Shown here: piece after piece, positions 1-64,000 of the stretch
Layout: each line of letters opens with the position of its first letter
Position numbering within the stretch: position 1 is the first letter of the stretch
NCBI GenBank assembly: GCA_027037535.1
Contig: JALVZQ010000005.1
Span: 306,686-370,685 of the forward strand
Origin: Acidilobaceae archaeon
GTDB taxonomy: Archaea; Thermoproteota; Thermoprotei_A; Sulfolobales; Acidilobaceae
Direction of reading: 5' to 3'
Length of the DNA stretch: 64,000 nt
Translations under genes and position numbers: made by a program
Notes under the pieces: model-generated
The model's database searches: none
Seen by the model: the letters and a program-made list of their open reading frames with translations, nothing else
Told to the model about the DNA's origin: nothing

Positions 1-90
1 TACCTTGGGGTGGACAGGCACGTCCCAGAGCATGGCTTTTGCGATCTTTGACTCATCCCTGAACTTGAAGCTATACTTCCATACTGGCAT
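1..90 (-). CDS. rpl22: 50S ribosomal protein uL22, N-terminal part (cut by window edge)
   Basis: Large-subunit protein uL22, which lines the peptide exit tunnel. Only the first 30 codons are in the window. They begin MPVWKYSFKF and continue with KAMLWDVPVHPKV, matching the start of archaeal uL22. The ATG at 88-90 is preceded by GAGGTGA at a suitable distance. It lies 14 nt downstream of the rps19 stop, in the usual rps19-rpl22 order of the archaeal S10 cluster, so the two are probably cotranscribed. The identification rests on few residues plus context. Confidence 0.8.
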   Translation of the reverse strand, partial: MPVWKYSFKFRDESKIAKAMLWDVPVHPKV

Positions 91-104
91 GGTCTTTCAC
101 CTCA

Positions 105-542
105 CTACTTCGACGCTACGTGGAGGCTGCTTCTTGTTGCCTTGAGACCGGGCTCTCCGTGGGTGACGATCTTAGTTGTGTGACTGAACTCGCCTAGATA
201 ATGACCTATCATTTCTGGGACGATCCTTACGGGGACGAATTCTTTCCCATTATATACCGCTATAGTTAGACCTATCATTTCAGGTAGAATAACGAGATCT
301 CTAACATGGGTCTTGATAACCGGGCCTCGTTTACCTTTTCCAGCTTTCCCTTTCTTCTTTACTTTCCTTATTTTCAATAGAAGCTTCTTCTGAGCAGGAG
401 TAAATCCTCTTAGCAGACTCCTACGTTGCCTCGACGGAAGCAGTTTTACAAACTCGTCTAGAGGCATCTCCAGCAGTTCTTCTAGGCTCTTCCCCCTATA
501 CCTGAACTTCTTCCATTCTGGCGGAATCTCCATATCTGCCAC
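105..542 (-). CDS. rps19: 30S ribosomal protein uS19
   Basis: Small-subunit protein uS19, which binds 16S rRNA in the head together with uS13. The 145-aa product has the archaeal N-terminal extension ([14 protein letters not shown]) and the conserved C-terminal core ([25 protein letters not shown]). The start is GTG at 540-542: GGGGAG lies 7 nt upstream, while the ATG three codons further in would be too far from it. The next gene is rpl22, as expected. The gene upstream is not rpl2 but an unrelated VWA protein, so the S10 cluster is interrupted here and a promoter lies just upstream. Confidence 0.97.
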
Positions 543-613
543 TTCTTTTCTCCCCTCATCGAGACGGAGTAGTTAGCTCCTTTAATACGTTCCGCAGGGA
601 ATTCTAGGTCTCC

Positions 614-627
614 AGATATATAAAGTC
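614..627 (-). promoter_or_regulatory. Promoter of the rps19-rpl22 operon (TATA box)
   Basis: Read on the minus strand this is GACTTTATATATCT, a good archaeal TATA element. Transcription would start about 25 nt further on, giving an rps19 leader of roughly 45 nt. It overlaps the gap after the VWA gene and explains how rps19 is expressed although rpl2 is absent upstream. Confidence 0.55.
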
Positions 628-654
628 TCTAGAGCTGGCGCTATAATACCCTTA

Positions 655-2658
655 TCACCTAGATATGAGTGTAAGTATTCTTTTAGCAGCCTGCCTAGGC
701 GTTCTAGCTACAATAACTCGCCCGCCTTCCTCGACAATTCTCTTCCTCATATCCAGATCGTGTTTCTCGGGTACAATGAATACAATCGTTTTACCTCGTT
801 GAACTAGGTTTCTAACGATTATCCAAGGAGGTTTGTCGTCTATTGTTTGTTCTAGGTCTGTAACGACTATGATCCTGCGTGATGGCTCCGAGACAGCATC
901 TATAGCATTCGATATATTCGTCCTACCATAGAAATCCATGTTTAATAATATCTCTGCTAGACTTCTCCTACTAAAAGGACCATTATATATAGTATATTCA
1001 TGTGAGAAAGTCACAATTTTACGTATATGTCTGGAGAACAATGAAGCTACAAGTATTGTCCAGGACGCATAGGGCTTCATACTTGAACTAGTATCGATCG
1101 CTAGAGAAAGTTCTTTCGTCCTGAGCTTTGTCCAGAATACTAATGGACGGGGAGACATTCTTATAATATTATATAGTGACGCTCTGAGATCGAGCCTAGC
1201 ACCATAATTATTTTTGTATTTTCTCGATACTAATGAGAGCCCGTTCCTTGAGGCAAGCCTTGTAAGCATGCGAGACAAGCTCATGGCTATTCTATCTCTT
1301 CCTTCTGCTGTAGAACTCCTATAGAGTTTTCTTAGGATTTCTACAGCCTCCGTGTACTCCATTCTTAAAAGTATGGGTTCAAGCTCGTCCATCGCAACTG
1401 GAATACCGCTTGCCAGGGACTCTGTTTGACCTACTATAATCTCTGCCGATTCCAATAATTCCTCTACTTTTTCTTTATTTAATGTTCCTAATCGTGTAGT
1501 ATCCTCGAGGTTCTTTAACAGTTTCTTGGTTTTGTCAATGTAATAATCCGACATGTCTGCACGGGCAGGATCTAGAGATGAAGCATATGTCTTTGCTTCT
1601 CTTAGTGCTTTGGCCGCATATATTGCTGCTTGGAAAAGTGTCTTTTTTTCTCCTTTTATAGTAGCTGGAGGTTTCGATCTCCAGAGTAGCTCTAGACCAA
1701 TCCTGTCTAGGAGGGCTTCGATATCGGTGTCTTTTAAGTCTTTAAGGTAGGATGCTAGGAGAGATGCGCCTTTCTCTTCGTCCATCGATTCCAGCGCTGT
1801 AGATAGCATTTCGATAGAGATGTTATCTACATAGTTTCCTCTCATTACCATTTCCTGGACTACTTCCGGAGTTAGTTCTTTTGATCTTTGTAGAAACGAG
1901 AGTATCCGTTCCGGGTCCCTCACAGGTCGTCCTTCGAGTATACGGTTTTTAACTGTCCTAGCTATTTTCTTCGCCGTTGATATATCGTGTTTCTTTATGG
2001 CTGCTTCTCCGATTTTCAGGAGTGCCGACTCTGACAGGTTAGACAAATACTCGTCGTCGAAACCCATCTTTGACTCGATCTGTAGATATATTTCATCTCT
2101 TGTCAGTCTTGTTTTCATCGACTTAGCGGCGTGAAGTAAATCACTATATCCTTCCCTAGCCAACTTATGCGCTATACTCCATAATGCCCTGTTATCAGCT
2201 ATTTTTTCGCTTCCTTGAGGACCCTTGATAGCTCCTATTCTCTTCAGCTTCGTGTAAGCTGATTTTATCTTGACGCGCTCTTTTTTCTTTGCATGCCTGG
2301 TTAATCTTTTAATTGATACATGTGTTCCAGGCCTCGCTCCTAGGACTTCTAGTTCTTTCATGATCTCTTGATGTATTTTCTTTACTCTCTCATCGAATCT
2401 ATCGTTTTGAGTAATACTCAGTATCTTCTCACGAATGTATTTTTCGTCCTTTTTCAGCGTTGTCCAAGATGACTTGATAATTAAAACTAGTTCGTCGACG
2501 TCAAGCCAATCCCTGCCCGATAACCCCATATAGTTCTCTGATAATGAGTATGAGACAAGTACCTCTCCTGTGCCTATTCGTTCGCCTTCTCTCCTAAACT
2601 CGTCTGCTAGTACTAATAGTATGGTCTTTAGTTCTTCAAGAGAGTATCGCGTCGTCAA
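655..2658 (-). CDS. VWA (von Willebrand A) domain protein paired with a MoxR ATPase
   Basis: A 667-aa protein whose C-terminal 150 residues form a VWA domain. The MIDAS metal site is visible as DTSSS (about 522-526), a GRTN threonine (about 578) and VTDLEQT (about 600). The long N-terminal part is helical and charged, and I do not recognise it. The start overlaps the end of the MoxR-type ATPase by 23 nt, so translation is probably coupled. In known MoxR/VWA pairs the ATPase remodels or loads metal into a target protein and the VWA protein acts as adaptor. The target here is unknown. Confidence 0.8.
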   Translation of the reverse strand: MTTRYSLEELKTILLVLADEFRREGERIGTGEVLVSYSLSENYMGLSGRDWLDVDELVLIIKSSWTTLKKDEKYIREKILSITQNDRFDERVKKIHQEIMKELEVLGARPGTHVSIKRLTRHAKKKERVKIKSAYTKLKRIGAIKGPQGSEKIADNRALWSIAHKLAREGYSDLLHAAKSMKTRLTRDEIYLQIESKMGFDDEYLSNLSESALLKIGEAAIKKHDISTAKKIARTVKNRILEGRPVRDPERILSFLQRSKELTPEVVQEMVMRGNYVDNISIEMLSTALESMDEEKGASLLASYLKDLKDTDIEALLDRIGLELLWRSKPPATIKGEKKTLFQAAIYAAKALREAKTYASSLDPARADMSDYYIDKTKKLLKNLEDTTRLGTLNKEKVEELLESAEIIVGQTESLASGIPVAMDELEPILLRMEYTEAVEILRKLYRSSTAEGRDRIAMSLSRMLTRLASRNGLSLVSRKYKNNYGARLDLRASLYNIIRMSPRPLVFWTKLRTKELSLAIDTSSSMKPYASWTILVASLFSRHIRKIVTFSHEYTIYNGPFSRRSLAEILLNMDFYGRTNISNAIDAVSEPSRRIIVVTDLEQTIDDKPPWIIVRNLVQRGKTIVFIVPEKHDLDMRKRIVEEGGRVIVARTPRQAAKRILTLISR

Positions 2659-3592
2659 TACTCGTCACCGACCGCAGTACCTCTAGGATAATAGCCTTAT
2701 CCTCTGGACGTTTCACGAGAATGGTTTTCGCCGCGTAGACTATATCATCGGTGTCTACTACTTGTTTCCCTTTAAGTTTTGCTACTGCCTGCGACATTCT
2801 TGCCCACATAACGAGCTCTGCTGTACCTGGCTTGTAAGTTAGTCTAGTATTTCTTAAAGACTCTACAACATTCATCATTATTTCTTTGACGTAGCCCGGT
2901 ATAGTGACGTCTCTTCTTGACCTAAGATCAATAATTTTGGCTTCTACGTGTCTCGGTGGATAATTGAATTCTATTCTAACTACTCTTCGGAGAAACGCAT
3001 CGCTTAATTCATTCTGTGCTATATCCTCGGGATTACTCGTGAATATTATCTGGAACCCGTCTCCAGACGCTTTAAACACTCTTTTGAGTTCCGGCACTAT
3101 TACACGTCGTTTATCGGATATGTCTAAAAGCATGTTTTGAAATTCTTCACTACTCCTTCTGATCTCGTCTATAAGGATCCCTGTATCTAGTATTATCGAG
3201 GCAAGTATAGGCCTCGGTATAAAGCTCTCCTCGTTAAATCCTACTTTCATTGCAAGTAGCGGATGAAAGTCGCCTATTACCTTGTATTCGTCATAGTTCT
3301 CGCTGCATGGTAGAACAAACGGTCTTTTTCCGCTCCATAGCTCGAGTAATGCCTCTCCGATCTCTGTTTTCCCGGTGCCTGGAGGTCCCTCGAAGAGTAC
3401 TGGTCTTCCGTTCATGAATGCTGCAAAGGTGAGGGAGATCAATTTCTTGTCTACGATGAGGCCGTATTTTTTCTCAAGTATTCTCTGAGCGGCATCAATG
3501 TTTCTTACCGGGTTTTCGAGATCCGATCGAATTACTTCTCCGTATATTACTCTTACTTTTTGGACAATATTATCTGTGCCAGTAGTTCTCAT
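2636..3592 (-). CDS. MoxR-family AAA+ ATPase
   Basis: A 318-aa AAA+ ATPase of the MoxR/RavA clade. Visible motifs are Walker A GPPGTGKT (69-76), Walker B GILIDEIRR (about 138-146), sensor-1 TSNPED (about 185-190) and the arginine-rich stretch LRRVVRIEF just after. The ATG has GGAGGA upstream. It precedes and overlaps the VWA gene and follows the Cas4-like gene with a gap of about 80 nt. MoxR proteins act as chaperones that activate or assemble metal enzymes or complexes with a VWA partner. No substrate can be assigned from this neighbourhood. Confidence 0.88.
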   Translation of the reverse strand: MRTTGTDNIVQKVRVIYGEVIRSDLENPVRNIDAAQRILEKKYGLIVDKKLISLTFAAFMNGRPVLFEGPPGTGKTEIGEALLELWSGKRPFVLPCSENYDEYKVIGDFHPLLAMKVGFNEESFIPRPILASIILDTGILIDEIRRSSEEFQNMLLDISDKRRVIVPELKRVFKASGDGFQIIFTSNPEDIAQNELSDAFLRRVVRIEFNYPPRHVEAKIIDLRSRRDVTIPGYVKEIMMNVVESLRNTRLTYKPGTAELVMWARMSQAVAKLKGKQVVDTDDIVYAAKTILVKRPEDKAIILEVLRSVTSIDDAILS

Positions 3593-3670
3593 TGTGTTTT
3601 CCTCCGATTTATGGTATTATCTCACCGTTAGGATTGATCTTGACGGCGAAGGGTTATTTGGTTGTGGTTT

Positions 3671-4360
3671 CTACTCGTATGCAAAGCTCAGATCTATTCT
3701 CTTTTCCTTGATGTATTCTCCTGGTTGATACATGTTCTCTATACTTATATCATGTTCAAAACGTTCTAGTGCTTCGCACAGTTCCTTGAAGGGACACTTA
3801 CTACACTTTGCCGGTCTCCTGTCGCCGTATGGAACTATCCCGTACTTCTTAACTAGGACAATATCATCTATGACTCGGAATAAGAGTCCTATTTTCTCGC
3901 TGTCTAGTTCTGATATTCTTTTCGCAGCCCGGTACTCTATTCTTAGAACTACTCTTTCATTATTCCTACGTAGCATTAGTCCATAAGCCGTTGCTTGAAG
4001 TGAATCACTTAACCATACCCCTTTCCTTGGTCCTTTTCCTGATTTTCTCTCTATTATCTCAATTGAATTGCCTGTGATCCGGTATGCGTCTGGTCTTCCT
4101 CTAAGCTTGACGTTACCTATCGTATACTCTACTTTTTCTTCTACATTGTAGCCTTTTCTTTTGCTGAAAAATCCTTTTATTACGTGAAAAATCGTTCCCA
4201 TGAACATTCTTACTCTAGCAGATAGGGGATGCTTGTAAGGTATATGGATGGAGAAGAAGTATTTTCTCGGACAGTAGGCGAATGTATGAATTTCGCTGGG
4301 AAATATTGTGATTAGATCTTCTTTATTCCGATCAGTAGCCGTTTCCCGTCCACCTCCCAT
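3671..4360 (-). CDS. Cas4-like PD-(D/E)XK nuclease with an iron-sulfur cysteine set
   Basis: A 229-aa RecB/Cas4-family nuclease. It shows an N-terminal cysteine ([10 protein letters not shown], Cys30), GTIFH (55-59), the active-site RPD (89-91) and ERK (104-106), a Q-x3-Y motif (QATAYG, 122-127) and three C-terminal cysteines in [10 protein letters not shown] (186-195). These four cysteines are the ligands expected for a 4Fe-4S cluster. No CRISPR array or other cas gene is nearby, so this is a solo Cas4-like protein. The assumed ATG overlaps the end of ileS by 49 nt; I see no better start downstream. It could act in DNA end processing; its link to the MoxR/VWA pair is inferred only from adjacency. 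Confidence 0.82.
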
Positions 4361-7300
4361 TCTTTCTGGTAGACTTCTTCGGGTGGCTTATCTAATCGTA
4401 GATTCCTAGCCCTGGTCTCGGTCATTATATAGTTTCTGTGTTTCTCTATAGCCTCGATAAACTCGGGATCTGCCTCTAACCATACTTCAATGTATGCGTC
4501 TACCGGCAGTGACAGGTCTTTTCTCATAGCTTGTATTCTTCTGACAATTTCCCGGGCATATCCTTCTAGTATCTCGTCTTTAGTAAGTCTAGTGTCTATT
4601 CCAATTATCCCTATATCGGTTTCAACAGTGCTTAGCCAGTTCGGATACTCGACTTTTAACTCTACATGTTTTGGAAGTATTTTTATGACTGTACCTTCTA
4701 TCTCTGCTTTATGTTCTCCGTGCTCAACGATATCTTTTGCTACTTTCTCTTTGTTCTCCTCGACATATGCTATTACTTTCCGCAGCATCTTCTTGAATTC
4801 CGGACCCATGGTCTTATAGTTTGGCTCTACACCGTATACTTTCATGTTCTCGAAGAAGTCTATTCCGACAATCTCTATTTCTTTGACGTTTGCTAGATCC
4901 TTGACTATCTGAGCAGCTCTTTCAATAGTATTCCTTAGAGAGTTATCCTTCAGGGCTATGATTAATTTCTTGACCGGACGGCGTAGTTTTATTCCAGCCT
5001 TCATTCTCGCTGCTGCGGATGCTTCTGTTAATTTTCTTGCTATATCCATTAGTTGCTCTACTTCATCATCTATCCACTTATCGTCCGGCTCCGGTATCTC
5101 TAGAAGATGTATAGTCTCTGGTAGGCTGGGCTCTGCGGGTCTTATCAGTTTCTGGTACAGGTATTCTGTGGTATATGGTATGAATGGTGCAGCCATTAGG
5201 AGCCATCCCTTTAGTACATGGTAGAGTACGGCGTATGCTGCAAGCTTACTTTTTGTCGCTTCTTCTTCCCATACACGTCTTCTTATGAGCCTAATGTACC
5301 AATGGCTTATGTCTTCTACCGGGAAGTCTTTTACTATTCTCGCGGCTTGGTGGAGCCGTAGATCTTTCATCGCCTCGTGGTACTCTTTTAAGAGCCTATT
5401 GAATCTTGATAGGAGCCATTTATCCTCGAATTGTAAGGCTTCTTCCACGTCTTCTAACTTGGTTTGTTCTGGATCGAAGTTATCGATGCTCATATATGTT
5501 GATGCGAACGTGAACACGTTCCATATTATGTTAAACGATCTCCAGACCATGTCCATACTCTTCCACGAGAATCTAAGATCTTCCCAAATTGTATTGTTCA
5601 TTGCCCATAGTCTTATTACGTCTCTAGGAACCCTTGATATTAGTTCTTCGAACTCTATATAGTTACCTAGGGTCTTGTGCATTTCTTTACCTTCCTCGTC
5701 TAGTGCGAAACCATGCACAAGAACTCTCTTGTAAGGTTTCTCGTCAAAGCCTATTATTCCGCTCCTAAGCAGACTAAAGAACCATCCCCTTATCTGATCG
5801 TGGCCCTCGACTATGAAGTCTACTGGTTTTAGGGATTCGTAGAGCTCCTTGTTTCTCGGATAGCTGAGGCTTGCATAGAATGCTATACCACTATCGAACC
5901 ATACATCTAAAACATCCGGCACTCTCTTCATCACGCCGCCGCATTTAGGACATTTCAATGTTACCCTGTCAATCCATGGCCTATGTAATTGCTCTGGTTT
6001 ATGGCCTCCTAGCTCGACTAGCTCGTCTACGGATCCTATGACATGCCTGTACCCACAGCTGCTGCATTCCCACACCGGTAATGGAATGCCCCAGAACCTC
6101 TGCCTGCTTATTACCCAGTCCCGTAGTTCCTTCAATAAGTTTATGAATCGTATAGTTGCCCAGTTCGGCCTCCATTCTATTGATCTAGCCTCTTCTATTA
6201 GGCGTTCTTTCAGCCTTCTAACCGCTATAAACCATTGTTCTGTGGCTCTAAGCACGAGAGGCGTCTTACACCGCCAACAAACCGGGTATCTGTGGATTAT
6301 ACTTCCCTTATGGAACAATGCACCCTTCTTCTCCAGATCCTCTATTACTGCCTTATTTGCATCAGTTCTAAAGTACATGCCATGGTATCTTCCAGCGTCC
6401 TCGGTCATCTTTCCTGTGTTATCTACAAGCGATATTAGTGGAGCCCCCACATTTTTCTCGTTTATTTCGTAATCTATTTCTCCATGTCCGGGAGCCGAGT
6501 GCACGAGACCCGTTCCTTCAGTTGCCGTGACTGCATCGGGAGCAAGAACAACTTTATGATATGGGGCGAGCTTTGCTTGTGCAGGCACAATGTCCTCTAG
6601 CGGATGTATATATTCGAGGCCTTCGAGCTGTGTGCCCTTGAACTCCTCTAGAACCTCGTACTCGGTTTTACCCGCTTCGCTCATTACTTTTTCGAGTCTT
6701 GCCTTCGCTAATATCAGTATTTCTCCGTCCACTTTGACTTTTACATAGTCGAGGTCTGGATGGGCCATCACGAATGCGTTTGCTGGAAGAGTCCAGGGTG
6801 TCGTGGTCCATATAAGTAGATACTCGTTTTGTGAATTTTTGACCTTAAACTTGACATATATGCTCGGATCCTTTAATTCCTTGTATTCGCTGACTTCGTA
6901 GTCTGCAAGTGTCGTCTCACATCTCGGGCACCAATGTACTACTCTCTCGCCCTTGTAGAGTAGGCCTTTCCTCCATGCTTGTTTTATCAACCACCATCCG
7001 GACTCAATGTACTCATCTCTGTAGGTTACATAGGGATTCTCCCAATCCATGAATACTCCTATCTCTTTAAACTGCTCTGTCATAGCCTTGATGTTCTCAT
7101 CAACGAACCGTTTACAGCTCTCAACAAAATTCTCTACTCCTATTTTTTCTATAATCTCTTTCTTGCTCTTTATCCCGTACGCTTTTTCTATTTGAACCTC
7201 TATGGGGAGACCATGTGTGTCATATCCTGGTATATCCCACACATTATAACCACACATCCTATAGTACCTTAGTACAGTGTCTTTGATTACCTTGTTCCAG

Positions 7301-7494
7301 GCCGTGCCCACATGTATTGATTTAGCAGACGCGTAGGGTGGGCCGTCTAGGAAGTAGAATTTTTTCTTTGATCTCATCGACTTCTTCTTTACCTTATAGT
7401 ATATCTTGTTCTCGTCCCAGAACTTCTTTATCTCTTCTTCTAACTTGAACTGATCGTATTTTATCTTTTCAAGATTGTTCTGTATCGATACCAT
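4312..7494 (-). CDS. ileS: Isoleucyl-tRNA synthetase
   Basis: Class I synthetase charging tRNA-Ile. The 1060-aa protein has the HIGH-type signature HVGT (61-64) in [13 protein letters not shown], the editing-domain motif [11 protein letters not shown] (about 229-239), zinc-type cysteines, [10 protein letters not shown] (about 527-536) and a KMSKS-type loop MHKTLGN (605-611). Length fits archaeal IleRS. The ATG has GGTGAG 5 nt upstream. The HVGT and MHKTLGN variants occur in archaeal IleRS and are not signs of decay. Confidence 0.97.
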
Positions 7495-7513
7495 TAATTC
7501 TCACCTAGCCCTA

Positions 7514-7759
7514 CTACTTGCTCGTATCTATCCAGTCTACCTTCACATGTATGCTTCCTAGAATTGTTTTTACCAAGTTAGATATTTCCTCTTCGAGGCC
7601 AGGAGTATCCACATATAATTCGAGGTATCTGAAATCAGGATGAAGCATTGACTTATGCTCGACTATTTTTGCGTTATATCTTTCCTCTAATAATTTTTTT
7701 ACTTTTTCGTGGAGGTCTGCGTCGAATGTATTATAATATATACGATATAATTTTTTCAT
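7514..7759 (-). CDS. Small conserved-looking protein of unknown function (81 aa)
   Basis: I do not recognise this protein. It is a compact alpha/beta-like 81-residue sequence (KKLYRIYYNTFDADL, then ELYVDTPGLEEEISNLVK), with no cysteines, signal or membrane segment. It starts with ATG and ends 20 nt before ileS in the same direction, so it is probably cotranscribed with ileS. Composition is typical of the host. It may be a small RNA-binding or ferredoxin-like-fold protein, but the sequence alone does not show this. Confidence 0.65.
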   Translation of the reverse strand: MKKLYRIYYNTFDADLHEKVKKLLEERYNAKIVEHKSMLHPDFRYLELYVDTPGLEEEISNLVKTILGSIHVKVDWIDTSK

Positions 7760-7913
7760 ATCCTACACCCGCACCACATACTGTGTCCGCGTCATATGGT
7801 TAGATAGCTAAGAGATTAATGGCTTACCTCCATTGTTTAACTGTTCGACTATAAGCACACAATTGAATTAATTAAATAAAGGAGAAATACCTCGTAGAAT
7901 ATCGGTGAATGAT

Positions 7914-8330
7914 ATGCCTAGAATAAGCGCACTCGTAAAAATAGACAGTAAGGGTCGAATAACTATACCCCAACCTATCCGAGAAGCACTAGGACTCGAA
8001 ACAGGAATGTACGTCGTACTCCTTGCAGACATCGACAGAGGAGAAATACTTGTCTCGCCGGTCGCTACAAGCTCGAAGCATGTATATGAGTTCGAGCTGG
8101 AGTTTAGAGACGAGCCAGGAGCATTGGCGAAAATCGCGAACTTATTTGCCTCGAATAAAGCTGATATTATTGCGTCGAAATGCGCCAGCATAATGCGTGG
8201 GGAAACAGCTGGATGTACTCTTATCGTAGACTTCTCTAATGCATCCAAAAACGCTGATGAAGTAGCAAAAGAACTAGAAAAACTCGATATCACTAATATA
8301 GTGAAATACAGGCGTTTCGAAACATACTAG
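7914..8330 (+). CDS. AbrB/SpoVT-type DNA-binding protein with C-terminal ACT domain
   Basis: A 138-aa transcription regulator. The N-terminal half is a swapped-hairpin AbrB domain (KIDSKGRITIPQPIREALGL). The second half is an ACT small-molecule-binding domain (FELEFRDEPGALAKIANLFASNKADI). I chose ATG 7914 because GGTGA lies 5 nt upstream; the in-frame GTG at 7905 is less likely. The ACT domain suggests it senses an amino acid or similar metabolite; the ligand is unknown. It is transcribed divergently from the ileS unit. Confidence 0.85.
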   Translation: MPRISALVKIDSKGRITIPQPIREALGLETGMYVVLLADIDRGEILVSPVATSSKHVYEFELEFRDEPGALAKIANLFASNKADIIASKCASIMRGETAGCTLIVDFSNASKNADEVAKELEKLDITNIVKYRRFETY

Positions 8331-8417
8331 TACTCCTCAACCACTATCGTGGCCCTCATAACTGAAAGAGAGGGAATAAATTCCTGTTTTTCCGCTTGAG
8401 ACTACAAGGATCCAGGC

Positions 8418-9221
8418 TTGCAACAAGAATTCGACTACGAAGATCTAAGAAGGATAGCCATTAAAATAGCCGGCGAAGCTTCTGGGATGCTTAGAGATCT
8501 CGCCTGCACAAGCGAGAAGCTTGGAGAGAAAATAAGCGGCGAAACAGTGAGAGTTGACATTATAGCTGAGGACTATATCGTCTCCGGGCTAAGGGCAGAG
8601 CTAGGCGATGATATTAGAATTGTCACTGAGGAAAAAGGAGTTATTGGAAGAGGACGTCTCACAGCAATAGTTGATCCGTTGGATGGAAGTAAGAATTATC
8701 TAAACTGTATACCCTGGGCCTCTGTCTCAATAGCCTTTGTACCTTCTAATAGATCGCTTAGAGACGTGGTAGCCGGAGCAGTCTCACCCATATTCTACGG
8801 TGAACCGATATCGTTCGCCCGAGGACGTGGCTGTCGCCTGGGACATTCCCCTGTGAAAAAACAAGAGCCTCCCGAAAGATTTATCTATGTCTACATAGAG
8901 CAGCCGGATGCAGCTCATAGTGTCGCAAAGATAATCGGCGAGCTCGGCGGAGGCTACAAGATAAGGAGCCTCGGCAGCGCAGCACTGGAAATATCTTATG
9001 TCGGGCTGGGACGTGGAACGGCATTTATCGACCTCCGGTCAAAGCTAAGAAACGTCGATCTTGCAGCTGGACTAGGCGTTGTACTAGAGTGTGGCGGGGA
9101 CTTAATAGACGGTGAAGGCAGGCCCCTCGACACCCCGGTAGACAATGTATATAGAGCTGGGACAGTTATAGCGGCTCCAGATAAAAATCTTCTTAAAAAC
9201 ATATATGGAGTCCTTAGCTAG
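8418..9221 (+). CDS. Inositol monophosphatase / fructose-1,6-bisphosphatase family phosphatase
   Basis: Mg-dependent sugar phosphatase of the IMPase/FBPase-IV superfamily, 267 aa. It has the acidic TEE (70-72), the metal-binding motif VDPLDGSKNY (85-94) and a second motif VDLAAGLG (213-220), where most relatives have a W-D pair. Archaeal members often hydrolyse both inositol-1-phosphate and fructose-1,6-bisphosphate, and that dual role is plausible here. The start is TTG. The gene ends convergently with the small Lrp-type gene, overlapping it by 4 nt. Confidence 0.85.
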   Translation: MQQEFDYEDLRRIAIKIAGEASGMLRDLACTSEKLGEKISGETVRVDIIAEDYIVSGLRAELGDDIRIVTEEKGVIGRGRLTAIVDPLDGSKNYLNCIPWASVSIAFVPSNRSLRDVVAGAVSPIFYGEPISFARGRGCRLGHSPVKKQEPPERFIYVYIEQPDAAHSVAKIIGELGGGYKIRSLGSAALEISYVGLGRGTAFIDLRSKLRNVDLAAGLGVVLECGGDLIDGEGRPLDTPVDNVYRAGTVIAAPDKNLLKNIYGVLS

Positions 9222-9457
9222 GCTCCGATGAGTGTAACAGTCTCTTTTACCCCGGGCAATGCCCTTATTCCTGTGACAACCTCATCGATCAACCTAAGAT
9301 TGGGACTTATAAGCCTCACCACAATATCGTAAAGGCCATAAGTTATCACTACCTCGTCTATTTTATCGCCAAAATTCCTCTTTATACTAGAAGCAACCTC
9401 ATATTCCCTACCGACCTCAGTGCTTATCAAAATGTAACACTTTATCTGCTCCGACAT
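9218..9457 (-). CDS. Stand-alone Lrp/AsnC ligand-binding (RAM/ACT-like) domain protein
   Basis: A 79-aa protein with only the effector-binding half of Lrp/AsnC regulators: alpha/beta pattern with VGREYEVASSIKR, VVITYGLYDIVVRL and LPGVKETVTLIG. The helix-turn-helix is absent, so it cannot bind DNA in the usual way. Such solo domains are common in archaea and may sense amino acids or modulate full-length Lrp proteins. ATG 9457 is preferred because GGTGGCG lies just upstream; an in-frame GTG exists at 9466. Confidence 0.85.
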   Translation of the reverse strand: MSEQIKCYILISTEVGREYEVASSIKRNFGDKIDEVVITYGLYDIVVRLISPNLRLIDEVVTGIRALPGVKETVTLIGA

Positions 9458-9597
9458 AATCGCCACCTATATCTACCACTTCAATAGTCCACTACTTCAT
9501 ATTGAAGCCGAGAACGCGCAGAGTCTTAAATATTTCGCAGCTCATCCTCTTGAAAAGAATCATTCTAATAACGTTACTCCCCTACCGTATATCTATC

Positions 9598-9687
9598 TTG
9601 GCCCGGCACTGATGACTCCGGACACCTTGACCTGTCTCAGTAAAGATACAGGGATGAGACTGGGCCGGCGCTACTGAGCCGGGCCAA
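9598..9687 (+). ncRNA. Candidate box C/D sRNA with perfect closing stem
   Basis: A perfect 10-bp inverted repeat (TTGGCCCGGC at 9598-9607, GCCGGGCCAA at 9678-9687) brackets a box C (TGATGA, 9610-9615) and a box D (CTGA, 9674-9677). Both sit next to the stem as needed for an L7Ae kink-turn. A C'-like GGATGAG (9652-9658) lies inside; box D' is degenerate. Archaeal C/D sRNAs guide 2'-O-methylation of rRNA or tRNA by fibrillarin. I cannot name the target. The 3' stem overlaps the last codons and stop of pelota on the other strand. Confidence 0.55.
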
Positions 9688-10735
9688 TGCTGTACCGTAG
9701 CTTGGCGATAGCCCCGCCCATTAATAATAATCGCTCGCCTATAGGCGAGTCTCGTGGGACAAGAAATATTGTTGCTCTATAACGCTCGGCGTTTTCGAGG
9801 ATCTCGCCTGCTTTTCGAGAAATCTCTTCATCAAGGCTGTAGAGTAGTGTATCAACTATTATGAGTTTCTCGACAGCGCCCAGTGATGATGCTTCATGGA
9901 TCTCATCTAGGCCGAAAACTACTAGTCCTGGTTCTTTTGCCGCTATCCGCATTATTTCTTCAAATTCTTGTTCTGCTCTTGTAATAGCGAAGTCTTTTAG
10001 TGCTTGTGATATGGTTTGTCGTCTTAATGCTTCCTCGATTCCGTGTTTTCCTCCCATCGACACATTATCTATTATTATTCTAATATTTGGCATTAATTGT
10101 TTGATTTTTTCTGATACTATGTTTTTTAACGTCCCAGGACCTGCGACTACTAGTATGTCTGCATTGTATCTTTTTGTTATTTCTACTACTTGTTTAGCGA
10201 TAGAATCTATTATTCTAGACAATATAGTCTCTCGGGAAGGATCATCTTTCCCCGGGAGTTTAATGTCTTCATCGATAACTATCTTGTATCCATGCATTGA
10301 AAGAACAGCTATAGCGTATTCGTCGTAGTCTACAGCAACAATAACGGCTCTTCCTTTTGGACCCGATGATTTCAGTTTTTCTATTATCTTCTTGTCCCAG
10401 CCTTTGGGGCGCTCGATTTCAATGCTTTTACCCGGTGTAACTATAATTGATTGATGCTTGCCTGTCACACCATATTCTTCGGGGCCTTCGACAATGACTC
10501 CGAAGAGTCGTAGCTTTCCTGTGAATGCTTGAAAGTCTACTTCCTTTATCTTTATTTTTACAATAATAGGCCTTCTCTCTTTTTCTCCTCGACCTTTAAA
10601 CGCGACTTCTCTAACAGTCTTAGCCTTTACTAGGTCTCCGGGCCTGAGCACTGTTTTTAGTACCCAGAGATCTTCCTCCGATTCTGGCTGTACCCGTAGT
10701 CTTGTTGCTCTCCTATCTAAGACTTCAACTTTCAC
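9671..10735 (-). CDS. pelA: mRNA surveillance protein pelota
   Basis: Pelota/Dom34, which rescues stalled ribosomes with aEF1A and ABCE1. The 354-aa protein has the N-terminal Sm-like domain (DLWVLKTVLRPGDLV), the central domain (AVIVAVDYDEYAIAVL) and the C-terminal eL30-like domain (ATIFLVPRDSPIGERL). It lacks the GGQ motif of aRF1, as expected. I placed the start at GTG 10735, with GAGGTG 10 nt upstream and the family's usual N-terminus. An in-frame ATG at 10795 overlaps the valS stop (ATGA) and would add 20 unrelated residues. Confidence 0.95.
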   Translation of the reverse strand: MKVEVLDRRATRLRVQPESEEDLWVLKTVLRPGDLVKAKTVREVAFKGRGEKERRPIIVKIKIKEVDFQAFTGKLRLFGVIVEGPEEYGVTGKHQSIIVTPGKSIEIERPKGWDKKIIEKLKSSGPKGRAVIVAVDYDEYAIAVLSMHGYKIVIDEDIKLPGKDDPSRETILSRIIDSIAKQVVEITKRYNADILVVAGPGTLKNIVSEKIKQLMPNIRIIIDNVSMGGKHGIEEALRRQTISQALKDFAITRAEQEFEEIMRIAAKEPGLVVFGLDEIHEASSLGAVEKLIIVDTLLYSLDEEISRKAGEILENAERYRATIFLVPRDSPIGERLLLMGGAIAKLRYSIGPAQ

Positions 10736-10791
10736 TTTGAAAAAACACCTCGCTAGGTAAGTAAATTTAGAAGAGGACGATAAGGCCCTAT

Positions 10792-13236
10792 TCATAAAAT
10801 AAATATATCTTCCTCGATTCTTTCCGCGTTTTCTGGTGGATTCTCTACTATTCTTATAGTCGTCTTATGCATTTTCTCGAGATCCTTGACTACATCTTTA
10901 ATCTTCGGTATCACTATTACTACTTGCTTGTCTAGTGGTTGCGACAACTTGATTCCTTTTAATTTCTTAGCAGACCATATTGCTTTGTTTATTCTAATTA
11001 TGTTACGTGCTATTTCTGCTAGCGCTTTTCTTTCTTCTATGTCTGTTATAAAAGGTGAAGGATAGAGCTCCTTGTGAACCGTTCCTCCATATAGTTTACG
11101 GAAGATATAGTCTGTTACGAAAGGCATGATAGGTGATAGTGCGATTAGTATTCTTCGTAGGATCACGTGTATAGCCTTCCATGCGGCCTTCTGCTCGTCT
11201 TCTGTAAACGAGCCGTCTCTATTGTATGCTCTGTGCTTGACGAGTTCTATATAATGGCTAGCATAGATGTCCCAGGCATACTCGTATATAAGAGTGGCTG
11301 GATCATATACATCGAGCTCCATATAGGCTTTATCGATCTTTTCAAGGTATTCGTCCAATAGAGCTAAGAATGCCTTGTCCAGGATGGTTAGCTCCACGTT
11401 CTCTGGTTCTGGAAACGCTGAGGCTAGTCTTGCTAGATTCCAGAGCTTGGTCGCAAAGTTACGTCCTGTCTTAACTTTCTTTAGATCAAACTTGTAGTCA
11501 TAGCCGAGTCTTGAAGCTATCGCGGCCCAGAACCTGAACGCGTCGGCGCCATACTCTTCAAATATAGGTTCAGGATCAATGACGTTGCCCAATGATTTAT
11601 GCATTGGTCTCCCGCGAGGATCGAGACCCATACCCGTGATTCTAACCCATCTGAAAGCTGGTTTTCCTGTAATCTGGTATACTCTGAGCAACGTATAGTA
11701 TAGCCATGTACGTATGATGTCCTGTCCCTGGGGCCTCAATGTATTTTTGAAAGCCTTCTGGAAGAATTTTTCGTTCCTCATCCAGTGTGTTACATAGAGT
11801 ACGCTTATGCTTGAGTCGAACCATGTGTCGAAAACCTTGGTTTCGCCACGGAGATGTTCCTTGCCGGCGCCACATACCGGGCACTTCTCCCATGGAGGAT
11901 CGTCTCTCCACGGACGATAATACTTGCCTGGCTCAGGCAGTAATGCTGATCCACACTTCTCACAGTACCATATCGGGATTTCTGTCGCATAATATCGATC
12001 CCTTGATATTGGCCAGTCCATTGTAATGCTCTCTATCCAGTCGAACAGTTTTCTCCTATGCATCTCTGGCTTGAAGTCTATCGTCGACGCTATCTCCTTT
12101 ATCTTTTCTTTGAATTCGAGCTGTTTCAAGAAGTACTCTTTCCTATAGATTATCTGGAGCTGTGTTTTACAACGCCAACATACTGGAACATTATGCTTTA
12201 TTTTCTCCTTTTTAACTAGTAGTCCTTCTTTTTCTAGCATCTCGGCGATTTTCTCCCTGGCTTCTTCGACCTTTAATCCAGCGATTGGACCTGCTTCTTC
12301 TCGCATCGTCCCGTCTGGATTAATCAGCCACTTCGGCTTCAAACCTAATTCAAAGAATAGACGTACATCGTTTTCATCTCCAAAACTACATACCATCATT
12401 AGACCCGTGCCGAAGCTTGGATCTACGCTGGGGTGCTCGATTATCTTAACCTCATGCCTATATATTGGCGCGATCGCGGTTTTTCCACGGTATTTCTTGT
12501 ATCTCTCATCGTCTGGATGATATGCGAGTACCGCGCATCCAGCTAGTAGTTCTGGCCTCGTGGTAGCTACTACTAGGTCTTCTCCTGTCTCCTTAACCTT
12601 ATAGACTACATAGTATACATAGCTTTCTTTCTCCTGGTATTCTATTTCTGCTTCTGCAAGAGTTGTGCGGCATCTTGGACACCATCGTACGGGTCGGGAG
12701 TCCTGGTAGATTAGGCCTCGTCTATAAAGGTCGATGAATGTGGCTTGTGTTAGTGTACGGTATACTGGGCTATCTGTTCCATTCTTCCAATAGTCGAAGG
12801 AGCAGCCCATCCGTCTCCATACCTTCACTATTTCTGATTCTGCCTCGTCTAAGAACTCTTTACATAGTTCTAAGAATTTCTCTCTTCCTTCGGGGGTTTT
12901 CGCCATTTCATGCGCGTATACTCCTTTCTTTTTCTCTACTTGTACTTCTACGGGAAGCCCATTTCTATCAGCGTAGAACGGTACGAGGACATTGTATCCT
13001 TTAAGCCTAAAGTATCTGGCGATCATGTCTATTTGGGCATAATGAGCTGCTCCCGCTACATGCCATTTACCACTAGCATAAGGAGGAGGCGTGTCGATAG
13101 TGATTACTTCTCTAGGATCTTCTGGATCAATAGTAGGCTTATAGTAGAGTTCTTCACGTTCCCACGTCTCTAACAGTTCTTTCTCGTATTTTGGATTCCA
13201 GCGTTTTTCTTTAAGCGAAGGTTTTAATTCTACCAT
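10792..13236 (-). CDS. valS: Valyl-tRNA synthetase
   Basis: Class I synthetase charging tRNA-Val; 814 aa, a usual length for archaeal ValRS. Motifs are the HIGH-type HVAG (59-62) after TPPPYASGKW, the zinc knuckles RWCPRCRTTLAE and CPVCGAG, the editing motif VVATTRPELLAGC, DTWFDSSISVLY, RPQGQDIIRTW and the KMSKS-type MHKSLGN (about 545). DTWFDSS and RPQGQDIIRTW separate it from LeuRS and IleRS. It lies just upstream of pelA in the same direction. Confidence 0.95.
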   Translation of the reverse strand: MVELKPSLKEKRWNPKYEKELLETWEREELYYKPTIDPEDPREVITIDTPPPYASGKWHVAGAAHYAQIDMIARYFRLKGYNVLVPFYADRNGLPVEVQVEKKKGVYAHEMAKTPEGREKFLELCKEFLDEAESEIVKVWRRMGCSFDYWKNGTDSPVYRTLTQATFIDLYRRGLIYQDSRPVRWCPRCRTTLAEAEIEYQEKESYVYYVVYKVKETGEDLVVATTRPELLAGCAVLAYHPDDERYKKYRGKTAIAPIYRHEVKIIEHPSVDPSFGTGLMMVCSFGDENDVRLFFELGLKPKWLINPDGTMREEAGPIAGLKVEEAREKIAEMLEKEGLLVKKEKIKHNVPVCWRCKTQLQIIYRKEYFLKQLEFKEKIKEIASTIDFKPEMHRRKLFDWIESITMDWPISRDRYYATEIPIWYCEKCGSALLPEPGKYYRPWRDDPPWEKCPVCGAGKEHLRGETKVFDTWFDSSISVLYVTHWMRNEKFFQKAFKNTLRPQGQDIIRTWLYYTLLRVYQITGKPAFRWVRITGMGLDPRGRPMHKSLGNVIDPEPIFEEYGADAFRFWAAIASRLGYDYKFDLKKVKTGRNFATKLWNLARLASAFPEPENVELTILDKAFLALLDEYLEKIDKAYMELDVYDPATLIYEYAWDIYASHYIELVKHRAYNRDGSFTEDEQKAAWKAIHVILRRILIALSPIMPFVTDYIFRKLYGGTVHKELYPSPFITDIEERKALAEIARNIIRINKAIWSAKKLKGIKLSQPLDKQVVIVIPKIKDVVKDLEKMHKTTIRIVENPPENAERIEEDIFIL

Positions 13237-13358
13237 CCTTTACCACCGACCCATTAATGGCATTGTAAACATCTAGGTAAAAATAATAGTCTAACACCAG
13301 CCAATAACCCCACGGATCATATGTATATGAACATACGCCTACACTAGGATGATGCGAA

Positions 13359-13811
13359 TTGAGCCAGAATAACTATGTGGTCGAAGACTCCGACAATGTA
13401 GAAGAATACGATGGGGAAAAGATACTTGAATATATAGCTTTCTTCTTTATAGGCCTAGTATTCTTTACGTTAGGAATCTCAGGGAAACCCGCCGTCTCCA
13501 GCATAACAATCAGTCTCCTTATAATTGTTTACGCGATAACAATATCGTTATCAGAATCATACATAAAATACGTGCTCGTAGCACTCGTATCCACGCACAT
13601 AGGCTCCATCATATCGTATTATTCGAGCCCCCTTATACTTCCATTCGTAATTATAGAAAGAAGCGCTAATTACTCATCGATAAACATAGACTTCGTCCAG
13701 ATAATACTAGCTTATGAAATTATCAGGGCGAAGCCTTGGAAACGGGAAAATTCAAAAACCCCTAATAAGATAGGAAATGATGGGAATGCCGGGGAAGCCG
13801 CGGTAGTATAG
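13359..13811 (+). CDS. Small multi-pass membrane protein of unknown function
   Basis: A 150-aa protein with an acidic N-terminus (EDSDNVEEYDGEK) followed by about four hydrophobic segments (for example AFFFIGLVFFTLGI, SLLIIVYAITISL, VLVALVSTHIGSII). I do not recognise the family. The start is TTG. The reading frame runs into the tRNA-Glu gene: its last codons and TAG stop (13809-13811) lie inside the tRNA, so the C-terminus may not be conserved. The gene may be cotranscribed with the tRNA. Confidence 0.5.
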   Translation: MSQNNYVVEDSDNVEEYDGEKILEYIAFFFIGLVFFTLGISGKPAVSSITISLLIIVYAITISLSESYIKYVLVALVSTHIGSIISYYSSPLILPFVIIERSANYSSINIDFVQIILAYEIIRAKPWKRENSKTPNKIGNDGNAGEAAVV

Positions 13812-13874
13812 CCCGGCCCAGTATGCGGGCCTCTCGAGCCCGTGACCCGGGTTCAAATCCCGGCCGCGGCACCA
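13797..13874 (+). tRNA. tRNA-Glu (CTC anticodon)
   Basis: Cloverleaf by eye: acceptor GCCGCGG (13797-13803) pairs with CCGCGGC (13864-13870); the anticodon stem CGGGC/GCCCG closes the loop CTCTCGA, giving anticodon CTC; the T arm contains GGTTCAAATCC. The discriminator A is followed by an encoded CCA. There is no intron. It is intact and immediately follows, partly overlapping, the small membrane-protein frame. Confidence 0.95.
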
Positions 13875-13897
13875 GATGCGCGGGATCCCTAAACACC

Positions 13898-15004
13898 CTA
13901 TTCTTCTATATTCCTCTTCCAGCGTTCCTTTGCAGCCTCAAATGATGCTTTTCTCAGGCTCTTTTCTAGCATAGAGACTGTTACTTCGTCTTTAACCTTT
14001 GCAACTGCTATGTTTCTGTGCCCGCCTTTATCTTCTACGATACCCATATCATAGAGTTTTGACAGTATACTTTCAGCCTCGCCTTTTCCTGACCTGATTA
14101 TTAGTAGGCGTGATCCTTCTTCTTTCTCGACGAGAACCGCTACAGGAAAGTTTATTATCTTGTATATGGCTGACGCGAGCGCACTGGTTCCCCTCTTACT
14201 CCATGCCCCTCTAGCATCGACAAACTTGACATAACCGAGATTCTTTGCCGACATCGCCAGGTCCATTGCGACTTTTCTGATTTCTTTATCGCTGGACTTG
14301 GATATCTCCATTCCTAGCTTAACGAGGTTCTCTTTCTCTTCTACTCGCTTAGGTTCACCGCTGCCGGCCCTGGGGATTATTTTGTCTATCTTTATCTTTA
14401 CTTCTTCAAAAGGAATAGGATTAGATATCCATCTGACATACTTTGACCAGGCCTCCCTGCTCCTTGTCTGGTTTAACGCTTTCGAGATTGATGCTGCAAG
14501 CGTTATGATGCCCTCCGAGGCCTCTATTTGTTTCTTAATATGTTTACCTCCCTCGAGTACTGCTACCGCCTTTACGAATTCTCTTAATCTAGGCGTTATC
14601 TTTACATTTAATCCCTCAAGGAATCTCTGGAGCAATATAGATGTCGGGGATTTCCCAACTACCACGAATACCTGGTATTTTTCTTCAAGATCGTGAATAG
14701 CATTTATGGTCGAGCTATGATGGTCAAAGTAGAAGATCTTACTGTTACAGTTTTCTCTCATCCACTTAATTGTTTCCTCGACTTCCTGGGTAAAAGGAAT
14801 ATCGAGGAGCACGACTGTTCTCCAACATTTGCCTGCTTCCCGTATCTTAGAAATGCTCCGTGGACCGGACGGTATGAGGCATACTTTCTGTCTTCCTTTC
14901 TCTGGGAAGACTCCTTTTACTTCTTGGACATATACTAGTAGTGCAGCTGCAACGACTCCGTCTGCGTCCCAATCGGCTATTACTGCTACATTACACTCCT
15001 CCAT
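13898..15004 (-). CDS. DHH-family phosphoesterase (RecJ-like)
   Basis: A 368-aa DHH/DHHA1 phosphoesterase. Metal-binding motifs are DWDADG (11-16), LLDIPF (Asp68) and FDHHSST (94-96 DHH), and the C-terminal DHHA1 signature is KGGHRNIAVAK. Archaeal members act as single-strand exonucleases (RecJ/GAN-like) or on oligonucleotides; the exact substrate cannot be read from sequence. ATG 15004 is preferred over TTG 15013. It lies downstream of, and in the same direction as, the Lhr-type helicase, a setting consistent with repair. Confidence 0.85.
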   Translation of the reverse strand: MEECNVAVIADWDADGVVAAALLVYVQEVKGVFPEKGRQKVCLIPSGPRSISKIREAGKCWRTVVLLDIPFTQEVEETIKWMRENCNSKIFYFDHHSSTINAIHDLEEKYQVFVVVGKSPTSILLQRFLEGLNVKITPRLREFVKAVAVLEGGKHIKKQIEASEGIITLAASISKALNQTRSREAWSKYVRWISNPIPFEEVKIKIDKIIPRAGSGEPKRVEEKENLVKLGMEISKSSDKEIRKVAMDLAMSAKNLGYVKFVDARGAWSKRGTSALASAIYKIINFPVAVLVEKEEGSRLLIIRSGKGEAESILSKLYDMGIVEDKGGHRNIAVAKVKDEVTVSMLEKSLRKASFEAAKERWKRNIEE

Positions 15005-15099
15005 CGTAGTCAACCCAATGATTTGCTGGATACCCCAACTCAGCGTCTACCGTAAGGATTTCTATCTAGAATAACATTTAAAATCCTAGCTACCTGGAT

Positions 15100-17961
15100 T
15101 CATCTCTTCTTTTTAGAAGACCAGTATTTCTTGTTCATCGAGTACTCCTCGATTGCCTTAAATAGTTCTCGATAGAACCCTCTTTCGCCGTGAGATAATA
15201 ATGCATTCATTACCCTACGAGCCCTGCTAGGACCTACCCCTGGGGCCATCAATGCCTCGATAACATATCTAGACAATCCTTCCCTATAGTATTCGATAAA
15301 GAGCTGCGCTCTATCATAGACCTCGTTAATTCTCTTATTAGCATCCCCTCTCGGTCTTCTTCTTGTATCAAGATACTTCTTAAAGACCCTGGATGTCTCA
15401 TGGCCCCACTCGGTATCCGGTAGAGGCGCGATAAATCTAGCTTTACAACGCGGGCAATAGATATCGTCGTTATCGAGTAGTTCTACTGTTCTACTCCACG
15501 AGTATCCACAGCTCGCGCACTGAAGCAGAACTCTTCTCCTCTTTATTCTTCGCTTGTAGCTCTCTATTAGGGTAGTTATAGCTACCGTTCTAAGGTCAAC
15601 TGCTTTGTCCTTTCTAAGGTATGGATTGGAAAATACTTCTTTTAGCAAGCATGATTCTGACCCCATAGGAGTGATCCCGATATCGTTTAGTCTCTCTAAG
15701 AATTCGTCTACAGCGTTAAAATCTAGTTTATCATAGGTTATCTCTCTTAGAGCCTCGATCTCGACAAGGGTGCCCTCATAGCTCCTCGCTATCCTCTTCA
15801 TTAACTCCCTTGAGATACTTGAGTCTGGGTCGATTACACCCATTCTTTTAGCTACCTGAGAGAAACGTATCTGGTATGCTATGCTGGATTTGACAGCGTC
15901 TTGTACTAGGATCCTTCTCTCTACTGGATCCATCTTTTTTGCTTCAAACAAGGCGTTCTTGAGATCTCTTGGCGACATTCTTAACGGGGCATTAAAAACT
16001 ATCGCGTAAGGAATATAGTCGAAGACCACTCTATGGCCGTGTCGTTCCAGTAGCTTAGAAAGAAGAAGGGCCAGTGCAAAGTTTCCCTTGCTCCCCAAGC
16101 ACGTATATAGGACAATATAATCCTTAAAGGATTCTATAACGGGCTCCGAGAAGCCGAGGATTATCCCGTTCCACTGGGCTCTAGTCGAACGAGCAGTTTC
16201 TATTATCTTTGCAACATGGTCGTCTCTCATACCTCGTTCTTTTAACAGTTTCAAACAGGCTTTCTCATCTACCATGCAAAGAGAAAATATGCTACAGGCT
16301 TCTCTAGCAACCTTATAGTCTACGGGAATAAGCTCGCCTTCCCAGGAAGGAACTAATCCCTCGGCCTCAGCAATGAGCCTAGCGTATATTTTGTTGTTTT
16401 CGTAATCGATGTCTAGAGCTTCCCAGATTCTTCCCGCTAGTACAAATCTAAACTGCTCAGTCTCGCTCTTAGCAAGTTTTGCTTCTATAAACCTCTCACT
16501 GAGCTCTCCTATTTTATCACCTGTTATAACATCATATACAGTGTAGTTTCTTTCATCGGGGATCATCGACACTTTATAGAAATAAGAGATGGTCCTTCTC
16601 CCCATTTTGAGCCTTGAACCATCTACTATTCTAACTATACCTAGCTTATCCATGAACTCAGCCACTTCTAAAAACTCATCGTATCCAAGTCTCCTAAACG
16701 GTCCGGATCTCGAAACAATATCGTAAACCGTGCTCATCTCGATTAATCTATCCTCAAGAACCATCGCGGCTATCTGATGCATAAGTGCGTCTAAAGGGTT
16801 AACATGTATTTTTAGATCCTCTAGATTCCCCTTCATAGCTCTAAAAGCAATAACATTGGACTCCAACAACTCGAACAAATTATTAGAAGTAACTATGTAC
16901 GCCCTACTCGTTTCGCCGAATCTATGGCCGGCTCGACCTGCTCGTTGCGTCATCGAAATCACGCTTCTGGGAGACAGAAACTGGATTACTAGCTCGATAT
17001 CTCCAATATCTATCCCAAGCTCCATGCTTGAAGTCGCTACGAGAACCTTGGCACGACCCGTCTTAAACTCCTTTTCAGCGTCTTCCCTTACAGACCTCGA
17101 TAAACTACCGTGATGTACAAGAACTAGGTTCTCTCCTAGAATCCTAGATAAAGCAGAGCCAAGTTTCTCTGCTGTTCCACGAGTATTAACAAAGACTAGA
17201 ACTCTCCCATCTACATTTTTCACTAGTTCTGCTATTTTTGACGCTGCATTTTTCCAAAACCCGTCGTCGTCAACAGAATGAACCTCGATCTCATAGAGCT
17301 TGGGTGAAGGATCGATAACCACCTCCACTCGTCTACCAGATGCTAAGAGATTAACGGCTTCTCTAATCGACCTCTTTGATAAAGTTGCACTTAGACCTAT
17401 CCTCTGTATCCTATGATTTGATAGTCTTTGCAGTCTTTCAAGCAGGACGGAAAGCTCGCTTCCTCTTTCACTATCAATTAGTTCATGTACCTCATCCACA
17501 ATTACCCATCGTGTCTCTGCAAATAATTTCATCGCATTCTTCACTGTTAACAACATATTCAGGGATTCCGGCGTTGTAACCATTATGTCTGGAGGATCTT
17601 TTAGAAATCTTTTCCTCGTACTTGTCGTCGAATCACCATGTCTTAGCATAAGACTAAAGCCTGCTTGGTACACGATTCTCTCTATTCTATAGACTATATC
17701 TCTGTTGAGAGCCCTTAGTGGCGTTATATAGATTAGTTTGACTCCTTTAACGGCCTTAAGCTCCTGTTTCCTTAGCATGAGGGAAAGCACGGGGAATAAC
17801 GCCGCTTCAGTCTTTCCACTTCCTGTAGGGGCAACGATTAGCGTGTTATGCCCTCTGAGTATTGTCGGGATACTTTTTTCTTGGACTGGTAGAAGCCTTG
17901 TGTATCCTAGTTCATTCATGACACGTAGCATTTCCGTGTGCAGGCCGCTGGCAACATTCAT
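15100..17961 (-). CDS. Lhr-family superfamily 2 helicase with zinc ribbon and HhH motif
   Basis: A 953-aa SF2 helicase. RecA1 carries APTGSGKT (44-51), TPLRALNRD, DEVH (156-159) and LSATL; RecA2 carries ATSSMELGIDIG and QRAGRAGHR. The Lhr-type winged-helix and core domains follow. Near the C-terminus are two CxxC pairs (CASCGYSW, CPRCKARF) forming a zinc ribbon and a helix-hairpin-helix (PGVGPSRARRVM). Lhr proteins unwind DNA or DNA:RNA hybrids in repair. The added C-terminal modules differ from bacterial Lhr. No ribosome binding site is evident at the ATG. Confidence 0.9.
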   Translation of the reverse strand: MNVASGLHTEMLRVMNELGYTRLLPVQEKSIPTILRGHNTLIVAPTGSGKTEAALFPVLSLMLRKQELKAVKGVKLIYITPLRALNRDIVYRIERIVYQAGFSLMLRHGDSTTSTRKRFLKDPPDIMVTTPESLNMLLTVKNAMKLFAETRWVIVDEVHELIDSERGSELSVLLERLQRLSNHRIQRIGLSATLSKRSIREAVNLLASGRRVEVVIDPSPKLYEIEVHSVDDDGFWKNAASKIAELVKNVDGRVLVFVNTRGTAEKLGSALSRILGENLVLVHHGSLSRSVREDAEKEFKTGRAKVLVATSSMELGIDIGDIELVIQFLSPRSVISMTQRAGRAGHRFGETSRAYIVTSNNLFELLESNVIAFRAMKGNLEDLKIHVNPLDALMHQIAAMVLEDRLIEMSTVYDIVSRSGPFRRLGYDEFLEVAEFMDKLGIVRIVDGSRLKMGRRTISYFYKVSMIPDERNYTVYDVITGDKIGELSERFIEAKLAKSETEQFRFVLAGRIWEALDIDYENNKIYARLIAEAEGLVPSWEGELIPVDYKVAREACSIFSLCMVDEKACLKLLKERGMRDDHVAKIIETARSTRAQWNGIILGFSEPVIESFKDYIVLYTCLGSKGNFALALLLSKLLERHGHRVVFDYIPYAIVFNAPLRMSPRDLKNALFEAKKMDPVERRILVQDAVKSSIAYQIRFSQVAKRMGVIDPDSSISRELMKRIARSYEGTLVEIEALREITYDKLDFNAVDEFLERLNDIGITPMGSESCLLKEVFSNPYLRKDKAVDLRTVAITTLIESYKRRIKRRRVLLQCASCGYSWSRTVELLDNDDIYCPRCKARFIAPLPDTEWGHETSRVFKKYLDTRRRPRGDANKRINEVYDRAQLFIEYYREGLSRYVIEALMAPGVGPSRARRVMNALLSHGERGFYRELFKAIEEYSMNKKYWSSKKKR

Positions 17962-18046
17962 TATTCTAGTGCACCTTTCATGCCCTTCCTATCTCCTAGT
18001 CTTATTATTTTCCTCTAGGGCTTATTACCAGATCTTGGAATAGGCC

Positions 18047-19396
18047 TTGAGAGCTGAGACACATCCTTGTAGTGTTAGAGGCGTATTATATGGGGCAATA
18101 CTGGTTCTAGCTCACATTATCGTTATCGGATTCTTCTCTGAGTATGTTGGGAGGATCGTTATAGGAGATCTACTTGTATCAATGGGAAGAATACTTGTGG
18201 GTATTATAGGGATCGTATCGATATCGATCATTGTTTATGTCATTGCCCGTGGCTTCATCGAAGTAATAGTCTATGGAATAATACTTGCCTCTGCCATGTC
18301 TTTTACGGGGCTAGAATGGGTTGCTCCTGTAACCCTCTATTTCTTGCTCATGGGCATCCTATATGTTATAGGACTCTTCGGACGTAAAAATCACGAACCA
18401 CTATCCGATTTCATTAGATTTAGACAAAGAAAGTTCTATGTGTCCCCTATAATGGTTGCCCTAACAATGGCTCTTGTAATATACGAGTATCAAGGACCAG
18501 GCTCGGTTAGCCTTATATTATTATCTTCGATTCTAAGCGCTATTTTAGTCTCTCCATTCGCTTACGATGCGAAGAGAGCCCTAGTTTACGGAGTTATTGC
18601 TTCGAACCCTTTTACAGCCCCCTTCTCAATAGCCCTTGTAAGTCATTTTCCTATTAAGATGGCATCATGTAATGGTATTAGACTGGGGCGGATCATTGGA
18701 GTCTTTGACCCGTTTAACTGTAATGCTGTTAGAAAAGTTCGCCACGATCTCTGTTTTATATGCTCAGAGGGACCTGCCGTGCTTTCTATCAATAATAGGG
18801 ATCGATATAGAGTAATCATAGTAGACCGAGGACACGAATTCCTAAGCTTGATCTCCAACGTATTAGTGGGAGAAGAACGTGCTATTTTCGTCAGTATCGG
18901 GCCCAAAGGTGACATCAAGACAATTGACGATCTTTACAAGAGAATGGAGCTCTTTGAAAACAATAAGCTCGGCAAGCTCCGACTCAATATTGATTCTAGT
19001 ATTGATGATACATTATTTCATACTTTAATGAGCGTTATACTGGATACTGCCATAGAGAACAACATAGTATTAGTGATCGATGATGGAGAGGGTGTGTTTA
19101 TTAGTACTATTATATATGAATATAGTATGCTACGCTTGTTCAGCAAACACAAGAAACTCATATTAAAAACGTCGAAAATCGATGAGCCACGTGTTCTAAG
19201 AGCTCTATTAGATACAGGATCTGGAATAATCATGGGTACAAGTATAAGCATTGTGTCGTTGCAAGCCTTCTTCCACAGTCTCGGGATAACTGATATTAGC
19301 TATGACTTCTGGAGACTACACGAGTTTATGCTTGCGAATAAATTATTCATAATATATCCGTACTGTAATAACAATATCGTCCTTGCATCAAACTAG
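18047..19396 (+). CDS. Membrane protein with a C-terminal soluble domain, unknown function
   Basis: Not recognised. The first 200 residues hold about seven hydrophobic helices (such as GAILVLAHIIVIGFF, ILVGIIGIVSISIIVYVIA). The remaining 240 or so residues look soluble and alpha/beta (VRKVRHDLCFICSEGP, VIIVDRGHEFLSLIS, NNIVLVIDDGEGVFIS). VIIVD and VLVIDDGEG resemble the strand-end acidic motifs of a P-loop or related fold, but I see no Walker A. The TTG start has only a weak ribosome binding site. It is followed at 66 nt by the Rpo13-like gene. Confidence 0.6.
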   Translation: MRAETHPCSVRGVLYGAILVLAHIIVIGFFSEYVGRIVIGDLLVSMGRILVGIIGIVSISIIVYVIARGFIEVIVYGIILASAMSFTGLEWVAPVTLYFLLMGILYVIGLFGRKNHEPLSDFIRFRQRKFYVSPIMVALTMALVIYEYQGPGSVSLILLSSILSAILVSPFAYDAKRALVYGVIASNPFTAPFSIALVSHFPIKMASCNGIRLGRIIGVFDPFNCNAVRKVRHDLCFICSEGPAVLSINNRDRYRVIIVDRGHEFLSLISNVLVGEERAIFVSIGPKGDIKTIDDLYKRMELFENNKLGKLRLNIDSSIDDTLFHTLMSVILDTAIENNIVLVIDDGEGVFISTIIYEYSMLRLFSKHKKLILKTSKIDEPRVLRALLDTGSGIIMGTSISIVSLQAFFHSLGITDISYDFWRLHEFMLANKLFIIYPYCNNNIVLASN

Positions 19397-19462
19397 GTCT
19401 TAGTTAAACCTAGTCATCTTATAATATTCCTATATACACAATTTGATCGAGGTGTGAATAAA

Positions 19463-19792
19463 ATGGCACAGTCTCAGGCAGAACCTGTAGAAGAAATCGA
19501 TACAGAGATCGAGGTAACGGAGTTTAAAGTATCTCCGGAATTTCTAGAGGCTATGCTGGTAGCAGTAGATCTATTGGAAAAAGTCTCGACGGGCGAATTA
19601 ACGCTTAGCGAGGCCCGGGCTATATTTGAGGAAAAAGTTAATCCAGTTATCGCACATATAAGAGAAACCTCTCGTCCCGTAAGAGGAAAATCAAAAACGA
19701 AGAAATCTAAGAAGAAGTCCTCGAAGAAGACTAAGACAAAGAAAGAGTCAAAAACAAAATCTAAGAAGTCTAAATCAAAGAAGTCCAAGTAG
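19463..19792 (+). CDS. rpo13: Rpo13-like RNA polymerase subunit
   Basis: A 109-aa protein with an acidic N-terminus, a short helical core (LVAVDLLEKVSTGELTLSEA then RAIFEEKVNP) and a long Lys/Ser-rich basic tail. This layout matches Rpo13, the crenarchaeal RNA polymerase subunit that binds DNA downstream of the active site with a helix-turn-helix and a basic tail. ATG 19463 has GAGGTG 8 nt upstream; the GTG at 19454 overlaps that site. A basic chromatin-like protein is the alternative. The assignment is from pattern and length, not from a search. Confidence 0.6.
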   Translation: MAQSQAEPVEEIDTEIEVTEFKVSPEFLEAMLVAVDLLEKVSTGELTLSEARAIFEEKVNPVIAHIRETSRPVRGKSKTKKSKKKSSKKTKTKKESKTKSKKSKSKKSK

Positions 19793-19854
19793 CCGTTCTA
19801 TTTTTACAGGGCTTCCGAGATTAAACGTATCTTTGCTTGAGTCATGATATTGGC

Positions 19855-20241
19855 CTATAAAGAATAACGCTTGACGGACGGAGTATATCCTAGTTCCTTG
19901 AGGGTCTCTATGATGGTTTCTTCGGGCACTCTTCTATCGAATACTACGACTACCCTGTTCTTTCCACCTTCTTTGATAAGTTTCAGTTTGTCTACGACTA
20001 CTCTTCCAAGAATCATATCATTCATACTCTTGGACGGTACAAGATAATCCTTGAACTTCTTCCTCTGAGTCTCATAGAACACGTCAAAGTTCCTGAGAAT
20101 CCTAAATGCCTCGTTCACATCATTTGGCTCTATGCCGAGTTTCTCCACAATTAATCTAAGCAACTTCTCTGCTTCGTCAACGCTAAGCTCAACGCTCTTG
20201 TACTTCCCCATATCTATCTCGACTACTATCTCCTTACTCAT
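19855..20241 (-). CDS. Conserved-looking protein of unknown function (128 aa)
   Basis: Not recognised. A soluble protein with an alternating strand/helix pattern (EIVVEIDMGKYKSVELSVDEA, EKLLRLIVEKLGIEPNDVNE, then NRVVVVFDRRVPEETIIETL). It has no cysteines and no membrane segment. Two adjacent ATGs are possible; the second (20241) is better spaced from GGTG. It is convergent with the Rpo13-like gene and divergent from PCNA, a replication/transcription neighbourhood that hints at an information-processing role without proving one. Confidence 0.6.
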   Translation of the reverse strand: MSKEIVVEIDMGKYKSVELSVDEAEKLLRLIVEKLGIEPNDVNEAFRILRNFDVFYETQRKKFKDYLVPSKSMNDMILGRVVVDKLKLIKEGGKNRVVVVFDRRVPEETIIETLKELGYTPSVKRYSL

Positions 20242-20361
20242 ATCCATAGCACCTAATAGAATATTCGTAAACTAGCAAGAATATAAACCTGCAGTAGTGG
20301 TTCAGCTTATCATCGTTTTCTCAGCAATATCGGGTTTAGTAGCATAGAAGACTCTAGGGCA

Positions 20362-20373
20362 TATTTTATAGTA
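20362..20373 (+). promoter_or_regulatory. Probable promoter of the PCNA gene
   Basis: The AT-rich stretch CATATTTTATAG lies about 60 nt upstream of the PCNA ATG in the divergent gap and is the best TATA-like element there. A GGGTG shortly before the ATG could serve as ribosome binding site. Confidence 0.4.
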
Positions 20374-20426
20374 CAACAACTGCAATACTATAGATTGGGC
20401 TAGTAGAATTCCCCGGGTGCAGGAAT

Positions 20427-21176
20427 ATGCTAAGAATCGTATATTCTGCAGCATCAAAGTTCAAGTACGTAACACAGAGCCTCGCCAAAATCAATGATGA
20501 AGGAATATTTCATTTCGCTCCCGACCAGTTAGCTGCTCAAATAATGAGTCCTGACAAAACAACTATGGCAGTACTCAAAATGCCTCCTCTCTCATTCGAC
20601 GAGTACATCGTCGACGAAGAACTAGCCCTAATTGTAAAAACAGACGAGTTTAACAAAGTTGTTAGAAGAGCTACAAGAAACGATGATTTAATAATCGAGT
20701 ACGACTATGACCAGCAAATACTCCTATTATCGCTGAGAGACCGTAAAACTGGTCTAATACGACAATTTACTATAACGTCTATTCCGGCAACAGACTTTAA
20801 ACTAAGAGAGCCAAAGATAGATTCGACTGCAAGATTCCATATGCTTTCAGACGATTTCAAGACTATTATCCAAGACAGTAAAATCGTGGGAGATACAGTT
20901 ACATTCATTGCAAAGCCTGAGGAAGTAATTGTAAAATCCGAAGGCGAGGAGAAGGAATATGAGTGGATAATGAAGGAGGGGGATCCCCTAATTACACTTG
21001 ATGTAGATGAAGAAACCACGAGCACATATACTCGATCGAGCCTGGAAGTCACATCTAAACCTACGGGTGCCGCCGATAACGTAAAAGTAAGCTATGCAAC
21101 AGATTATCCTATGCAGATTGAATACACTTTTCCTAACGGCGAAAAACTCGTAATATACATAGCGCCGTCATTCTAG
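20427..21176 (+). CDS. pcn: DNA polymerase sliding clamp PCNA
   Basis: A 249-aa PCNA, which rings DNA and tethers polymerase, Fen1, ligase and other PIP-box proteins. Two repeated clamp domains are visible: LRIVYSAASKFKYVTQSL at the N-terminus and the FTITSIPATDFKLREP linker region, ending in YIAPSF. Crenarchaea usually encode two or three PCNA paralogues that can form heterotrimers, so this may be one of several. The stop overlaps by 4 nt with the convergent zinc-binding protein gene. Confidence 0.95.
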   Translation: MLRIVYSAASKFKYVTQSLAKINDEGIFHFAPDQLAAQIMSPDKTTMAVLKMPPLSFDEYIVDEELALIVKTDEFNKVVRRATRNDDLIIEYDYDQQILLLSLRDRKTGLIRQFTITSIPATDFKLREPKIDSTARFHMLSDDFKTIIQDSKIVGDTVTFIAKPEEVIVKSEGEEKEYEWIMKEGDPLITLDVDEETTSTYTRSSLEVTSKPTGAADNVKVSYATDYPMQIEYTFPNGEKLVIYIAPSF

Positions 21177-21472
21177 ATTTTCCTTTTTCTCTTAGTCCTT
21201 GAACCGACTCTTCTACTGCTCCTACTAGTGCTTTTGCTTGTGATTAGTTGACCGACCCTATTTATGAGATCACTATTTGGCGTGTTCGCTAGGCTTTTTA
21301 GAGAAGGTATAACGGCATAGAGCTGCTTACACGATAACCCTCTTCTAGGATACGCGACAGATAAACAGTAGGGACATAAGTTCAATGCTTCTCCTCCATA
21401 CACGCATCGTATCGTAATACCTCGGCGACCACATAGATCGCATCTCTCCCACGCAAGCGTGAGCGTATTCAT
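21173..21472 (-). CDS. Small zinc-ribbon protein with basic tail
   Basis: A 99-aa protein with two CxxC pairs (CDLCGRRG; CPYCL, with GGEALNL before the second) that form a zinc ribbon like the one at the N-terminus of archaeal MBF1, but no helix-turn-helix follows. The C-terminus is very basic and Ser/Arg-rich. This suggests nucleic-acid binding; the function is unknown. ATG 21472 is preferred because GGTGGGA lies 6 nt upstream; GTG 21484 overlaps that site. A 7-codon upstream frame precedes it. Confidence 0.65.
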   Translation of the reverse strand: MNTLTLAWERCDLCGRRGITIRCVYGGEALNLCPYCLSVAYPRRGLSCKQLYAVIPSLKSLANTPNSDLINRVGQLITSKSTSRSSRRVGSRTKRKRKI

Positions 21473-21498
21473 ATCCCATCCCACCGATAATTTCCCGT

Positions 21499-21522
21499 CA
21501 AGCCATTCTCCATGACACCATG
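21499..21522 (-). other. Seven-codon upstream frame with strong ribosome binding site
   Basis: On the minus strand an ATG (21522) follows GAGGGAGGAGGGA by 3 nt and reads MVSWRMA before a TGA. A TATA-like element (about 21559-21570) sits the right distance upstream. It ends 27 nt before the ATG of the zinc-ribbon gene. It may be a leader peptide or simply the remains of an earlier start. Confidence 0.3.
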
Positions 21523-21579
21523 CGTCCCTCCTCCCTCACCGCGGACTACCCCAACGGGCATATTATAGTGTCGCCCGCC

Positions 21580-21612
21580 GCGGATGCCGCGGCTCATCGG
21601 TCGGGTCCATTT
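21580..21612 (-). other. GC-rich hairpin after the DUF72 gene
   Basis: Read on the minus strand, GCCGCGG-CAT-CCGCGGC forms a 7-bp stem with a 3-nt loop, flanked by GACCCGACCGATGA and GGGCGAC. It stands out from the AT-rich surroundings just downstream of the DUF72 stop. It could be a structured leader or a 3'-end signal. The pieces do not form a convincing kink-turn, tRNA or C/D RNA. Confidence 0.35.
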
Positions 21613-21634
21613 CTTTTAGTAGCGCTTCTAGAGA

Positions 21635-22396
21635 TTATTTATCCGATCCTAGTATCTTTTTGAAGCGAACAGCGTCTTCATAAGAATAAATATTATTGAA
21701 TAAAACATAGATCTGTTCAACATCTAAATTCTCTATTATTCTTTTAAGATTAATTAAATCGTCATCAGTATAGCGATACTTATAGTTGACTTCTCTCCCT
21801 CCCAGACCGTGAAGCCTTGTATATGCTATCTCTCTCGGAAAAACATGTGGAATTCTTCCTCTAAGAAAATCTCCAATAATTACAACTCCATATTTAGTCG
21901 AGAACTCTTCTAATAAGCAGCGATACTGATCAAGCCACCACTCGCCTCTCGGCTCCCAGCCAAACACTATATTCTCTACATCACGAGTAACTCTCGAGAA
22001 AAATGCTCGGAGTCTTTCAATATTGACGTCTATTGGCTTGAAGCTTGAAGGACTCTGAAAAACTATTATCTCGGCCTTTAAAATCTCCGCAGCTCTCTTA
22101 GTCTCTTGCCACGCCCACCAGATTTCACGGGTGTTCTTAAAGAATCCGTAATTCTCTGGTTTTCCTGGTATCTTCCTTTTGATACGGCGCCAGAGTCTAG
22201 GATTGTATTGATGCGTTATAAGCATCCATGCCTTCACAGTAAAGATGAATCCCTCAGGGGCATCCTTTCTCATTTTCTCTAATGATTCTGGCGGAGGAGG
22301 GTCATAGAAGGTCTGTTGTAATTCAACTACGTCTAGATCTCGGTAGATTAGTTTTCTACTGCGAGAAAACCCACATGTCCCTACATAAATTTCCAT
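21635..22396 (-). CDS. DUF72 (YecE-like) family protein
   Basis: A 253-aa TIM-barrel-type protein of the widespread DUF72 family. Signatures are MEIYVGTCGF at the start, VVELQQTFYDPPPPESL, FIFTVKAWMLITH and the conserved aromatic-rich stretches FGWEPRGEWW and YTRLHGLGGREVNYKYRY. The biochemical role of the family is not firmly known. ATG 22396 has GGTGAT 7 nt upstream. Confidence 0.9.
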   Translation of the reverse strand: MEIYVGTCGFSRSRKLIYRDLDVVELQQTFYDPPPPESLEKMRKDAPEGFIFTVKAWMLITHQYNPRLWRRIKRKIPGKPENYGFFKNTREIWWAWQETKRAAEILKAEIIVFQSPSSFKPIDVNIERLRAFFSRVTRDVENIVFGWEPRGEWWLDQYRCLLEEFSTKYGVVIIGDFLRGRIPHVFPREIAYTRLHGLGGREVNYKYRYTDDDLINLKRIIENLDVEQIYVLFNNIYSYEDAVRFKKILGSDK

Positions 22397-22566
22397 AAGA
22401 CTTATCACCGTATGACCTCACGATTATGAAGATCCCCTTAGTATACATATGTGTCTGTTCGGGTCTTGTATTTTTAGGGTTGAAACCATGCCAACCACCA
22501 CTTGATATAGTCGAGAATATTATAATGACCGAGTTATGATTCCACAAATAGGCGCGTAGAATAGAG

Positions 22567-23052
22567 ATGATTGCGATGAGTAATGAAGTGCGCGAAAATA
22601 CTAATGCTAACAAGGAAACATCTGCTAAGTTAAGAAACTATCTTAGTATTATAGCCGTGATCGTATTCTTCATCCTTGCCGCCTATATGCTCCTAGGAGG
22701 AGTGCTACGTCTTGCAATAGTTGAAGGCATAAGTATGGAACCCTTACTTCATACCGGAGACGTGGTCCTGATCAAAAAAGAAGCCCCTGACCAAATCAAC
22801 GTTGGCGATATAGTAGTTTACTCTTCCGGTACAAAATATATAATACATAGAGTTATAGAAATCAAAAAAATTGATGGTAAATACTGTTATGTAGTTAAAG
22901 GAGATAATAATCCAATGCCTGATCCTGGATTTCCTGAATGCCATGGGTTAGGAATACCTTACGATGCTATAGTAGGTGTAGTTCAAGAAGTCGACGGATC
23001 CCCTGTAAAGATTCCTTATGTTGGTGGATTATCTCTATTGGTTAGAGGATAA
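22567..23052 (+). CDS. Signal peptidase I (archaeal Sec11 type)
   Basis: A 161-aa membrane-anchored signal peptidase that removes signal peptides from Sec-exported proteins. One N-terminal helix (LSIIAVIVFFILAAYMLLGG) is followed by box B GISMEPL with the catalytic Ser (about residue 56), IIHRVIEI with the catalytic His (about 94, the archaeal/ER replacement of bacterial Lys) and KGDNN with the conserved Asp (about 113). A second ATG at 22576 is also possible. It is transcribed divergently from the DUF72 gene. Confidence 0.93.
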   Translation: MIAMSNEVRENTNANKETSAKLRNYLSIIAVIVFFILAAYMLLGGVLRLAIVEGISMEPLLHTGDVVLIKKEAPDQINVGDIVVYSSGTKYIIHRVIEIKKIDGKYCYVVKGDNNPMPDPGFPECHGLGIPYDAIVGVVQEVDGSPVKIPYVGGLSLLVRG

Positions 23053-23076
23053 TCAGCACAAGCATTCTATACTCCT

Positions 23077-25197
23077 TTATTGATTCACCAGCCTGCGTCT
23101 CCGCGTTCTTATTAGATCCCAATTAGAGGCTACCTCTATAACCCACTTACCAGCCTTTCCCCGTAGCTTCGCAATTGATTTTACAGCCCTACCCTCCTCG
23201 ACCCCCAGCTTTCTTGAGATTTCTGGCAATGCTTTCTCTAACCTGAGGAGTGCTTCATGATGATCCTCGCAGAGAGCTATACCATTCCTTACTTTAGCAG
23301 GTTTTCTACAAAGCATGCATGTTATATCCGGACGGACTGCTCCCAGGGCAATTGAGATTCTATATCCTACGTCTTCGAGTCTCTCATTAAAGTTTCTTAT
23401 AAGGCTATCCATTATACTCTTTGTTTCTTCTACTACCTTTCTCCGCGTCAACACTCCTCTTCTCACAAGTTCAAGTTTTTGCTCCATATCACGTGTGAGA
23501 TCGGGCCTCGATAATTCTGGAAACAGAGTTGAAATTATCTCGGCAATTGACTCTCCTAGCTCCGTTACGACTGTTTTTCCTCCCCTCGATTCAAGATAGC
23601 CTCTAGAGAATAGAACTTCAATTATTCTTGCCCTAGTAGCCTCTGTTCCAATATTTACGCTCTCCATCCATTTGAGAAGAGCTGTTCTTGATAGATCGGG
23701 GACACTACGTGCCCAGTTGGTCCGATATGATGCTTTCGTTACTCTAACTATCTCTCGTGTTCTCAGGAGAGGTAATTCTTCTTCTTTAGGTCTAAGATAC
23801 GGGTAATACTGATACCAGCCTTCTTCTATTACCGTTACGCCCTTAGCACTATACTTTCTACCGTGCTTGTCTATCAGCTCTGCCTTCGTTCTTGAGATGA
23901 CTGCTCTTGGAGCGAAGGCTGCGAGAAATCTCCTAACTATTAGATCATAAATTTTTCGATGATCTGTATCAAGATATTTTGGTATGACGCCAGTAGGATG
24001 TATTGCTGGATGTGCTGGATCGTCTTTTCTTCCCTGTACGGGTTTTAGCACGGGATTCTCTGAGAGTATCTTCTTAGCGAGGCTTCCATAATACTCGCTC
24101 TTTGTCAGGCGGGCAATGATATTCCTATAGTTAATTGTAGGTGGTAGCTTTTGGCTATTGGTTCTTGGATAGCTTATTAATGCTTCTAGATAGAGGTCTT
24201 CTGCTAGTTTCTGTGTTTTCATGGGGCTAAACTTGTATAGTCTGGCCGCTTCTTTCTGAAGATCTCCTAGGTTAAATGCTGGTGGAGGCGATACCGGTAT
24301 CTTGTTGCTTTCAACGTTAGAGACGCTCAAAACAGGGTTCTTCTTGAGATAGCTAACTATACTTATGGCTTCTTCTTTTGATTGGGGACGCCATCCATGA
24401 GGATATGCCTTGAAAGATATATTGTGGTGTAGGCATTCTAGTACTAGAGAAAACTCTGGTGTTGGAACAGCTAGATTAATCTCTTTCCATCGCCTAGCGG
24501 CCTCGACGATGGTTGGACTCTGTACTCTGCCAGCACTAAGGATTATCCTTTGCCCGGTGAATTTCCGTGCAGCGTGCATTAGGGCCCTGCTTACATTTAT
24601 GCCCCATATCCAGTCTATTTCGTGTCGAGCCATCCCTGCCTCTACGAGGCTAATATCTGGGAGCTCGAGTCTTTCAAAGGCCCTCCTGAGCTCAGTGGGG
24701 CTTAGGCTCGAGAATTTCATTCTCTTATACCGAGACGGATCGCCTAAATAATATATTATCGTGTAGCCGATTACGCTTCCTTCAATGTCATAGTCACAAG
24801 CGTTTATGTAGAGGGAAGCGTTTGGAAGAATGTATTTCATCAGATCATAGAATTTCTTTAGATGCGAGGCTCTTCTATCGAATTCGAAGATAGGCCTCCA
24901 CTCAAACTCGTATACGGGAAATCCTCTCTTAGGAGAATAAGGTCCAAATAAGTGGCCTGCGCTTGGGACAACAAATATTCTCCGCCCATCTATCTGTATA
25001 CTCCAGTAGGGTATCCCCTTGTATCTACACTTTACGCCCTTCCCTAATGCATATGCGATTTTTTCTGCCGCTTTCGGCTTTTCAGCCACAACTGCAATAT
25101 ATGGATTCCTCGGATAACATGCATAGTTCTGGGTTAATCGATTGGTTGTTCCAGTGTATCTTGGTCTCTTGCGCCAACCCCGATTATATTTCCGCAT
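23077..25197 (-). CDS. topA: DNA topoisomerase type IA
   Basis: A 706-aa type IA topoisomerase, which relaxes negative supercoils and decatenates DNA. The Toprim domain shows VVAEKPKAA (Glu39) and DYDIEG (135-140); the catalytic tyrosine is Tyr343 in LISYPRTNS; the TEATRA motif lies about residue 520. A cysteine/histidine set (CMLCRKPAKVRNGIALCEDH) near the C-terminus is probably a zinc finger. There is no helicase domain, so it is not reverse gyrase. Length fits archaeal topoisomerase III-like enzymes. Confidence 0.93.
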   Translation of the reverse strand: MRKYNRGWRKRPRYTGTTNRLTQNYACYPRNPYIAVVAEKPKAAEKIAYALGKGVKCRYKGIPYWSIQIDGRRIFVVPSAGHLFGPYSPKRGFPVYEFEWRPIFEFDRRASHLKKFYDLMKYILPNASLYINACDYDIEGSVIGYTIIYYLGDPSRYKRMKFSSLSPTELRRAFERLELPDISLVEAGMARHEIDWIWGINVSRALMHAARKFTGQRIILSAGRVQSPTIVEAARRWKEINLAVPTPEFSLVLECLHHNISFKAYPHGWRPQSKEEAISIVSYLKKNPVLSVSNVESNKIPVSPPPAFNLGDLQKEAARLYKFSPMKTQKLAEDLYLEALISYPRTNSQKLPPTINYRNIIARLTKSEYYGSLAKKILSENPVLKPVQGRKDDPAHPAIHPTGVIPKYLDTDHRKIYDLIVRRFLAAFAPRAVISRTKAELIDKHGRKYSAKGVTVIEEGWYQYYPYLRPKEEELPLLRTREIVRVTKASYRTNWARSVPDLSRTALLKWMESVNIGTEATRARIIEVLFSRGYLESRGGKTVVTELGESIAEIISTLFPELSRPDLTRDMEQKLELVRRGVLTRRKVVEETKSIMDSLIRNFNERLEDVGYRISIALGAVRPDITCMLCRKPAKVRNGIALCEDHHEALLRLEKALPEISRKLGVEEGRAVKSIAKLRGKAGKWVIEVASNWDLIRTRRRRLVNQ

Positions 25198-25250
25198 AAT
25201 AGAAAACCTCTAGGCTGCGGCCTTATAGAGTTTAATAGAGAGTGCTTCTA

Positions 25251-26357
25251 TCAGGTTACGGGTATTGGCATTGTCAGTATTAGTAGGAGGCCGAAGAGGA
25301 TTCCTGCAAGGGCCGTTCCAGAATCAACTTCTTCTATTCCTAGGGCTGTTCCTGGATGACCATGCCTATTCATGTAAAATATGAATATTGCTAGTAACGC
25401 GAAAAACGTGAAACCAGGCCACAGTGTGCTCGATACTATAAGCAGGATAACAGTAGTTATCGTTATAAGATAATGAAGTCGGAATCCTGCGAGGGCCCTT
25501 ACTATATGGCCTCCGTCTAAAGATGCCACTGGGAGTAGGTTGAGAAAAGTAACAACGAACACTATGAACGCAGCGAACCCCATAGGGCTTAGTATAATCA
25601 CTTCATGAGGTCCAGGGCTTACTGGTGTTGGAATAAGTAGCATTATTAGAGGTACAAACGGTATCACTCCACCTGTCGCCGCGGCCGGCAAAACTATTGA
25701 TGCTTTTACTCCATAGTACGCAAATGGAAATGCTGCAAGGAATCCTGTCAGCGGACCCATAATACTACTTAGGCTTAAGGCTCTCGCAGTCGGTGGAAGC
25801 CATCTCATATTGATGACTGCTCCAAAGGTACCTATGAAGCCTAGCTGAATAGGCGGAGCCGGGATAAAGTAGGGGATGCTCGCTGGAGTCCTATATCTTC
25901 TTAGCGTTATCCAGTGTCCCAGTTCATGGGCGAGAAGCGGAACCAGGAGCCCTAATAGGTAGCCGAGAGGGCTCCATGCTATTCCCTCTCCATAATTTGA
26001 TGAAAGCGCTAAACCCGAAACATAAACCATCAGTAATGTAACACCTGCGAGAATTATTCCAAGAAGTCTCCGACTACCCTTGCTTTTACTCCTATAGAGC
26101 ACAAGGGATAGTCCATTCTGTTTTTTTACAAGTCTAACATAGCATCCTCTAGGGACAAGGTTATCATAGGCTAGTAACAGGGCCCTTTTCCAAGAGATCG
26201 GTTCCTTCGGAGAAAGAAGCTGTAGTTCTGCAGTATTCTCATTATATACTATTAGAGAGCCTGTCTCGAAGAATTTTCCCACTATCTCTGCACATTTATT
26301 GAAGCTATTTTCTCTCTTATCCTGTAATCCCGTCTGGAGACTAGTATCTGTAGCCAA
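25251..26357 (-). CDS. Site-2 protease family intramembrane metalloprotease
   Basis: A 368-aa S2P/M50 membrane protease. It has an N-terminal soluble region of about 95 residues, then several hydrophobic helices carrying HELGH (about 144-148) and the third zinc ligand motif NLLPVASLDGG (about 273-283). S2P enzymes cleave transmembrane regulators in the membrane plane. The substrate is unknown here. TTG 26357 has GGAGGG upstream; another TTG at 26369 is possible. Either overlaps the rpo6 stop, so the two genes are translationally linked. Confidence 0.9.
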   Translation of the reverse strand: MATDTSLQTGLQDKRENSFNKCAEIVGKFFETGSLIVYNENTAELQLLSPKEPISWKRALLLAYDNLVPRGCYVRLVKKQNGLSLVLYRSKSKGSRRLLGIILAGVTLLMVYVSGLALSSNYGEGIAWSPLGYLLGLLVPLLAHELGHWITLRRYRTPASIPYFIPAPPIQLGFIGTFGAVINMRWLPPTARALSLSSIMGPLTGFLAAFPFAYYGVKASIVLPAAATGGVIPFVPLIMLLIPTPVSPGPHEVIILSPMGFAAFIVFVVTFLNLLPVASLDGGHIVRALAGFRLHYLITITTVILLIVSSTLWPGFTFFALLAIFIFYMNRHGHPGTALGIEEVDSGTALAGILFGLLLILTMPIPVT

Positions 26358-26649
26358 TTTCCCTCCCAAGTTCTAATAGGGTCTTGAGTGGTATTGCTTG
26401 GGCAGGTCCTCCGGGGATATACCTGTAGACTGAGAGCGGTAGTATCCCGTTATCTACCTCGTACCTAGCAATATCTAGAGGATCCGTTGAGCCTACAACT
26501 TCTGGTGGAACCAGTGGTGGCACACCGAAGCCTAGCTGGAAGGCTCTGATACCTATTATTCGTGCTCTCTCATACTTGGTTAGATATGGTGGCCCTATCC
26601 TTACCTTCTCGCTTATCCTTGGATAGGTGCTGTAGAATTCTTCTGCCAT
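26341..26649 (-). CDS. rpo6: DNA-directed RNA polymerase subunit Rpo6 (K / omega)
   Basis: Rpo6 (RpoK, homologous to omega and Rpb6), which stabilises the assembled RNA polymerase. The 102-aa product carries PYLTKYERARIIGIRAFQL and GSTDPLDIARYEV, then LPLSVYRYIPGG, the family core. ATG 26649 follows GGGAG at 6 nt; the upstream TTG (26664) overlaps that site and is unlikely. It is cotranscribed with the site-2 protease gene. Confidence 0.92.
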   Translation of the reverse strand: MAEEFYSTYPRISEKVRIGPPYLTKYERARIIGIRAFQLGFGVPPLVPPEVVGSTDPLDIARYEVDNGILPLSVYRYIPGGPAQAIPLKTLLELGREIGYRY

Positions 26650-26730
26650 CTTCCTCTCCCACAAACACGCAATGGTTATTTCGGGGTAATAAGTCTAAGA
26701 CGAATACTTGGACTATTAACGGTGATCCTG

Positions 26731-27153
26731 ATGAAATGGGCAATTGCAGCGGTATTGACATTGTTATTATGGGGAGTATGGGGAGTACTTCTAAAAAAGA
26801 TATCCGTAAAAGCCGAATGGTACACGGTATATCTAGTGACTAATACGGCAATAGTCTTGGTAATGTTAACTATTGTGTTCACAAAAGGATTCTCTCATAT
26901 ATCGGTGTTAGATACGAAGTCTATAATAATCGGTCTAGCCGCGGGACTTGCGGGTACCCTAGGATATATATTTTTGATATGGTCGCTTCAGTGGGGAGGT
27001 AAAGCGTCTGTTGTTATACCTCTCACAAGCCTCTATCCTGCCATAACTGTAGTACTATCATATATCGTGCTAGGGGAGAATCTATCATACAAGCAGATAG
27101 CCGGAATCATATTCGCGATGATAGCCATCGTGCTACTGAGCAGTCAGGACTAA
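26731..27153 (+). CDS. EamA/DMT-type small membrane protein
   Basis: A 140-aa integral membrane protein with about five hydrophobic helices (WAIAAVLTLLLWGVWGVLLKK, SIIIGLAAGLAGTLGYIFLI, ASVVIPLTSLYPAITVVLSY). The last part, SLYPAITVVLSYIVLGENLSYKQIAGI, is the classic end of an EamA domain. It has a single domain, half the size of usual DMT exporters, so it probably works as a dimer. The substrate is unknown. GGTGATC, complementary to the 16S 3' end, lies just before ATG 26731; GTG 26722 overlaps it. Confidence 0.8.
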   Translation: MKWAIAAVLTLLLWGVWGVLLKKISVKAEWYTVYLVTNTAIVLVMLTIVFTKGFSHISVLDTKSIIIGLAAGLAGTLGYIFLIWSLQWGGKASVVIPLTSLYPAITVVLSYIVLGENLSYKQIAGIIFAMIAIVLLSSQD

Positions 27154-27237
27154 TCATTCTATTAAGTTTAATTGATTCAGCGCAGTAGGGAGAATTCCCC
27201 TAGTGGATGGTCAAGAAAAATAGATGTTTTAAGGAGG

Positions 27238-28902
27238 TTATTCGAAGTTAAAGGATCCTGGGCCTGATCCCTCTTCCTCTTCTTCGCCTTTACCTTTGCT
27301 CTCTTTCTTTGGCGGCGCAGCCGCTATTACGTCGTCGATCTTTAGCAGGCTTATTGCTGCCTCGCTAGCGCTCTTTATTACTTGCTTCTTTACTATTATT
27401 GGTTCGTATACGTTTATCTTTGTCATGTCTTCTTCTACTTTGCCTTCAATCACGTTTATTCCTGCGAACTTGTGGCCCTGGTTGTGCATTGCTTTTAGCT
27501 GTAGTAGTGTGTCTAGAGCATCCATTCCTGCGCTTTCGGCTAGTACTGTGGGTATTACTTCTAGGGCCTCTGCATATGCCTCGATAGCCATTTGTTCCTT
27601 GCCGCCTACGGTTCTTGCATAGTCTCTTAGCCTCTCGGCTAGTTCTATTTCTATTGCTCCGCCACCGCCTACGATCTTGGGCTCTCTTAGTATGTTTCTT
27701 AGGCTGTGAAGCGCGTCTAGTACGTTTCTCTCGGCCTCGTCTAGGAGCATGTCGTTGGCTCCTCTGAGGAGTATTGTTACGCTCTTGGGGTTCTTTGCTC
27801 CCTCGATGAATATCATTTTGTCTTCTCCGACTTTTCTCTCCTCAACAAGCTCAGCATGGCCTAGATAGTCTTCTTTGAGGTCTCTTAGGCTTGTTATTAT
27901 TTTTGCTCCGGTGGCCTTAGCAATCTTCTCAATATCACTCCTCTTAACCCTCCTAACAGCAAGAATACCCCTCTTAGCAAGGAAATGCTGCGCAACCTCA
28001 TCAATACCCTTCTGAGTCACAACAACATTAGCACCAACACTCACGATCTTGTCGACCATTTCTTTGAGGAGCTTTGTCTCTTCTTCGAGGAACTTGTCTA
28101 GCTGGTCTATGTCTGTTACTCTTATCTTTGTTGTTAGGTCTGGTTTCTGTATCTCGAGCGGTGCATCTAGGACTAGGATCTTTGCGTTTTCTACTCTTCT
28201 AGGCATTCCGGGATGTACTACTTCCTTGTCGATGACTACTCCTCTAACCAGCTTGGAGTCGAGGAGGCTGCCTCCCTTCTTCTTCTCTATCTTTACGTTA
28301 TCGAGATCTACCTTATATGTTCCATCGGGCTGTTTCTCAGCAATTGTCTTTATAGCTTCAATTACCATTTCTATGATTTTTTCTTTCTCGGGTCCGTGTC
28401 CCACGATTTTGCTTGAGAGCGTGGTTTCCACTATTCTTCTTAGAACATCGTCGTCTTCGACATTGATTGGTTCAGCGATTTGGTCGAGTATCTCTAGGGC
28501 CTTGTGCAGGGCCTTTATGTACCCGCTCATTATAATTGTTGGGTGAATGCTCTCGTCTAGGAGTTTCTCGGCTTTTTCTAGCATTGTTCCCGAAAGTACT
28601 ACTACGCTTGTGGTTCCGTCTCCTACCTCGCTATCCTGAGCTTTTGCTACCTCTACGAGTAGTTTAGCTGCTGGGTGCTGTACTTCCATTTCTTTCACAA
28701 TTGTTGCTCCATCGTTTGTCACTACAATGTCTCCGAACGCGTCTACAAGCATCTTGTCGAGGCCTCTGGGGCCTAGGCTGGTCTTGAGAAGCTCGGCGAG
28801 TACCTTAGCCGCTAGGATGTTTGAGCGGAGAGCGTCTCTGCCATATGTCCTCTGCGTGCCCTCTTTTAGTATTAGAACCGGCACGCCTGGTCCTACTGCC
28901 AT
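27238..28902 (-). CDS. thsA: Thermosome subunit (group II chaperonin)
   Basis: A group II chaperonin subunit that folds proteins at high temperature; 554 aa. Visible are [26 protein letters not shown] and the nucleotide-binding GDGTTS (about 92-97), the apical helical protrusion region and the C-terminal [11 protein letters not shown] tail with a Glu/Gly-rich end. ATG 28902 has GGTGAG 4 nt upstream; the GTG at 28911 overlaps that site. Crenarchaea usually have two or three paralogues forming mixed 8- or 9-fold rings. Confidence 0.97.
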
Positions 28903-29073
28903 TGTTCTCACCTGTGATACCTTTTTATTTTAGACTCCAGAATACTATTGTCAGATTACTTCTATAAAAAGTTTTCTATAGCCCCGGCTGTTATCCAAAA
29001 TCCCCCACAGAAAAAATGAAAAGCACAATACTATCTATAGCCACCTATACCCACCTGCAGAGGGCCATAAAAC

Positions 29074-29928
29074 ATGCACAGAACATGCACAGTATGCAAG
29101 AAAAGACCTGCAGTATACTATCGTAGATACAGCGGAGACTATCTCTGCGAAAAATGCCTCTCAAGAACACTAGAAAGAACAATACACCGGTCACTAGCAT
29201 CCACAAAGAAGCTAGAACCAAACTCAAAAATCCTACTCCCAATAACTTTCACTAACCCAGTCCATTCACTAATACTCTCTAAATTCATTCCCAGAATAGA
29301 ATCAGAATACAATGTGGAAACAATCATAGCAGTTCCTCAGTATTTCTATGAACAACTCAAAAACTATAAGCCAAGCGAAAACCTCCACGTAGCCAACATC
29401 GCACCTCCTAGCCATGACGTAACCGATCCATTTTACTGTTGGAGATACGATCGTGCCTGGTCAATAAAACTAGCTAAAAATCACGGAGCACAAGCAATAG
29501 TTCTTCCTCTCACCCGCACAGATCTAAACCTACTCATGCTGGAAGCAGTGCTAAGGGGACAATCCTTCCTGCTGAGCGAATCCCTACCTATCCTACAGTT
29601 AGATTCTATATCTATTATCTCAGGGGTCCAGCGCGCAGAAGGAGAACTCTTGGCAGCATATTTGGCGTTAAATAAAGATACGATACCATTAGTCAAAACA
29701 CCATGCAGACCCGATCTGAAGAACGCTAAACTGCTTTTCTATAGTGTGGCAGTAGGCAGGCCTGAACTCGAATTTAGCTCGTTTAAGAGCATCTCCCTAT
29801 TAACACGAAAACTACCATTAAAGAATAAAGTATGTAGTTTGTGCGGAGGATACTCAGATAACGGAGATATTTGTTCATATTGTAGATCCTATTTGGAAAC
29901 AATTAACTCTTTAGAAATAGTCTCCTAG
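29074..29928 (+). CDS. TtuA/Ncs6-like zinc protein lacking the PP-loop
   Basis: A 284-aa protein with the layout of tRNA-thiolation enzymes TtuA/Ncs6. The N-terminal zinc finger has Cys5, Cys8, Cys25 and Cys28 around AVYYRRYSGDYLCEKCL, and the C-terminal one has CSLC and CSYC (254-270). Where the ATP-binding SGGxDS loop should lie (about residues 50-65) the sequence reads LLPITFTNPVHS, and the catalytic core cysteines are not evident. It is probably a catalytically altered paralogue. An RNA-binding or regulatory role is possible. It overlaps the convergent zinc-ribbon gene by 18 nt. Confidence 0.6.
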   Translation: MHRTCTVCKKRPAVYYRRYSGDYLCEKCLSRTLERTIHRSLASTKKLEPNSKILLPITFTNPVHSLILSKFIPRIESEYNVETIIAVPQYFYEQLKNYKPSENLHVANIAPPSHDVTDPFYCWRYDRAWSIKLAKNHGAQAIVLPLTRTDLNLLMLEAVLRGQSFLLSESLPILQLDSISIISGVQRAEGELLAAYLALNKDTIPLVKTPCRPDLKNAKLLFYSVAVGRPELEFSSFKSISLLTRKLPLKNKVCSLCGGYSDNGDICSYCRSYLETINSLEIVS

Positions 29929-30468
29929 AGCCTGTCTCTCCTTCATGATTCTCTCCAATATCTCCTTTTCTCTTTGAGTGAGATAAAGCTCTACAACATA
30001 TCCTCTCGATCTCTGAGATAACGGCATAATTCGTTCCCCATCATATAAAACTAGGCCGGACGAGATTACTTCTTGAATTACGGTTAACGGTGCGCTTCTC
30101 GCGAAATCCTCTAATAACGCTTCAAAACCAATGTATTCTTTTAGTTCCTTCTCATCGATCTGTGCCCCACACACGATACATGTTAGTTCTGGTGTGAGTG
30201 CTCTAAAACCACAACGAGGACACTCGATCGGTGTAGGATTACCGTATCTAGTCCATAATAATCGTAATGAGTCAATTATGTGATCAGCACCGATTCTCTT
30301 TGCTTCCCTGTAAAGATATGGGGCGGCCTTGCCTGCTATGTCTGGCGCATAAGCAAGGATAAACTCTAATTGTTCGGACGATAGATTTTCCCGTGTGACA
30401 AGCTTCGCGGCTATGGCTTTAAAGAAGGAGTGCTTGTTCCTATAGATGTTCTTATATAGGCTCTCCAT
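29911..30468 (-). CDS. Zinc-ribbon protein of unknown function, N-terminus probably longer
   Basis: The 185-aa frame contains a zinc ribbon, CPRCGFRAL with CIVCG, in an otherwise helical protein that I do not recognise. The assigned ATG (30468) is almost certainly not the native start. The same frame stays open upstream to about 30732 and reads protein-like: a Lys-rich stretch, then LDIESVSKELSSILVERLGL. It has no ATG, GTG or TTG, while a GTG at 30695-30693 with GGAGGG upstream lies in another frame. A one-base change just after that GTG would give a protein of about 260 residues. Confidence 0.6.
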   Translation of the reverse strand: MESLYKNIYRNKHSFFKAIAAKLVTRENLSSEQLEFILAYAPDIAGKAAPYLYREAKRIGADHIIDSLRLLWTRYGNPTPIECPRCGFRALTPELTCIVCGAQIDEKELKEYIGFEALLEDFARSAPLTVIQEVISSGLVLYDGERIMPLSQRSRGYVVELYLTQREKEILERIMKERQALGDYF

Positions 30469-31035
30469 AGATGGCTTTGTAGACCTGGACTCCGCTATAC
30501 CTTGTACTATTGATGCGACTATATCGCGTATAAATTCCGGTTCTATACCAGCATAGTCTAGTCCAAGTCTTTCTACTAGGATTGATGATAATTCTTTTGA
30601 TACACTTTCTATATCGAGGGTCCATTTCTTTCTTTTTCTTGTTTTCTTTGTTTTCTTTTTCTCTTTTTGTGATTTATTCTTCTTCGCCGAGGCACCTCTC
30701 CCTCCAGTATTATTTAATATTATTTTAATTAATTATATTTCTCAGTTGATCTGTCCTATACTCCACCATAACAACTGTATTATTAGCGAACTTATACCTA
30801 TGTAGTTTATCTACAATATTCCACTGAACCCTAATTAAATATGGTATTACCGTTAATGGAATACAAGTGACCGTGTAGAACCCCACAACGAGCTCGAAAT
30901 AAAACCAGACAAACCACCAAAACACTCATGAACCGTTATCAAACCCAGAACCCAACAATTGATTCCGCAGACACCTGGTGTTTACCAAGAATAACCAGGC
31001 TAATCTTTACAATGTTCCAATAAGGGGTCTGAACC

Positions 31036-33756
31036 ATGATACCCTCCAATGTAATAAAGAGAGATGGAAGAAAAGAACCATTCAGCCTAGCTAAGCTAAG
31101 AGCATCAATAAGAAAAGCAGTGTTAGGAGCGGGGCTTTCAGAAGAAGACGCCCTAGATTTACTGGATGAGGTGCTAAAATCTATAGAGGAGAGAGAAGTA
31201 TACTCGGCTGTCTTAGCGGACAAAATAGCTAAAATTATGATTGAGAGAGGTATAACTAATCCCAAATGGTTTGAGGCCGCTAAGAGATTCGAGCTAGCCC
31301 ATATATATAATGATGTCTATGGAAAGAGTAACTGGAATGAGTTTAATGAGAGAGATCTCCTGCTTTCGTTCAATGCTTTGAAAGTTCTAGAGGCCAGATA
31401 TCTCTTAAAGGATCCCGAAACCTGGAGATTTAGAGAAACACCTCAAATGCTTTTCCAGAGAACCGCTAAATACCTAGCCGAGGTAGAAAAAGACTATGGT
31501 AAATCAGACGAAGAAGTCGAAAAATATGCAAAGAAATTCTACGATTTACTAAGTACACTTAGATTCATGCCGAATAGCCCCACGTTAATGAACTCAGGTA
31601 CGCGGCTCAAGATACTTTCAGCATGCTTCGTTGTACCTGTAAGAGACGCAATGACCACTCCCGATCAAGAAGGTATAATGGACGCTCTCAGAGCACAGGT
31701 GCTAATCCATCAGAGTGGTGGAGGGACTGGTTTTGATTTTTCAGAGCTACGACCTGAGAACGATATTGTAACGAGTAGCGGTGGACTTTCAAGCGGTCCA
31801 CTTAGCTTTATGAGACTCTTTGATGTGGCAACAGACGTAGTAAAACAGGGAGGAAAGAGACGAGGAGCAAACATGGGAATAATGCATGTCTGGCATCCCG
31901 ATATAGAGAAATTCATCCTAGCTAAAACGGGTCAGCTGAAAGACACTCATCTACAGAACTTCAATATCAGTGTTGGCTTCTACGATTCCTTCTTTAAAGC
32001 ACTCGAAAACAATGAACAATGGCCACTCATTAATCCTAGAAAAACAGACCTAAGAGGCGAACGCGACTCAAGATACTACGCGATCTCAAGGGCTAGACAT
32101 TATCTTAGTGATGACTGGGTACAGGAAGTAATAATCAACGAGCTAGAAGAAAACGGTGGAAGCATAAGCCTCGATGAATCCCTTATAGTAACAATAGACG
32201 AAGCGATAGCTCTTGCAGAGGAAGAAGATGCCATAGTAAAATGGATAAATCCAAAGGATCTCTTCGAGAAAATCGTAACCGGGGCCTGGGAAAGCGGCGA
32301 TCCCGGATTCCTCAACATAGATGAAATTAACAGAAGACACCCTACTTGGTACCTCGGAAAAATAAATGCGACTAACCCCTGCGGAGAGGAGCCTTTGCTT
32401 CCTTGGGAGGCATGTAACTTGGGAAGCATTAATCTTGAAAAATACATTAAAGACGACGAAATAGATTGGGAGGGCCTAGCAAAGGATGTGCGACTGGCTA
32501 TAAGGCTACTAGACAATGTAATCGATAGAAACCTGCCACCTCTCCAAAGAATCCGAGATGCAAACCTACGCACCAGAAAAGTCGGTCTCGGAGTCATGGG
32601 ATGGGCTAGATTCCTGATAAAGCTCGGAATACCCTACGATAGTACAGACGCGATAAGACTTGCATGGTCGGTGGCGGAATGGATAGCCTGGAACGCCTAT
32701 ATGGAAAGCATAGAATTATCGAAGGAGAAAGGCCCCTTCCCGGCATGGAACCCTAAACTATACAGGTGGCTACATGAAACACTTCCATACCAGAGCCCGG
32801 ACGAATATCTTAGAATCGTATACAAAGAGACGGGAAGAAAAGAATTCCTTTCACAGCCCAGCGAAAAACTAATACGCCTACTAGAGAAAAAGCCCAAGAC
32901 CGACTGGAACCTAGTAAAGGAGCAAGCCATGAAATTCGGATTACGGAACGCTGCACTCTTAAGTATAGCTCCAACAGGATCCATAAGCATAATAGCAGGA
33001 GCCAGCTCTAGCATAGAACCATTATTCGCCTTAGCGTTCTTAAGAAGGGTTGCAGTAGGCGAGTTCATAGAAGTAGATCCATTATTCCTAGAAGAACTAG
33101 CAAAAAGAGAAATGGATGAACCCGAGGTATTCTTAGAAGTAGCCGAGACAGGAAGCATACAACACCTCAAGTGGATTCCGAGATCTCTAAGAAAAATCTT
33201 TAAGACAGCCCACGATATCGATCCCGAATGGCATCTCCTGCAACAGGCAGTTTGGCAGGCATGGATAGATGCTGGAACAAGCAAGACTATCAACCTTAGA
33301 CACGACGAACCAATTGAAACTGTAAGGAGAATATACTTGCTGGCATGGAAGCTTGGAATAAAAGGAACAACCGTATATAGAGACAGGAGTAAAAGCGAAC
33401 AGGTAATCTATTTCGGCCTAAAAGAAAAAGAGAAGAAAGATCAAGAAAGAAAAGACCACGGCAAACATATTGAGTACCACGAAGAATATGGAGAAGTAGA
33501 AGTCGAATATACTAGAGACGGTAGAAAAGTCCTGAAGCCTGTCAATGAGTCAGAAGACCTACCAGCGCTAATTGTTGAGCCTGTAAAAGAAACTGTCGAG
33601 ACAAGCCCCGAAACGACAGCAAAACAAGCCCCGGAAAACATTGAGACTAGACATGTACCGGGAAAAACGAAACTCCGTCTAGGGAGCGGAAAAGTAAAAG
33701 AAGTAGTAGCTGTAGCCGAAGACTATGCAGGTGGATGCCCGACATGCGACATCTAA
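31036..33756 (+). CDS. nrdJ: Adenosylcobalamin-dependent ribonucleotide reductase (class II)
   Basis: Class II reductase making deoxyribonucleotides from ribonucleotides with vitamin B12, needing no oxygen. The 906-aa protein has an N-terminal ATP-cone ([18 protein letters not shown]), the catalytic-site cysteines in [10 protein letters not shown] and [21 protein letters not shown], the [17 protein letters not shown] region and the C-terminal redox pair in GGCPTCDI. No intein or split is seen. It stands alone on the plus strand after an AT-rich gap. Confidence 0.95.
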
Positions 33757-33789
33757 GAGAACTTTACAATATAATCTACTACATAGGTT

Positions 33790-34674
33790 TTAACGAATAA
33801 GATACCAACTCCCCACTAAATCCTTCACAATCACAAGTCCACTACAATTTCTAACAATATAATCTTGTAATGAGCTAACCCACCCGCTGGGCGCCGGATA
33901 GGGTGCAATACTATAATCAGGCCGCGCCAATCTTATCCTAGGACCAGTTGGATGAGGAATTATTATTGGAACATCTACTACTTCCAGAAAATCTACATCG
34001 GGAGCAGAATCCCCTAACCCGATACTAGTTTTATTCATTATTCCCGGTACCCTTTCCATAATCCACCGAACTGCCCAGCCTTTTCCTCTATGAAGACCTA
34101 TATGAATGAAATTCCGTCCAAGCCCTACATAGAATCCTCTAGACTCGAGGATATTCTTGATTTTTTCCTTACACTTCATATCGGGAGTATAATAAACAAG
34201 CATATAGTCACGCGTCGGTATAAGCTTAGCTTGTTCTACGGGGAGACCTGTTATCCTGGAGAGCTCCTCGCCAGATAAATCCCACACATTAACAAGAGGA
34301 GGATCACATTCAATATTTCTCTCCTTAAGGATACTCTTTACTTTATCGTCTATTTTCTCTAGGTCTATCTTCGCTGTTAATTCAACATATTCTAATTCCT
34401 CTCCGACTAGCCTCGTACGCCCCGACACATAAGGTAATATTCCGGGATCGGCAAATATTGCGGCTCCACTTTCTATTACTGCTATGAACCATTTCTTTAT
34501 CCCTAGACTTCTCCGAAGACTAATCACCTCCGAGATCGTCTTAGCAGTGACCAGGACTACCGGTATCCCTGCAGACTCTAGTAGGTCTATAATGCCGGGT
34601 ACTTCTCCGAGGTCTCCTTTGTTAGACATCATTGTATGATCAATATCGCTAAACACGACTAGCCTTCCATACAT
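33790..34674 (-). CDS. mpgP: Mannosyl-3-phosphoglycerate phosphatase
   Basis: HAD-superfamily (IIB) phosphatase that converts mannosyl-3-phosphoglycerate to mannosylglycerate. The N-terminus has the HAD motif FSDIDHTMM (catalytic Asp10/Asp12), then PVVLVTAKTISEV, and the metal-binding GLGDSAPDVDFL (about 220-230). It lies directly downstream of the synthase gene, which confirms the assignment against other HAD-IIB phosphatases. The product is a compatible solute of hyperthermophiles made in response to salt or heat stress. Confidence 0.93.
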   Translation of the reverse strand: MYGRLVVFSDIDHTMMSNKGDLGEVPGIIDLLESAGIPVVLVTAKTISEVISLRRSLGIKKWFIAVIESGAAIFADPGILPYVSGRTRLVGEELEYVELTAKIDLEKIDDKVKSILKERNIECDPPLVNVWDLSGEELSRITGLPVEQAKLIPTRDYMLVYYTPDMKCKEKIKNILESRGFYVGLGRNFIHIGLHRGKGWAVRWIMERVPGIMNKTSIGLGDSAPDVDFLEVVDVPIIIPHPTGPRIRLARPDYSIAPYPAPSGWVSSLQDYIVRNCSGLVIVKDLVGSWYLIR

Positions 34675-34750
34675 TTTAGCCCACCGTCCTGCCAGCGGCG
34701 TTAATCCTATGAACTTCTATTCAGCACTGTTAAGAATAATGACTTTGCCA

Positions 34751-35917
34751 TTATTTTGCTTCGAAGAAATATGCATCTCTGCTCTCGGATAGAAGCCTTG
34801 TAGCTATTTTCTCCGCGTTAACGCCTCGCGGATCATAGACGCGTATTTTGGGTAGAGGTTTTGTCCACCCGTAATCTTTTAGGACTTTATGTATTCTTGC
34901 CTTCACCTTATCATTATTCAGCTTCGAGTAATATATTGTTCCGAGACTCTTCGCTATCATATCTACTATGTGTTCGTCGCCTCTCTCAGCGTGGATATGG
35001 GGGTTCCGTGCCTCTATTTGGTATATGTTAACTCCGTGCGGGAGAAGGTCGCATGACTCTTCTAGGCTTAGATAACAGTTCTCAAGCATGTAGACCAGCT
35101 GGAAGGGTTCCACTGCGAATCCCCCGGCCCATTTTAGCCTCAATGCTAGTTCTGTTGAAAGAGCATGTTCACCGCTATTCGCAGTATTGATAATATCTGT
35201 CTCGACTCTTCTTATAACGGATAATGCATAGTTTAGAACACTGTTTGTTACCATGGAGACTCTTCCTCGTCTCCTAAGATACATGCTGGAGGAGGCTAGT
35301 TTGCCCTTAAATGACCACTTTATTCGAACCATTGTATATGGGTTACGCGACATGCTGAATCCTGAATAATATATCCAGCTATATTCATGAACGCTGCCCG
35401 GCACATAATTATCACTATCGATAAATCCTATGTAATTGTATCCGAGCCCTGCTGCGATTAAGGCGCCTAACAGCATGCCCTCTCCTTTTCCTCTCCTCAC
35501 AGTTCCATCCTTACCCAGCATGTCTGAAAGCTGTGTATCCCTGAGTACCTCACCCCACGTGGGATCGTGCTGGTGGACGATCAGAATGCCTTTTCGAGTC
35601 GATTCATGTATAACTCTTACTAGTTCAACTTCATGATTATAAATGTCCACAGGCTTTCTCTGTGATGCTGAGACTACTATTACAAGAGACCCGTGAGGGA
35701 TTGCTCTCAGCACGCCTTCGAACGTTAATAGATCCTCGTTTTTCACAGGTACTATTATTGCTGTTCGCGCAGCGTAATCCTCTAAAGTATCATAGGAAAC
35801 AGGATATATCCCTCTGAAACCTCTATAATTAGACGAGTCTAGCTCTAGGACTTTGACTATGTCGTGTATTGTTATTGCACCATAGCGCTCGAATCTATGA
35901 GGGTACTCTATTAGCAT
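34751..35917 (-). CDS. mpgS: Mannosyl-3-phosphoglycerate synthase
   Basis: GT55 glycosyltransferase joining GDP-mannose and 3-phosphoglycerate. The 388-aa protein has AIIVPVKNEDL (about 53-63), VSASQRKP, HQHDPTWGE, GKGEGMLLGALIA and the metal-binding DSD (167-169) in IGFIDSDNY. It begins the two-gene unit mpgS-mpgP, the standard two-step mannosylglycerate route. There is a 76-nt gap between the genes. No regulator gene is adjacent. Confidence 0.94.
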   Translation of the reverse strand: MLIEYPHRFERYGAITIHDIVKVLELDSSNYRGFRGIYPVSYDTLEDYAARTAIIVPVKNEDLLTFEGVLRAIPHGSLVIVVSASQRKPVDIYNHEVELVRVIHESTRKGILIVHQHDPTWGEVLRDTQLSDMLGKDGTVRRGKGEGMLLGALIAAGLGYNYIGFIDSDNYVPGSVHEYSWIYYSGFSMSRNPYTMVRIKWSFKGKLASSSMYLRRRGRVSMVTNSVLNYALSVIRRVETDIINTANSGEHALSTELALRLKWAGGFAVEPFQLVYMLENCYLSLEESCDLLPHGVNIYQIEARNPHIHAERGDEHIVDMIAKSLGTIYYSKLNNDKVKARIHKVLKDYGWTKPLPKIRVYDPRGVNAEKIATRLLSESRDAYFFEAK

Positions 35918-36012
35918 TCCTAGGCCCCTTGGAAAATAGGTGTGGTCTAGTAGCTAAAATATAGCAGATATATCTCTTCGAATGTTTCGAAACTTGACAT
36001 TCTTACCAGCAA

Positions 36013-36642
36013 CTATGGCATGAACGGGTACTGGGAGCCACCGGTGCTTGTAATAATTGTAACTATGTCTTGTGGCGAGTCACAGACTGTTACGAGAAGC
36101 CTCAGCATTTCGTCAGCTGCAGGAGGGGCATTGGGGAATTCTACGTTACTTATCGTCTTATTAAATGACACTGTTAACTGCTTGTAGTTTATCTTTCCGT
36201 ATAGTTTTAGTTGAAATACTGCATATCCTTTTACCGTGATATTAATTGTATCATTGTTAGAAAGTGCCCTAGCAACGTTGCATGGTAAGTCGAGTATCTC
36301 TATTGTGATAGATGTGTTTATTTTATTGTTTCCCGGGTGCAGAATTACATACGGCATGAATCCTTCTCCAACATAATAGTTGTCAATGTAAACACTGTAC
36401 CATACATTGTATAGATTTACATTATTCCCGGAAGGATTATAGATATCAAGAGTAGTCGTTATTTTTACTTCAGGACCAGAGACATAGTCTATTCTTGGAA
36501 CCCCATCTACAGTAATCCTCCAATCATTGCTCGATACATAAAGACCATAACCATACGTGACTAATCCAAATACAACAACAATATAGAACATGACTTTTAG
36601 AATTGAGATGATCTTTGAAACATTCAGAGCATATCTCGCCAT
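36013..36642 (-). CDS. Membrane-anchored protein with a LEA14/WHy-like beta domain
   Basis: A 209-aa protein with one N-terminal transmembrane helix (ISILKVMFYIVVVFGLVTYGYGL) and an extracytoplasmic beta-rich domain (VKITTTLDIYNPSGNNVNLYNVWYS). The pattern TLDIYNPSGNNV resembles the LEA14/WHy fold, where a strand ends in N-P. Several N-x-S/T sites could be glycosylated. ATG 36642 has AAGGGA just upstream; ATG 36681 would add an unneeded 13 residues. Function unknown. Confidence 0.6.
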   Translation of the reverse strand: MARYALNVSKIISILKVMFYIVVVFGLVTYGYGLYVSSNDWRITVDGVPRIDYVSGPEVKITTTLDIYNPSGNNVNLYNVWYSVYIDNYYVGEGFMPYVILHPGNNKINTSITIEILDLPCNVARALSNNDTINITVKGYAVFQLKLYGKINYKQLTVSFNKTISNVEFPNAPPAADEMLRLLVTVCDSPQDIVTIITSTGGSQYPFMP

Positions 36643-37246
36643 TCCCTTATCATCCCCATTCCTAGATAACGTATATAGCAACCAATAAACGGATAATGGT
36701 TCAGACGCCTGATTCGGATTGAGGGTACGATATAAATAAATATAAAGCTTGTAGAAAAGGGTCCTCCCCTATACGACACTATAAACCTCAACATATTGAT
36801 CCTCTAATGAGGCTTGATCAATCGAAAACACATTCTAGATACTACTCAGCTAACCAAATATCCTACAAGATATAGGGTCTTATAACTTGCAATTTCTCTA
36901 AGCCCTATATCATTCTATGTTACTGGCCCATATATTATTCTCTTAACACATGGTTACAATCCTCTACTTAGTAACTCGTAGGTAGAGGATCTAGTCATAC
37001 TCCTAGGTAAAGGAAGAGAAGAAATGCATGGAGAAGCCTTGAGACAATAACCCATTAGTTATTTTTAATTATAGCTTTCTATGATTTAAAAATAAAACAT
37101 AGTTAACCTGATCATGCTAACCTCATCAGCCTAGATAGAAACTATTTGTAAAAACAAGGATTGTTATAACCTCATTATCCTAATTTAATAAATATATACT
37201 CTCTTTCTTAAATGCTGAAGCGAGTAGTGAAAGGAGTTGTTGAAAT
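36643..37246. other. Intergenic region of about 600 nt, no gene seen
   Basis: An AT-rich gap between divergent genes with no convincing reading frame. It holds a perfect 9-bp inverted repeat (ATCCTCTAC at 36959-36967, GTAGAGGAT at 36982-36990) with a 14-nt loop and, near its end, the promoter of the next gene. I see no tRNA or box C/D signal. Confidence 0.6.
37189..37198 (+). promoter_or_regulatory. Promoter of the secreted Thr/Ser-rich protein gene
   Basis: TAAATATATA is a good TATA box; start of transcription would be near 37220. AAAGGAG at 37230-37236 is the ribosome binding site, 10 nt before the ATG. Confidence 0.55.
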
Positions 37247-38248
37247 ATGGGGGCTAAGAAGGCTTTAAGCGTCTTATTTCTACTCTTGGTACTGGCTATA
37301 GCAGCACTATATGCTTTCCCTCAGCTCAGGGAAAGAATAGGGATCCCAACATCCAACACTACTGTTAACAATAACAATGGAGAAGCAAATGGACTCGGGG
37401 AAGAAGCTGGAACTGTGCCCACAGAGACCGAAACCTCTAACGAAGGCGAAGCATCAGCCAGCACTACTTCCTCAACCAGTAGTCCATTGACCACAACAAC
37501 TCCTGGAGGGAGCGAAACAACAGGAAGCTACGGTGAACTACTTCTTGAAGCCGATGCATCCGAAATATACTACGATGAATTCATGGAGGAACTAAACGTT
37601 ACAATTAATATAACAAATAACGGCAACAACGCTGTGACAATAAATGAAATACGTGTAGCGGGTTACAGTACGACAGATATACTCGAGGCGAGTCCGGAAC
37701 TACCATTAACCCTGAACCCTGGAGAAACAGTCTCGATCGATGTAGATACTATTGTAAACCTTGTAACTCTAGACATCTATGCTGACTACCCTATAATAAT
37801 ATTAACATCACAAGGAAACCTAACGATAACATCAAAAACTGTGAGAGCCCCTGGATGGATGAGTGGATATTGGAATGATGACTTTCTAACTCTTCTAACA
37901 GATAAAGTATTCCTGGAGATCGGCAAACCAGTACCATACGAGCATCTATTTGTGTTATCCACGACTCAAACCGAATATGGTACTGCAACCACTTACAAAA
38001 AGATATACAACCTCACAGGAAATATACTTCAGCAAGTCAACAAAACAGAATTACTAAACAATCTACAAGACTTCCTTGAACACAACAACCTGAGTAACCT
38101 AACAATAGACGAATCATACGCGAATGAGACATACCTCTACATAAGCGCAACACTTGCTGATGGAGGATACAAGCACGCTGAAGTAACAATAATCTACGAC
38201 CAAAATCTTAATAAAACAACAATAATCATAATGACCAGCGAAGTCTAA
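37247..38248 (+). CDS. Membrane-anchored surface protein with Thr/Ser-rich linker and Ig-like domain
   Basis: A 333-aa protein with an N-terminal hydrophobic anchor or signal (ALSVLFLLLVLAIAALYAF), a long Asn/Glu/Ser/Thr-rich linker (about 35-95) typical of glycosylated archaeal surface proteins, then a CARDB/Ig-like domain (LNVTINITNNGNNAVTINEI, NPGETVSIDVD) and a C-terminal part of unknown fold. Many N-x-S/T sites are present. It is probably attached to the cell surface; function unknown. Strong promoter and ribosome binding site. Confidence 0.75.
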   Translation: MGAKKALSVLFLLLVLAIAALYAFPQLRERIGIPTSNTTVNNNNGEANGLGEEAGTVPTETETSNEGEASASTTSSTSSPLTTTTPGGSETTGSYGELLLEADASEIYYDEFMEELNVTINITNNGNNAVTINEIRVAGYSTTDILEASPELPLTLNPGETVSIDVDTIVNLVTLDIYADYPIIILTSQGNLTITSKTVRAPGWMSGYWNDDFLTLLTDKVFLEIGKPVPYEHLFVLSTTQTEYGTATTYKKIYNLTGNILQQVNKTELLNNLQDFLEHNNLSNLTIDESYANETYLYISATLADGGYKHAEVTIIYDQNLNKTTIIIMTSEV

Positions 38249-38803
38249 ATTTAATAATATAATAATTTAATTAAATAATATTAGTTTTTTATTCATATTA
38301 AGGCAATAAAAGATGTAAATGCTAAGATGTTAACTGGGGAGTTAACATAGACTTACGATAAAAACTATAAACAAAAATATTATTAATTCCTATTAAGTTG
38401 AAGTTCAAACATACGAACTTTACGAAGGAAATAATAGAATTAAATCAATATACTATTTAAAACTTATCGTTCTTAGCTAAAAATTCTTTTTATAATCACT
38501 AAAGTTATAAAATATGAAATATTCCTTAACGCTTCAATATTACTATCCAAACACTGCCACAAGATTCTCTTCTAATAGATCCGAAGAAACAAAATACCTA
38601 ACAAAGTTACTTTTAACACTATTACTCTCCTTATAAAAACACGCGTACCTTGTCATTCTTCTACCATATTTTATATGATTCCCGGTTTTCCTAACACTAG
38701 GGTTTACTTTACTATGCTAATCTCTTAATCATACGCAAAGATATTTCGGTAGCCTACAAAACCTCAAACGTAATTTCACATATATGTTATATTAGAAGAA
38801 TTA
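38249..38803. other. AT-rich intergenic stretch next to the tRNA-linked island
   Basis: About 555 nt, very AT-rich, without a convincing reading frame. It contains small inverted repeats: GTTAACT-GGGG-AGTTAAC (38329-38346) and AAGTTC/GAACTT (38401-38420). It ends at the decayed tRNA-Gly fragment. It could be degraded mobile DNA or a regulatory zone. Confidence 0.5.
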
Positions 38804-38851
38804 TGGTGCAGCTGCCGAGATTTGAACCCGGGATCGCCGGCGGGAGACCGG
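38804..38851 (-). repeat. Decayed 3' half of tRNA-Gly(CCC): probable att site of an integrated element
   Basis: In the same orientation as the complete tRNA-Gly at 42448-42526, this segment repeats its 3' half: encoded CCA, discriminator, acceptor strand, the whole T arm and the 3' anticodon stem. About 19 nt of the T-arm region (GATTTGAACCCGGGATCGC in part) are identical. Differences are four transitions and a 2-nt deletion in the anticodon loop. No matching 5' acceptor strand exists, so it is not a working tRNA. Confidence 0.75.
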
Positions 38852-38885
38852 TATATTCCTAAGTGTATGCCTGAACCTACTCCTT

Positions 38886-38901
38886 GGCACAGGCCTGTGC
38901 C
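38886..38901. repeat. Perfect 16-bp palindrome
   Basis: GGCACAGGCCTGTGCC is its own reverse complement. It lies 35 nt inside the left border repeat of the island and about 50 nt upstream of the first AbrB-like frame, so it may be an operator or recombination-related site. Confidence 0.6.
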
Positions 38902-38949
38902 CGTTTTAACCGAGTCTTTGGCCAAATTTGTGTCAGTGGAGGGGGAGAA

Positions 38950-39195
38950 TTGGTAGATAGGAGTCCCGACCCGGTGGAGGTCCTGGAGAGGGCTCTAGCC
39001 AAGACGGTTACTGTAAGCAGAAAGTATGGAGACTATGTCAGCGTTACCATCCCCGCCCGGTTCGCCCGGGCTCTGGGGAGCCCGGAGGCTGCTGTGGCCT
39101 CTTTGGCCCGCGGGGCGGAACCGGGGTTGCACCCTCTCTACTCCTCGCGGCACTCCTCCAGGGCTTTTTGGAGCCCTGTGGTCGTGAGCATGTAG
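38950..39195 (+). pseudogene. AbrB-like protein, probably truncated
   Basis: TTG 38950 follows GGAGGGGGAG closely. The 81-aa frame contains an AbrB-type hairpin (TVTVSRKYGDYVSVTIPARFAR then ALGSPEAA), similar to the signature in the 190-aa protein of the same island. After SLARG the sequence stops resembling the family and runs antisense across the end of the convergent winged-helix gene. That change falls at the copy of the GGAACCGGGG motif (39114-39129). I read it as a gene cut by recombination; a short functional version remains possible. Confidence 0.45.
39114..39129 (+). repeat. Copy 1 of the GGAACCGGGG(G)TTG motif
   Basis: GGCGGAACCGGGGTTG, matching with one base missing the inverted copy at 40677-40693 and, in its core, the direct copy at 40766-40781. 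It coincides with the point where the AbrB-like frame loses family character. Confidence 0.6.
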
Positions 39196-39446
39196 GTCTG
39201 TCTTCCGCCGTGCATGGTTAGGTAGCCCCTTCTCACGAGTTCCTGTAGTAGGTCCCTTTTGGCCTTGAGGAGCCTCCTGAGGCTCCTGCCCTCTATGGGG
39301 TGGTTGCGGATGAGCTTCTCCAGAACCTTTAGTAGGTGTTCTTCGCTCACGTTCTTGGCCTTGGAGAAGCCTAGCGTGTCGGCCACGGCGCAGAGGGCCG
39401 CCTGCACGAGGCTTTCGGGCCACTTCACCGTTCCCGTCCCTGCCAT
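39138..39446 (-). CDS. Winged-helix-like small protein of the island
   Basis: A 102-aa protein: helical first half (LVQAALCAVADTLGFSKAKNVS) and a helix-turn-helix/wing pattern in the second (RSLRRLLKAKRDLLQELVRRGYL then TMHGGRQTYMLTTTGLQKAL). This fits a small DNA-binding regulator. A TATA element (CCTTATAGGG, 39465-39474 on this strand) lies 23 nt from the ATG, so the mRNA is probably leaderless. GC-rich codon use differs from the chromosomal genes. It shares its promoter gap with the divergent 39553 gene. Confidence 0.65.
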   Translation of the reverse strand: MAGTGTVKWPESLVQAALCAVADTLGFSKAKNVSEEHLLKVLEKLIRNHPIEGRSLRRLLKAKRDLLQELVRRGYLTMHGGRQTYMLTTTGLQKALEECREE

Positions 39447-39479
39447 TCTAGAGGGTCTCTAGAACCCTATAAGGTTTTC

Positions 39480-39507
39480 CGTAAACCATCCATGGCTAAC
39501 GTAAACC
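39480..39507. promoter_or_regulatory. Operator-like direct repeats in a divergent promoter
   Basis: CGTAAACC occurs twice, at 39480-39487 and 39500-39507, exactly 20 nt apart (about two helical turns). The pair sits between the two divergent TATA elements (39465-39474 on minus, 39506-39515 on plus). This spacing suggests a regulator bound on one face of the DNA, perhaps one of the island's own small DNA-binding proteins. Confidence 0.5.
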
Positions 39508-39515
39508 CTTATAAG
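39506..39515 (+). promoter_or_regulatory. Promoter of the 39553 gene (TATA box)
   Basis: CCCTTATAAG, the same TATA type found at 40694-40704. It lies about 40 nt before the start codon, so the transcript has a very short leader. Confidence 0.55.
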
Positions 39516-39552
39516 CTGCTGCAAACAATGCATTATACGCGGGTTATGGAAG

Positions 39553-40041
39553 ATGAAAGGAGAGGAGCCCGTTGAGGCTCTCCTGATTGGTCACCGCTAC
39601 CTGCTCGCCGTGCTCTCCGCCAGGCCTAGGAAGGTGAGGAGCAAGGGCCGCGAGTACTGGCAGTACAATATACCCCTCCCCGCTGGCCTCGCTAGGAGGC
39701 TTCTCGCCCTGGCGGGAGAGGAGCCAGGAACCCTCCTACCCCTAACCATAATCATGGGGCCTAGCCCCTGGTACCACCTCATAAAGTGGAGCGCCCCCGA
39801 GTCCAACTCCCTCTACCAGCGCATACCCCGGAGGTATAGGAGGGAGATCGAGGCCCTCGGCCTCAGGGGCGGGGACCCAATAGTACTAGTACCCGCCAGG
39901 CCTGAGCAACTAAGGGAGCTGGGCCTGGATCCTGAGAAGCCAATAACCCTCGAGGACCTCGTGGAGAAGATCAAGGAGAGGGTGAGAGAGGAGCCCCGGC
40001 GGGAGCTAAGGGCTAAGCCCGCCGCGTCCCCCAGACCATAG
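39553..40041 (+). CDS. Island protein with a distant AbrB-like signature
   Basis: A 162-aa protein, GC-rich codons. The segment REYWQYNIPLPAGLARRLLALA resembles the hairpin of AbrB-type proteins (Y-x-h-x-IP-x-x-h-A) found twice more in the island, though weakly. The C-terminus is charged and basic and may be disordered. No catalytic motif is visible. An upstream in-frame ATG at 39547 is possible. The end overlaps by 29 nt with the convergent 97-aa gene. Function unknown; a DNA-binding role is inferred. Confidence 0.55.
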   Translation: MKGEEPVEALLIGHRYLLAVLSARPRKVRSKGREYWQYNIPLPAGLARRLLALAGEEPGTLLPLTIIMGPSPWYHLIKWSAPESNSLYQRIPRRYRREIEALGLRGGDPIVLVPARPEQLRELGLDPEKPITLEDLVEKIKERVREEPRRELRAKPAASPRP

Positions 40042-40306
40042 GGTAAGGAATGAGGGCGAGAACCCTCCTCGCCGGGAGCCCCGCGAGCTCTGGGCTGTCG
40101 CCGGGAGAGGCCTCTATGTAGAAGCGAGGCGCCCTATAAGTGGCCTCGAGGTCCTCCCACCTGACACTCCCCTCCTCCACTATCCCATGTAGCCACGCCC
40201 CGCCCCAGAGGCTGGAGAGCCAGCGGGCAAAGGCGTTTATCAGCCTATCCCTCTCACTCTCAGGCATGTCCCAGAAGGGCCCCGCCTCCACCCGCAACCA
40301 GGGCAA
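40013..40306 (-). CDS. Small island protein of unknown function (97 aa)
   Basis: Not recognised. A compact Trp-rich protein (FARWLSSLWGGAWLHGIVEEG) with a Pro-rich C-terminus, no membrane segment and no cysteine. The start is TTG. It shares the GC-rich codon use of the island and overlaps the 39553 gene tail to tail. It has a balanced amino acid make-up and is probably real, but no homologue comes to mind. Confidence 0.45.
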   Translation of the reverse strand: MPWLRVEAGPFWDMPESERDRLINAFARWLSSLWGGAWLHGIVEEGSVRWEDLEATYRAPRFYIEASPGDSPELAGLPARRVLALIPYPMVWGTRRA

Positions 40307-40393
40307 CTAGACCACCCCGACCACCGCACGCCTAAGCTCGGATCCCACATATATGCTTCCATCTCTACACAAAGACCTGTGGTGTGGGCAGCG

Positions 40394-40645
40394 ATGGAGG
40401 AGAGCACCACGGTCAATGCGGTGCGTGTCCTACTGGTCTCTATGGTAGTGATAACTGCCCTAGTGATGATTATTATGGTGTCCTCGCCAGACATGGGATC
40501 GGTGTGGCACTTAATAGAATCAGGTGCAAGGGGCGACTGGAATGGCTTTTACAGCACCTTTATGAAGATACTTGGCGGATTCATAGTTGGTGAACTCGTG
40601 GTGGGGATAGCATTCTCCATAATAGGGCTTGGGCGGAGCGTCTAA
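40394..40645 (+). CDS. Small two-helix membrane protein
   Basis: An 83-aa protein with two hydrophobic helices (VRVLLVSMVVITALVMIIMVS and ILGGFIVGELVVGIAFSIIG) separated by a polar loop with GDWNGFY. Small proteins of this kind are common in archaeal plasmids and viruses, but no family is recognised. ATG 40394 is about 40 nt after a TATA-like CATATATG (40349-40356); an in-frame GTG at 40379 exists. Confidence 0.55.
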   Translation: MEESTTVNAVRVLLVSMVVITALVMIIMVSSPDMGSVWHLIESGARGDWNGFYSTFMKILGGFIVGELVVGIAFSIIGLGRSV

Positions 40646-40676
40646 AGATCTCCCATCTAGGAGCCCGTAGGGGGTA

Positions 40677-40781
40677 CAACCCCCGGTTCCGCCTCCCTTA
40701 TAAGTTTTTCCCAGTACCCTGCTATTGCAACACGTCATTGCCGCATTGTGTTGTGTCCCCGAGGAGTGGAACCGGGGGTTG
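40677..40781. repeat. 105-bp block bounded by inverted copies of the GGAACCGGGGGTTG motif
   Basis: The left end (CAACCCCCGGTTCCGCC, 40677-40693) is the inverse of the right end (core GGAACCGGGGGTTG, 40768-40781). Inside lie a TATA element CTTATAAG (40697-40704) and a smaller inverted repeat CAACAC/GTGTTG (40728-40753). The block forms the promoter region of the 40832 gene. It may be an operator array or a miniature mobile element. Confidence 0.55.
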
Positions 40782-40831
40782 ACAAAGCATGGTAACCTCA
40801 CCCGCAACACTGCATAGAATGGTGCCACGTT

Positions 40832-41119
40832 TTGCCCAGGAGGAGGAAGCTCAGGGAAGTGGAGCTCCAAATATGGCTCCAGAGGCTCCCACAGTGGAAG
40901 AGGAGGGCCCTCCAACTCCTAGCACAGCAGGAAAAGCCGCTGACCACGGGGGATCTCCTAGACAAGCTCCTAGAGGAAGGCCACCAGACAACCCTGGCAG
41001 CACTATACCACTTCCTATCGAGGCTAGCCCGGAAGGGGATAGTGGAGAGCTACAAGGTATTCATGAGCAACAAGAGGGCATGGCTACTCAAAGAACAGTA
41101 CCGGGAGAAGATACGCTAG
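40832..41119 (+). CDS. Winged-helix DNA-binding protein of the island
   Basis: A 95-aa protein with a winged-helix pattern: RRALQLLAQQEKPLTTGDLLDKL, a recognition-helix region HQTTLAALYHFLSRLARKGI, then a wing VESYKVFMSNKRAWLL. The N-terminus is basic. The start is TTG with GGTG upstream. The long overlapping frame on this strand (40789-41748) is Pro-rich and is an artefact of GC-rich DNA. The stop overlaps by 4 nt with the convergent AbrB-like gene. Probably a transcription regulator. Confidence 0.7.
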   Translation: MPRRRKLREVELQIWLQRLPQWKRRALQLLAQQEKPLTTGDLLDKLLEEGHQTTLAALYHFLSRLARKGIVESYKVFMSNKRAWLLKEQYREKIR

Positions 41120-41688
41120 CCCTGCCTGTAGACCCTTACCCTAACCCTTTCAGCCGCTACCTCGACGACGATAGCCTTAGCCCTCGGATCCTTGAGTGCG
41201 AGCTCAACCTCGGACACCTCGCCGGTTATAGCCCAGCCCCTCCCCGAGAGCCACGAGATCAGGCGGATGAGCCTCCCGGGGCTTGTCCCCGGGTAGCCGC
41301 ACGAGAGCCAAGGATACTCGAGCGCCCTGACGCTACCGTCACCGTAGAGTATGAGCGAGCGGGCCTCGTCGGGGCCGCCCCGGCAGTCGACCACCAGGGT
41401 CTCGACCCCCCGGTGGGCTATAATAGAACCGATGAGGAGTTCATCCGGGTCGTCAACCCTCGCGCTCCTGGCCTCCCCCCCAAGATCCTTGACTATGGCT
41501 TCCAGCTCCCCCTCCGAGACCTCGCCCGTCTCCAGCCTCCTAACGGGGATGAGCAGGAGCCCCACGCCCCACTCCTCCCACCAGTACTCCTCCGGGCCGC
41601 CCAGGGCGAGGTGCAAGTGCTTGGGTATAGTGACCAGGTAAGACACGCTCCCCCGCGAGCTTCTCTTCACGCTCACCCTGACACGCAA
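41116..41688 (-). CDS. AbrB-like N-terminal domain protein
   Basis: A 190-aa protein whose first 45 residues look like a SpoVT/AbrB hairpin (VSVKRSSRGSVSYLVTIPKH then LHLALGGPEEY and VGLLLIPVRR). The rest, about 140 residues, is acidic and alpha/beta, and I do not recognise it; it may bind a ligand or partner. The start is TTG after GGGGTGAT. GC-rich codon use. It resembles the truncated frame at 38950 in the motif YxVTIPxxxxxALGxPE. Confidence 0.6.
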   Translation of the reverse strand: MRVRVSVKRSSRGSVSYLVTIPKHLHLALGGPEEYWWEEWGVGLLLIPVRRLETGEVSEGELEAIVKDLGGEARSARVDDPDELLIGSIIAHRGVETLVVDCRGGPDEARSLILYGDGSVRALEYPWLSCGYPGTSPGRLIRLISWLSGRGWAITGEVSEVELALKDPRAKAIVVEVAAERVRVRVYRQG

Positions 41689-42052
41689 CCCCTATCACCC
41701 CGTCACCCCGCACATCTCCACGTACGTTTAAGGAACGTCCTCCCTTAAAAATCTAACGCTCCGCCAGCCCTCTAAACCAAGAAAACACAAACCCATACAC
41801 CCCACCAGAAAAAACATAAAAACCACCGGAGCTACAATCCCTACCACAACCCTCTATCAACACATCTTTCACCCTACATTCCCGTTTAGAATTCTAAACG
41901 AAATCCTTTAAAAAGGTAACGGTTGGTTGCACAATTCTGAGTTTTCCTTGATTATAACAATTTTCATTACATAAAATTATATTTTTGAATATAAAAGGAA
42001 CTAATATAGTCTAGAAGATTGGCTATTGGCTAATAAAAAGAACAACAAAGAG
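41689..42052. other. AT-rich gap between the GC-rich cassette and the last island gene
   Basis: The base composition changes abruptly near 41750 from GC-rich to AT-rich. No gene is seen. It contains the 18-bp palindrome at 41883-41900 and the upstream region of the 41116-41688 gene. Confidence 0.5.
41883..41900. repeat. Perfect 18-bp palindrome
   Basis: CGTTTAGAATTCTAAACG is identical to its reverse complement. It lies in an AT-rich gap between the two minus-strand AbrB-like genes and looks like a dimer-binding operator. Confidence 0.6.
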
Positions 42053-42412
42053 TTAAGCTAGATAGACTAGAAGAGTCTTCTCATCTTTCCATTCAACTAG
42101 CACGGGACCTTCCTGCTCTTTTGCATATTTCTTGGGAACTGTTACCCATGCATCGTTCTTTCTCTTGAGAACTCTCTTCTCTCCTGTACCAAATTTTATT
42201 ACTAGTACCGAGTCTGAGAGGGGTACTATTGAATAAGAATCCGGGTAGTCTTGGGGTTTGCCTAGATAGAGCTTGTATGTTCCGTTATTCCACTTCTTTA
42301 TTTTCTTTATGGTTATCCTCCCCTCTCTAACGCCCCGGGCTAGCTCTATAATGCTCATCTTTCTCTCCTGTTCTTTTACAGGGATATGGACAGATTTTTG
42401 TGTAGCGGCCAC
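42053..42412 (-). CDS. Small island protein with AbrB-like features, next to tRNA-Gly
   Basis: A 119-aa protein with a beta-rich C-terminal half (DAWVTVPKKYAKEQEGPVLVEW then KDEKTLLVYL) that resembles an AbrB-type domain, and a repeat-like earlier part (ITIKKIKKWNNGTYKLYLG). The start is GTG with GGAGGGG 6 nt upstream. Unlike the genes at 39-41.7 kb, its base composition is close to that of the chromosome. It begins 36 nt from the 3' end of tRNA-Gly, inside the island border. Confidence 0.55.
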   Translation of the reverse strand: MAATQKSVHIPVKEQERKMSIIELARGVREGRITIKKIKKWNNGTYKLYLGKPQDYPDSYSIVPLSDSVLVIKFGTGEKRVLKRKNDAWVTVPKKYAKEQEGPVLVEWKDEKTLLVYLA

Positions 42413-42447
42413 TTTGGCCCCTCCTCTGGTATTACTTTTGGGTTGTG

Positions 42448-42526
42448 TGGTGCGGCCGCCGGGATTTGAACCCGGGATCGCCGGCTTGGGAGGCCGGCGT
42501 CCTAGTCCAGGCTAGACGACGGCCGC
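42448..42526 (-). tRNA. tRNA-Gly (CCC anticodon)
   Basis: Minus-strand tRNA: acceptor GCGGCCG pairs with CGGCCGC, the anticodon stem CCGGC/GCCGG closes the loop CTCCCAA giving anticodon CCC, the T arm has GGTTCAAATCC, the discriminator is A and CCA is encoded (42448-42450). No intron. It is the intact right border of the island; a decayed copy of its 3' half is at 38804-38851. Confidence 0.95.
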
Positions 42527-42640
42527 TTCACTCCTCATTCTAAAGTTTCAGTTAGCTCATGAATTAATTTGTTTCTCAACCGTATATGTCTTAGTTTTAA
42601 TAAATGCATCTGGTTAAAGTCTGTTCTGGCTGATGGCGCC

Positions 42641-43717
42641 ATGTTTGACGATGTTAGAAAAATGGTGAAAGAGGTTTCAAGGATTGGAGTAGCTTTCGGG
42701 TTCGTCTATTTAGTCCTAGGGTTAATATTGCTAGCCGCCGGCTATCCGCATAGACATGCATATGTGCTTGGTCTAGGATCTCTACTACTTTTGCCTCACA
42801 GTGTTGCGTTGGCATATATTGGCTCTGCTGTTCATAACAAGCAGGATCCTTTTCTTTCAGTAACCTTGCTCGCATCTGTTCCTCTCATCGTATTACCAAT
42901 GCTCGGTATAATGCTGGAATACAAGATCTTCCCGGCTTGGTTTGGAGCCGTATCCCTGCTATCATCATTTTCCTCTATTAGAATAGCCTCTAAGAGGAAG
43001 TCCAGTCTAAAGCTAAGCTTGGTCATGGTAGCGTTAACGTACATAGCGGCGTTCTTCGCGATACTCTATGGGTTCCTTGAAGGATTTCCTCCTAAATTCT
43101 CCGAGCTCATACTAGGATTAATTCTAGCATATCCCGTACCATTAATCTTCAGCGTCACAGTACATGCGCTTCCTTCCACGTTTAAAGACGAGCCCCTAGT
43201 CCCCGCTTCAATACTCGCCCTAATATTTAGCGGGGCATCATCGTTACTAGTACTAGGCCAAGAATACGTGATTGGATTATCGCTAGCACTTGTTTCTTTA
43301 TTAATATATCCTATAGCGGCTAGATTCTATAGGCTTCCTTTATACTCCCGTCGTATCCCGATAAAAGACAAAGATCACCCGGCTTATCAAGGAGCCAAAT
43401 ACTTCATAACAGGACACTACTACGTGATACTCGTGATAGCAATTATAACCGCATATACTATACTATACTTCAACAATAGTGGATGCACGCTTCTCTGCCT
43501 AGTACATGCTTATTCCATGGGCTTCATCGCACTCCACTTTATGATACACGGGCCAATGATGCTACCAGTTATCCTAAGAGTAAAACATAGGAAGAAGTTT
43601 ACACAAACACCATACCTACTCATACTGTTCTCACTACTACTGTGGCCAAGTCTAGGGATAGGATCCTATATACTATTCCTTTTTTCTCTTATAGTAGGGT
43701 TTAGAATAGTAAAATAA
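42641..43717 (+). CDS. Polytopic membrane protein (about 11-12 helices), unknown function
   Basis: A 358-aa protein made almost entirely of hydrophobic helices (FGFVYLVLGLILLAAGY, LIFSGASSLLVLG, YYVILVIAIITAYTILYF). It has several His residues, including HAYSMGFIALHFMIHGPMM near the end, which recalls NnrS-like or other heme/copper-binding membrane proteins, but I cannot confirm a family. ATG 42641 is preferred over TTG 42569 because a TATA-like element (TTTTAATAAA, about 42594) lies between them. It is near heme O synthase, so a heme or metal link is conceivable. Confidence 0.6.
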   Translation: MFDDVRKMVKEVSRIGVAFGFVYLVLGLILLAAGYPHRHAYVLGLGSLLLLPHSVALAYIGSAVHNKQDPFLSVTLLASVPLIVLPMLGIMLEYKIFPAWFGAVSLLSSFSSIRIASKRKSSLKLSLVMVALTYIAAFFAILYGFLEGFPPKFSELILGLILAYPVPLIFSVTVHALPSTFKDEPLVPASILALIFSGASSLLVLGQEYVIGLSLALVSLLIYPIAARFYRLPLYSRRIPIKDKDHPAYQGAKYFITGHYYVILVIAIITAYTILYFNNSGCTLLCLVHAYSMGFIALHFMIHGPMMLPVILRVKHRKKFTQTPYLLILFSLLLWPSLGIGSYILFLFSLIVGFRIVK

Positions 43718-43740
43718 AGCCAGATTAAGAATAGTTAGAC

Positions 43741-44070
43741 GGAGAGCCGCGGCTGGCGGCTACGGCCGCATAAGGCTGAGGAAACTCCGCCCTCCCCACG
43801 GGATCCGGGCCCCGCAAGGGGCACAGGTGAAACCTGTGGCAACGGCACAGAAACGACACGGCTCCACGAAGATGACTATGATGCTGCGAGGCCCTCCTGG
43901 CAACAGGAGGGCAGATAACCAGCGGAGGATTCGTGGAGATGCGTTGAAACGGCCGGCCCCGGAGGAGCAAGGATCCCGGGGCGATGAGTCCCCGCGCGAT
44001 GCCTCGGGATAGTGTCCGCTGAGTCGGATGCCGCCGTAGTACAGAAGGCGGGTTATAGCCGCGGCTCTCC
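43741..44070 (+). ncRNA. rnpB: RNase P RNA
   Basis: Catalytic RNA that trims tRNA 5' ends. The P1 helix is perfect: GGAGAGCCGCGGCT (43741-43754) pairs with AGCCGCGGCTCTCC (44057-44070). The conserved core elements GAGGAAACTCCGCC near the 5' end and ACAGAAGGCGGGTTATAG near the 3' end are present. A kink-turn-like GGGGCGATGAGTCCCC segment for L7Ae lies near 43978. About 330 nt, normal for archaeal type A. A possible TATA (AAAATAAAG, 43711-43719) overlaps the end of the upstream gene. Confidence 0.95.
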
Positions 44071-44157
44071 TTATTATTTACATATTATTAGATATAACGA
44101 TTCGGAGCCCTTGAATACGTGGTAAAACAGTACCATCTCTCGGGGGACACTATAGAA

Positions 44158-45273
44158 ATGAGAGAACTACTGATAGCCGACGCATACGGAAGACGACTAG
44201 ATAATATTAGAATAGCTGTAACGGCCGAATGCAACTATAGATGCATATTCTGCCATATAGAAGGAGAGCCGCTAGATGGGCCAGCAAGACCCGGCACACT
44301 AAGCCCGTTGTTAAGGCCTGAACACTATGAGATAATTGCAGAGGCATCAAAGCTCCTAGGAATTAAAAAGATTAAACTAACAGGCGGTGAACCCCTACTT
44401 AGAGCAGACATCGTCGAAATCGTGGACTCGCTAGCCGCACACTCTAGTGCAGAAATAAGTATGACTACCAACGGCTATTTTCTTTCACGATACGCAGAAA
44501 AACTCGGAGAAGCCGGTCTCGAAAGAGTCAATATTTCTATACATAGTCTCAAGCCGGAGAAATACAGGTTCATCACTGGGGTTCCAGGCCTAAACAAGGT
44601 CCTTAAGGGGCTACAATCCGCGTACGAGGCGGGATTCGGCATAAAGATAAACAGCGTGATTCTAAACAGTGTAAACAGCGATGAGATCTTCGATCTTGCC
44701 AAACTCGCATCAAAATATGGCGCCGTTCTGCAACTAATCGAACTACACCCGGTGGGTCTTGGCGCCAGATTCTTCAACAAATACTACTATCCCCTGTCAA
44801 AGATAGAAAACGAGCTCCTCAAAAAAGGAGCAAAAAAGACCATACGAGATTTACACAATAGACCTGTCTACATTCTACCCGATGGACAAATAATAGAAAT
44901 AGTCCGTCCATACGGAAACCCATTATTCTGCTCTGGATGTACAAGGATTAGAATTGGCCCGTTCGGAGATCTTTCACCATGCCTAAATTATAAAGGGCCG
45001 AGACCCTCAATAGCAGAAATATTAAAGAATCCCCACTACTCACGAGAAGAAAAAATTCTTAAAGTAGCATCAGAAATAATAGACCTTGTCGCAATAAGAA
45101 GACCCTACTTTATGTGTTCGAGAACTAGTCCACCTAACTATATGACCTCGATGAACTCGAACCATAAGAGTCTCAGGATACCTCATCCAAAGAAGAAGAA
45201 GTTTGAGGAGGCCAAGAAGGCACTAAGACTCCTGCTAGAAGAAAGAGGTAGCTTAGAGCCCAGAGCCCAATAG
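44158..45273 (+). CDS. moaA: GTP 3',8-cyclase MoaA (molybdopterin cofactor synthesis)
   Basis: Radical SAM enzyme catalysing the first step of molybdenum/tungsten cofactor synthesis from GTP. The N-terminal 4Fe-4S motif is CNYRCIFC (Cys25, 29, 32), followed by LTGGEPLLR and ISIHSL. The second cluster cysteines are in FCSGCTRIRIGPFGDLSPC. The C-terminus has an unusual extra Lys/Glu-rich helix (PKKKKFEEAKKALRLL). ATG 44158 fits the family start; GTG 44119 is possible. It overlaps the convergent membrane protein gene by about 100 nt. No other moa gene is in the window. Confidence 0.92.
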   Translation: MRELLIADAYGRRLDNIRIAVTAECNYRCIFCHIEGEPLDGPARPGTLSPLLRPEHYEIIAEASKLLGIKKIKLTGGEPLLRADIVEIVDSLAAHSSAEISMTTNGYFLSRYAEKLGEAGLERVNISIHSLKPEKYRFITGVPGLNKVLKGLQSAYEAGFGIKINSVILNSVNSDEIFDLAKLASKYGAVLQLIELHPVGLGARFFNKYYYPLSKIENELLKKGAKKTIRDLHNRPVYILPDGQIIEIVRPYGNPLFCSGCTRIRIGPFGDLSPCLNYKGPRPSIAEILKNPHYSREEKILKVASEIIDLVAIRRPYFMCSRTSPPNYMTSMNSNHKSLRIPHPKKKKFEEAKKALRLLLEERGSLEPRAQ

Positions 45274-45949
45274 AAGGCAATAGATCCCCAAGCGCTTCTC
45301 GAACTACAATAGAAATAACTGCAAACACGCCTATCACCGATCCTATGAATACAAGCCCTGAATCTATCCTAAAGGGACAGCCTACTTTCCTTGTAGTTCC
45401 ACTCACAGAAATAACAGTCATAAACGCTATAGTTGATGCTGCAAGACCAGGGTTATCTCCAAGTAACAATACAAGCGGGGACGCCGCTACTATAACTAGT
45501 GGGTGAAGATTACTTGTTATCAATGACGCTATCAAACCAGCTAACATAATATAGAGCATCGAAGAAACTAGAATCGCTTCACTGTTCCATCCAAGGCCCA
45601 CGAGTAGCGGGACCATGGAGGCTCCAAAAACACTTATTGCGGCCGCAGAGCCAGATACAATTAGCGAATATGCCGTTGCCAAATACACAATTGATACAGC
45701 ATAAACAGCATATTCTGGCAAGAATATGGAAATCGCCCACGAAAAGGCTACTAGGAATGTTATGATTATCCTTCCATATAGACCACGCACTAATGCTAGT
45801 CCAATAGACAATGCAACTATGGAAGTAGCCGCTGGAGCAAACGGAATTAAGGCGTCATAGATAATAGCCGTTAACACGACTATTCCTGTCCCTGCTAGAA
45901 GTACACATGTCGGGTCGAGCTTACTACATCCACCACTAAGATTGCTCAT
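45173..45949 (-). CDS. Polytopic membrane protein next to heme O synthase
   Basis: A 258-aa protein with about eight hydrophobic helices (LAGTGIVVLTAIIYDAL, SIVALSIGLALVRGLYG, IYLV/ATAYSLIV-like segments). Family not recognised. The start ATG 45949 has GGTGAGATC upstream, which overlaps the end of ctaB, so the two are cotranscribed and probably coupled. The position suggests a role with heme or respiratory-chain assembly, but no heme-binding histidine pattern is clear. Confidence 0.6.
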   Translation of the reverse strand: MSNLSGGCSKLDPTCVLLAGTGIVVLTAIIYDALIPFAPAATSIVALSIGLALVRGLYGRIIITFLVAFSWAISIFLPEYAVYAVSIVYLATAYSLIVSGSAAAISVFGASMVPLLVGLGWNSEAILVSSMLYIMLAGLIASLITSNLHPLVIVAASPLVLLLGDNPGLAASTIAFMTVISVSGTTRKVGCPFRIDSGLVFIGSVIGVFAVISIVVREALGDLLPSIGLWALSYLFLLAGVLVPSWPPQTSSSLDEVS

Positions 45950-45954
45950 AGATC

Positions 45955-46878
45955 TCACCCCAGAAACGCCTCAAGAACGTTAACAGAATGAACGAGTACC
46001 ATTCCCTTGTCTAGAACCATGAACCCCAGCATTTTCTCTAGTGGTATAATTATAAAAGCAACGGCTATCATCGGGCTAGCATACTTTATCATTGCCCTAG
46101 CATAAGATTTCTCGGGATTATTGACAAAGATTTTTACAGCTTTTAACGCCTTTGCACCAAGGATTGACACCAACAATGCTGAGATAAGACCGTACCCGTT
46201 GAGTAATAGAAAGACCCAAACTAACACGATAAGGCTAAAGACAGATAATTTCACTAGAGATGCAAACTTCCTATGGCCTAATCTTCCCGGGATAGTTGGA
46301 ATTTTAGCTGCTTCATAGTCCTCGCCATAATAATAGTGTATGAATGCTACATGGAGAGGTTGCCAGACATATACCATTGCGGCGAGAAGAATACCATTTA
46401 TCCCGATAGAACCAGCTCCCGCTGCCCAACCTCCGAGAGCAGGCATACTCCCTGCTACGCTTCCAAATAGAAGACTCCACTCGGTTCTTCTCTTCGCCAA
46501 CTCTGTATATGCTATTATATCGAAGTAGAGTCCTACTAGCGTCGTGAGCAGAACCCACTTGTTAATAAAAGACGATGCAAGCGTACCTAGTATTATAAGC
46601 ATGCTTACACCTACTAATGCCTCGGACCGTGAAAGCTTTCCGCTAGGAAGAGGGCGATCTCGTGTCCTGGGCATTCTGAAATCAATGTCATGCTCTAAAT
46701 ACATGTTAAGAGCCGTCACACCGCCCGCTGAGCCTAGAGCAGTTAGGGAAAGTAGCAGGAGTATCCTAGGATCAGCTCCTCCTCCTGCTATGAAATACGC
46801 GCCAAACATAGTGATAGATAGCAATAGTAGCTGTGTTGGCTTGGTCATCTGCAGCAAGTATAGTATCTTTTTAGACAT
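45955..46878 (-). CDS. ctaB: Protoheme IX farnesyltransferase (heme O synthase)
   Basis: UbiA-superfamily prenyltransferase adding farnesyl to heme b to make heme O for heme-copper oxidases. The 307-aa polytopic protein has the first Asp-rich motif in NMYLEHDIDFRM with RTRDRPLPSG (58-80) and the second conserved region YTELAKRRTEW with GSMPALGGW, as in CtaB/CyoE. It heads a two-gene unit with the downstream membrane protein. Other UbiA enzymes are less likely given these motifs. Its presence points to a heme O/A-using terminal oxidase elsewhere in the genome. Confidence 0.88.
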   Translation of the reverse strand: MSKKILYLLQMTKPTQLLLLSITMFGAYFIAGGGADPRILLLLSLTALGSAGGVTALNMYLEHDIDFRMPRTRDRPLPSGKLSRSEALVGVSMLIILGTLASSFINKWVLLTTLVGLYFDIIAYTELAKRRTEWSLLFGSVAGSMPALGGWAAGAGSIGINGILLAAMVYVWQPLHVAFIHYYYGEDYEAAKIPTIPGRLGHRKFASLVKLSVFSLIVLVWVFLLLNGYGLISALLVSILGAKALKAVKIFVNNPEKSYARAMIKYASPMIAVAFIIIPLEKMLGFMVLDKGMVLVHSVNVLEAFLG

Positions 46879-46989
46879 CTACGCTCTTCCCGTGTTCCGT
46901 TTTAACGAAACGACCCCACTATTTAATCTATACTAAATATCTCAACACCTATAGATTATACCATTGTAAACTGCTCGATTTACAGACTA

Positions 46990-46999
46990 GAACGCTATA
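46990..46999 (+). promoter_or_regulatory. Promoter of the CitG-like gene
   Basis: GCTATATAGG is a TATA element 40-50 nt upstream of the TTG start at 47042. GGTGATC at about 47029 is a full match to the 16S anti-Shine-Dalgarno and fixes the TTG as start. Confidence 0.5.
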
Positions 47000-47041
47000 T
47001 AGGCTAACAATATACTATTCTACAAATAGGTGATCCCATAG

Positions 47042-47875
47042 TTGCTAAACGCTCTATATGAAGCATATCTAATAACACTCTCTTCGCCGATTAAACCAGG
47101 AGCCCTGCATAGGCTAACAAAGGATCCCGAGTACGAGATCAGGCTCCTAGAATTCGTCTCTGTACAAGAATTCATAGAGGAATCCTATAAGAGAGGCTAT
47201 ATGCTCGGCCGAGGAGACCTAGACTCGAAGCACCTAGGCCTCGGCAGATACATAGCCGACGCGTTAAAGAAGGCTTTTGAAAGAACCAGTATTAGGCCAA
47301 TCACAGGGCTTATCTCCGCATCCATTACGCTAGCATCAATACTTGGCTACTATACTGCGTCATCACAGAAGAAATCCTTTGAAGAAACCCTGAGAAAAAC
47401 AGTTACAACAATACTCTACTCGTCAAGCCCCGAAGACACTATAAATATAGTGGAAGGACTCGAAGCAGTAAGCGACTCAGACCTTCTACTTCATCTCGAT
47501 AGAAAAGGTATAACGAAGAGAAGCATAACCCTTAATGCCGTAACCGTAGGCGACTTGTTCGAAGCTCTATCCGATATAGACACAGGATTCATGCTGAATG
47601 TAAGGAACCTAAATAGACTAACCACATTAATAGCGTCTGCAAGGAAATCCCCTACATTCATTGGAGCAGTAGTAGAAGTCTATATAAAACTAGCCGATAT
47701 GACCGGCTACCTGGACCTCTCGGATATACTAGAAACCAAGAACCCTCTAGGGGAACTAGCGAAACTAGACGCAAAACTCGTAGATAGACAAAGGTTTAAC
47801 AGGCTACTCGGGGGAACCTTCATAGCGGTAGCAACCGCTAATATCGATACACCTTTAAGAATACCATACAGGTAA
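47042..47875 (+). CDS. CitG/MdcB-like triphosphoribosyl-dephospho-CoA synthase family protein
   Basis: A 277-aa protein of the CitG/MdcB superfamily, shown by SSPIKPGALHRLTKDPEYE at the N-terminus (family K-P-G-x-h-H/x), the following acidic helix region and the GLISASITLASILGYY segment. Bacterial members make the prosthetic group of citrate or malonate decarboxylase. Archaeal homologues occur without those enzymes and their substrate is not established, so the function is left open. TTG start, strong GGTGATC. Confidence 0.7.
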   Translation: MLNALYEAYLITLSSPIKPGALHRLTKDPEYEIRLLEFVSVQEFIEESYKRGYMLGRGDLDSKHLGLGRYIADALKKAFERTSIRPITGLISASITLASILGYYTASSQKKSFEETLRKTVTTILYSSSPEDTINIVEGLEAVSDSDLLLHLDRKGITKRSITLNAVTVGDLFEALSDIDTGFMLNVRNLNRLTTLIASARKSPTFIGAVVEVYIKLADMTGYLDLSDILETKNPLGELAKLDAKLVDRQRFNRLLGGTFIAVATANIDTPLRIPYR

Positions 47876-47908
47876 CTCTTCACAAGACAGTTATGACATT
47901 ACCCTTTG

Positions 47909-49192
47909 CTACGAGGAAGACGTCTCCTCAACTATCCTAAATACTTCTGCAAGAGGTGGAAAACGCGGCATATCTCCGTCTCCATATACTTCAACAGCGT
48001 ACTTGATGACTTCGTAGGAGTCTCTAATAATATCCCCATAATGTTCCCCGGTACTAGTTAGAACACCCTCCCACACCATGAGCCTCGACGCAACACTAAC
48101 AGCCTTAGGAAAAGCTCCCTCGAGAAGCACCTTTCTGAGAGGAACATCATACGCTACGAAATCACCCTGGATAGGAACACCATAATCATTATAACCTCCC
48201 GTAGTCGCCCTATAGAGTACACCGCTGAAATCATTATTAAATACCTTTAGAATCAAGGGGATATGAAGAGCTATTGAGCCCACTAGATGAGGCCAATCGC
48301 TTCCAAAACTAGTAACACCGAACAGAGAATCCCTTGTCCTATTATAGAGTACCATGTTAGAAACCGGGCATGAAGCACATCTAATTCCTAAATCAAAATA
48401 ATCGTCATTAATACAATGAACCGCTACTATTCTTTGGTTCGATACCTTGTCTCCGAGGAGTTCTAAAAAATCATTTTTCTCACTGATGCCTTCGCTGAGA
48501 TGCATCCCCAGAGGTGCCCTCATTTTCCGCGCAATATCAAGCGAGGTATAAATCATCTGGGGACTTGCATATGATATGCTATGAACAAATAAGCCTGGCT
48601 TCAACAATGCATCGTTTATATACATCCTGTACTTAGAGAATAGCTTATCGATTTCCTCAGGACGGCTCCATCCTCTTTTACTCATAACAGTAGGTAGCAA
48701 TACAACACGTGGCGCAACACTACCCTTTACAACAGCCTTAATGTTAGCCTCAAGCCTACCAGTTAGAGCTATTAGTGTTACTCCTTCTAAGAGTACACGC
48801 TTAAGCACAAGCTCCGTCAATGTAGACGCTAGTCCAATGTCGTTTCTTATTGATGCCTCATCAACATGCAGTCTCCTACCCATTAACCACTCATAACTAT
48901 TACTCCACACCCGGCCAGGAACCAGCCCAGCATCTATCACTTGAGGATGCGCATGCGCATCGCTGAACCCAGGTATTATAATTGTCTCAAAGAACACATC
49001 CCTATGGAAAGGCATCGAGAACTTCTCAATAACCTTCCCATTTATAACTGCAATATCAGCCTCGAGCCGAGCCAATATTTCCATATCCTCCCATTTATCG
49101 GTGATACCGCTCCGTTCTCCTCCATGAGCACTCATTGTTATACCAGGATAAAATTCCTGTATCATTGACTCGTCAACAAGCAACCATTCCAT
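47909..49192 (-). CDS. Amidohydrolase-family metal-dependent hydrolase
   Basis: A 427-aa TIM-barrel amidohydrolase. The N-terminal metal motif is GFSDAHAHPQ (HAH about 80-82), followed by GMHLSEG with the third His, VAVHC with the fourth and FGSDWPH with the metal Asp. This set fits the cytosine deaminase/SsnA/ATZ-TRZ group, which hydrolyses or deaminates heterocyclic compounds. The substrate is unknown. ATG 49192 or TTG 49198 could be the start; no clear ribosome binding site. Confidence 0.8.
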   Translation of the reverse strand: MEWLLVDESMIQEFYPGITMSAHGGERSGITDKWEDMEILARLEADIAVINGKVIEKFSMPFHRDVFFETIIIPGFSDAHAHPQVIDAGLVPGRVWSNSYEWLMGRRLHVDEASIRNDIGLASTLTELVLKRVLLEGVTLIALTGRLEANIKAVVKGSVAPRVVLLPTVMSKRGWSRPEEIDKLFSKYRMYINDALLKPGLFVHSISYASPQMIYTSLDIARKMRAPLGMHLSEGISEKNDFLELLGDKVSNQRIVAVHCINDDYFDLGIRCASCPVSNMVLYNRTRDSLFGVTSFGSDWPHLVGSIALHIPLILKVFNNDFSGVLYRATTGGYNDYGVPIQGDFVAYDVPLRKVLLEGAFPKAVSVASRLMVWEGVLTSTGEHYGDIIRDSYEVIKYAVEVYGDGDMPRFPPLAEVFRIVEETSSS

Positions 49193-49255
49193 GCACAATA
49201 TTTGCGAAAACCTATAAGCTAGTTCTAAGCCAACCAGAATCCATGGTGCACGATT

Positions 49256-50641
49256 ATGACCCGTGTAGTAATAATCGGTGGCGGAGCCGCAGGAATGGCT
49301 GCTGCATCCCGTGTGAAAAGGCTAAAGCCCGAATATGACGTTACGGTGTTCGAGAGAACACCTTATGTAAGCTTCGCTCTATGCGGTATCCCCTATCTCG
49401 CAGGATGCGTTGTGAAAACCCTTGACGAATTACTCTATTATAAACCAGAGGTATTCATAAAGAAGAGAGGAATCAATCTAAGACTGCAGACAGAAGTATT
49501 ATCTGTAGACGTGTCTGCCAAAAAACTCGTTTACCGTAGTCTCGTAACAGGAGAGGAAAACGAGCTAGAATGGGACTACCTAGTAATCGCTACTGGCGCA
49601 CGGAGCAGGGCTCCAGAGATATGGCCTGAGATCCGGGAACTCGAGAATGTATTCTATATTAAACACCTGGATAGCGGAGAACAAATCAGGAGCTATGCAC
49701 TAAAACTACCTCATGGGAGCAAAGCCGTAATTATAGGTGCAGGCTACGTTGGCCTGGAGCTCGCTGAGAACCTCAGTAATCTTGGAATGAAGGTAACAAT
49801 CGTCGAGGCACTAGACCAAGTCGCGCCAAAAGCACTAGATCCCGATTATGCTGAAATCCTCGAAAACCACCTAAAAGAGAAAGGCGTCGAAGTAATCAAA
49901 GGGGCCCCAGTAAAAGAGTTCAAAACTAGTAATGGAAAAGCTGTAGCAATAACTACTGAGAAAGGGGAGATACAAGGAGACTTATTCATCGTAGGCGTGG
50001 GTATTAAGCCAAACACAGAGCTAGCCAAGGAAATCGGAGTAAAAATTGGGGAAACAGGAGCTATCTGGACCGATGAAAAACTACAAACATCTATACCAGG
50101 GGTCTATGCTATAGGAGACGTCGCCGAGCACAAAGACATAGTAACAGGAAAACCTGTATGGAGACCGTTCGCACCTATAGCCAACAAAATGGGATACGTT
50201 GTCGGCTCTATACTCGGTGGAAGAGACGCGGTATTCCCAGGAAGCGTGGGAACCTCCACCTTCAAGTCATTCGACCTTATCGTCGCAAGAACAGGCCTCT
50301 CAAAAGCCGAAGCAGAGAAACACGGATATAACGTTATAGAAGCAGACCTCTCCGGGTACACGAAAGCCCACTATATTCCAGGACGGGCAAAACTACACCT
50401 CAAAGTAGTCGCCGATGCTGATACTGGAAGACTACTAGGCGCACAAAGCATAGGTGCAACAGAAACAGTTCTATGGAGAATAAATGTTATCGCTTCACTA
50501 CTCACGACAAGAGCAACTGTATGGGATCTATTCTTCAGCGACATCGGATACGCACCGCCACTAGCACCAGTATGGGACCCCCTAATAGTAGCCGCTAGGC
50601 TGCTCATGAGGAAACTAGGAGAAAAACCCCGCAGAGCATAG
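49256..50641 (+). CDS. CoA-disulfide reductase / NAD(P)H oxidase family flavoprotein
   Basis: A 461-aa FAD-dependent oxidoreductase. It has the FAD-binding IGGGAAGMAAA (7-17), the redox cysteine Cys43 in SFALCGIPYLAG, the NAD-binding IIGAGYVGLELAENL, and ATGARSR and AIGDVAE. A single active-site Cys of this kind is typical of CoA-disulfide reductase and NADH oxidase, used for thiol balance and oxygen or sulfur reduction in hyperthermophiles. GGTGCA precedes the ATG. Confidence 0.9.
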   Translation: MTRVVIIGGGAAGMAAASRVKRLKPEYDVTVFERTPYVSFALCGIPYLAGCVVKTLDELLYYKPEVFIKKRGINLRLQTEVLSVDVSAKKLVYRSLVTGEENELEWDYLVIATGARSRAPEIWPEIRELENVFYIKHLDSGEQIRSYALKLPHGSKAVIIGAGYVGLELAENLSNLGMKVTIVEALDQVAPKALDPDYAEILENHLKEKGVEVIKGAPVKEFKTSNGKAVAITTEKGEIQGDLFIVGVGIKPNTELAKEIGVKIGETGAIWTDEKLQTSIPGVYAIGDVAEHKDIVTGKPVWRPFAPIANKMGYVVGSILGGRDAVFPGSVGTSTFKSFDLIVARTGLSKAEAEKHGYNVIEADLSGYTKAHYIPGRAKLHLKVVADADTGRLLGAQSIGATETVLWRINVIASLLTTRATVWDLFFSDIGYAPPLAPVWDPLIVAARLLMRKLGEKPRRA

Positions 50642-50696
50642 AATAATATCTTGTTTCCTATACCCTCTATAACTCTGAGTTTATAAGACTGAAGAT

Positions 50697-50779
50697 GGGG
50701 CCGCGTCCCCCCGCCCCGCGACAAGGCCGGAATACTCCGGGCGATGAGTCGGGGACGGCTTCCACGCGGCCCTACATTA
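50697..50779 (+). ncRNA. Candidate H/ACA-type guide sRNA
   Basis: A GC-rich island in AT-rich DNA: lower stem GGGCCGCGT (50698-50706) pairs with ACGCGGCCC (50764-50772), and ACA (50774-50776) follows after one base, the H/ACA hallmark. Inside, CCCC-GAC pairs with GTCGGGG above a pocket (CCCCCG / ACGGCTTCC), and a top hairpin CCGGA/TCCGG is joined through GCGATGAGTC, a kink-turn-like L7Ae site also seen in the RNase P RNA. Such RNAs guide pseudouridylation. The target is not identified. Confidence 0.6.
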
Positions 50780-50787
50780 TTCCAGTC

Positions 50788-51210
50788 CTACCCTTCCTGC
50801 TTGTATGATAAGGAGACATAGACTATGTCTCCGTCTTTGACCTTAAGCAATGCTCTCAGATACTTATCGGAGATTAGTTCGACGACGTCATTCTTATAGA
50901 TCGTTATCTCCGGCCTGACAGCCCATACATTGTATCCATTGACTCGTAGAGGATACGCTATTACCCTAGCAAGCTTTGTACCTTCTATGTTTGGAGGCTC
51001 TATGATTTTCTTTGAAGTATATTCTAGACATGAATTAAATAAATCCACGTTATCCAGGAGCTTTACATTCATTGTCCCTGGATACGGAGTGAATCCCAGG
51101 GCGCTGCGGAATTGTTTAGCATAGATGCTTACGTAGAATGCTCCTTCCCCTTTTCCACTAAATACTACTCCCTTAAATACCCCTCTGCAACTGTCGTCGA
51201 TCACCGCCAT
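50788..51210 (-). CDS. ribK: CTP-dependent riboflavin kinase (archaeal RibK, DUF120)
   Basis: Archaeal riboflavin kinase that makes FMN using CTP. The 140-aa product has the family landmarks VVFSGKGEGAFYVSIY at the N-terminus, GFTPYPGTMNVKL, the RVIAYPLRVNGYNVWAVRPE stretch and a C-terminal KVKDGDIVYVSL. ATG 51210 fits the family's N-terminus with GGTGA directly before it; a TTG at 51246 would extend it. It lies between an FAD enzyme gene and a surface protein gene. Confidence 0.88.
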   Translation of the reverse strand: MAVIDDSCRGVFKGVVFSGKGEGAFYVSIYAKQFRSALGFTPYPGTMNVKLLDNVDLFNSCLEYTSKKIIEPPNIEGTKLARVIAYPLRVNGYNVWAVRPEITIYKNDVVELISDKYLRALLKVKDGDIVYVSLSYKQEG

Positions 51211-51372
51211 TTTCACCGAGCTATTACCATCTATCCCGGCTATCAAATATCATATTAAAAGATATGAAACATTATCTTTACATTCATTGGAAAAATTATT
51301 AATTACTATAAAGCGTCGCGACAATACTGTTTTAAAGTCAATGAATCTACTCCCACTCCTGGTGTTAATTCG

Positions 51373-52557
51373 ATGACACGACATGCTTCCAAAACTAAGA
51401 ACCTCTGGGGAATACTATTAGCAATGCTACTTATTCTAGCACCAATACTCTCCTATTCTTATACTGCAGGCGCCGTTTCCCTCCAAGACTTATACATTAA
51501 TTATTCTACGTCAAACAATACACTTACCATTAACACCATGTTCTATAACCTTAAACTAGACGCTGATAATGGAGGAATTACCTGGATAGAGATCAGAAAC
51601 GACATCGGTGAAACCTTTACAGCATTAAATTCGACGACATACCCGTACATAGGCATATATCAAGTAGAAAATAATACCGTTGTAAAAATAACCAATTACT
51701 CTCTGGAAGTAAACAAAATATCATCCGATATAGTTGTAGCTAAGCTGAGCAAAACATTTGAGAATAATACTAGCCTAGAGATAGTCTTCTTCTTCTATAG
51801 CTGGACGCCCGAAATAGACTACATGATAACCTACAATGGTGGACAGAACAAATTGATCATATCCTACCCCGTAGAAACAACCGACCTAAACCAGTCATTG
51901 ATCGAAGTCAATCTACTAAAATACTCTTATCCCAACTTAACCGTATCACCTATGGTACTAAACACGACTGTGAACACCGAAAACCTAGTTGCTGTAGGAA
52001 TGCAAGCACTCTCGGTATCCAATAACACTACTAAACTAGCCTTCTTCCAGGGAATAATACCATTAACACCTGAACCCGTAAACCTAACATATAAGTTAGA
52101 ACCACTGGACAATTCAAGCATAAGGACTCTACTACTCGAATACAATGTAAACAACACGACCACTATTAAGTCAAGCGTGTTCTTAACCAACTATCTGCCA
52201 GCAGTACTCGGCTCAACACCTCTTGCAATCATATTAAAGAACACCGGCACAAGCGATCTAGAATTCAAAATACTTTCACAGCTAAAAAGCTATCTAAACC
52301 AACTAAACAATACCATTCAGAATCTAAACCAAGTAATCGAAAACCTAAGACAAGAGAACACTAATCTCACAAAACAGTTAGATTACTATAAAGGAAAAGT
52401 CGACGTCTATAAACAAGAATTAGAGAAGGCAAAAACCGACTACAAAATACTGAAGGAAAGACTCTCTAACGATGCTCGCTTAACTGTTGCCGCCCTAATA
52501 GTGGGACTTATCCTAGGACTCGTGGGTGGCTTGTTCGTCGTTAGAATAAGAAAATAA
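51373..52557 (+). CDS. Exported membrane-anchored protein with beta domain and coiled coil
   Basis: A 394-aa protein with a signal peptide (LLAMLLILAPILSYSYTAGA), a large beta-rich extracytoplasmic domain (about 30-290, many N-x-S/T sites), a long heptad coiled coil with Leu/Asn/Gln (YLNQLNNTIQNLNQVIENL, about 310-365) and one C-terminal helix (LTVAALIVGLILGLVGGLFV) with a basic end. The domain order recalls archaeal surface proteins held by a coiled-coil stalk. The N-terminal beta region faintly resembles the YidC periplasmic fold, which I cannot confirm. Confidence 0.7.
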   Translation: MTRHASKTKNLWGILLAMLLILAPILSYSYTAGAVSLQDLYINYSTSNNTLTINTMFYNLKLDADNGGITWIEIRNDIGETFTALNSTTYPYIGIYQVENNTVVKITNYSLEVNKISSDIVVAKLSKTFENNTSLEIVFFFYSWTPEIDYMITYNGGQNKLIISYPVETTDLNQSLIEVNLLKYSYPNLTVSPMVLNTTVNTENLVAVGMQALSVSNNTTKLAFFQGIIPLTPEPVNLTYKLEPLDNSSIRTLLLEYNVNNTTTIKSSVFLTNYLPAVLGSTPLAIILKNTGTSDLEFKILSQLKSYLNQLNNTIQNLNQVIENLRQENTNLTKQLDYYKGKVDVYKQELEKAKTDYKILKERLSNDARLTVAALIVGLILGLVGGLFVVRIRK

Positions 52558-52590
52558 TAAAAATAATTATTCTATTTATTATCTGTTTCT

Positions 52591-53967
52591 TTAGGGTTCT
52601 ACTACTAGAAGACGGATGAGTCTACCCACATCTTCTATATTCTCAAGAGACCATGACTTCACCAAGAACTCTTTTGCAGCATCCTCCGACACTAGGCCCT
52701 TTGTTATGCGTAGGAATTTCTCCTCGACTCCTTTTCTATCTAGCGGGTTCCTGAAATGTCCAGGAGGATATATTGATTCCTCCTCTACGACTCTTCCATC
52801 TTTAAAGCGTATGATTATCTTGTTCCCTATCCCGTCCGGATATATTTCATCATATTTCTCGGATACCTTGACCTCCATCTTCTTCATCAACTTCCTTACG
52901 TCCTCAGCAAGATATCGTTCTGGCTTGAATGTTTCTATCCATACTTTACCGTCTATCAGTGCCGCGGCTGTAATGTAAGGTAGGCTGTGGTCGGCTGTCT
53001 CTCTGGTCTTTGGATCCCATTTCTCTGGGTCCTTAACAATTATCTTATAACTGACCGTAAACGTCTCTATTGTTATCTCCTCTACGTCTTCTGGATTAAT
53101 CTTTCCTTCTTTTTCGACGATGCGTAGAGCTGCCTCTACAGCAGACATTGAATGATATTCTACGGGCCAGTATTTGATGCTTGTCTTCATAAGCCTATAC
53201 TTTCCGTTGGGTGCAAGCTCTGGTAGTTCAAACTTCTCACCGCAGAGTGCCACGTTGAAGAATCCGAATTCGCCCTCGAATACGGGCTTAGGACCCGTCA
53301 TCCCCTGCCATGCTAGGAGGGCCGCGAATAACCCGTTTCTCGAGGCATGTGCCGCGGCGCATCCTTTCCACATGCTTAGTTCTCCTGCTCTTGTTTGACG
53401 TAGAGCTGGAGAAGTGTTTGTCGCAATATTTATTGCTTCCTCTATCTTGTCTACGTCTAGGCCAAGTACCTTAGCTGCTCCAGCAGCTGATCCTATATTT
53501 ATATAGACTGTGTGATCCCATCCCCTGCCACGGACACTATAGGCGTCTGCAAGAGCTCCTATAATTTCATACGCCGCTACAATACCTTCTATGATCCTGT
53601 ATGCAGGTGCATCGGCTATCTCCGCCGCCGCTACAATTGCTGGAATACTGTCGCTTGGATGAAGAGCTTCTTTTGATAGATAGGTGTCGTTAAAGTCGAA
53701 GTAGCGTGCAGCGCATCCGTTATAGAAATCTACGAGGTCTGCTGAGCCCCTCTTTCGTGTGCCCCAGATTGTCGACGGTATTCTAGTCGCTGAGCTGCTC
53801 TCTGCTAGCCAACGAGCTATTTTTACTGGTTCCTCGTAGAACGCTCCAACAGCGACACCTAGAGTATCTATGAATCTCTTCTTCACTTCCTCTATAACTT
53901 CTACAGGTATCTTCTCGTATTCTAGAGAATATACCCATTCAGCCATCTTTCTCGCAATGGTCTTCAC
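52591..53967 (-). CDS. MmgE/PrpD family protein
   Basis: A 458-aa protein of the MmgE/PrpD family, which includes 2-methylcitrate dehydratase and cis-aconitate decarboxylase. Landmarks are KKRFIDTLGVAVGA, NGCAARYFDFNDTYL, HPSDSIPAIVAAAE, GRGWDHTVYINIGSAAGAAK and KYWPVEYHSMSAVEAAL. No other methylcitrate-cycle gene is near, so the substrate is open. The start is GTG after GGTGAGAGG. Confidence 0.88.
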   Translation of the reverse strand: MKTIARKMAEWVYSLEYEKIPVEVIEEVKKRFIDTLGVAVGAFYEEPVKIARWLAESSSATRIPSTIWGTRKRGSADLVDFYNGCAARYFDFNDTYLSKEALHPSDSIPAIVAAAEIADAPAYRIIEGIVAAYEIIGALADAYSVRGRGWDHTVYINIGSAAGAAKVLGLDVDKIEEAINIATNTSPALRQTRAGELSMWKGCAAAHASRNGLFAALLAWQGMTGPKPVFEGEFGFFNVALCGEKFELPELAPNGKYRLMKTSIKYWPVEYHSMSAVEAALRIVEKEGKINPEDVEEITIETFTVSYKIIVKDPEKWDPKTRETADHSLPYITAAALIDGKVWIETFKPERYLAEDVRKLMKKMEVKVSEKYDEIYPDGIGNKIIIRFKDGRVVEEESIYPPGHFRNPLDRKGVEEKFLRITKGLVSEDAAKEFLVKSWSLENIEDVGRLIRLLVVEP

Positions 53968-54153
53968 TATCCTCTCACCTAGAATCTCTCAAGAGAATAT
54001 GAAGCCGTCTATCAATTTAAAAGACTCTGTAACATTGAAATCAGCTACTGGTGACAATAGAAATATGCATTCTAAAGTGATTAAAATAGCCTGGGCATAA
54101 GGTGGGGAAGAGAGCTGAAAAACTAAGATTCATGTAACGGAGGATTCAGAATA

Positions 54154-55146
54154 ATGATACATCCCTATATTGTGAATCCAGAACTGTTTATTGAACGCAG
54201 ACTTGGAGTAAAAGTACCATTACCTATGGTTTTAGAAGAAGATGACTCATTAACCTTAGTAGAAAAACTTTTGTCTTCTCTAGTCGAGAACAGACAATTA
54301 GAATTACCGTCTAATGAGTACGAGGCGGTTATCTCCTATTATGGTGCCCTTGTCGCATCCGCGAAGAGTAGAGCGTATAGATTGATCAAACTGCTAATAG
54401 ATGCGTCTGTAGACCATGCGCTCTCTACTCTCCCTAGGGTGAACGACGAGGAACTGATAAAGATTGCTAAAAATCTCGGAATCGAACTAGAGTATAAGCC
54501 ATTAAGCATACCCTGGCTAGTTGATCCGGCAGGAAGAGTCGTCCCTAAGATACTCAAATTCCGCATAGACCTTATCAAGTATCTAGAGACAATCGAAGGA
54601 TCAAATGACGCTGTCCTTTCACTGCCAAGCGGGTTCGTCAAATCACGAAAGATATACTTAGACAGGCAGCGAGCAATACATTTAATCATACACGGGATAA
54701 GGAGGAAGCTCGAATCACTAATAGACGAGTACAAGGGCTTAGAAGCTCCTAGACTCGAAGAACTTGGTAGAAGATATGCTAGAGAGCTAGTCAAAAGATC
54801 CTCGCCAGGGATAAGGCCGAATTTATATCCAGAATGTATACAGAGTATTATGGATCTGGCAAAAAAGGGTGGGTTAAGCGACGAAGAAATCTACGTGCTG
54901 ATTACGTTTATAGCGAATCTGGATCCTCCGGTAGAATATGTTGAAGACATGCTGAACGAGCTTAATCTGGCATCCACCTCTGCTCTACCTAACATAGCAA
55001 GGGCTATTGTGGAGATCGCTTCCAGGTACACACCCTACAAATGTGGATCGAGCGTGCTAAGAGAAATATGCGGGGAATGTAGTGAGGATCTTCTAAAGAC
55101 ATATTATAAGCGTGTCAGGAGCATCCGCCGCCGGAAAAGACAGTAG
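54154..55146 (+). CDS. priL: DNA primase large subunit PriL
   Basis: Large, non-catalytic subunit of archaeal primase, needed with PriS to make primers. The 330-aa protein has the helical N-terminal domain and cysteines expected of the C-terminal 4Fe-4S domain: YPECIQ (about 227), then YKCGSS, REICGEC (297, 306, 309). The C-terminus is very basic. GGAGGAT precedes the ATG. It overlaps tail to tail with taw3. The small subunit is not in this window. The assignment is from weak but consistent similarity. Confidence 0.75.
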   Translation: MIHPYIVNPELFIERRLGVKVPLPMVLEEDDSLTLVEKLLSSLVENRQLELPSNEYEAVISYYGALVASAKSRAYRLIKLLIDASVDHALSTLPRVNDEELIKIAKNLGIELEYKPLSIPWLVDPAGRVVPKILKFRIDLIKYLETIEGSNDAVLSLPSGFVKSRKIYLDRQRAIHLIIHGIRRKLESLIDEYKGLEAPRLEELGRRYARELVKRSSPGIRPNLYPECIQSIMDLAKKGGLSDEEIYVLITFIANLDPPVEYVEDMLNELNLASTSALPNIARAIVEIASRYTPYKCGSSVLREICGECSEDLLKTYYKRVRSIRRRKRQ

Positions 55147-55726
55147 AAATAGCTTTGACTAAGTTATGGAATCTTTGTTTGTTCTCTTGTAGAACTATAT
55201 TTGCTAGTTCTACTAGTTGTTTCAATGCTTTCTCTGAACCAATATTGACTATATTGATACAGTCTATTCTTATGGGTGCCGTAAACTGGGCGCCACTCAT
55301 TAACTCCAATATAATACCGTCTTCTCCCATAGAGATTATCCCACTGTGCTTGAACCCATGCTGTCTCCCAATCAATAAGATACCCTTAGCACACTCGGAA
55401 GAAGCCACTCTCATGTGGAGAATAGGTCCTGAAACCCTCAACCATACATTACAGAAGCCTCGTGATAGTACTTCTACAATATTCTCTAATCTCACAGGGT
55501 CATGGGTCTTATACAATATACGGGAGCCCTCTTCGCCCCTAATCCAGGGTCTCTTACCCTCGACAAGAGTTATACGGCCGGTACACGTACTTGTAGTCTC
55601 TATGCCAGATATACTGTTTAGCTCGATCAGCAAGTTATCGATTCCTGGATCCAGATACCCTATATCTCTTTCTTCAACTAACACGTCTAGGATGAATTCT
55701 TCACTGTTCCTATCCTTTTTGCTCAT
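55115..55726 (-). CDS. taw3: tRNA wybutosine synthesis protein Taw3 (TYW3)
   Basis: SAM-dependent methyltransferase of the TYW3 family acting in wyosine formation at G37 of tRNA-Phe. The 203-aa protein has the family motifs TTSTCTGRITLVEG and GPILHMRVAS, with LMSGAQFTAPIR toward the C-terminus. ATG 55726 follows GAGGTT by 9 nt; ATG 55744 is also possible. It overlaps the end of the upstream trm5-family gene, so the two wyosine-pathway genes form one unit. Confidence 0.9.
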   Translation of the reverse strand: MSKKDRNSEEFILDVLVEERDIGYLDPGIDNLLIELNSISGIETTSTCTGRITLVEGKRPWIRGEEGSRILYKTHDPVRLENIVEVLSRGFCNVWLRVSGPILHMRVASSECAKGILLIGRQHGFKHSGIISMGEDGIILELMSGAQFTAPIRIDCINIVNIGSEKALKQLVELANIVLQENKQRFHNLVKAISTVFSGGGCS

Positions 55727-56597
55727 TTCTTTCAACCTCAACATCCACCACTACCTGTTCATACCGAGGCCCTATCGGGCGAACCCTTCTACTCCCTATT
55801 ATTCTAAAGCTCTTAACCGATGGAATTCTTGAGAGAGCTGCCGACACTTCTTCTTCCGCTTTTTCTAGATAGTCCTCTCCCTTAACCCAATTAATATGAA
55901 GATAAACATGTATACGTCCCTTCTCCTTGATCGACATGACAGCGTATGGAAGATACTCTATCGCGAGCTCGGGCAACGGCATTAGAACCCTGTCAGCAAC
56001 ACTAACTAACTTCTCCTTTATTATCTCAGCCGCATCTCCTAGCATAGGAACTACTATGTCTTCGACCTTGTTCATTTCTATGTTCTCTTTCATGAACTTG
56101 TACGCATAGCTATTGATATCGATACTGTAGACTTTCCGGGGACGAGCATGTTTAGCTATAATTATACTGAAGAGGCCTGCCCCGGCAAACATATTGACGA
56201 CTACTTCTCCTGGCTTTACTAGCTTAGCGATTCTCAAATGCTCGAAACTAAGTCTTGGCGTAATAAATATCTTCGCTATGTCTACTTTGAACACACATCC
56301 ATGCTCCTTATACAATGTCTCAGTTCTAGGCTCGCCTGCAAGATGTACTAGATCTCTCCTTATCCTGTACTCGCCCATTACAGGTGAGGCGGCGAGCCAC
56401 ACACTTTTTACATATGATAGTTCTTCGAGTATTCTCTCCGCGATTCTCCGGTATAGTTTATAATCTACCTCGTCTCCATAAGGAGCTTTTATCAATACTA
56501 TATCTCCAATGAACTCCATACGCTTCCAAACTTTTCTAGCAAACTCTTCTCCTGCAACCTCGCGTGCGATTCTTTTCATTAGCTTTCTTCTCGCCAA
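55710..56597 (-). CDS. Trm5-family tRNA G37 methyltransferase
   Basis: Class I SAM methyltransferase that methylates G37 of tRNA; some crenarchaeal members (aTrm5a/Taw22) also methylate the wyosine intermediate. The 295-aa protein has the Trm5 N-terminal part, FITPRLSFEHLRIAKLV, motif I VNMFAGAGLFSI, SIDIN and the catalytic loop DRVLMPLPE in place of the usual N-L-P. Its partner taw3 overlaps it, supporting a wyosine role. TTG start; an ATG at 56579 is possible. Confidence 0.85.
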   Translation of the reverse strand: MARRKLMKRIAREVAGEEFARKVWKRMEFIGDIVLIKAPYGDEVDYKLYRRIAERILEELSYVKSVWLAASPVMGEYRIRRDLVHLAGEPRTETLYKEHGCVFKVDIAKIFITPRLSFEHLRIAKLVKPGEVVVNMFAGAGLFSIIIAKHARPRKVYSIDINSYAYKFMKENIEMNKVEDIVVPMLGDAAEIIKEKLVSVADRVLMPLPELAIEYLPYAVMSIKEKGRIHVYLHINWVKGEDYLEKAEEEVSAALSRIPSVKSFRIIGSRRVRPIGPRYEQVVVDVEVERNEQKG

Positions 56598-56642
56598 AGA
56601 TTATACCCCGATCAACTACTATTTGATCTGGGGCCTAATACA

Positions 56643-56939
56643 ATGACAGAGGAAGCCGTGTTAAAAGCAGCAAAACTACTAGAACAAATAGAGAAGCTGC
56701 CTCCCGATTCACGAAAAGTCGCCGAGTATTTTATGAAGCATGTCTCTGTAGGAGACCTACGTGCTGTACTCGACCTCAAAAAGCTCGGCGTAAAAGATCC
56801 GGATTCTCGCATCGAGGAACTAATATCTCTCGGAATTCTGGAGAAAGGAGTTGACTGTTTTAATCTTTCAACTCCTCTAAGAAATTATATATTCTCTCGT
56901 AGGAGATCTGCATCAGTCAAATTAAAGAAGAGAATATAG
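56643..56939 (+). CDS. Small helical protein with a winged-helix-like pattern
   Basis: A 98-aa protein, charged and helical at the start (AVLKAAKLLEQIEKLPPDSRK). A helix-turn-helix-like region, VGDLRAVLDLKKLGVKDPDSR, is followed by IEELISLGILEKGVDCFNLS, like a winged helix, and a basic tail. It may be a DNA- or RNA-binding protein. It is transcribed divergently from trm5 and convergently with the next gene. Confidence 0.55.
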   Translation: MTEEAVLKAAKLLEQIEKLPPDSRKVAEYFMKHVSVGDLRAVLDLKKLGVKDPDSRIEELISLGILEKGVDCFNLSTPLRNYIFSRRRSASVKLKKRI

Positions 56940-56955
56940 TAGTATCAGGGGTTCG

Positions 56956-58035
56956 TCACTTCTCTAGTTCTAATTCTAGGCTCTTTTGCAGTCTCCTTCC
57001 TAGGGAAATGCCTGTAATATTTATGTAAGCCTTTGAAGGATGTGCAGGTAACAGTGATAGTCTTCCCTTCAATTCGAGGGATAAACTACTGTTAGGATCT
57101 AGTTTATTGATTTTTCTAGACGAGAGCTGGAGGCCCAGTGCAATCATTGCAATAACGATCTTTCTTACGGGTTCGGCTCCTTTGTTGGATAAATTTATCT
57201 TTACCCTTATCTCGTTTTCGTCTATCTTTACTTCTTCGACGTCTATATCTAGGACGGGGGCTGGAACCTTTTCTTCAAATAAGACAATATCGGTGAGCAC
57301 TGCTGTTCTTGGATAAAACTTGTAGGGACTCGGCAGATATTTTACTGATACAGGTATAAGGCTACCCTTATACGAGAATGGGCCCTGGACTACATGGCTT
57401 CCAGCACCAGAGATAGAGACTGGCTCGGATCCTGCGACTACTACTTCGTATTGGGAGCTGTGATATGGTGAGTGAATTACCAACGAGTATCGTCTCTCGC
57501 CTCCAAAACTCCAATTAAATTTTGGATACTCCACGAGTGTGTCTCCGGGTTCTAAGGATTTCGCACCTGTGAGAACCGAGAGATAATATTCTGATTTCTC
57601 ATGTTCGAAGACTACTATTAGCGAGATATCTCTTATGAATAATGGGTGGAGTCTATCATAGAGAAATACGAATTTGTGTAGATCCCATTTAGCCAGTTTC
57701 TCTGCTAGGAGAGGCTTGACATCGTATACAGCTTTGTAATATATAGTGTCATCTAGCTCTACGTGGAACTGGGGCCTGAACTCTCTGGTAATTGATGTTC
57801 TCTCCATAGCGATTTTTATTTTGAAGGGTGGCCGCAGATCTTGAGGTGCTTCTAGTCCTATTGATACAAGAGCATGTTTTACGGTCTCCGAGGCGGGGGG
57901 TAGGCTTATCCAGAGACTTGCCTTGGTTTTAGCGCCGGGCGAGGTTCCTAGAATCTCTCTTCCAACTGCTCTTCCAATGACGGGTATTCCTTTTCCGTAC
58001 TCGGCTATTAGAGTGTCGAATGCTCCTTGAACCAT
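56956..58035 (-). CDS. Protein of unknown function with beta-rich domains
   Basis: Not recognised. A 359-aa soluble protein without signal peptide. The N-terminus (FDTLIAEYGKGIPVIGRAVG) is followed by beta-rich segments, and the C-terminal third, NEIRVKINLSNKGAEPVRKIV, is CARDB/Ig-like, the fold seen in many archaeal surface proteins, though this one lacks an export signal. The ATG has GGGGGAT upstream. No partner gene suggests a role. Confidence 0.6.
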   Translation of the reverse strand: MVQGAFDTLIAEYGKGIPVIGRAVGREILGTSPGAKTKASLWISLPPASETVKHALVSIGLEAPQDLRPPFKIKIAMERTSITREFRPQFHVELDDTIYYKAVYDVKPLLAEKLAKWDLHKFVFLYDRLHPLFIRDISLIVVFEHEKSEYYLSVLTGAKSLEPGDTLVEYPKFNWSFGGERRYSLVIHSPYHSSQYEVVVAGSEPVSISGAGSHVVQGPFSYKGSLIPVSVKYLPSPYKFYPRTAVLTDIVLFEEKVPAPVLDIDVEEVKIDENEIRVKINLSNKGAEPVRKIVIAMIALGLQLSSRKINKLDPNSSLSLELKGRLSLLPAHPSKAYINITGISLGRRLQKSLELELEK

Positions 58036-58144
58036 TTTCTTTTATCCCCCAGTGATCCTTGGTATCATAATATTGTATTTGATAGAAAATATCTTGGGTT
58101 CTAGGAAGTCCGGTTTTCTTCTATTATAAAACAAGTCTGTATTC

Positions 58145-59158
58145 CTAGTACCACCATGTGTCTAGGAACTTGTGCTCGTTTACCATTAGGAGTGGATCTC
58201 TCCTTGCACTACAAATCCCGTGGAACACGCATTTTTCGCCGCTACATCCGTTTATCATTGAGCATGACTCTCTGCATCCCTGCATACATACAGGAGTCTC
58301 ACGGGTACAACACCTCCTACCAAACATCCAAAGGAAGTCATCCATTATGAATGGATCTATTCCACCATGTTGGGAGACGAGTTTGTATGCTATTCGTGTA
58401 TTATATCTTAAGACAATGTCTTCTTCGGGAGATACTTCTATGCCCGCAGCAATCTTCTCTAGGAGTATAGTGTCTACCTTAATTATACCTAGTCGTATGG
58501 CGATCCTGACTAGGTGGTTATCCACGGGTACCTCCTTGTTATATGGATCGTATACTGGGAGTATTCCTCTTCTTTCGAGGAACTTGGCTAGTAGAAATGG
58601 TTTTTTCTCGACGGGATCCTGGTATGCGGTGAATATCTTTAGTCTGTCAATGAAACCTTCTCCTATGCCTCTCCTAAGGTATCCGTGGGACTGAGTTATC
58701 AGGGAATATGCTGATCCCTCATATAATTTAACAAGTTTTTTTGCTAGGTCCCGTAATAGGCCTACACGTATCTCTGGATCGGGGGGACGTGCTGTTCTCC
58801 CCTCCTCTGACTTCACAGTAAACATTTCCACGAATTCATCTATTCTCAAGGTCTGCAAATAGTTTGGATCGAAGAGCTCGGGTTTTTCGTCGAAATACTT
58901 CCTCCCCAGACGATATAAGAGGTCGGCGCCATGATAGAATTCGTCGTCGACGAATCCTTCATATGGTTTGCCTGGCCTGCTTAGTCTGTGATCTAATGCC
59001 ACCATAACTAGAAAATACCTAGTCACCTCTTCTCTCGACGCGTCCAGTGGGGGATAGTATCGCTGGTCTTCAAATTTATCAATAGATATATTATCAATTA
59101 TTTTTCTCATAATTTTTCCGATTTCCTTACAATGATCATAGTCCACTCCTACAATCAT
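58145..59158 (-). CDS. Cysteine-rich protein of unknown function, probable iron-sulfur protein
   Basis: A 337-aa helical protein. A cluster of nine cysteines lies near the C-terminus (RRCCTRETPVCMQGC, CSMINGCSGEKCVFHGIC), enough for an Fe-S cluster or zinc. PVDNHLVRIAIRLGI and the overall helical layout recall HhH-GPD DNA glycosylases and the queuosine-salvage proteins, some of which also end in an Fe-S loop, but I cannot decide between them. ATG 59158 follows AGAGGTGG. It precedes a 150-aa gene, leaving no gap. Confidence 0.6.
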   Translation of the reverse strand: MIVGVDYDHCKEIGKIMRKIIDNISIDKFEDQRYYPPLDASREEVTRYFLVMVALDHRLSRPGKPYEGFVDDEFYHGADLLYRLGRKYFDEKPELFDPNYLQTLRIDEFVEMFTVKSEEGRTARPPDPEIRVGLLRDLAKKLVKLYEGSAYSLITQSHGYLRRGIGEGFIDRLKIFTAYQDPVEKKPFLLAKFLERRGILPVYDPYNKEVPVDNHLVRIAIRLGIIKVDTILLEKIAAGIEVSPEEDIVLRYNTRIAYKLVSQHGGIDPFIMDDFLWMFGRRCCTRETPVCMQGCRESCSMINGCSGEKCVFHGICSARRDPLLMVNEHKFLDTWWY

Positions 59159-59169
59159 GAATGCCACCT

Positions 59170-59622
59170 CTAGACGAGAATTATAGTCTTCTCCTCGCCT
59201 TCTTCCATCAAGTAGATATGTCTTCTTCTAAGCATAGTGACAGCGATCATATCTGGTCCTATAATTACGTTCTCATATAATGCGCTTGAGGGAGGATATA
59301 TTGTAAGAAAATATCCTAGCTCGTCGAGCGGAGTATAGGATAGACCGTAATTGCCAATGTAGGTATCCACAGTTCTAAGATAAACCTCGCCCTCGGACTT
59401 ATCCATTCCCTTAATAGGAAACGCTAGATCAATATAGAGTGTCTTTACTTGGGCCCTCGGGTTCTCAGCATACTCTCTCATACCCTGGTAAAGCCCTTTC
59501 ACCGAGATTTGTCTATCTCCTAGTACAATCTTGGAGTTGGAACCCATTATACTGAGGCCATCTCTACCCATGGATACTATTAGGAATCCCTTAAACCATC
59601 TGAATGATATTACTCGCTTCAT
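59170..59622 (-). CDS. Protein of unknown function (150 aa)
   Basis: Not recognised. An alpha/beta protein with no cysteine or membrane helix (ISFRWFKGFLIVSMGRDGL, TLYIDLAFPIKGM, YLRTVDTYIGNYGLSYTPLD). It lies 12 nt upstream of the cysteine-rich gene in the same direction and is probably cotranscribed and functionally linked. GGAG precedes the ATG. Confidence 0.6.
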   Translation of the reverse strand: MKRVISFRWFKGFLIVSMGRDGLSIMGSNSKIVLGDRQISVKGLYQGMREYAENPRAQVKTLYIDLAFPIKGMDKSEGEVYLRTVDTYIGNYGLSYTPLDELGYFLTIYPPSSALYENVIIGPDMIAVTMLRRRHIYLMEEGEEKTIILV

Positions 59623-59710
59623 CTCCTTGATGCCCCTCTACCAGATCATACTTGTTGAGGTTAGAATAATTATCTCCGATTCATACTCATAACGCCTAGG
59701 TTTATACAAG

Positions 59711-60877
59711 ATGAAGAACCGGCCAGCAGTCATAATACGGTACTCGGAGATTGCTGTCAAAGGACCCCTGACCAGGCGCAGGATGGAGGATTTATTATCG
59801 CACCATATTGCCCGAGTCATTGAAAAATACGAGCTAAAGGGTACACTTAGTAAGACGCCGGGGAGGATTATACTATGGGATCCAAGAGATCCCTATGAGG
59901 CTGCTGAAAAAATCTCGTATGTTTTTGGAGTGAAGTCTACTAGCCCGGCAGCAGCCTATACGCTGTACTCATTGGAAGAAATAGTCAATGTCGGGAAAAG
60001 CCTCTTCTACGACAAGGTTGCAGGGAAAACATTCAGGGTCACCGCTAGAAGAACTGGAACGCATGAGTTTACTAGCAAGGATGTCGAGAGGGCACTGGGT
60101 GCGGCTTTATTTAGGGAGGGTGAGACGAAAGTCGATCTTACGAATCCTGAATATATAGTGTATGTGGAGATCCGTGGGAATACTGTTTTCTACTATGATA
60201 AGATTATTCATGGCCCTGGAGGACTACCTGTAGGTAGCGAGGAGCCGGTGCTCGTATTATTCAGTGGAGGATTTGATTCCACTGCAACAGCATGGTATAT
60301 TATGCGGAGAGGGGCGACTCCAGGACTTATATACTATGATCTCGGCGTGGAGGAAGCAAAAGAGAACGCAGTAATAATAGCGGAGAAACTAGCAGAGATC
60401 TGGACCCATGGTTGGGATCTCAGACTCTATATCGCGGATATGACCCCGGTAGTCGAGAGGCTAGCTGAAACAATCAGGCCTGAGTACAGGACCCTAATAA
60501 TTAGGAGATTGATGCTAGAGCACGCCTCTGGATTCGCAGAAACCAGAGGATATGAAGCACTTGCCACCGGCGACAACATCGGCCAAGTCGCTAGCCAGAC
60601 AATAAGGAACCTACGACTAATCGGAGGCGGTATAAGGCTCCCGGTCATACGTCCCGTATCTGGACATGACAAAGATGAAATAATGAAGCTCATAGCCAAA
60701 ATCGGACTATATTCGTACGTTAATGCACAGATAGAGCCTTGCAGAATACGAGTAAATCCTGTGCCGAGAGCCTCTCCAAAGATCTATAAGGAAGAGCTAG
60801 AGAAGGCATACAGGGTTATAGGAGACGCTCCCGGCGATGTTATAAAGATCAAAGAAGAATATAGGTTTAAGGGATGA
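59711..60877 (+). CDS. thiI: tRNA 4-thiouridine synthetase ThiI
   Basis: Adenylates U8 of tRNA for 4-thiouridine formation and may also serve thiamine synthesis. The 388-aa protein has the ferredoxin-like/THUMP part (about 1-165) and the PP-loop SGGFDS (185-190), then ALATGDNIGQVASQT and GLYSYV. It lacks a C-terminal rhodanese domain, as in other archaea, so sulfur must come from another donor. It is divergent from the 59170-59622 gene. Confidence 0.92.
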   Translation: MKNRPAVIIRYSEIAVKGPLTRRRMEDLLSHHIARVIEKYELKGTLSKTPGRIILWDPRDPYEAAEKISYVFGVKSTSPAAAYTLYSLEEIVNVGKSLFYDKVAGKTFRVTARRTGTHEFTSKDVERALGAALFREGETKVDLTNPEYIVYVEIRGNTVFYYDKIIHGPGGLPVGSEEPVLVLFSGGFDSTATAWYIMRRGATPGLIYYDLGVEEAKENAVIIAEKLAEIWTHGWDLRLYIADMTPVVERLAETIRPEYRTLIIRRLMLEHASGFAETRGYEALATGDNIGQVASQTIRNLRLIGGGIRLPVIRPVSGHDKDEIMKLIAKIGLYSYVNAQIEPCRIRVNPVPRASPKIYKEELEKAYRVIGDAPGDVIKIKEEYRFKG

Positions 60878-60921
60878 GCGAATTCACGGGTCTGACTCTT
60901 TCGGGATGAGGAAGCCCTCGA

Positions 60922-61716
60922 TCAGCGACTATACCGGGAAGCTATATTAGTGGCAATACTATATGCTTCCCTTAGATGCTTCTCGACTATGTAGATGTGT
61001 TCTCCGGAGTCTACAAGAATATTCTCTCCGTATAATAGTGACTCGACCCAGCCGGCTCTTCCATACAGCTTAGCCGGATCAAGCCTAGAACTATACTCGA
61101 CTACTGTAAATAGCGGAGGAGATCTCGCGTTGAACACTGCTATATTCGCTATTGAATTCTTTGATATCGTTGGGGGTTCTTTTCCAAGGCGCTCTGATAT
61201 TATTCTCGAATAGTCTAGCGGGTCTTTGATGGCTTGAAGATTATTTAGGGGGTCTACTATGACGTCTCCGCTCTCCAACTTATTTGATCCGCTGTCTCCA
61301 CATTCTACTTTGTATAGGTCGAAATCCGCGTCTAGAGAGTTCTTGAGACTATACGGTAGATTCTCTGAGACATATCTTATCGCTATCGAGGTTGCCCCCA
61401 ACATATGTAACGTGTATATGCCGGGCAGTGATAGTTTGAATGCTTCATTGGGAGATAACTGCCTGTATAGTTCACAGGGCGAATCATAGATCTCAGTATA
61501 CCTAAACGGATATAGAAGCGGGTCCGCGACAACTCTTAGACCAGGTACAATTATTCTACCGGGACCTCCCAAGACAAGCGTCGCATATGTATACTCTTCG
61601 GGGGGAGAACCCTCTCCAAGATCAATGACGCGCCCCCCTCTCACATAAACATAGCCGTTCCTCAGTATCTCATTACCTGTATAAACTATGTCGCCTGTAA
61701 CGAGTATGCTTATCAT
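60922..61716 (-). CDS. Amidohydrolase-like protein lacking metal ligands
   Basis: A 264-aa protein beginning like an amidohydrolase (LVTGDIVYTGNEILRNGYVYVRGGRVIDLGEG), then PGRIIVPGLRV. In active members an H-x-H motif follows at that place; here the sequence reads VVADPLLYPF. The usual third and fourth His and the metal Asp are not evident, and the chain is about 150 residues shorter than normal. The C-terminus again looks like the family's small beta domain. It is probably a non-catalytic relative. GGAG precedes the ATG. Confidence 0.55.
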   Translation of the reverse strand: MISILVTGDIVYTGNEILRNGYVYVRGGRVIDLGEGSPPEEYTYATLVLGGPGRIIVPGLRVVADPLLYPFRYTEIYDSPCELYRQLSPNEAFKLSLPGIYTLHMLGATSIAIRYVSENLPYSLKNSLDADFDLYKVECGDSGSNKLESGDVIVDPLNNLQAIKDPLDYSRIISERLGKEPPTISKNSIANIAVFNARSPPLFTVVEYSSRLDPAKLYGRAGWVESLLYGENILVDSGEHIYIVEKHLREAYSIATNIASRYSR

Positions 61717-61848
61717 CTCCTATTACACCTCCTCTTAACACTATGTGCAATAAGCGGGTTTAATCTAGTTCCTTCCGCTACCAAGAATAATTATATCAAC
61801 TTGGCCTAGACACCTGTGTCTCGAGGAAAACAGTAACGGGGAAGAGTA

Positions 61849-63387
61849 TTGCAACAGGTGTATGTAGCGGATATAGATGCAGTAATCGACGGGACACTAG
61901 CCGAAGCTATTAGAAAAGGAGAACTCTCGGGAAGACTGCTTATACATAGAGCAATAGTCGACTACCTATACGAAGAAGCCAAAAAAGGAAAGACGGCGGG
62001 TATGGCAGGTTTAGAAGATCTCTCAAGCCTCTTAGGAATGAGTGCAATGGACTTGGAGATCGCGATTGTCGACGATGAAAAACCCTCACGGATGAAAACG
62101 CTCTCCTTAGAAGACGTAAAGAAAATTACACGCGAATACGCGTGGAGAACAGGTGCAACTCTCCTAACAAGCGATCCGCTCCAAGCTAAAGCCGCACAAG
62201 CCTTAGGGGTACCTGTATATTATACTGCGAGAGCCGGTAGAGAGGGTAAACTAAAGATAGAGGAATTCTTCACTAGCAAAACGATGAGCGTCCATCTAAA
62301 AGAAGGAGCCCCGCCCCTAGCAAAGGTAGGTCGTCCGGGTAGATGGACCTTCGTCTCATTATCTAGCGAACCCCTCACTAGGAGAGATCTCGAAGACGCA
62401 GCCAGAGAAATCCTTGAAGCTGCGTCCCGTATGGAAGATGGATTCATTGAAATAGATAGGTTCGGGTCAACAATAGTTCAACTAAAGGACTATAGGATAG
62501 TCATTACTCGTCCACCATTAAGCGAAGCATGGGAAATAACAGTTGTTAAACCCGTAGTTAAGCTCAAACTTGAAGACTATAACCTACCAGATAAACTGCT
62601 TGAGAGACTAAGGGAAAGAGCAGAAGGCATCCTTATAGCAGGAGCGCCTGGTATGGGTAAGACCACGTTCGCTCAGGCACTCGCAGAATATTATGCGTCT
62701 CAGGGCAAGATAGTAAAGACCATAGAGTCCCCTAGGGACATGAAGCTACCAGCCATAGTCACACAATACTCTAAGAACTATGCTGATCTAGGAGAATTAC
62801 ACGACATACTCCTCCTGAGCAGACCCGATTACACGTTTTACGACGAGTTGAGAAGCGACGAGGACTTCCAGCTATACGTTGACCTTAGACTAGCAGGTAT
62901 AGGCATGGTTGGAGTAGTGCATGCTACAACACCCATAGACGCCATACAGAGATTTATACGGAGAGTCGAGCTCGGAATGATCCCAAGCATAATAGATACC
63001 GTTATATTCATAGACAAGGGACAGGTCGAAAAAGTCCTAGATCTCTCAATAACAGTAAAACTCCCTACAGGCCTAAAAGAAGCAGATCTGTCCAGACCAG
63101 TTGTCGAGGTAAGAGACTTCCTGACAGGAGAGCTCGAATACGAGATCTACACCTTTGGAGAACAAACAATGGTAGTCCCAGTAAAGGGCCGGCAAGCCAA
63201 AATGAAGCAGGAAGCCGTAACAAGACTAATACAAAAGATCCTACCGGAGGCCCAAGTAGAAATACGCGACGGAACTGTAATCGTAAGAGTGCCAAGACAT
63301 ACGCCTCGGCTCACTGCCCGTAGACTTAAACGTATCAGGAAGATAGCCGAGAAAAACGGATTCGAGGCAAGAATCATACCATTCTAG
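61849..63387 (+). CDS. pina: PINA-type ATPase (PIN domain, ATPase, KH domain)
   Basis: A 512-aa protein with the layout of crenarchaeal PINA: N-terminal PIN-like region (YVADIDAVIDGTL to about 130), a VirB11/PilT-like ATPase with Walker A GAPGMGKT (265-272), FYDELRS as Walker B-like and VVHATT, and a C-terminal KH domain (AQVEIRDGTVIVRVPRH). PINA promotes Holliday junction branch migration with Hjc. The TTG start has GGGGAAG upstream. The neighbouring convergent gene is Hjc, which supports the role. Confidence 0.9.
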   Translation: MQQVYVADIDAVIDGTLAEAIRKGELSGRLLIHRAIVDYLYEEAKKGKTAGMAGLEDLSSLLGMSAMDLEIAIVDDEKPSRMKTLSLEDVKKITREYAWRTGATLLTSDPLQAKAAQALGVPVYYTARAGREGKLKIEEFFTSKTMSVHLKEGAPPLAKVGRPGRWTFVSLSSEPLTRRDLEDAAREILEAASRMEDGFIEIDRFGSTIVQLKDYRIVITRPPLSEAWEITVVKPVVKLKLEDYNLPDKLLERLRERAEGILIAGAPGMGKTTFAQALAEYYASQGKIVKTIESPRDMKLPAIVTQYSKNYADLGELHDILLLSRPDYTFYDELRSDEDFQLYVDLRLAGIGMVGVVHATTPIDAIQRFIRRVELGMIPSIIDTVIFIDKGQVEKVLDLSITVKLPTGLKEADLSRPVVEVRDFLTGELEYEIYTFGEQTMVVPVKGRQAKMKQEAVTRLIQKILPEAQVEIRDGTVIVRVPRHTPRLTARRLKRIRKIAEKNGFEARIIPF

Positions 63388-63436
63388 TAATAATAGAAGC
63401 GTCCAAAGAGATATTCCCGGTTAGGAAAGCCCCGAC

Positions 63437-63868
63437 TTAGCCAAAATACTCGTCCATCACTTTTACCCTCGAGAAAAGAAGATTCTCCAACTCATACAGT
63501 CTCATCCCAGACTCCGGCTTAGAAATCTTCCTCCTACCCGACTTCGTCTCCGGTAAATCCTTTAGTATATGGAATCGCCAGCCAATCCAAGATATCTTTA
63601 CTGCAACGACGGCGAGGCCACCGCTCCTCTTCTCCAGCTCGAGGAGGCCCTTCACTTGGCCTGGAGGAATATAGAGGGGTCTTGACTCTCTTCCCTGCTT
63701 AACCTCTATTACGAGTATTCTCCCGTCTTTAACCGCTAGGAGATCGGGCTGAAAACGTTTCTTCGTCGCTGATCCACTCGAGGGGCCTCTTACAACGGCG
63801 AACCCCCTCTCCCACAACATGTTAGCCAGCTCGTTCTCTACCCGTGTAGCGCTCCTCTTGTTAACCAT
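63437..63868 (-). CDS. hjc: Holliday junction resolvase Hjc
   Basis: Archaeal resolvase that cuts four-way DNA junctions. The 143-aa protein has the nuclease motifs RVENELANMLWERGFAVVRG (catalytic Glu12), FQPDLLAVK (Asp42) and ILVIEVKQG (Glu55, Lys57). The C-terminal extension is basic. ATG 63868 gives the usual start; an upstream in-frame TTG at 63907 would add 13 residues. It ends about 50 nt from the end of the PINA gene, with which it interacts in Sulfolobus. Confidence 0.93.
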   Translation of the reverse strand: MVNKRSATRVENELANMLWERGFAVVRGPSSGSATKKRFQPDLLAVKDGRILVIEVKQGRESRPLYIPPGQVKGLLELEKRSGGLAVVAVKISWIGWRFHILKDLPETKSGRRKISKPESGMRLYELENLLFSRVKVMDEYFG

Positions 63869-63965
63869 CTCTAGAACACGCCCGTGCCCCCAATTACTTA
63901 ATGCCAATTACCCAGCCAGATTTCAAATAGTCCTCTGCGAGAAACCACTATTAATAAGATCCCTC

Positions 63966-63985
63966 TTTTAAACATATAATACGGT
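63966..63985 (+). promoter_or_regulatory. Promoter and ribosome binding site of a gene beyond the window
   Basis: TTTTAAACATATAATACGG looks like a TATA region and GAGGTG at about 63991 like a ribosome binding site. The start codon lies outside the window. Confidence 0.35.
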
Positions 63986-64000
63986 TCAGAGGTGTAGGTT

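Follow-up and report, generated by a model that had tools for sequence, protein, structure and literature searches.

A tRNA-Gly(CCC)-associated island in an Acidilobaceae genome is very probably an internally deleted remnant of an integrative-conjugative element

The 3.6-kb island that adjoins the tRNA-Gly(CCC) gene in the stretch of DNA analysed here (64,000 nucleotides, hereafter the window) very probably descends from an archaeal integrative-conjugative element (ICE) and is what internal deletions have left of it, judging from its sequence and that of its relatives. The att duplication, an empty site, exact element ends, parent elements and truncated genes were each directly observed; the order of events and the conjugative nature of the element are what we infer. 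The phenomenon itself is well known, and the element family is one found in this archaeal family; no description of it was found in the literature searched.

The tRNA-Gly(CCC) gene (42448-42526, minus strand), the reconstituted target whose 3' half constitutes attL, was identified by ARAGORN and scores 60.9 bits against the Rfam tRNA model. The last 50 nt of this gene, CCA included, are repeated in the same orientation at 38804-38851 (minus strand), where the displaced and decayed 3' half-copy constitutes attR. The copy aligns with the tRNA over 38 ungapped positions with 35 identities, followed by a 2-nt gap and 10 further aligned nt; its four substitutions are all transitions, each toward A/T in the copy, and the 2-nt deletion falls in the anticodon loop. 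The alignment therefore agrees with the preliminary description, which had reported a same-orientation repeat differing by four transitions and the loss of 2 nt. When the window was shuffled 50 times, the 38-mer reached at most 24 of 38 identities, and the remaining strong 38-mer matches, among those examined in the 1.65-Mb genome, are complete tRNA genes. One of these, C5:194598, was considered as a further copy and rejected, being a tRNA-Ala gene.

A related genome with an empty site had been proposed as a check, and one was found. The congener G003, whose assembly is 86% complete, has the same locus without the island; the tRNA is identical and the right and left flanks are 91% and 90% identical. 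From the tRNA 3' end to the left flank there are 103 nt in G003, compared with positions 38299-42447 in the window. Furthermore, AATTATGGTGC, which abuts the window's copy, resembles ATTATATGGTGC, which abuts the G003 tRNA, as would be expected if the chromosome's original 3' half survives as the window copy. Two features expected of a tRNA-integrated element are thus present, namely the 3' part of the tRNA directly repeated at the two ends and an empty site in a relative. The AT-rich gap at 38250-38803 (554 nt, 26% GC) is only around 100-150 nt long in G003; it lies outside the element, and the insertion does not account for its approximately 400 nt of extra sequence.

Some archaea have split tRNA genes (PMC3293823), and the 38804 segment could be a functional tRNA part, either the 3' half of a split tRNA or a second tRNA, but this is barely credible: complete tRNA-Gly(CCC), (UCC) and (GCC) genes are already present, the copy itself gives no tRNA match by ARAGORN or Rfam and has lost two anticodon-loop nt, and it is absent from the G003 empty site. 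A functional RNA of any kind at this position was likewise rejected, as Rfam gave no match there.

The differences between copy and tRNA reflect decay after integration, as had been suggested, because the displaced copy in another congener, G004 (contig C19), is intact at 50/50 positions and is accompanied by homologous inner sequence. The argument first offered for decay, that all the differences are transitions, does not hold; transitions outnumber transversions 269 to 87 (around 3:1) in the flanking genes, so that four out of four has a probability of around 0.33, and the transition count was rejected as a mark of special decay. Third-codon-position divergence between the window genome (G000) and G003 is 20-31%, and the copy differs at 4 of 48 positions, which is compatible with insertion some time after the two genomes split. 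As the island is absent from G003, the insertion probably postdates the split, unless G003 lost it through exact excision; "old", as the element had been called, can be kept only in a relative sense.

The element body occupies 38852-42447, which makes a unit of 3,644 bp counting one att copy. Its ends are homologous to those of an element in G004, where the left inner sequence (C19:20740-20820) is around 88% and the right inner sequence (C35:2958-3060) around 83% identical to the window. The target in G004 is tRNA-Gly(UCC), with chromosomal flanks unrelated to those of the window, and since the same ends are found at a different tRNA gene, the element ends can be fixed at 38851/38852 and 42447/42448. 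Together with the empty site, these homologous ends at a second tRNA support the original suggestion that the repeats are att sites left by integration at a tRNA 3' end. The adjacency of C19 and C35 is itself deduced from the homologous element ends and so should be read as probable. A second empty site, at the UCC locus of G004, was not recovered; the left-flank gene has only distant relatives (25-28%) in other congeners. Loci L007 and L034 show that the tRNA-Gly(UCC) gene of G000 is interrupted at the anticodon loop, within the would-be att site, by a 39-nt intron, and that the UCC gene used by the G004 element is intronless, although this is one case only. At L037:2671-4553 (G004:C19) two tandem o102/o162 modules (see below) adjoin tRNA-Gly(CCC), which suggests repeated insertions into one tRNA, and at L042:4969-5018 (G005:C213) a tRNA-Gly 3' half-copy lies beside different small ORFs with no integrase recognised.

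The island has a GC content of 59% (38852-41750) compared with 43-44% in the rest of the window; related, intact elements, described below as parents, have 57-59%. At its left end is the remnant of an AbrB/MazE-like gene (approximately 38934-39110, plus strand), 80% identical over 40 aa to an intact 67-aa ORF in L041 whose match to Pfam MazE_antitoxin (E=2e-4) falls short of the curated cut-off. This gene has lost its last residues near 39110, and o102 follows directly. Antisense to the remnant, at 38998-39075 (minus strand), is a 26-aa trace of the C-terminus of a tyrosine integrase, 65% identical over 26 aa to residues 280-305 of the L041 integrase (E=1e-5 in a search of the window's own genome). 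The earlier statement that no integrase is present was therefore nearly right: all of the gene apart from this trace has been deleted. The small putative winged-helix protein o102 (39138-39446, minus strand) is 63% identical to a protein in L040 and 46% to one in L082, and its relatives adjoin the integrase gene in related elements. Next to it, o162 (39553-40041, plus strand) is the marker protein of the element family, with 44-58% identity in the A2 alignment; its fold was poorly modelled (pLDDT 56) and the structural matches are not meaningful. The overlapping o97 (40013-40306, minus strand) is a VirB4-like conjugation ATPase truncated to its first ~85 residues. Over 83 aa it is 57.8% identical to the ATPase at L041:14649-16445 (residues 18-100), which in turn has matches among VirB4 families and the conjugative plasmids of Sulfolobus; the homology stops after ~85 residues, beside the end of o162.

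Further right are o88 (40379-40645, plus strand), a small putative membrane protein known only as an ORF, with no family match and no relative in the loci compared; o95 (40832-41119, plus strand), a winged-helix-like protein with 46% identity over 95 aa in L083 and weak FUR/PadR matches; and o190 (41116-41688, minus strand), whose N-terminus may be AbrB-like on the basis of 27% identity over 104 aa to L045:4583-5110, itself a weak MazE match. The right-end gene o119 (42053-42412, minus strand) adjoins the tRNA. Homologous sequence, frameshifted, adjoins tRNA-Gly in both G004 (UCC) and G001 (CCC), the latter being a decayed right end at that genome's own tRNA-Gly(CCC), and o119 must therefore belong to the element even though it is not GC-rich. 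Five putative genes (o102, o162, o95, o190 and o119) persist as open frames, and most of the remaining small genes look like DNA-binding regulators. Of the TraG, VirB11 and PKD-type genes nothing is left; in place of an intact integrase and conjugation genes the island holds fragments only. Repeats of GGAACCGGGG(G)TTG occur in both orientations at window positions 39117, 40677 and 40768, with similar palindromes beside o102 in relatives; they are possible terminators or deletion hot spots. An archaeal RNase P RNA gene (RF00373, 188 bits) is located at 43744-44067 (plus strand), 1.2 kb from the tRNA-Gly gene.

Profile searches took in 48 genomes of the same archaeal family, and o162 relatives were found in eight of them; the named records with o162 relatives are metagenome-assembled genomes labelled Acidilobaceae or Desulfurococcales. 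Related elements with an integrase, which the preliminary description had proposed looking for, do exist: intact integrases were found at three places in two of the 48 genomes, namely G004:C50 (L082), G016:C10 (L041/L045) and G016:C33 (L083). All three share the left-end order att, AbrB-like gene, integrase, o102 (winged-helix), o162; beyond the winged-helix gene the parents carry VirB4-, VirD4/TraG- and VirB11-like conjugation genes, and the window keeps the same order. The att half-copies of these elements come from tRNA-Ser(GCU), tRNA-Gly and tRNA-Glu(CUC), respectively, with isoacceptors assigned by visual inspection of the anticodon loops; the half-copy from tRNA-Glu is identical to the 3' half of the window's own tRNA-Glu. 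Genes called by ARAGORN as tRNA-Asn (L041) and tRNA-Pro (L083/L058) were rejected as false fusions of an att half-copy to element sequence.

A VirB4 and VirD4 pair with a secretion ATPase is the signature set of archaeal conjugative elements (PMC6563490). G016:C33 encodes such a pair, in which a VirB4-like ATPase is accompanied by a TraG/VirD4-like protein of 1087 aa. Among the plasmid relatives of the latter are pNOB8 and further conjugative plasmids of Sulfolobus, as well as one plasmid of Thermococcus nautili. On G016:C10, the VirB4-like protein has its matches in this same plasmid group, and a T2SSE/VirB11-like ATPase is also present. Sulfolobus conjugative plasmids (pNOB8, pARN/pKEF) match the parents' VirB4-like and TraG/VirD4-like ATPases at 30-38%, but a 733-aa PKD-type protein of the parents matched nothing in the plasmid collection, and integrase, conjugation and PKD-type genes have all been lost from the window island. 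Thaumarchaeal integrative-conjugative elements also combine a VirB4/VirD4 pair, a secretion ATPase and tRNA integration (PMC6563490), although their host group differs and the likeness is one of description. Since no contig was found to span a parent from one att end to the other, their full size and their capacity for conjugation are to be taken as probable. A second decayed relative is seen in the window's own genome, at ~9570-12400 of L081 (G000:C2:102000-120061), with two ORFs resembling o162 and an integrase broken into two pieces; no tRNA was found near it.

The parents' site-specific integrase was characterised with a profile and alignment built from three sequences. The profile matches SSV1 integrase catalytic domains (E=7.5e-4), and Pfam Phage_integr_3 is matched only below the curated cut-off. 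The best Foldseek matches are SSV1 structures (3uxu, 3vcf, 4dks) with a probability of 1.00, for a model with a mean pLDDT of 62. While these suicidal SSV1-type integrases are the closest solved structures, the parents' att does not lie within the integrase gene, which remains a whole ORF inside the att end after integration (L041, L082, L083) rather than being split. The gene adjoins the half-copy and overlaps the AbrB-like gene on the opposite strand. In L041:5000-6018 (G016), an apparent N-terminal half of an SSV-type integrase reads through a tRNA-Leu gene (5728-5814), and looks like a separate integration. Integration of the pNOB8 type similarly takes place at the 3' ends of tRNAs and uses att sites of 40-50 bp, but its integrases have Y-x-x-R (PMC8371274), within an R...YxxR...Y motif, where all three of the parents' have S-x-x-R and SSV1 has K-x-x-R. 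Moreover, the pNOB8-type integrase gene lies beside the rebuilt tRNA (PMC3293823) and that of the parents beside the displaced half-copy. As the integrase lacks these two defining features, the element is not filed as pNOB8 type.

The relationship to a viral integrase might suggest that the island is the remnant of an integrated virus. This is highly improbable, for the parents have no recognisable capsid gene or other virion gene and carry the VirB4-, VirD4/TraG- and VirB11-like genes instead; searches for relatives found none in the phage collection for the integrase, and none in IMG/VR for o162 or the integrase. In the preferred ICE-remnant reading, the attP (around the last 50 nt of tRNA-Gly) of an ICE or conjugative plasmid would have recombined with the chromosomal tRNA-Gly(CCC) gene via the element's own tyrosine integrase. 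The tRNA would have been rebuilt from the element's 3' half, the host's former 3' half being displaced to 38804-38851 where, freed from selection, it would have mutated. Later internal deletions would have taken out the integrase and the greater part of the VirB4-like ATPase, along with the VirD4/TraG, VirB11 and pilus-like genes. The island as it stands would be unable to excise or transfer itself.

CIMEs are ICE-derived islands with two att sites and without an integrase. The window island is like them in keeping attL and attR and having lost its recombination genes, but its attR is decayed. Alternatively, an integrase-less form of this kind, CIME-like or miniature, could have been mobilised in trans by a related integrase into tRNA-Gly(CCC) of G000 and tRNA-Gly(UCC) of G004. 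The elements of these two genomes occupy different tRNA genes, share both ends and are 80% identical beside o102, where the integrase would be, and the sole intact integrase gene of G004 belongs to a different element. However, the G004 element is split over two contigs (the end of C19 and the start of C35) with the gap at the expected integrase position, and the adjacency of those contigs is itself presumed; further, the shared stretch includes intergenic sequence that relatives with an integrase also have beside o102, and a common deletion junction is therefore not required to explain it. We regard mobilisation in trans as unlikely, if well short of negligible. The broader proposal, of a family of small tRNA-gene islands encoding mainly regulator-like proteins that move among tRNA-Gly genes via the integrase of larger elements, is slightly more doubtful again; if true, such integrase-less islands would be an archaeal counterpart of CIMEs or satellites.

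With the island as an ICE remnant, parent, remnant, empty site and second target together make a clean case of a conjugative element that has shrunk to a handful of small genes; few descriptions of mobile elements were found for the archaeal family concerned. The parents also bring to light a group of tyrosine integrases that has an unusual residue in a catalytic motif (S-x-x-R) and uses tRNA-Gly, tRNA-Glu and tRNA-Ser genes.
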